Notes under the pieces: generated by a model
Told to the model about the DNA's origin: nothing
Seen by the model: the letters and a program-made list of their open reading frames with translations, nothing else
Database searches by the model: none
Position numbers and translations under genes: made by a program
From: a virus
Virus record (IMG/VR): IMGVR_UViG_3300003478_000018
Coordinates: 1-20,417 of that record
Length of the DNA stretch: 20,417 nt
Direction: 5' to 3' (one strand)
In this document: positions 1 through 20,417 of the stretch, in pieces
Numbering within the stretch: the stretch's first letter is position 1
Layout of the letters: each line of letters begins with the position of its first letter

Positions 1-206
1 GTAGTAGTAGTAGTAGTAGGCGACACTCTCATAGTGGTGACCGGTGGGTGGGTGACCATTGGCAACGGATCAGGCACCCATACTGGCCACTCAGCCTCCT
101 CAACCAACACCTTATGTGTATACGGGTCACCGCTTACAGATATGGCCACTTGGGTGCTGGCGCAGCCAAAGGATAGGGCGAGCAATATGGACGCTAGTGT
201 ACGCAT
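1..206 (-). CDS. Secreted protein, probable lipoprotein, with Thr/Pro-rich linker (N-terminal part only)
   Basis: The frame opens with ATG at 206 and runs off the left edge without a stop, giving 68 complete codons. The N-terminus (MRTLASILLALSFGCAST) has a basic residue, a hydrophobic core and a Cys at position 15, like a signal peptide with an imperfect lipobox (S-F-G-C). After about residue 45 the chain becomes Pro/Thr/Val-rich and ends in a Thr run written as ACT codons, which is the GTA repeat of the plus strand. An in-frame TAA sits three codons upstream of the ATG, so this is the first possible start. It follows whiB by 15 nt. Thr/Pro stretches of this kind usually act as extracytoplasmic linkers, so a surface or cell-wall domain may follow outside the window. 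The function is unknown. A superinfection-exclusion lipoprotein or a lysis protein are guesses only. Confidence 0.6.
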   Translation of the reverse strand, partial: MRTLASILLALSFGCASTQVAISVSGDPYTHKVLVEEAEWPVWVPDPLPMVTHPPVTTMRVSPTTTTT

Positions 207-210
207 CCAG

Positions 211-223
211 AGAGGTTACCTCT
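211..223. repeat. 13-nt perfect palindrome between whiB and the lipoprotein gene
   Basis: AGAGGTTACCTCT reads as two 6-nt arms around one central base. It overlaps the whiB stop codon and contains, on the minus strand, the only AGAGG Shine-Dalgarno-like sequence upstream of the ATG at 206. It could be an operator or a short hairpin that hides the ribosome site. Chance occurrence is not excluded. Confidence 0.35.
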
Positions 224-629
224 AAGACATATCAAAAAGAAACCTACCGGGTGTGTCGTACACCGGGGTCTCTTTGTCAGGCAGGAGGCTAAGGTCAATA
301 GGTTCCTCCAGCATCTGTTCCTCATGAGCCTCTGTGCACTCGTCACAACGACAACCTCGTCGGTAGTCTACCCATTGTCCGTGTGTCTTAGATGACCTGC
401 GTCTCTCTACAGGAGTCAGGCCACCCCACATACCGAACTTCTCTCCCTTGCCATCTTTGTAAGAGGTACCATAGTTAAGGCACTCCTCCCATACGGGGCA
501 CGTAGAGCAAACGAGTCGTCCCATCTCGTACCACTGCTGTGGGTCATTAGCGTCCACTGGGGGATACCACATGAACTGTGCCTTATCTAGGCACGGTGTG
601 TTGTTGACCCACTCAGGTGTTCCTACCAT
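222..629 (-). CDS. whiB: WhiB-family Fe-S transcription regulator
   Basis: This 135-residue protein has the four WhiB cysteines: Cys13, then C-x2-C-x5-C at Cys41, Cys44 and Cys50. They are followed by the family's turn motif GMWGG (66-70) and a basic stretch, TPVERRR. WhiB proteins bind a [4Fe-4S] cluster and act with the host sigma factor to change transcription. I chose ATG 629 because AAGGA lies 7 nt upstream; the in-frame GTG at 674 would add 15 residues and overlap the gene before it. Beyond the normal WhiB domain is an extra tail with H-G-x4-Y and GCRCDEC (92-98), which could bind a second metal. Actinophage WhiB proteins are known and can act as dominant-negative versions of host WhiB. 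The family call is firm; the target genes are not known. Confidence 0.93.
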   Translation of the reverse strand: MVGTPEWVNNTPCLDKAQFMWYPPVDANDPQQWYEMGRLVCSTCPVWEECLNYGTSYKDGKGEKFGMWGGLTPVERRRSSKTHGQWVDYRRGCRCDECTEAHEEQMLEEPIDLSLLPDKETPVYDTPGRFLFDMS

Positions 630-633
630 TTTG

Positions 634-813
634 TTATCCTTCTTTTTTGTTGTTGTTACAGTTATGGCATTCACCAGACCAGATGATGCTGACTAGCGGT
701 AGCATCCTTTCACAGGTTATGCATTGCCCGTACTCATTTCCTGCGCTATCACAAAGTACCGCGTCGTCGTCAGGTTCCTCCGATGAACCATAACCATAGT
801 ACTTCTTAATCAT
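634..813 (-). CDS. Small zinc-ribbon-like protein, 59 residues
   Basis: The reading frame is open further upstream, but ATG 813 overlaps the end of the preceding gene by only 8 nt and fits the packing of the operon. The protein has CITC and CHNC pairs about 17 residues apart, the layout of a small zinc ribbon, plus one earlier Cys and an acidic stretch (EEPDDD). It ends 4 nt before the whiB start and carries whiB's Shine-Dalgarno sequence in its last codons, so the two are probably translated together. A nucleic-acid or protein-binding role is inferred only from the fold. Confidence 0.6.
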   Translation of the reverse strand: MIKKYYGYGSSEEPDDDAVLCDSAGNEYGQCITCERMLPLVSIIWSGECHNCNNNKKEG

Positions 814-2254
814 CAGATACTTCAATATCCATGATGTCGCCGTATAACTTGTCGGTGTCCTGTTGATCATACCCACCATTAGGTAGTTGCTTGGCTTGAT
901 CACCAGCGCTACTTCCAAACAGGCGAGATAGTACACCAGCGCCACCACGAGAGTCCATAGAGATAGACAGGTGTTCTCGTGATTCTGTTATGTTTCTCAT
1001 CTTTTCTATGAGGGTAAACATACGATCAATCTCAACAGAGAGTGCTGGGTCAAGACCTTGCCCATCCAACTCCTCAGCGAACCGAGAGAACAGAACACGG
1101 GTCGCTTGCATCTCTACCATGATCCGCATTGCTGCCATTAACTGGTCTTTCGTGCGAATCTCTACCGGCAGATTAAACCCGCACTCAGACTCTTCTTTGA
1201 ATGCGGGACATCTGGAGGCGAGATAGCAACTATCGCATTGTCGCAATAACTGCCCAGTGGAGGCTAAAGTGGTTACTTTTTCTACCACCGCCTCGTTGGG
1301 TTCTTCCTGCTCAGAGGCATTATTTGAGTCAAAGACGGTAGTCTCTTCCAGACCCACGCCGGGTAGTAATACTTTCTCACTCTCGTGCCGCTTCTTAGGA
1401 CCTACGATAGTAATACTTGTACTAGTGGAAACCCCAGTGTCTCCACTATGGTCTTTTTGCCCGATAGTAACTATCTCGTCCTTTTCGGTGTCAGTTTCGT
1501 CGTCTAGAAGTCCATCGTTGTCTTGTCCTGAGGGGTCATAGGCCAAAGTATCTTCGCCCGCCCATGCCTGCCAAGATCGTATGGCGAGCATACCAAGAGC
1601 ATCCACAGAGTCTTCCATAACATCATCGTAGTTAACGCCCAGACGAATGATGTCAGAGCGGTGCCGCTTACGTGCGGCTTCCTTTTGTTGCGCTGGGTAG
1701 CGACGTAGCCCATGACCATCCCACACCTGCGTCTCCCCGTAGCGAATGACGGATGTCCATGAACCGACAACTACCGTGTGCCACGGGCCAGAATCAATAA
1801 GGTCAACCTTAGAGGTGAACACGATCATCTCTGTTCCCCAACGCTGCTGTAGTTGTTTAATGCGTGGGAGCGTCTTAGAGGTTATTGCTTTATCACTTAA
1901 GGCGACTCTACGTCCACGCTCACATAAGTTAGCGAGCCTCTCTAGGTCATCCTTGTCGTTCCACATGGGTACGTACTTAGAGCCTAGCCATTCGCCATCA
2001 TAGTCTGGCATACCTATAATAGTATGGAGGTCTGACTCGTGTTGGCGAATGAAGTCATCAAAGCGATGGATATCTAGATCGGTTTCTGAAACGTATACCA
2101 GAATGTCTCCCCCCTTAAACTTATCTGAGAGGACTAGTTCCTTGCGCTTTGGTATCGGGAACTGCGTGAGGTTAACCGCAAAGGAGGTGACACCAGAGGC
2201 GAGTAGGAGGGATAAATGTGACCCCTTCTCCGCACCAGCAAATATAACATTCAT
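806..2254 (-). CDS. Large unknown protein: possible TGT-like N-terminal domain, Cys4 motif, helical C-terminus
   Basis: The 482-residue protein starts at ATG 2254, overlapping the previous stop as ATGA, with GGGGAGAG upstream. Residues 1-230 begin MNVIFAGAEKGSH and include a segment RYGETQVWDG. This resembles, from memory, phage proteins with a tRNA-guanine transglycosylase-like barrel, but I cannot find the usual catalytic Asp motifs, so it may not be an active enzyme. Residues 235-330 are acidic and low in hydrophobics, probably a disordered linker. A Cys motif follows (C340-x2-C343-x5-C349-x8-C358), able to hold zinc or an Fe-S cluster, then a mainly helical region at 365-425. No genes for 7-deazaguanine synthesis are present nearby. 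The gene is certain; the fold assignment is tentative. Confidence 0.7.
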   Translation of the reverse strand: MNVIFAGAEKGSHLSLLLASGVTSFAVNLTQFPIPKRKELVLSDKFKGGDILVYVSETDLDIHRFDDFIRQHESDLHTIIGMPDYDGEWLGSKYVPMWNDKDDLERLANLCERGRRVALSDKAITSKTLPRIKQLQQRWGTEMIVFTSKVDLIDSGPWHTVVVGSWTSVIRYGETQVWDGHGLRRYPAQQKEAARKRHRSDIIRLGVNYDDVMEDSVDALGMLAIRSWQAWAGEDTLAYDPSGQDNDGLLDDETDTEKDEIVTIGQKDHSGDTGVSTSTSITIVGPKKRHESEKVLLPGVGLEETTVFDSNNASEQEEPNEAVVEKVTTLASTGQLLRQCDSCYLASRCPAFKEESECGFNLPVEIRTKDQLMAAMRIMVEMQATRVLFSRFAEELDGQGLDPALSVEIDRMFTLIEKMRNITESREHLSISMDSRGGAGVLSRLFGSSAGDQAKQLPNGGYDQQDTDKLYGDIMDIEVSDD

Positions 2255-2733
2255 GTAAACTCTCCCCAAGTGGCTTCTGCTTTGATTATCTTCTGTTGGT
2301 CAACTTCACCAACGAGATCGTCCCATGTTCTTCGCTCTGTCTTCTTGTCTGAGCGCCATTCTATACGAGGCACAGAGGGAGCGATAGCAAGGAGTGTGGG
2401 TAAGCCCTCTTCAATGGCGAGGCGAGCGCTGTGTGGATCAATGTCCACGAACCACACAACGCCACCAAAGGCGTTACGTAGTTGTGTTGCTCTGAGCACC
2501 TTGGACTCCGCAGTGTTGTCCGTAGCGTAGTCAATCATGCTCGGCTTTAGGTTGTTAACTCGGAGCCAGTGCTCCATGTGATCCTTGTCATCCCGAGCGT
2601 CAGCAATGAGGATAATACTACCACTGTACTGGCTGAAGAGTAGTCCCCACAGTCGTTTACCCTCAACACTTGGGAGGCGTTCTCCGAGGGCCTTACCGGG
2701 TAGGGCCAGCGTGTCCATAGTGATTAGTATCAT
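2251..2733 (-). CDS. Unknown protein, possibly a degenerate HAD-fold protein
   Basis: This 160-residue protein has alternating hydrophobic strands and helices, as in a Rossmann-type fold: ILITMDTLALPG near the N-terminus, SIILIADARDD at 39-49 and VVWFVDIDP at 92-100. The spacing recalls haloacid dehalogenase (HAD) family proteins, but the N-terminal DxD of that family is reduced to a single Asp (D7), so phosphatase activity is doubtful. A second in-frame ATG at 2718 is possible. It is coupled to the next gene by ATGA and begins 6 nt after the preceding stop. The function is unknown, and the HAD suggestion rests on pattern reading only. Confidence 0.6.
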   Translation of the reverse strand: MILITMDTLALPGKALGERLPSVEGKRLWGLLFSQYSGSIILIADARDDKDHMEHWLRVNNLKPSMIDYATDNTAESKVLRATQLRNAFGGVVWFVDIDPHSARLAIEEGLPTLLAIAPSVPRIEWRSDKKTERRTWDDLVGEVDQQKIIKAEATWGEFT

Positions 2734-2739
2734 GAGGCA

Positions 2740-3297
2740 CTAACCTTTAGGGGGTGTCCACAACTTGCTCTTACCGGCCCCTTTGGGCTTCCTTCCAACT
2801 GGGCCGTTAACCATAGTTTCAGAGGCTACTGTGTCATGCTTAGTAGAGTACAGGCCCAACTCTTTTCTAGAGTTATATACGTAGTGCTCGTTAGCAGGAC
2901 AGTACATACACAGATACTGACGATGCTTCTTGGGTACCCCTGTTTTGCGCCCAACAGTTTTAGACTCATCCTGCCAGTCAATGCATCCTGCTTTAGGGCG
3001 ACTGTGTTTACTGAAACACTTCAGGGCATCCTCTTTGAGATCGTCACGTATAGCCCGAACCTCAATCTCATTGTCCATGAGTTCTTTTTTAACCGCTGTC
3101 TCCATATCCAACTTGCTGGATGTTGCTTCATCACAGCGAATAATCATAGATACATGGGATTCAGGGCGTGGGTCAGCGGCTTGTCCCAAGTGACGATTAA
3201 TAGTCTCTATGAGTTCCATATCGTACTCAGCGGTTCCTTCGTAGTCCCGCATATTGTGCAGGACACCGCAGGACTTGCATAGCAAGAGGCGTGGCAT
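2740..3297 (-). CDS. Multi-cysteine, probable zinc-binding protein
   Basis: I place the start at ATG 3297 (185 residues), because the longer frame to 3414 would run over the gene before it and begins with an unlikely sequence. Cys7-x2-Cys10 opens the protein. A C-x3-H-x6-C cluster lies at 94-105 (HSRPKAGC), and Cys130-x2-Cys133 follows, so two zinc sites are possible. The C-terminal 25 residues are basic and Gly/Pro-rich (GRKPKGAGKSK). A -10-like TACAAT lies 5 nt before the ATG, while GGAG lies 11 nt upstream, farther than usual. This argues for its own leaderless transcript. DNA or RNA binding is an inference from the zinc sites and basic tail. Confidence 0.65.
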   Translation of the reverse strand: MPRLLLCKSCGVLHNMRDYEGTAEYDMELIETINRHLGQAADPRPESHVSMIIRCDEATSSKLDMETAVKKELMDNEIEVRAIRDDLKEDALKCFSKHSRPKAGCIDWQDESKTVGRKTGVPKKHRQYLCMYCPANEHYVYNSRKELGLYSTKHDTVASETMVNGPVGRKPKGAGKSKLWTPPKG

Positions 3298-3302
3298 ATT
3301 GA

Positions 3303-3308
3303 ATTGTA
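3303..3308 (-). promoter_or_regulatory. Leaderless-type -10 box TACAAT
   Basis: TACAAT ends 5 nt before the ATG at 3297, which would place the transcription start at or next to the A of the start codon. The 40-nt gap before this gene is among the longer gaps in the window. I found no convincing -35 element. Confidence 0.4.
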
Positions 3309-3337
3309 CTCCAGTTAGTAGTTTTGTATAAGTTAGT

Positions 3338-3559
3338 CTAGTGTTGGCAAGAGCAACTGCCTGCGGCAGACTCACCAGACACCTTAACAGGGAATCCAGA
3401 GGAATCCGCACCATAGTGCCACGGTAATTCTGATGCTCGTTGTGTCACGTTAGTAAGGTCTACCTCACCACCACGGTCTGGGGCGAGGAACTTACGGACA
3501 CCGTCGTCTTTGCCTTGTACAAGGTCTTGGTTCATTGAGCGGGTTTCGTTTACAGACAT
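3338..3559 (-). CDS. Small hypothetical protein, 73 residues
   Basis: The protein is polar, with an acidic and basic mix and a C-terminal CSCQH. It has no membrane segment and no family I recognise. The gene sits alone between two intergenic gaps of 31 and 40 nt in an otherwise overlapping region. A TATACT box ends 5 nt before its ATG and no Shine-Dalgarno sequence is obvious, so it may be translated from a leaderless mRNA. A later in-frame ATG (residue 9) is possible but has less support. Confidence 0.55.
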   Translation of the reverse strand: MSVNETRSMNQDLVQGKDDGVRKFLAPDRGGEVDLTNVTQRASELPWHYGADSSGFPVKVSGESAAGSCSCQH

Positions 3560-3564
3560 AGTTT

Positions 3565-3570
3565 AGTATA
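3565..3570 (-). promoter_or_regulatory. Leaderless-type extended -10 promoter TGATATACT
   Basis: TATACT is preceded by TG one base upstream (extended -10) and ends 5 nt before the ATG at 3559. A TTAACT that matches four of six bases of the -35 consensus lies 18 nt upstream and overlaps the stop codon of the preceding gene. The start of transcription would fall on or beside the start codon. Confidence 0.5.
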
Positions 3571-3590
3571 TCACCTTATAGTAGTGGGAG

Positions 3591-4409
3591 TTAATAGGTC
3601 TTGCTTCCTATTTTAGAATTGCTTACTGAGGGGAACAGACCGAGGTCTGGGTTCTTCATGGAGATAGAGGATGCTCTATTAATAGACTTATCAAAGTCTT
3701 GACGAGCGGCCTCCGCTGGGTTTTCTGATCGCCACTGATTACGGGCACGTGTGCCTTCACGGCGTGTAGCGTTCTTCTCATCTCTTGCAGATGACTCGGC
3801 TTTGTACCAGTCAGACGCTGCCTTGCGACCGCCATCATAGCCACCTCGGGTGTTATTTCTAGTACTTGGTCCACCGGAACCTATTTGTAGTTGTCCGGGG
3901 GTGCTCATTCCTAGAGATTGGAATAGTTTAGTGGACGGGCGATCCCCAAGAGGACCACCCACCCCCATCATCTTATTTGTGTCTATACCTTTACGGAGTG
4001 CCTCAGTTCCAACTGTTGCTGGATCAAAGGGTTTCTCAAAGGGCACTATGTCAGTAGGCGGTTTACTAGGAGGAAAGGGTGGCAGGGGGTCCAGTGGTGG
4101 GGTATCAGGGGTATCAGGGGTCTTAGGTTTATCAGGGTTATCAGGAGTACTTTCTTCCTCCGCTGTACGCTTATCTTCCACAGTGAGTTTGAACTTTGGG
4201 GCGTACTCAAAGGACCTACCTGCATCAGATGCTGTTCGGTCAGCGCCCACACCAGCGGAACCACCGCCACCAAGTCCACCACCGCCACCGCCACCAGCGC
4301 CAGCGCCAGCGCCTTGTCCGCTCTGGTAACTGCCGGGGTGAAGTCCCGTGTAGATGTACTGGCCTTGTGCGGCCACGTTATCTGCGTTCATGTATCGGGG
4401 TGCTGGCAT
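3591..4409 (-). CDS. Gly- and Pro-rich low-complexity protein, 272 residues
   Basis: Residues 33-54 are almost all Gly and Ala, seen on the plus strand as repeated ccaccgcc. Residues 85-125 are rich in Pro, Asp, Thr and Lys (PDTPDTPP and similar), and the C-terminal third is Arg/Lys/Ser-rich with predicted helix. There is no signal peptide or transmembrane segment. The chain is probably largely disordered. It is the longest gene of the unknown cluster and has its own near-consensus promoter. Possible roles are an internal virion or scaffold-like protein, or a host-interaction protein, but nothing in the sequence decides this. The open frame, the promoter and the tight fit between neighbours support a real gene. 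Confidence 0.65.
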   Translation of the reverse strand: MPAPRYMNADNVAAQGQYIYTGLHPGSYQSGQGAGAGAGGGGGGGLGGGGSAGVGADRTASDAGRSFEYAPKFKLTVEDKRTAEEESTPDNPDKPKTPDTPDTPPLDPLPPFPPSKPPTDIVPFEKPFDPATVGTEALRKGIDTNKMMGVGGPLGDRPSTKLFQSLGMSTPGQLQIGSGGPSTRNNTRGGYDGGRKAASDWYKAESSARDEKNATRREGTRARNQWRSENPAEAARQDFDKSINRASSISMKNPDLGLFPSVSNSKIGSKTY

Positions 4410-4415
4410 GGTTCT

Positions 4416-4421
4416 ATTATA
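4416..4421 (-). promoter_or_regulatory. Leaderless-type extended -10 promoter TGGTATAAT
   Basis: A perfect TATAAT with an upstream TG (extended -10) lies in the 21-nt gap before the gene at 4409. AGAACC separates it from the ATG, so transcription would begin at the A of ATG. There is no Shine-Dalgarno sequence. The -35 region is weak, which fits an extended -10 promoter. Confidence 0.6.
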
Positions 4422-4430
4422 CCACTCTTA

Positions 4431-4802
4431 TTAAGTCCACATTGGGGTCATGGAGTATCTGCCTGATCCACTGAAGGTATCGTCAACAAGTGACCCATTG
4501 TGTAACATTACTGGGCTACCAGACACCCAAGATCGGTAGGAGGGTGTCTCTCGTGACGTATTGATAATGTCCATTATGCCCTGCTCGCTCTTAGCGAAGC
4601 CTCGCCGCTCTGGGTTTAGCGCTTGGGGCACCACCGGTCGGGTAGCACGTATGGTCTCTGGGTCAGAGATAGCAGAGTCTAGAGCGATGTCAACAAGGTA
4701 CTCTTGTCGTGTCTGCCAAGGGCGTCTCTTTTGACGGTACTCCTGTAGAGCGAATGCTTGGTTAACGGGGTTATCCTCGTCTACTGGTCTATTCAGTCCC
4801 AT
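4431..4802 (-). CDS. Hypothetical protein, 123 residues
   Basis: A polar protein that begins MGLNRPVDEDNP and ends TPMWT. It has an amphipathic helical stretch at about 15-50 (QEYRQKRRPWQTRQEYLVDI) and no Cys pair, membrane segment or recognised domain. It overlaps the end of the preceding gene by 14 nt and is the last gene before the promoter gap at 4410-4430. No strong ribosome site is visible, so translation probably depends on coupling to the upstream gene. Confidence 0.6.
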   Translation of the reverse strand: MGLNRPVDEDNPVNQAFALQEYRQKRRPWQTRQEYLVDIALDSAISDPETIRATRPVVPQALNPERRGFAKSEQGIMDIINTSRETPSYRSWVSGSPVMLHNGSLVDDTFSGSGRYSMTPMWT

Positions 4803-5292
4803 AGCCGTTGTTTTCTAGGTTGTTTTTGTGAGACTCATCAATGGATACCTTGATGTTTCTAGGGTTGTTACGAAAGCGGGCCTCTGCAGCAGTAGAAGAA
4901 GATTGTGTGGACATATTAACAGCGTCCAAAGGAGAGTCATCCTTATAAATGGTGGCGTACATACTACCTATAGGGTACTGTGCGCTATACCCGTCCCCTA
5001 AATCGTGGTGGTATATAGGGTACTCATCAGCGTCCTCGTGCTGTTCAGCGTTCTCACGTGGTCGTATATTACCAGCAGCATGGTCATCAGACCAGTGTGT
5101 GTTAACATCCTGCCAAGCGTCGGTGACTACATTGTCTCGGTACCCGCCCTTATACCCAAACGCTGCCTCTTCCATTGAATCAAAGATATTAGCACCAAGT
5201 GCCCTGCCCGCTATCTTAGACTCTTCGTCCTTAGACATCCCAAACTGTTCACCAAACTGTGATGGGTTAACTGTCATGGCTACGAGTACCAT
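4789..5292 (-). CDS. Hypothetical protein, about 167 residues
   Basis: The protein is acidic and polar, with many Asp, Asn, His and Tyr residues. It carries several aromatic/His-rich stretches (YPIYHHDLGDGYSAQYP), no Cys and no membrane segment. The start is uncertain. GTG 5358 would overlap the upstream gene by 92 nt. ATG 5277 overlaps it by 11 nt but lacks a Shine-Dalgarno site. I prefer ATG 5292, because TACAAT lies exactly 6 nt upstream of it, as for the leaderless-type genes that follow. I recognise no family. Confidence 0.55.
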   Translation of the reverse strand: MVLVAMTVNPSQFGEQFGMSKDEESKIAGRALGANIFDSMEEAAFGYKGGYRDNVVTDAWQDVNTHWSDDHAAGNIRPRENAEQHEDADEYPIYHHDLGDGYSAQYPIGSMYATIYKDDSPLDAVNMSTQSSSTAAEARFRNNPRNIKVSIDESHKNNLENNGYGTE

Positions 5293-5521
5293 CTTCCCAT
5301 TGTATAGGGAACCCTGTGCGTCGGGCTTCGGTGTTTCTATACGAACGGTTACCCTCACCGAGGGCTGTTATTTGGAAAAGTGGTTTACCTGATGAACCCA
5401 TAACGTGTCCATTAATAAACAAACCTTCAAGGGTGACAGGGTCAATAGAGGTGACACCAGACTCATCCATTGTGGTTATGTCAGGGACGTTGTCCCCACT
5501 CATACTCAGGTCAATGGTCAT
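5267..5521 (-). CDS. Hypothetical protein, 84 residues
   Basis: It starts at ATG 5521 in a TAATG overlap with the preceding stop. The protein is acidic with beta-type sequence (FINGHVMGSSGKPLFQITAL) and no recognised motif. It could be a small domain of a structural protein, but this is not supported by anything specific. Its 3' end overlaps the next gene, whose possible promoter lies inside this coding sequence. Confidence 0.55.
   Translation of the reverse strand: MTIDLSMSGDNVPDITTMDESGVTSIDPVTLEGLFINGHVMGSSGKPLFQITALGEGNRSYRNTEARRTGFPIQWEDGTRSHDS
5299..5304 (-). promoter_or_regulatory. Possible leaderless-type -10 box TACAAT inside a coding region
   Basis: TACAAT is followed by GGGAAG and then ATG at 5292. 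The spacing matches the three clearer cases downstream. It lies within the preceding gene and has no TG extension, so the support is weaker. Confidence 0.3.
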
Positions 5522-5838
5522 TAGTACAGGTGATCTAGGCCCTCTATAGAGCCTAATGTATCGGATGGGGTTTCTTCCATGAGTGCCCTCATCATGTCTA
5601 CGTGGGCGTGCTCTCCTTCTAACTGAAGGCTTTCTGCTCGGTCGTCTACAGCAAAGCCACGGTAATCACGTCCACTAGAGCCACCTTGGAAGCGCGCTCC
5701 CTCAAACTGACGCTGGTGTTCAGCAGCAGTACGTGAACCGTACTCCTCGTGTTGTTGCTCACGGTGATGGGTCAGGCGATTAACACGTCCGTGTGCTTTG
5801 TCCCTGTTTAGACCATGTACAATAGGATCATCATTCAT
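5521..5838 (-). CDS. Hypothetical charged protein, 105 residues
   Basis: ATG 5838 gives an 8-nt overlap (ATGAATGA) with the preceding gene and follows a G-rich ribosome-site-like run; the in-frame TTG at 5853 is less likely. The protein is rich in His, Arg, Glu and Gln (HHREQQHEEYGSR), with a short Gly/Ser patch (GGSSGRDYRG) and an acidic C-terminus. It is probably helical or disordered, has no Cys and matches no family I recognise. Confidence 0.55.
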   Translation of the reverse strand: MNDDPIVHGLNRDKAHGRVNRLTHHREQQHEEYGSRTAAEHQRQFEGARFQGGSSGRDYRGFAVDDRAESLQLEGEHAHVDMMRALMEETPSDTLGSIEGLDHLY

Positions 5839-6145
5839 TGAAGCCCCCCTCAATAACTCTTGTTAGTGTATCATCACCAGTGAAGTCTGAGAAGCCTATA
5901 TCTGATAGACCTCCCTGCGTGTGTCCCACACCACTAGCGGACCCAGCGTGCAGGGAACCACCACCACCGCCGGTGTACTTTTCCTCTTCTGGATCAGCGT
6001 CCACGGGGGCACCCGCTAGGGCGCTAAGGTACTGGGCTTGACGTATGACAGCGTCAGTCACAGGGTTCTTATTAATGAGACGAGGGGCACGCCCGGCCTC
6101 GGGGGTGGTCCTGTCATCTGGGTGCTGAGATCGGTGCTTTATCAT
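5831..6145 (-). CDS. Hypothetical Gly-rich protein, 104 residues
   Basis: ATG 6145 lies 2 nt after the preceding stop, with GGAG 7 nt upstream, and is better than the TTG at 6157. Residues 1-50 are polar with one helical segment (DAVIRQAQYLSALAG). A GGGGGSLHAGSASGVG linker follows and then an acidic C-terminus. The style matches the neighbouring unknown genes. No function is visible. Confidence 0.55.
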   Translation of the reverse strand: MIKHRSQHPDDRTTPEAGRAPRLINKNPVTDAVIRQAQYLSALAGAPVDADPEEEKYTGGGGGSLHAGSASGVGHTQGGLSDIGFSDFTGDDTLTRVIEGGFNE

Positions 6146-6147
6146 GG

Positions 6148-6666
6148 TTATCTCCAAAGAGGCATCAGGTGCCTCAGTCTGGACTGCCGTTCTGGGTTAG
6201 TTGGTATTTTCTCTGAACCGGGCTGTGCTCGCTTCATCGCTGTACTACCACTTATTTTACCATCATTTGTTAGGCGAGGGGCCTCAGAACCAGCGGGAGC
6301 AAACTTCATGCCCATTTGTTCATACTTTAGTCCAGTAAACTTATTAAACTCTTCTGGCCAAAGGTAGTCCGAGGGGTTTACTCTCTCCCCTTTGTGCACA
6401 CCACGGCTGTACTGGCGAAGGTTCATTCGCTCAATATGTCCGAGAACCTTGTCGGCTCGTCGGTTACCTTCCATAGGACCAAGGTACCCATCTGGGTATT
6501 GGGTCTCTACACCGGTACGGTATCCCGAGGTGAGGTAATCTTTTGCGCTACGGAAGTTAGGGGCTGGTCCGAGGGATGCTGATGTGGCTGCTCCCGGCGG
6601 TTGCGAGGGGCTATTCCAATTGGCGAATACCGCTTGGTTACCGCTCGTTCCTGAGTCATTACTCAT
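6148..6666 (-). CDS. Hypothetical protein, 172 residues
   Basis: The first 40 residues are Ser/Asn/Gly/Pro/Ala-rich and probably disordered. The middle part (about 45-125) looks folded, with many Tyr, Arg and Gly residues and motifs such as YPDGYLGP and HKGERVNPSDYLWPEEF. The C-terminus is basic. It has no membrane segment and no Cys. The middle region looks conserved-domain-like and would be the best target in this cluster for a profile search. It lies 6 nt after the preceding stop with no strong Shine-Dalgarno site. Confidence 0.6.
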   Translation of the reverse strand: MSNDSGTSGNQAVFANWNSPSQPPGAATSASLGPAPNFRSAKDYLTSGYRTGVETQYPDGYLGPMEGNRRADKVLGHIERMNLRQYSRGVHKGERVNPSDYLWPEEFNKFTGLKYEQMGMKFAPAGSEAPRLTNDGKISGSTAMKRAQPGSEKIPTNPERQSRLRHLMPLWR

Positions 6667-6672
6667 CTTATG

Positions 6673-6894
6673 TTACACACCAGTGCTATGGGACCCTGAG
6701 GTACCAAACGCAGTCAAGATGCCCCCAGCGGCATTACCCGAGGGAGCGATTGGTACAGGATTTTTGCTTTCACGAGCAAAACGGGTGGCCTTAATACCGG
6801 GGGCACCCTCACGAGTACGCATGGCAGGAGATCCATCGGGGTACCCGTGTGGTTTGATCTGTTCTAGGGCTTGTCGTTGGTTAGGTATAATCAT
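6673..6894 (-). CDS. Small hypothetical protein, 73 residues
   Basis: A basic, Gly/Pro/Ala-rich protein directly downstream of the SpoVS gene (3-nt gap). The sequence HGYPDGSPAMRTREGAPG shares the YPDG element with the next gene. There are no Cys residues, no signal peptide and no recognised family. The gene is supported mainly by its snug fit between neighbours. Confidence 0.5.
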   Translation of the reverse strand: MIIPNQRQALEQIKPHGYPDGSPAMRTREGAPGIKATRFARESKNPVPIAPSGNAAGGILTAFGTSGSHSTGV

Positions 6895-6897
6895 AAG

Positions 6898-7200
6898 TTA
6901 GTTACAGCGTGGTTTGAAGAACATTGCGGATATGCTGTCTCCGTTATCCCCTATTATATCATCAAAGCCGATGACGTAGGAAACGTCAATGCCTCGTGGT
7001 GCAACGAATCCTCGTGCGATAGCACATGACTTCACTGCTTGGTTAACCGCACTAGCGCCAATAGCCCTCATTTTAGGAGTGTGACCAGCGCTTATTGCAC
7101 GTGCGAGAATAGAGCCTACGCTCTGTGGGTTACTTGATCCTGATACCTTGATAATAGAATCGTTGGTAACACTGCTATCATACTTAACATTTTCTGACAT
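6898..7200 (-). CDS. spoVS: SpoVS-family (stage V sporulation protein S-like) protein
   Basis: Residues 17-98 match the SpoVS pattern along nearly the full domain: IKVSGSSNPQSVGSILARAI, then RAIGASAVNQAVKSCAIARG, then GIDVSYVIGFDDI and a final KPR. The family is about 86 residues; this one is 100, with a polar N-terminal extension of about 16. SpoVS is a small Alba-like protein that affects sporulation in Bacillus and occurs in several other phyla; nucleic-acid binding is suspected from the fold. The gene stands after a 41-nt gap with a very strong ribosome site, so high expression is likely. It sits between the recombination genes and the unknown cluster. The family call is strong; the role in this phage is inferred only. 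Confidence 0.9.
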   Translation of the reverse strand: MSENVKYDSSVTNDSIIKVSGSSNPQSVGSILARAISAGHTPKMRAIGASAVNQAVKSCAIARGFVAPRGIDVSYVIGFDDIIGDNGDSISAMFFKPRCN

Positions 7201-7206
7201 TGGGAA

Positions 7207-7212
7207 CTCCTT
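7207..7212 (-). promoter_or_regulatory. Strong Shine-Dalgarno site of the SpoVS gene
   Basis: AAGGAG lies 6 nt before ATG 7200 and is the best ribosome site noticed in the window. The 41-nt gap upstream also holds a 5-bp inverted repeat (TACAG/CTGTA, 7236-7250) around the stop codon of the preceding gene. Confidence 0.6.
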
Positions 7213-7241
7213 GGTGGTACTAATAGTGTCTCACCTACAGT

Positions 7242-7607
7242 TTACCTGTAACCAGCCTCTTGCATGAGTTCAACCACATCACATAACCGCATCATTGCAT
7301 AGGTCTCGTCCACGGAGTGTGCCCCCTTACCGGGTCGTTTAACAACTAACACGGGTAGACCATTGTCTAGTCTGCTCGCTTGTTCTACAGTGTCATTAAG
7401 CCAGCCACTTAGGTTAAACTTCTTTTGGTTCTTGCACTGAAAGGCTACCTTACGTCCGGTACCTTCCTGTGACACACCATTTAGGTCTCCCGTATCATAG
7501 GCACCCGCCAGTGACGTGCGGTACGCCTCAGTGAATCCCTTTCCTTGTAAGTACTCTTTTATAAGGGTCTCAAACGATGTGCCCTTTTGTTTAGATGGGT
7601 TAGCCAT
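7242..7607 (-). CDS. PD-(D/E)XK nuclease, Holliday junction resolvase-like
   Basis: This 121-residue protein has the layout of small archaeal-type/phage resolvases: NPSKQKGTSFE with Glu13, AGAYDTGDLNG with Asp38 and Asp41, then VAFQCKNQ with Lys59. These would form a metal site that cuts branched DNA. The usual E-x-K is Q-x-K here (Gln57), a variant also known in Mrr-like members of the superfamily. The gene starts in a TAATG overlap with the previous gene and ends the recombination block that begins with recA. Holliday junction cleavage is the best guess; a restriction-like nuclease is the alternative. Confidence 0.7.
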   Translation of the reverse strand: MANPSKQKGTSFETLIKEYLQGKGFTEAYRTSLAGAYDTGDLNGVSQEGTGRKVAFQCKNQKKFNLSGWLNDTVEQASRLDNGLPVLVVKRPGKGAHSVDETYAMMRLCDVVELMQEAGYR

Positions 7608-8077
7608 TATGCGTTAGTCCATTGTGTACGGCGCTCGTTAGGAGCAACACTTATACGTCGTGACAACTCACGAGAGAGCACGCTTGTGTTACGCTCTCCC
7701 CTGTCAAACACAGTAGACACTAACTTACGGTAGGCGCGAGACTGTTGGTACGTGCCACGTTTGTCCATGACCTCGGGGTGTACATCCCGTCGTGCCTTAG
7801 CCATAGTTACTCTCTCAGACTTATTGGTATCCCCGTACTGTAGTAGTACTACTGTCTCTATATGTTTGAGTGCTGCTAGGGACCCTTCTTCAGAGATCTC
7901 TGCTTTAGACAGTTCGGCTTTGGAGTAGTTGACCCACGCCACTACCTCTGTGTACAATGACATAAGGGTACGGTCAGACATGTCCTCTAGGTCGTTAGGT
8001 ATCTCGGGCAGGCTAGTGCCCGGACGTTCTGGCAGAGAGAACTTTAGATTAAACTTGTTGGAGTAAAGGTTGTTCAT
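7607..8077 (-). CDS. Hypothetical helical protein, 156 residues
   Basis: ATG 8077 overlaps the stop of the Cas4-like gene as ATGA and has GGGAG 7 nt upstream, so I prefer it to the longer frame. The protein is mainly helical and charged: an acidic stretch (EIPNDLEDMSD), a helix around SKAELSKAEISEEG, and a strongly basic C-terminal half (RRDVHPEVMDKRG, RELSRRIS). Position between two nucleases suggests a role in DNA recombination or nuclease control. I recognise no family. Confidence 0.6.
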   Translation of the reverse strand: MNNLYSNKFNLKFSLPERPGTSLPEIPNDLEDMSDRTLMSLYTEVVAWVNYSKAELSKAEISEEGSLAALKHIETVVLLQYGDTNKSERVTMAKARRDVHPEVMDKRGTYQQSRAYRKLVSTVFDRGERNTSVLSRELSRRISVAPNERRTQWTNA

Positions 8078-8952
8078 GATGACTCCCAGCATAGGTCCTT
8101 GTAGGCACAATACTTACATGGTGTCTTAGACTTGAACTCAGCCCATGAGGGACGGTCTGGTAACCGATCAGCCTTTAGGTCACTATCAAGAGATCCACAG
8201 TTATAGAGGATGTCACTGATAACCTCTGGTTGGTACTGAACAGTGAACTCTTTAACGTCCTGCCCAGCCTTCCATTCATAGATGAACACCATAGTATGTA
8301 TACCTGTACAGTACATATATAGAGAGCCTTGCCGTAAGTGAGAGGGGAACGGGCGCTTAACGTCCTTCCACATCTCCTCAGCGGTTATCTCTTTGTGTGC
8401 ATACTGGTTGAACAGTTGTGGTGCCTCATACCTGAATGTACCAATACCCATACTCTTTATTTCAATGAGTGCGTCAGATCCGTCGGGCATAATAATGTGC
8501 CCATCGGCGTGACCTAATATGTTTAACTCTTTATTGGTAACAGGAACCTCAAGGTACTCTACTTGTTTAGACTGACAGGACTCACACGTGCCGGACCCAT
8601 ACCAAGTGTGTTCACACTCATGACACAGCCACTTTCCTCTTAGTATTCCGAGGTCCTTAAACCATCCTTGCCACTTGGAGTGTATCCGGTTACCTTCCTC
8701 AAAGATGTTGAGTGTGCGAAAGGGCTTAGGTCTTTCTGGGTTACTTTCTGTAAAGCCCATAACCTTGTAGGCTGTCTCTCGTGTGCACCAGTCCCTCTTA
8801 CACATTGAACTAGGGTGAAAGTGTTTAGTGTCCCGTAGGGCTGAGGACTCTTCGTTGGCCTTTAACAACAAAGGGTGTACTAGGGACACCAGTGTTGACT
8901 TATTCTTCATAGACTCCCGCATAGCGGCAGCCTTCCATGCATCATTGCTCAT
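8074..8952 (-). CDS. Cas4/RecB-like PD-(D/E)XK exonuclease with Fe-S Cys motif and inserted zinc ribbon
   Basis: The 292-residue protein has Cys51 (HPSSMCKR) and a C-terminal C279-x2-C282-x5-C288, the Cas4/AddB type arrangement that holds a [4Fe-4S] cluster. Nuclease motifs are His91 (GNRIH), Asp150 (GHADG), E164-I-K166 and a later Gln (RQGSLYMY). An additional C110-x2-C113...C123-x2-C126 cluster, typical of a zinc ribbon, sits between the first Cys and the catalytic core. It overlaps the previous gene by 11 nt. No cas1 or cas2 and no CRISPR repeats are seen, so this is a recombination or DNA-processing exonuclease, as in many phages, not part of a CRISPR system. Confidence 0.85.
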   Translation of the reverse strand: MSNDAWKAAAMRESMKNKSTLVSLVHPLLLKANEESSALRDTKHFHPSSMCKRDWCTRETAYKVMGFTESNPERPKPFRTLNIFEEGNRIHSKWQGWFKDLGILRGKWLCHECEHTWYGSGTCESCQSKQVEYLEVPVTNKELNILGHADGHIIMPDGSDALIEIKSMGIGTFRYEAPQLFNQYAHKEITAEEMWKDVKRPFPSHLRQGSLYMYCTGIHTMVFIYEWKAGQDVKEFTVQYQPEVISDILYNCGSLDSDLKADRLPDRPSWAEFKSKTPCKYCAYKDLCWESS

Positions 8953-9268
8953 TTGCTATCATCTCCATAAAGTCTGTCTCGCATAATACTACGTATGATC
9001 TTCCACTTATGTCTATCTGCATTACTGGTATTCTGTCTTCCTTGACAGCGACCCTCGTTAACTTGATGAGGTCCACTAACTTTAAGGAGTACGATTGCTT
9101 CTCAGTGAACTTGTTCTCTATGAGCAAGTCCTCGGTACGTACATCATTCTTACGTACCCAGCCAGCGCCCGACATTACATTGCGGCTGCCATTATAGTTT
9201 TCCGCAGAGCGCTTCTCTTGCTTGACTGACTTGTTTAGGATACGGTTCTGTTCTTCCTTACTTCGCAT
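8942..9268 (-). CDS. Small PD-(D/E)XK nuclease, resolvase-like
   Basis: The 108-residue protein has SGAG (33-36), Asp42 (KNDVRTED), E51-N-K53 (LLIENK) and then QSYSLK with a C-terminal strand pair (IPVMQIDI, SYVVL). This order is that of small phage PD-(D/E)XK Holliday junction resolvases. ATG 9268 overlaps the recA end by 11 nt; the GTG at 9274 is less likely. It lies between recA and the Cas4-like nuclease, which fits a role in processing recombination intermediates. The N-terminal 25 residues are basic. Confidence 0.65.
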   Translation of the reverse strand: MRSKEEQNRILNKSVKQEKRSAENYNGSRNVMSGAGWVRKNDVRTEDLLIENKFTEKQSYSLKLVDLIKLTRVAVKEDRIPVMQIDISGRSYVVLCETDFMEMIANEQ

Positions 9269-10289
9269 CCTCACTCACCCATCCGTCAGTAATCAGTTTC
9301 TTTAAGCCTTCCTGTAGGTCTAGGTCTTCACGGAAGGCCAATACCATAGCGTCTCTACCCCGCCACTTATTGTCTCCAAAGGAGTAGAAGGCACCTGACC
9401 GTGTGATTACTTCGTGAGCAACAGCAATGTTTAACATATCCTTAATGGTGTCAAAGTCTCCCATATGGAATGCTTGAGAGTCCGTGAAGTAAAAGTCTAC
9501 GACAGCCTGCTGTTGTGGTTTGAACGTCTTATTCTTAAGGGTTCGGGCCTTAATGGTCTGCCCAACTGCCTGCTTACCATCCTTGATCCACTCATCTTTC
9601 TTCACCTCCACACGAGTAAAGAAGTGGTAGTTCTTGGCCTTGCCTCCGGGTGTAGTGCGAGGGTCTCCCCACATAACACCAATCTTGTCACGCCACTGGT
9701 TAATCATGAGTCCGGTACAAGGACGGTCATACTCTGTGGCAGAGCGCTTTTGTGCGTTGTTAGACTTTCTAAAGAACTTGCCAGTTAGACGAGCACCTAA
9801 GCCGACAGTGAACGCTTCCATGTCCTTTTCGTATTCGTCTCCGGGAACAAGGGCAGGTAATGAGTCAATGACCACCATGTCCACTGCTCGGTTAGCCCAA
9901 GCCCTAAGAACCGTGTCATAGGCACGTTCCATTATGTTGGTCTCCACCACCCACAGGCGGTTGAGGTCCACACCAATAGCAGCAGCGTACTCTGGAACGT
10001 AGTCCTCGGCTGACACCCACATGGCTACCCAGTCAGGGTCTTCTGCTTGGTTAGCAGCGATGGTCTTGTACGCAACAGCAGTCTTTCCTGAGGATTCACT
10101 ACCAATGATCTCTGACCACTGATTTACAGGCCAGCCACCACCGAGCATAAGATCGTAGGCAAGGACACCGGACGTGACACGGTCCATCTCCATGCTTATG
10201 GTGTCCCCTTGTATCAGTGCCCCTTCCCCGTGTTTCTTGTTTATTGCTCTCGCTATTTCGTCAATGGTTTCGTAAGTCGTTGTGTTCAA
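9258..10289 (-). CDS. recA: RecA-family recombinase
   Basis: At 343 residues this is near the length of bacterial RecA. The Walker A is GSESSGKT (63-70), the catalytic Glu is at 95 (WVSAED), Walker B is MVVIDSLPAL with Asp142, and the conserved region NQWRDKIGVMWGDPRTTPGG spans 197-216. It should form filaments on single-stranded DNA and drive strand exchange for recombination-dependent replication or repair. The start is TTG 10289, with AAGGA 7 nt upstream; the next in-frame ATG is at residue 34, too far inside. It heads a recombination block with three nucleases. Confidence 0.95.
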   Translation of the reverse strand: MNTTTYETIDEIARAINKKHGEGALIQGDTISMEMDRVTSGVLAYDLMLGGGWPVNQWSEIIGSESSGKTAVAYKTIAANQAEDPDWVAMWVSAEDYVPEYAAAIGVDLNRLWVVETNIMERAYDTVLRAWANRAVDMVVIDSLPALVPGDEYEKDMEAFTVGLGARLTGKFFRKSNNAQKRSATEYDRPCTGLMINQWRDKIGVMWGDPRTTPGGKAKNYHFFTRVEVKKDEWIKDGKQAVGQTIKARTLKNKTFKPQQQAVVDFYFTDSQAFHMGDFDTIKDMLNIAVAHEVITRSGAFYSFGDNKWRGRDAMVLAFREDLDLQEGLKKLITDGWVSEDAK

Positions 10290-10299
10290 TCTATTATCC

Positions 10300-10719
10300 T
10301 TATGGTGCTACCCAAGCAGATTGGTCTGCTTGTTCATATAGTCCGTTGTATCCACACTCATAACAGCGTGGCGCTGGGGACGCTCCGTTGATCATACTGC
10401 CTCCGGTGCGTGATGTGCGGGAGAAGTAGTTATTACTTCCGCAACTAGGGCACACAAGGTGACCGTCCTTCTTCCATGCCTCTCCACCTTGCCATGTTCG
10501 TATGGCATCTCCCATAGTTACTTGACCATTAGGATCGGGGTGGTGCTGCTGGTTCTGTTGCTGTTGGTTAATGTACCGCTCTTGTGGTGACGGTTGTGTC
10601 ACAGGCTGCGGATTAGTTTGTGCCGTAGGGAAGTTTATGGGTGGGGTATTAGGTGTGTCCCGCACCTCTCTTGATTGTGGCTCTTTACCAGCCAGTCGGT
10701 CTGCCCACCAGTCACCCAT
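10300..10719 (-). CDS. Zinc-ribbon protein with Pro/Gln-rich linker
   Basis: The 139-residue protein opens with a short conserved-looking MGDWWADRLAG. A disordered Pro/Thr/Gln/Asn-rich linker (about 20-65) follows, and then a zinc ribbon with C90-P-S-C93 and C119-Y-E-C122. Loops between the Cys pairs are Arg/Gly/Ser-rich and end in an aromatic YNGLYEQ. It starts in a TAATG overlap with GAGGAAGAG upstream. Such ribbons bind nucleic acid or protein partners. Its place between polymerase and recA suggests a replication or recombination helper, but this is inferred only. Confidence 0.65.
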   Translation of the reverse strand: MGDWWADRLAGKEPQSREVRDTPNTPPINFPTAQTNPQPVTQPSPQERYINQQQQNQQHHPDPNGQVTMGDAIRTWQGGEAWKKDGHLVCPSCGSNNYFSRTSRTGGSMINGASPAPRCYECGYNGLYEQADQSAWVAP

Positions 10720-11183
10720 TACTCTTCCTCACATATCTGTAGTAGATCTTCGTCTATAAGTTTTGACACTGCTGACACTATACACCCCATAAAGGTGCCG
10801 TAGGCAGATTCCTTAATATCCTTGAACATCTTTATTATTTCTTCGTGTTCTACAGGTTCAAACGTAGCGTAATCATCGGAATCCGGGTCATCATTATTAA
10901 TACGGATCAGGAAATCAGACCCGTCAGACAGGTCCTCTTCATCCGGTAACATCTCTTCCCTGACCATTATCTCGGACATCCACTCAGAGGACTCTTCTAT
11001 GGACTCTATGACACCCATGCTGGTCAGGAGGCTCCAGCGGCGCAGTACATCCTTCTCCTCGTACTCTCGCACCTCGTCCGTTGCTGGTGTTAATCCAGCC
11101 TCTGTAGCGATGTCTTGCCCATCTGGGGGAGACAGCATGAGGTAAAAGTTACGCTTTGCTGATAGGTTCTCAATAAATGGCAT
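10719..11183 (-). CDS. Strongly acidic hypothetical protein, 154 residues
   Basis: About 30% of residues are Asp or Glu by my count, against roughly a dozen Lys/Arg. Long acidic runs occur (LPDEEDLSDGSD, NNDDPDSDD). The N- and C-terminal parts look helical. ATG 11183 overlaps the polymerase stop as TAATG and has GGAGG 7 nt upstream, which makes it clearly better than ATG 11201. The composition would suit a DNA mimic or a protein that binds basic partners. I recognise no family. Confidence 0.6.
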   Translation of the reverse strand: MPFIENLSAKRNFYLMLSPPDGQDIATEAGLTPATDEVREYEEKDVLRRWSLLTSMGVIESIEESSEWMSEIMVREEMLPDEEDLSDGSDFLIRINNDDPDSDDYATFEPVEHEEIIKMFKDIKESAYGTFMGCIVSAVSKLIDEDLLQICEEE

Positions 11184-13270
11184 TACTTGGCCTCCGACCA
11201 TGTGCGTGCTGTACTGTAGGACACAACTAGGGGCACACCCTTTATGACTACTCCATGTCCCATTGCTTCCATTAGTACTCCTGTTACTTCTTCCATGTCT
11301 AAGTGGTTGGGTACGTTCACGACAAGTTCGTCGTGTACCTGTACTAACAGTTTAGCACCACTTCCGTTAAGTTCTTTGAAGGACTTAATCATGGCCTTCT
11401 TACAGATGTCTGAGGCGCTTCCTTGCACCACAGCGTTGACCGATTGTCGCTCTGCTCGTGACCTGTCTGCGTTGTCAGCAGAGTTGATGTCTGGTAGTCG
11501 CCGCTTGCGCCCAGATATAGTGGTTACAAAGCCGTCACGTTGTGCTTGCCTAACTACTGAGTTCTTCCACTTAGAGAGCGTGCTAAACTGTTCGTAGTAC
11601 TGGTTGATGACGTTACGAGCATGGGCTACCGTGATACCAGCGGAGTCAGCAAGTTTACCAGCGCCACCGCCATAGGCCGTGAGGAAGTTAGTGGCCTTCC
11701 CTATCTGCCTCTCTTCACTTGTTACTTCCTCAATAGGCTTGTTAAACACAAGAGCCGCAGCACCCGAATGGATGTCCTTCTCATTAAGGAAGATGTCCAG
11801 CATATTGGCGTCCTTGCTAAACATAGCCATTACACGGAGTTCTACTTGGTCATAGTCAGCAACAAGTAGGGTGGAGTCCTCTTGGGCGCAGAACAAACCA
11901 CGCACGCTGGCCTCTCTCGGTATGTTCTGTAGGTTGGGGTTAGACGAAGATAGCCTGCCCGTGGCTGTACGGTTCAGGTGAAAACTGGGGTGAACCCTTC
12001 CATTGTTAATCTTGGGGAGCATACCCTCTACGTATGTGCTCTTCGTCTTCTTACATTCAGACCACTCTAGAAACAATGGAATAGCCTTATTCTTCTTTTC
12101 CATCTTTCGTAGAGTCTCTTGGTCCACCGACGGTTGTCCTTTTAGTGTTTGTTTAATGGGTGTTAGTTCTAGACCACCCTCGCTCTTCTTGCTGTATAGG
12201 AAGCGCCTCTTATCAACAACAGAGTCAGGGTTGAATCCGGGGTAGGTGAGAGCATTCATGTTCACCTTTAACTCAAGGAGCCTACTGTCTAACTCTTTGC
12301 CGAGAGCGACCATGCCATCACGGTCTACTGTGATGCCCTCATGCTCCATGTTCATAAGAACTTCAAGTACCTCTGAGTCTTGCTCAAGCACAGACACGAA
12401 CTCTGGTAACTGTGACATAAGTTTATTATAGAGTAGCCACGTCCAGCGAGCATCTAAGTGCACGTACCGGCAGGATACAGAGAAAGGGGAGAAGGCAATG
12501 ATAGCACCGATCTTACCTTCCCTATCGTAGGGGTTGTATCCATCAAAGTGTGTACGTATGAGGTTAACTAGGGAGTAACCTTTGTGATTATCATCCAGAA
12601 TGTGCTGGGCTATCATGGTGTCTCGGAAAGGGCCAACTGGCATCTCTCCATAGTACTTGTATATTGACCTAGCATCAAACTTTACGTTGTGACCTACTTT
12701 AGTAATACTACTATCAAAGAAGATTGGTCGTAGTGCTTCAAAAACCTTATGCTTAGATAGTTGTGTAGGGGGAGGGCCGAACACAGCGTGCTTAACATAC
12801 TTAGCCTTCGCCATAGACTCCCTCCCACTCTTTAGTATGTTTCGCAGACCAGTGGGTGGTGTTGTGCTCCCGTCCCCTACCTCTTCTTCTTCAATAATCT
12901 CCCCGTTAGGGTGACCCATAGGTATAGCCCACGAGTGTCCATGCGTTGCTATGCCCATCCATATAACTTCGTTACGCATAGGATCAAGAGCCAAGTCCTT
13001 GGTTATGGCTGCTGCTTTGTTTTCTCTCACCCTATCATTAGTACCAGAAACAATGGTCTTTAGTGTAGCGATGTGCTCTTCTACCTGCTGGTCTAGAAGT
13101 TCTAGAAGGTCAGCGTGGTTGGTAAGAACACCAAGGGTCTCTACGTCAAACGCAAAGGAACCTACGGACTGTACAACCCGTACTAGTTCCTCAATCTCTT
13201 TAACTGTGGTGAGGTAGCAAGGACCGGGGTGGTCTGTTCGGGCACCCCGGTCCTTAACACTAACGGACAT
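11183..13270 (-). CDS. polA: Family A DNA polymerase with 3'-5' exonuclease
   Basis: The 695-residue protein is close in size to T7 polymerase. The exonuclease domain is intact: FDVET (Asp42, Glu44), HNVKFD (Asp199) and Y269-x3-D273. The polymerase has motif A with Asp472 (ADYDQVELR), motif B with Arg521, Lys525, Phe529 and Tyr533 (RQIGKATNFLTAYG), and motif C with VHDE (646-648). The 5' nuclease domain of bacterial Pol I is absent. It should be the phage replicative polymerase. Phe529 matches E. coli Phe762. The gene follows the SSB by 4 nt with AAGG 8-9 nt before the ATG. Confidence 0.96.
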   Translation of the reverse strand: MSVSVKDRGARTDHPGPCYLTTVKEIEELVRVVQSVGSFAFDVETLGVLTNHADLLELLDQQVEEHIATLKTIVSGTNDRVRENKAAAITKDLALDPMRNEVIWMGIATHGHSWAIPMGHPNGEIIEEEEVGDGSTTPPTGLRNILKSGRESMAKAKYVKHAVFGPPPTQLSKHKVFEALRPIFFDSSITKVGHNVKFDARSIYKYYGEMPVGPFRDTMIAQHILDDNHKGYSLVNLIRTHFDGYNPYDREGKIGAIIAFSPFSVSCRYVHLDARWTWLLYNKLMSQLPEFVSVLEQDSEVLEVLMNMEHEGITVDRDGMVALGKELDSRLLELKVNMNALTYPGFNPDSVVDKRRFLYSKKSEGGLELTPIKQTLKGQPSVDQETLRKMEKKNKAIPLFLEWSECKKTKSTYVEGMLPKINNGRVHPSFHLNRTATGRLSSSNPNLQNIPREASVRGLFCAQEDSTLLVADYDQVELRVMAMFSKDANMLDIFLNEKDIHSGAAALVFNKPIEEVTSEERQIGKATNFLTAYGGGAGKLADSAGITVAHARNVINQYYEQFSTLSKWKNSVVRQAQRDGFVTTISGRKRRLPDINSADNADRSRAERQSVNAVVQGSASDICKKAMIKSFKELNGSGAKLLVQVHDELVVNVPNHLDMEEVTGVLMEAMGHGVVIKGVPLVVSYSTARTWSEAK

Positions 13271-13274
13271 CGGG

Positions 13275-13922
13275 TTACCTTATTCCAGTTGTCTCTTTGA
13301 CGATCTCCATGAGTTCCTCTTTAGTGGGGTTCTCAATAATGTCACTAGTGTACATATCTTCACGGAAGTCCGCTAGATCTGAATCAGTGAGTGGGTTTAC
13401 TCCCCAGTCTTCTGACAGGTCACGGTCTTTAACCATTAGATGGTTGTATTGTGTCTGTGGACCTTGACCACTGCGGCTTACTGCCCAGTAGTGTTTGTCT
13501 AGGGGTCCCTGCTGTTCCGAGTCATTGAAGTTTCGGAGTGATGCGATGACACGAGTACCAGCCTCGTACGAACGGATTACTGGTAGTTCTCCTCGTGACA
13601 TAAGCACAACATTGAGGGCGTGCATAGGACGAGAACGGTCACCCATGTTGCAAAGTGGACAATCACCACTATCGTCAGGGCCACCAATACACACAAAGGA
13701 CATCTTGCCAGAGCGAGTGATCCAGTGACGGTTCCATGACGCATATGGTGCGCTCTCAAGGAACTTAACAACCACCGGGTCAGCGCCTACCTTGAGACGC
13801 TGTGCGTAGTTAGTAGACACCGGGGTGACGTTGTCCACGCCCTCCCAGCCAGATCGCACGACGGTACGTGCTGCTGGGGGTTCTTTCTCTTCTTTCGTTT
13901 CTTCGTCATAACTTAATGGCAT
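13275..13922 (-). CDS. Single-stranded DNA-binding protein with gp32-like zinc motif
   Basis: The 215-residue protein has a His66-x11-Cys78-x9-Cys88-x2-Cys91 pattern. T4 gp32 uses His64, Cys77, Cys87 and Cys90 with almost the same spacing. Around it are aromatic and basic residues expected in an OB-fold (NRHWITRSGKMSFVC, YNHLMVKDRDL). The N-terminus is acidic and charged. The position directly before the polymerase, and the absence of another SSB in the window, agree with this role. Unlike gp32 or T7 gp2.5, the C-terminus is not a clear acidic tail. It would coat single strands during replication and recombination. Confidence 0.75.
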   Translation of the reverse strand: MPLSYDEETKEEKEPPAARTVVRSGWEGVDNVTPVSTNYAQRLKVGADPVVVKFLESAPYASWNRHWITRSGKMSFVCIGGPDDSGDCPLCNMGDRSRPMHALNVVLMSRGELPVIRSYEAGTRVIASLRNFNDSEQQGPLDKHYWAVSRSGQGPQTQYNHLMVKDRDLSEDWGVNPLTDSDLADFREDMYTSDIIENPTKEELMEIVKETTGIR

Positions 13923-13942
13923 ATTTACTTATCTCTTTTCTG

Positions 13943-14419
13943 TTAGAGCGGCCAGTTGGCTGCTGTATGTTTACGGAACCCCTGCCAGTCAGCAGAGGAC
14001 CTTTCGTCAAGCATGAAATGCTCAACTGCGTCAAGCAGGAACTCTGCTTGCTCAACGGTGTAGAGGCGACGACCCTTGGCAACAATGCCGGGTATCTGCT
14101 CTCCTTTAGGAGGGGGTGTTCGGTAGTTAGCAAAGGGTATTAGACCCTTGTCCTCCCACGAACGCAAGGTGGTAGCGGTGCGACCTACTGCCTTGGCAAT
14201 ATCACCAATGGTATAGAAGTCCAGTAGTTCTCCACCTATTCGGTACCGTTTCTTATTGGCACCAAACATACGGTCGTCCGTATCTGATCTCTTCTTCTTT
14301 GTTCCTCCGGGGCGGTTGATAGGTACCTTGGTACCGGGGAAGTCTTCTTCCTCTTCTTCTAGTACCTCACCTGTCTCTTTCTTAAGTAGGTACTTGAAGT
14401 ATGTGGCGTCCTTGCTCAT
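13943..14419 (-). CDS. MerR-type helix-turn-helix DNA-binding protein
   Basis: ATG 14419 overlaps the previous stop as ATGA; the GTG at 14434 adds only five residues. The 158-residue protein has an acidic then basic N-terminal tail (EEEEED, KKKR). A MerR-like winged helix follows at about 68-135: YTIGDIAKAVGRTATTLRSWEDKGLIP, with a later RLYTVEQAEFL forming the second half. The usual MerR coiled-coil dimer region and metal-binding Cys are missing, so it is closer to phage excisionase-like or small regulators. It lies inside the replication operon, so it may act on phage transcription or as a replication-linked DNA binder. Confidence 0.75.
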   Translation of the reverse strand: MSKDATYFKYLLKKETGEVLEEEEEDFPGTKVPINRPGGTKKKRSDTDDRMFGANKKRYRIGGELLDFYTIGDIAKAVGRTATTLRSWEDKGLIPFANYRTPPPKGEQIPGIVAKGRRLYTVEQAEFLLDAVEHFMLDERSSADWQGFRKHTAANWPL

Positions 14420-14871
14420 ACTTTGAACGCCCACACTTCCCTCTCCACGTAAAACTCTCGTACGATGGTGTTAATATCTTTGTCATCCCAAGCCATAGCG
14501 AGTACCTTATCTTCACTCAGGACTTCCACAACCTCTTTAACGGAATCCCACAGACCGGCCTCTCGTGCCCACGACTCAGCCGCCGACGTATCAAAGGACC
14601 GAGACACACGGCGCTCTCGCTTGAGTTTGTGGTCACCAAGTTCTAGCCACAGGTGACCATTGTGATCTGGTTCTCCATCAGCATCCACTAAATCAGACAA
14701 CTGTTTCTTAAACTTATCGGCACGCTTCTTAGCAGAGTCGGCCATTTCTTTAGCGGCCTTGTACTCATCTACCATGCGTGCGTTGAAGGCATACTTCTCG
14801 GATACCTCTTGTCGTCCCGCTGCGTACGCCTCCCGTACTCTCTGTGCCTCTTCTTCGCTCAATGGTTCCAC
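14416..14871 (-). CDS. Hypothetical protein with N-terminal coiled coil, 151 residues
   Basis: The gene uses GTG at 14871, with AGAGG 7 nt upstream, right after the helicase stop. Residues 5-60 are Ala/Lys/Glu-rich and likely a coiled coil (AAKEMADSAKKRADKFKKQL). The rest is a mixed domain (HNGHLWLELGDHKLKRER, then AREAGLWDSVKEVVEVL) that looks folded. It sits between the SNF2-type helicase and the MerR-type gene and could assist either. I recognise no family. Confidence 0.6.
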   Translation of the reverse strand: MEPLSEEEAQRVREAYAAGRQEVSEKYAFNARMVDEYKAAKEMADSAKKRADKFKKQLSDLVDADGEPDHNGHLWLELGDHKLKRERRVSRSFDTSAAESWAREAGLWDSVKEVVEVLSEDKVLAMAWDDKDINTIVREFYVEREVWAFKV

Positions 14872-14873
14872 TG

Positions 14874-16439
14874 TTATACCTCTGCGTTTGTTAGGAAGTC
14901 GGATAGAGACCCCATAGTGATCTCGTACTGACCTTGTTTGTTGTATCCACCGTCAATGAATGCTTTGTTTATTAATCGCTTCTCATTCAACATAGCGTAC
15001 TGTCGCTCCTCAATGCTACCTTTCATGACAAAAGATGTAATTGTTACATGAGGAAACTCGGAGGAGAGGCGAATTATGCGTGCCTCTCGCTGGTCTAGTT
15101 TTCCCGCTGACCAAGGTAGGTCATAGGAAATAAGGTGGTTAGCCATAGGCAAATCCACCCCGTACCCTCCCGCATCAGAAGAAAGGAACACCCTAGTGTT
15201 GGGGTCATTACGGAACTGCTCTTTGGCGTCGTTGCGTGATGAGGCAGTCATTCCACCCATGAACTTAACACAGGTGGTCTGGTTACTGAGGGCATCTTCT
15301 AAGAGAGATAGGTTACGACGGAAGAAGGAGAAGATAACAATCTTGTTGTTCTCATCCTCTGTCAAGATGTCTGTAACATACTCAACCACGGCATCCAGTT
15401 TGGGTGACTTGCTCGTGGCCTTTAGTACGCCCTCGTCTATAACCTTGCGAGCGTAACTACTGCCCTGATTGGTAGACTTGTCAGCGAACAAATCAGCGGA
15501 CAGGCGAACCAACTCCGGGTTGTCACAGAGCATACGAAGTACCGTTAGTCGGGACATAATCTCTCCCTGAACAGCGCTGCCCTCAGAATCGTTGTAGTGC
15601 TTCCACAGATCAAATGTACGGTTCATCTTGCCGGTAGAGACAGCATCGTGTATCTTGCGAAGTAGGTCACTGGTTATCTTTTGGTAAGCGCTAGCACCAG
15701 CAGGGTCAAACGACACGGGGATGACCTTGTTAATGACGGTAGGCAGTTGGTCTTGTATGTCTTCCCGTGTCTTGCGTATCATTACGTCAGAGAGGCTACT
15801 TTTAAGTATGTGTAGGTTTCGGTAGCGAGAAGGTTTACCCCAGTGGTCCCTCACAATAAAGGTGTCATCAAACAGATTGAACTTGCCCAAAACGGAGGGA
15901 TCCACGAACTCCATGATAGAGAACAGTTCCTCTGGTCGGTTCTCTATGGGTTGTCCTGTTAGAGCGAACCTGTACATCGCTCTCTTACCTAGTTGCTTTA
16001 GGAAGCGGGACCTCTTAGTGGTACGAGACTTGATCATGGTGGCCTCATCAATGACAATAGCCTCTACACGTACCTTGCCGAGGTAGGCCATGTCCCTCTG
16101 AAGAAGTTCAGGGTTAACAATAATGTACCGTGCGCTAACAGCGGCTCGCCAGAGGGCCTCTCTACCTTTAGGTGGGCCATCAATAACTACCGCCTTGTAC
16201 GAGGTGTTCCCATCTGAGCAGAACCTCTTGATCTCAGACAGCCACTGGTACTTGAGGGAAGCAGGAACAACGATAAGCGCACGGGAAATGTCGTCGCTGT
16301 CAAACAATGCCTCCAAAGCGCTGAGTGTGGTGGGGGTCTTGCCAGCGCCCATGACCATACACACCATCGCTGACCCACGGTCAACCATAAGGTCGTGGGC
16401 CTCTTCTTGGAAGGGGTAGAGTGTACCAACAAAGGACAT
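14874..16439 (-). CDS. SNF2-type superfamily 2 DNA helicase/translocase
   Basis: The 521-residue protein starts at ATG 16439 in a TAATG overlap; the upstream TTG at 16454 is less likely. Motif I is MGAGKT (30-35), motif II DEAT (131-134), motif III region LTGQPIENRPEEL (160-172), and the C-terminal half ends with motif VI QREARIIRL. The order and the two RecA-like lobes fit the SNF2/DEAD family common in phages. It should move on or remodel duplex DNA using ATP, in recombination or fork restart, as suggested by its place between primase and SSB genes. Confidence 0.9.
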   Translation of the reverse strand: MSFVGTLYPFQEEAHDLMVDRGSAMVCMVMGAGKTPTTLSALEALFDSDDISRALIVVPASLKYQWLSEIKRFCSDGNTSYKAVVIDGPPKGREALWRAAVSARYIIVNPELLQRDMAYLGKVRVEAIVIDEATMIKSRTTKRSRFLKQLGKRAMYRFALTGQPIENRPEELFSIMEFVDPSVLGKFNLFDDTFIVRDHWGKPSRYRNLHILKSSLSDVMIRKTREDIQDQLPTVINKVIPVSFDPAGASAYQKITSDLLRKIHDAVSTGKMNRTFDLWKHYNDSEGSAVQGEIMSRLTVLRMLCDNPELVRLSADLFADKSTNQGSSYARKVIDEGVLKATSKSPKLDAVVEYVTDILTEDENNKIVIFSFFRRNLSLLEDALSNQTTCVKFMGGMTASSRNDAKEQFRNDPNTRVFLSSDAGGYGVDLPMANHLISYDLPWSAGKLDQREARIIRLSSEFPHVTITSFVMKGSIEERQYAMLNEKRLINKAFIDGGYNKQGQYEITMGSLSDFLTNAEV

Positions 16440-17377
16440 TAGGTTAACCACCAAGGTAGGTAGGTGGCCCCACTAATAGCCTCTTCTATATCACTGTTCG
16501 TCATGTCGCCTAAGTCTTTTGCTTTCGTGTGTTCGTACTTGAGGAAATATAAACCGTGACGTGGTCTCGGACAATGTCCGAACAACCGGTTCGCTGCGTT
16601 TATACCAGCCTCATCGTTGTCTAGCGCAATAACCAGTCTATCAGAATAATGTACTGCTAGGCGCACCTGTTCATTACTGATATGCGCCCCAAAGGATGCT
16701 AACCCTAGTGTGTTCGTTCCCAAGCGCAGAGAGGCTAGTCGTACAACATCAAGGGGGGACTCTAGTAGTACTGCTGTCTTAGCCCTGAATCTGTCAAGGC
16801 CGAATAGTGTCTCTGACTTCTTAACACCTGTGGGCACGTTTCGGAAGTACCCTTTTGCTTTCTCTTGCCATCCCCATAGATCACCGGTGGGGGACATTAT
16901 AGGTATTATCCATCTACGGTTCTCTGTGTCCCAACGTATGCCGTGGTGTTTTGCTACCTCTGGGTCTATTCCTTTATGCTCTAGCAACTGTTCTGGCACC
17001 TGTGTAAAGGTACGGAAGAGGTCAACGTCTGCGTTTGGTGTGTACTTCTCTACCTCTACGTCGTCCCCTATTGACGCTTGTAGCCTTTCTAGTCCTGACT
17101 TTATTATGAACTGGTGTACCTCTTGTTCGGCGTTAGCACTACCTGTCACCTCTTCCACTAGTTGAAGGAGATTTCCTTTAGCGCCACACGAGTAACATAT
17201 CCAAAGTCCAGAGTCCTTGCTGATGGACCACGAGGGGTGTCCATCTTCTTTCCCTGTTCTCTTTAGGTGTACGGGGCACCGGGCACCAACCTCATCCCCT
17301 CCGTCCCTTATACCCTCCACTCCTAGTTTGTGTAGTATGTCTAGGAGGGCATCACCATGCTTTATTAAAGTCATCAT
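16439..17377 (-). CDS. DnaG-type DNA primase
   Basis: The 312-residue protein has a CHC2-type zinc site (Cys34, His37, Cys61, Cys64). A TOPRIM domain contains Glu206 (LLESPLD) and Asp253-x-Asp255 (ALDNDEAG). It makes RNA primers for lagging-strand synthesis. It is much shorter than bacterial DnaG (about 580) and lacks the C-terminal helicase-binding domain, so contact with the helicase must use other surfaces. Two ATG codons lie side by side (17377 and 17374); GAGGA is better spaced for the second. It overlaps the helicase gene by 26 nt. Confidence 0.92.
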   Translation of the reverse strand: MMTLIKHGDALLDILHKLGVEGIRDGGDEVGARCPVHLKRTGKEDGHPSWSISKDSGLWICYSCGAKGNLLQLVEEVTGSANAEQEVHQFIIKSGLERLQASIGDDVEVEKYTPNADVDLFRTFTQVPEQLLEHKGIDPEVAKHHGIRWDTENRRWIIPIMSPTGDLWGWQEKAKGYFRNVPTGVKKSETLFGLDRFRAKTAVLLESPLDVVRLASLRLGTNTLGLASFGAHISNEQVRLAVHYSDRLVIALDNDEAGINAANRLFGHCPRPRHGLYFLKYEHTKAKDLGDMTNSDIEEAISGATYLPWWLT

Positions 17378-18644
17378 TGTCCTCGTCGTCGTTGTTTATA
17401 TCGTCGTCTTTTGATGTGTCCACTTCAGAGAAGTTCATAGTGTCCCAATCCCATTTGATTGTGACCTCCCCTCGTGGTGATGTTCTGGATTCCACAATAC
17501 GTACAATGGAGCGCTCTTCGTGATCGGGGTCCCGCTCTACCGCCATAACCAAGTCGGAGTCCTGAACGAAGGAAGAGGAGTACCCAATAGCGTCGGCTGT
17601 TACCCGTCGTGACGTCCTGCTAGTTAACTTGGAGGACAGAACCTGCGTGGTAATAACAATAGGAACGTCTGCTCGTTGGGCGAGACGCTTGAGTGACCTT
17701 GTTATGTTGGTCAATGCCTGAGGGCTTCCGGGAGACTCACCATTCTCGTCTGTCATCATGTAGGCACCATCAACTATAACAATGCCCGGATCGTGTTGCT
17801 CTATCTTGGCAGCCAGTCCACCCACGGTCATGGCCGACGATGTGTCTTCCACGATAACAAAGGGGTTACTGTTCTTCCTCATCCGCAGGGCGATCTGTAG
17901 TCTGCTCACTTCTTCAGAGGTGGACGTTCCGTGGAGCAGCCCACCGTGGGACACCTTAGCGACGTAGGCATCATGACGAGCGGCCATCTCTTTGGCACCC
18001 ATCTCAAAGGACACCATCATGGGGGTCACACCGGTGTCATTAGCAGTGACCGCCATAACCATTGCCATCATGGACTTGCCTCGCTTGGCCTCTCCCACTA
18101 AGGTGACCAACTGTTGTGGGCGCAGACCGGAGGTGAGGGCATCTAGACCGGGGAACCCTGTGGGTATCCCTAGTAACTCGTCTTGATGCTCACGATAGTA
18201 GGCGTAATCTTCTAGACGTTCTTTCCATGTCTCTACAATGTTGATGTCACGGGTGATGGAGGCACCACCCATAATGTTCTGTACCGCAGCGTACATATAG
18301 TTGATGGCCTGCATAGGGTCATCTTGTCCCTGATCTAGCATCAGTGTGGCCTCTGCGAGGACCCCGGTGGTAGAAGAGATCAGGTGAGAGGTACGTACCT
18401 CGTCGGCCAATCCACTGAGCACCTCGGTGTCCACGATGGCCAAGGTGACAGACGGGAACGCTGACAGGAACGCCCGCTCGCTGGGCACTTCCCCGTGGTC
18501 AACGTAGTACCTGTTTATCCAGACCCACTGGTCACCGTAGTCACCAGAGAACTGTTCGGTAGTAACGCCGTAGGAGGATATGGCCTCATTAAGGCTACGG
18601 TCCTTTAGTACCTTGCTTATCAGTAGGTGTTCTGCGCTAGCCAT
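17352..18644 (-). CDS. dnaB: DnaB-like replicative helicase
   Basis: The 430-residue protein has a short N-terminal domain and a RecA-like core. Walker A is GEAKRGKS (184-191), Walker B ends in Asp292 (IVIVDG), and a later segment IVITTQVLSSK is the H4/sensor region of DnaB-type helicases. It unwinds DNA at the fork as a hexamer. The last 20 residues form an acidic tail (DDDINNDDEDNDD) that ends in Trp, recalling the acidic tail of T7 gp4 that contacts polymerase. It is one base from the preceding stop (TAAATG) and overlaps the primase gene. Confidence 0.93.
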   Translation of the reverse strand: MASAEHLLISKVLKDRSLNEAISSYGVTTEQFSGDYGDQWVWINRYYVDHGEVPSERAFLSAFPSVTLAIVDTEVLSGLADEVRTSHLISSTTGVLAEATLMLDQGQDDPMQAINYMYAAVQNIMGGASITRDINIVETWKERLEDYAYYREHQDELLGIPTGFPGLDALTSGLRPQQLVTLVGEAKRGKSMMAMVMAVTANDTGVTPMMVSFEMGAKEMAARHDAYVAKVSHGGLLHGTSTSEEVSRLQIALRMRKNSNPFVIVEDTSSAMTVGGLAAKIEQHDPGIVIVDGAYMMTDENGESPGSPQALTNITRSLKRLAQRADVPIVITTQVLSSKLTSRTSRRVTADAIGYSSSFVQDSDLVMAVERDPDHEERSIVRIVESRTSPRGEVTIKWDWDTMNFSEVDTSKDDDINNDDEDNDDFNKAW

Positions 18645-19088
18645 TTATAAAACCATCTCTCGTTCTGGTGATGCCACCCGTGCCCGGATACCAACTATAC
18701 GTGCTTGCTCCTCAGTTCCAACATGAATCACTGTAGAAGGGTTATGGTATTTAACGGAGTCAGAGAAATCTCTCATAGACGAGTACCCAAGAACGGGAAC
18801 GGACGCTGCTCTCTTGAACAGCCAACTGTCAATGGCTTCCGCTGCCTCATCCCCCATTAGTGTGACAACATCAACGCCAATGCCTCTACGTCGTACAGAG
18901 TCAATGATAGACTTCAGGGGTAACTCGTAGGGTTCCCACATACCAATGTACGCTTTCCAGTCCCCCTTTGCTTTCATCCGGGCCGCTCGTAACTTGGCGA
19001 TCTTCTTGATAGGTGGGTGCGCTAGTACACCCTCAAACATACATATCTGTTGTATAGGTACGAAGAAGGAGATGTCATTACTCTCCAT
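18645..19088 (-). CDS. Unknown protein between helicase loader and helicase, possibly HAD-fold
   Basis: The 147-residue protein has strand-helix alternation: IQQICMFEGVLAHPP at the start, IGVDVVTLMGD at 70-80, and PSTVIHVGTEEQARIVG near the end. This resembles a small HAD-like fold in which the first catalytic Asp of a D-x-D-G motif is lost (here M-F-E-G), so an enzyme role is doubtful. It overlaps the loader gene by 11 nt and abuts dnaB. It may be a helicase or loader partner. I am not certain of the fold. Confidence 0.6.
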   Translation of the reverse strand: MESNDISFFVPIQQICMFEGVLAHPPIKKIAKLRAARMKAKGDWKAYIGMWEPYELPLKSIIDSVRRRGIGVDVVTLMGDEAAEAIDSWLFKRAASVPVLGYSSMRDFSDSVKYHNPSTVIHVGTEEQARIVGIRARVASPEREMVL

Positions 19089-19719
19089 ATGTACCTGCCT
19101 GTGGGTGGTCGGACAGCGAGGCTGTCACGAAGTGGCTGTCTAACAAAGCCCCAAAGGGAGCACTCACGATGTTGCCTTTGTGGGCAGATGCCAACGTGCT
19201 CACCACAATCGTTAACAACTTGTTGTTTACTCGTGTGTCCAGAAGATCAAACAGTTCACGGGAAGCGTACTCGGTGGTGCGCGCCATGTCTGCGTCGTCT
19301 ATTACCACAACGTCGTATACCTTTCGCAGGTAAGAAAGCATGTTGCCATCAGGGTATTCATCTGATAGCACCCCACCATTATTACGGAAGTCATCCATAG
19401 CACGTAGGTACCCTGCTGCTGTTATGTAGCACCCCGATTGCTTGTACGAGGTGATAGCACCACGGAGGGCAGACACGGCTAAGTGTGTCCTTCCTGACCC
19501 TACCTCTCCACAAAGGAGCAGGCTTGTGCCGTGCTCCCTGTTGTCCTTAAAACTAGTGAGCCACTCTGTTACTGCCCCATGTGCGTTAGACGACCCCACT
19601 GATAGGTCATAATTGGATAGTCTGGACTCTTCAAACAGCGGTGGTATTTGTGCAAGGGACAACCGTTCTTCCACTGGCCTGTTCTTCCAGTAAGCCCGTC
19701 CGTGCCATTCTTCTCTCAT
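19078..19719 (-). CDS. DnaC/IstB-type AAA+ helicase loader with altered Walker A
   Basis: The 213-residue protein has the loader layout: a variable N-terminus, then LLLCGEVGSGRTHLA (67-81), Walker B VVVIDDADM with Asp141 and Asp142, and a sensor I region IVVST. The Walker A Lys is Arg77, and the codon read from the minus strand is AGG. The arginine-finger position of the family (usually S-R-L) reads S-H-F near the C-terminus. It probably places the DnaB-like helicase on DNA, and gene order agrees, but ATP use may be weak or absent. It begins in a TAATG overlap with the initiator gene. Confidence 0.85.
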   Translation of the reverse strand: MREEWHGRAYWKNRPVEERLSLAQIPPLFEESRLSNYDLSVGSSNAHGAVTEWLTSFKDNREHGTSLLLCGEVGSGRTHLAVSALRGAITSYKQSGCYITAAGYLRAMDDFRNNGGVLSDEYPDGNMLSYLRKVYDVVVIDDADMARTTEYASRELFDLLDTRVNNKLLTIVVSTLASAHKGNIVSAPFGALLDSHFVTASLSDHPQAGTYGE

Positions 19720-20360
19720 TAGTCAAGACCTCTGATGAACACCACGGACTGTCCTTCTTCTTTAACACGGCGAAGTAGTTCTGCCCGCTTACCTAAGAAG
19801 GATCGCCATGCACCAGAGTCACTGATGACCATAGTTCCTCTCTCAATATCAAGAACGAAGAGGTCAATCATTCGCTGTATTACACTCTCAGAGGCATCAT
19901 GTTTGTTGATCAGTTCCTTGAAGTGCTTGCGTAGGGCCGGTTCATTCGTGGGAGACATCACGCTATTAGGTTCCACCCGACGTAGTTCGGAGTCAAAGTG
20001 TTTGATGAGCCTAGCCATGTACCCTTTAGGTACCGGTGCTTCCTTCTTGACTTCTGAGTCCTCACCCAGTGTTTCAAACTCGTCCCAGTCCATTCCTCTT
20101 CCTTTCATATGTATAACGTACACGTTAGCCCTCTGGCTTGGCTTTTTAGAAATAACCCCTACCTCTATCAGCACGTCAATAGCCCTCGCTGCTGTGCGTT
20201 CACTACACCCCATCCGCTCTGCTAACCGCTTGTACCCAATGTGTGCTGTGTTCGTAGTGAACGACATTAGGCAAACGAGTTCCATCAGTGCGGATCGGGC
20301 GTTAGGTTTTCCTTTGAGGTATGGTAGCGCCCACGAGGGGAGTCTTCCGAACAGATCCAT
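19719..20360 (-). CDS. Winged-helix replication initiator-like protein
   Basis: The N-terminal part (20-75) is a winged helix: HIGYKRLAERMGCSERTAARAIDVLIEVGVI, with a following basic wing. This is the HTH form found in phage replisome organisers and DnaD-like starters. The C-terminal half is helical and basic, as in domains that recruit the helicase loader. It is the first gene of the operon, followed at once by the loader, which is the usual phage order. The start ATG 20360 has AAGG 8 nt upstream. An alternative is a transcription regulator. Confidence 0.75.
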   Translation of the reverse strand: MDLFGRLPSWALPYLKGKPNARSALMELVCLMSFTTNTAHIGYKRLAERMGCSERTAARAIDVLIEVGVISKKPSQRANVYVIHMKGRGMDWDEFETLGEDSEVKKEAPVPKGYMARLIKHFDSELRRVEPNSVMSPTNEPALRKHFKELINKHDASESVIQRMIDLFVLDIERGTMVISDSGAWRSFLGKRAELLRRVKEEGQSVVFIRGLD

Positions 20361-20404
20361 TCTTGCTGCCTTACTAACAGTCCACCATACTTAACAGGGT
20401 GAGT

Positions 20405-20410
20405 ATTATA
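20405..20410 (-). promoter_or_regulatory. Promoter -10 box TATAAT upstream of the replication operon
   Basis: TATAAT lies 45 nt upstream of ATG 20360, so the mRNA would have a leader of about 38-40 nt with a Shine-Dalgarno site. The -35 position would fall at or beyond the window edge and cannot be judged. The 57-nt end region holds no gene. Confidence 0.5.
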
Positions 20411-20417
20411 AGTAGTA

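Follow-up and report, generated by a model that had tools for sequence, protein, structure and literature searches.

Why an actinophage-like genome should carry a gene for SpoVS, a protein that an earlier note on this DNA assigned to sporulation in Bacillus, is the question raised by the locus considered here. The window, i.e. the whole stretch of 20,417 nucleotides that was analysed, belongs to a virus record of 26,231 bases containing a single SpoVS match. The earlier note offered two functions, i.e. steering of host dormancy or sporulation, and Alba-like nucleic-acid binding during replication. That interpretation is partly supported by the present analysis, with binding favoured over steering; we propose, with a probability of about 0.5, that the product is a phage-owned Alba-fold nucleic-acid-binding protein serving the phage DNA recombination and replication machinery. 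Rigden and Galperin reportedly carried out a sequence analysis of SpoVS in 2008; to our knowledge, SpoVS has no established biochemical activity.

The product of the minus-strand open reading frame (100 codons, with an ATG start at 7200; Table 1) is confirmed as a genuine SpoVS-family protein. The Pfam SpoVS profile (PF04232) matches it with an E-value of 1.6e-19 and 69.9 bits (cut-off 24) over residues 16-93, i.e. profile positions 2-78 of 83, as expected from the proposed match along the full domain; the PHROGs match is phrog_35646 'sporulation protein' (E 7.7e-17) and the PDB match is Thermus SpoVS, 2eh1 (E 5e-10). A chance open reading frame or a weak match is rejected by the Pfam and PDB matches, and by the SpoVS structural matches described below. 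The ribosome site is, as had been noted, strong, its Shine-Dalgarno match being the joint longest, with that of RecA, among 29 open reading frames of the window that were compared (taken from their longest-ORF starts).

Table 1. Coordinates of the SpoVS gene, its ribosome site and other features of the window
Feature	Position	Strand	Evidence or remark
SpoVS-family protein (predicted Alba fold), phage-type, 100 aa	6898..7200	-	PF04232; AlphaFold2 model; fold matches; phage-only clade
Shine-Dalgarno AAGGAG before the SpoVS ATG	7207..7212	-	6-base spacer; sequence and scan
Hjc-like PD-(D/E)XK nuclease, predicted Holliday junction resolvase	7242..7607	-	phrog_244; adjoins SpoVS upstream, 41-base gap
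Conserved protein between Cas4-like gene and nuclease	7607..8110	-	in 74/78 SpoVS-picked relatives
Cas4-like exonuclease	8074..8952	-	phrog_2506 exonuclease, E 1e-31; phrog_1990 Cas4-domain exonuclease
Second nuclease labelled Holliday junction resolvase	8942..9274	-	phrog_2002, E 3.7e-19
RecA/UvsX-like recombinase	9258..10289	-	phrog_97, E 1.1e-54
Family A DNA polymerase	11183..13270	-	phrog_17, E 9.7e-122; nearest in BRock-group Streptomyces phages
WhiB-family protein (actinobacterial host marker)	222..674	-	PF02467, E 3.2e-10

An AlphaFold2 model of the SpoVS protein, built on a 49-row alignment, has a pLDDT of 89 and a pTM of 0.76. Its predicted order of elements, strand-helix-strand-helix-strand-strand (E-H-E-H-E-E, i.e. 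beta-alpha-beta-alpha-beta-beta), is the topology of the Alba superfamily, to which SpoVS is assigned in the available part of a 2024 analysis (PMC11621453). The structures closest to the model are SpoVS chains, i.e. 2eh1, 2ek0 and 9a7h (Z 15.6-16, rmsd 1.4-1.6, 86 residues), so that the fold predicted is that of SpoVS; archaeal Alba proteins come next (Z 10.6 to 9.2, ~80 residues), and Foldseek likewise ranks SpoVS first, then Alba. The Alba-like fold of the model hints at nucleic-acid binding by phage SpoVS, without proving it, and the protein may act as a dimer. It is unlikely to be a DNA mimic, the net charge of its core being about +2.

A maximum likelihood tree of 103 SpoVS rows, comprising 50 phage-type and 53 cellular-type, places the phage-type rows in a single clade, set apart by a branch supported at 100/100; the cellular-type rows opposite include Firmicutes, actinobacterial, TS-12-type and Lysinibacillus-phage copies. 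The inner forks of the tree are unsure because the alignment has few columns. In one of the alignments used (A4), several rows are clipped at the C terminus or have extra N-terminal residues. Two long rows (L287 and L184) were left out of this tree, and are present in a quick tree, where the cellular and TS-type rows are again on one side of a branch with a support of 100. The division is evident at residue 45, which is Arg in all 108 distinct phage-type cores and in none of 110 cellular cores (Gln in 105/110), and at residue 69, which is Arg in 108/108 of the former vs 3/110 of the latter, where mostly Asn or Ser is present. The core carries a net charge of +2.1 in the phage type vs +0.9 in the cellular type, and dN/dS is about 0.09, a value obtained near saturation (only 74 of 223 usable pairs, from 400 drawn, have dS <1.5). 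A recent capture from a host is not supported, given the split from the 53 cellular-type rows and identities of 40-51% for the genome_contigs matches listed (at least 80), beyond which closer copies may exist.

The records of Stenotrophomonas phage TS-12 and of faecal 'Bacteriophage sp.' were set aside as evidence for unrelated phage hosts, since they have a cellular-type SpoVS and bacterial-looking surroundings. The TS-12 record (L082, MW302330.1), in which the neighbours of the cellular-type SpoVS are annotated as monooxygenase, ABC transporter and metal-dependent phosphohydrolase, looks at least partly like a bacterial chromosome. In the faecal records (L086 and L087; MT836246.1 and MT835471.1) YmdB is directly upstream of SpoVS, an order shared with some bacterial loci, and they are therefore probably bacterial contigs. 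Lysinibacillus phage SpoVS is also cellular-type and, in the one of two phages examined, has no nuclease of the kind found in the window directly upstream; no relatives of it were found in viral_contigs. Therefore, not every phage SpoVS fits the recombination-block picture described below.

With respect to the host, WhiB is present in the window, as the earlier note had it, and in 19 of 20 long records of the window's family; the family is regarded as actinobacterial in the available parts of two papers (PMC10202952, PMC6802176), and a WhiB gene in the virus is what is expected of an actinophage. The best-ranked phage-collection matches of the DNA polymerase are in BRock-group Streptomyces phages, at about 33% identity, and the description 'actinophage-like' thus holds. 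Among 396 genomes of one phylum, 177 have a WhiB match, 128 have a SpoVS match and only ten have both, with the SpoVS match in one of the ten (G086) being below the cut-off; most of the plausible hosts therefore seem to lack SpoVS. PF04232 also matches control genomes of Thermus, Deinobacterium and Thermotoga, such that the description of SpoVS as a Bacillus sporulation protein is too narrow.

It may be that phage SpoVS is a host-development effector, acting on septation, dormancy or sporulation of the host. Reports on soil and marine viromes (PMC6172770, PMC8940887, PMC9765229, in the parts available) describe viral spoVS and interpret it in this way, i.e. as serving sporulation, and Bacillus SpoVS mutants are delayed in forming the polar septum according to the accessible text of another study (PMC8510167); the co-occurrence of WhiB in the window also fits. 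The phage-only clade, the constant place in a recombination block, the lack of a SpoVS match in 167 of the 177 WhiB-bearing genomes, and the finding of no tyrosine integrase in 20/20 long relatives (a search for the tyrosine type only, in records that may be incomplete) all point the other way. The context argues against a role in endospore formation, and the steering of host dormancy or sporulation proposed in the earlier note is unsupported and, in our view, highly improbable.

The block containing SpoVS runs along the minus strand in the order family A DNA polymerase, two small conserved proteins, RecA/UvsX, the phrog_2002 nuclease, the Cas4-like exonuclease, the 7607-8110 protein (with no family match in searches of Pfam and PHROGs), a small nuclease and SpoVS; these genes may be co-transcribed. 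The phrog_2002 nuclease, present in 72/81 loci, follows RecA and precedes the Cas4-like gene, giving the block two resolvase-labelled nucleases. The two small proteins (10300-10719 and 10719-11201), which have no PHROGs match and one of which has paired CxxC motifs by eye, are held tightly between the polymerase and RecA in all 69 loci measured. Elsewhere in the window, a queuine tRNA-ribosyltransferase family gene (806-2269; phrog_887), present in 32/81 loci, many of which end before that place, is possibly like the dpdA-like gene of the Streptomyces phage GiJojo; it may indicate 7-deazaguanine DNA modification.

Viral loci picked by SpoVS similarity comprised the best 80 of 169, the best 80 of 104 and the best 80 of at least 574 relatives, together with further sets of 12/12 and 17/17; they are a non-random sample, in which some contigs recur, and are biased towards the close kin of the window. 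Among the best 80 of 169 viral_contigs relatives, a nuclease of the window's kind immediately precedes SpoVS in 80/80 loci. The gap between the two genes has a median of 38 bases and is ≤150 bases in 77/78 loci (near-identical loci left out), while the spacers on either side vary, i.e. from 26 to 1491 bases before the nuclease and from 148 to 4354 bases after SpoVS (5-95% ranges, SpoVS-picked loci); other neighbours in the block are spaced just as closely. The phage-type loci of four SpoVS scans reduce to 199 distinct stretches once identical DNA is merged. Resolvases were labelled in these by their BLAST similarity to eight query proteins, an HMM check of representatives bearing out the labels. 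In 194/199, a predicted Holliday junction resolvase was present ≤161 bases upstream of SpoVS, i.e. 114 Hjc-like (the window's type), 74 RuvC-like and 6 endonuclease VII. Of the five stretches without a call, two (L325 and L360) start at a contig edge and in three (L278, L279 and L287) a RuvC-like or Hjc-like gene lies upstream at a slightly greater distance. In the controls, a resolvase was directly upstream of SpoVS in 0/80 bacterial loci and in 0/17 TS-12-type viral loci.

The small nuclease of the window is labelled 'RusA-like' in PHROGs (phrog_244, E 5e-23), and is PD-(D/E)XK-like, with Mrr_cat above and PDDEXK_15 below the cut-off. The top four PDB matches of its profile are ST1444 and three Hjc entries, all weak (E 0.003-0.01). 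An AlphaFold2 model (pLDDT 82) has a PD-(D/E)XK fold nearest to Hjc or similar resolvases, its top eight structural matches being Hjc or Holliday junction resolving enzymes with modest Z values (7.9-8.5); Foldseek gives Hjc (1gef, E 1.3e-4) and the PrfA Holliday junction resolvase (2fco, E 1.7e-3). The enzyme is thus a predicted Holliday junction resolvase.

The place that this nuclease occupies is variously filled. In BRock-group Streptomyces phages a RuvC-like gene directly precedes SpoVS; in further relatives the preceding gene is Hjc-like again, or encodes endonuclease VII. The close relatives L098 and L099 differ by a clean swap of the nuclease alone: the identity of their DNA is 79% until the preceding kinase gene ends, their nucleases (endonuclease VII vs Hjc-like) have no similarity, and past the nuclease the DNA is again 86% identical through SpoVS, with SpoVS proteins that are 99% identical. 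A nuclease difference of the same kind separates L093 from L094, the latter having one further small open reading frame. Across 20 long records, phrog_244 is present in seven and phrog_159 in eight, with both in none, and phrog_307 is present in six, in four of them in the slot and in two elsewhere, as an endonuclease VII additional to a RuvC-like gene in the slot; one record (L155) was matched by none of the three phrog searches, but a scan of its slot protein matches phrog_244. GiJojo, by annotation, similarly carries an endonuclease VII outside its RuvC-like slot. Mapped on the SpoVS tree, the resolvase type has changed at least four times (48 labelled rows) or five times (quick tree). Three unrelated resolvase types have, therefore, occupied the place upstream of SpoVS; retention of SpoVS while unrelated resolvases change suggests that it does not bind one nuclease but acts on DNA, or simply happens to belong to the block.

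Because the SpoVS-picked loci are biased towards close kin of the window, a separate set of 80 loci was picked by RecA (80/80 RecA relatives). SpoVS is present in 50/80 of these overall and in all 42 that reach ≥5 kb past RecA; together with its single lineage, this does not accord with SpoVS being carried neutrally by unrelated phages, a possibility raised earlier. Where SpoVS is present (50 loci), its distance from RecA is 2.1-4.2 kb, and exactly one resolvase type (31 Hjc-like, 19 RuvC-like) is present ≤1.2 kb upstream in every case. In 23 of the 50 (RecA ≥60% identical), the resolvase is Hjc-like and adjacent to SpoVS. By contrast, in the 27 more distant loci it is RuvC-like (19) or Hjc-like (8) and lies 321-1174 bases from SpoVS, with small genes in between; the proposal that the resolvase is always directly upstream is thus rejected. 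In the same 27 loci the resolvase adjoins a protein of the 7607-8110 type, also close to it in some near loci, which makes that protein a second candidate partner of the resolvase.

Nor is SpoVS the most conserved protein of the block, as its lead is seen only in the SpoVS-picked loci, where median identities are 77% for SpoVS and 67% for RecA. In the RecA-picked set they are 52% (48 loci) and 56% (78 loci), respectively, and in the eight distant loci that match all four compared genes 47% and 55%; the lead is at least in part a selection effect. SpoVS is, then, a constant member of the block, with a resolvase always near in the RecA-picked set and strict pairing limited to some sub-lineages. 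That direct adjacency is not universal lowers the odds both of our main reading and of a partnership with the resolvase, and raises those of a protein with no link to the resolvase. The synteny is also partly inherited and independent support therefore rests on few resolvase changes. Further points against the main reading are the equally close spacing elsewhere in the block, the second resolvase-labelled nuclease and the endonuclease VII genes outside the slot.

If there is no link to the resolvase, SpoVS would be a DNA-organising, nucleoid-like protein, with the resolvase being just a nearby gene of the block or the place one where nucleases are replaced. The Alba fold of the model, the exchange of the nuclease with SpoVS untouched in L098/L099, the non-adjacency in 27/50 RecA-picked loci and the endonuclease VII genes elsewhere in two related records are all consistent with this; the presence of a resolvase ≤1.2 kb upstream in 50/50, and a pair held within 161 bases in the window's family while the DNA on both sides varies, are less easily reconciled with it, and we regard it as rather unlikely. 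It is similarly doubtful, this being the boldest reading, that phage SpoVS is a general resolvase partner, binding branched DNA and handing it over to, or guarding it from, any of the unrelated resolvases. If that were so, the activity of SpoVS would be the binding of structured nucleic acids on which structure-specific nucleases also act, with its targets being junctions in phages and, in cells, the substrates of RNase III or RNase Y.

The neighbours of cellular SpoVS bear on a further possibility. In the 42 of 84 bacterial upstream neighbours that were scanned (loci among L185-L275 and L369-L375), the gene before SpoVS encodes RNase III in 13, a radical-SAM protein in 12, RNase Y in three and YmdB in two, a possible clue to cellular SpoVS function. 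The position of cellular SpoVS, often behind RNase III or RNase Y, favours RNA binding and keeps it as a serious alternative, i.e. phage SpoVS may be a regulator tuning phage or host RNA stability or translation, its place in the block reflecting shared expression timing only. The Alba superfamily includes RNase P/MRP proteins, as stated in the accessible part of the 2024 analysis (PMC11621453), which is in keeping with such a role, whereas the phage block is one of DNA recombination and replication, with nucleases nearby that are predicted to act on DNA junctions; we consider RNA regulation unlikely.

Overall, the evidence fits a phage recombination protein better than a sporulation effector, and, of the functions in the earlier note, favours the Alba-like nucleic-acid binder in replication, based on the predicted topology and the constant membership of a recombination/replication block. 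According to our main reading, SpoVS would be a small Alba-fold nucleic-acid binder within the phage's own recombination/replication machinery, with a good ribosome site for its translation in the gene block of RecA, Cas4 and resolvase. Its probable task would be to coat or organise phage DNA in branched, concatemeric form during processing by RecA, the Cas4-like exonuclease and the Holliday junction resolvase; it would act on DNA, not on one particular nuclease, and may be functionally coupled to the resolvase. The changes of resolvase type, the lack of any long record with both phrog_244 and phrog_159, the Arg residues at 45 and 69 and the more positive core of the phage type also speak for this reading.

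Thus, SpoVS is a constant recombination-block member in an actinophage lineage that is represented by hundreds of contigs in IMG/VR, and lies near a resolvase place in which unrelated enzymes have succeeded one another. In the available parts of the literature on SpoVS with phage, Alba or auxiliary metabolic genes, no published report of a SpoVS recombination block or resolvase link was found, and, of the papers retrieved on SpoVS and Holliday junctions, none is about phages by title. The membership of the block calls into question the ecological inference that viral spoVS is an auxiliary gene for sporulation or dormancy, and culturable Streptomyces phages with SpoVS provide a direct test bed for its function. 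The family is known; its setting is new and strongly structured, and makes SpoVS function testable.

With SpoVS of Bacillus and Thermus (PF04232; 2eh1, 2ek0, 9a7h) the phage-type proteins have in common the whole-domain sequence match, the fold, and the invariant residues G48, A49, N53, Q54, K57 and F79. They differ in having R45, R69, G78 and I90-S91, where cellular SpoVS mostly has Q, N/S, A and R-T, in forming a separate clade, and in lying in a DNA recombination block rather than beside RNA enzymes. The predicted fold is also like that of Alba/Sso10b archaeal DNA/RNA-binding proteins (Z about 10 over about 80 residues), but the archaeal Alba rows listed have only 12-19% identity to the window SpoVS, which is of viral and bacterial lineage. 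In soil and marine viromes, the 'spoVS' genes of viral contigs that are counted as auxiliary (PMC6172770, PMC8940887) are of the same protein family; in the available text they are read as sporulation genes, with no gene neighbourhood given, and may be of either type. The nearest parallel is in the BRock-group Streptomyces phages, where the SpoVS-family proteins GiJojo gp164 and LuckySocke gp174 are both annotated as hypothetical, and one record has 'sporulation protein'. GiJojo SpoVS falls in the phage-type clade, and the BRock-group genes lie in the same kind of block as in the window, directly downstream of a resolvase, which is, however, RuvC-like rather than Hjc-like, with SpoVS proteins about 40% identical to that of the window.
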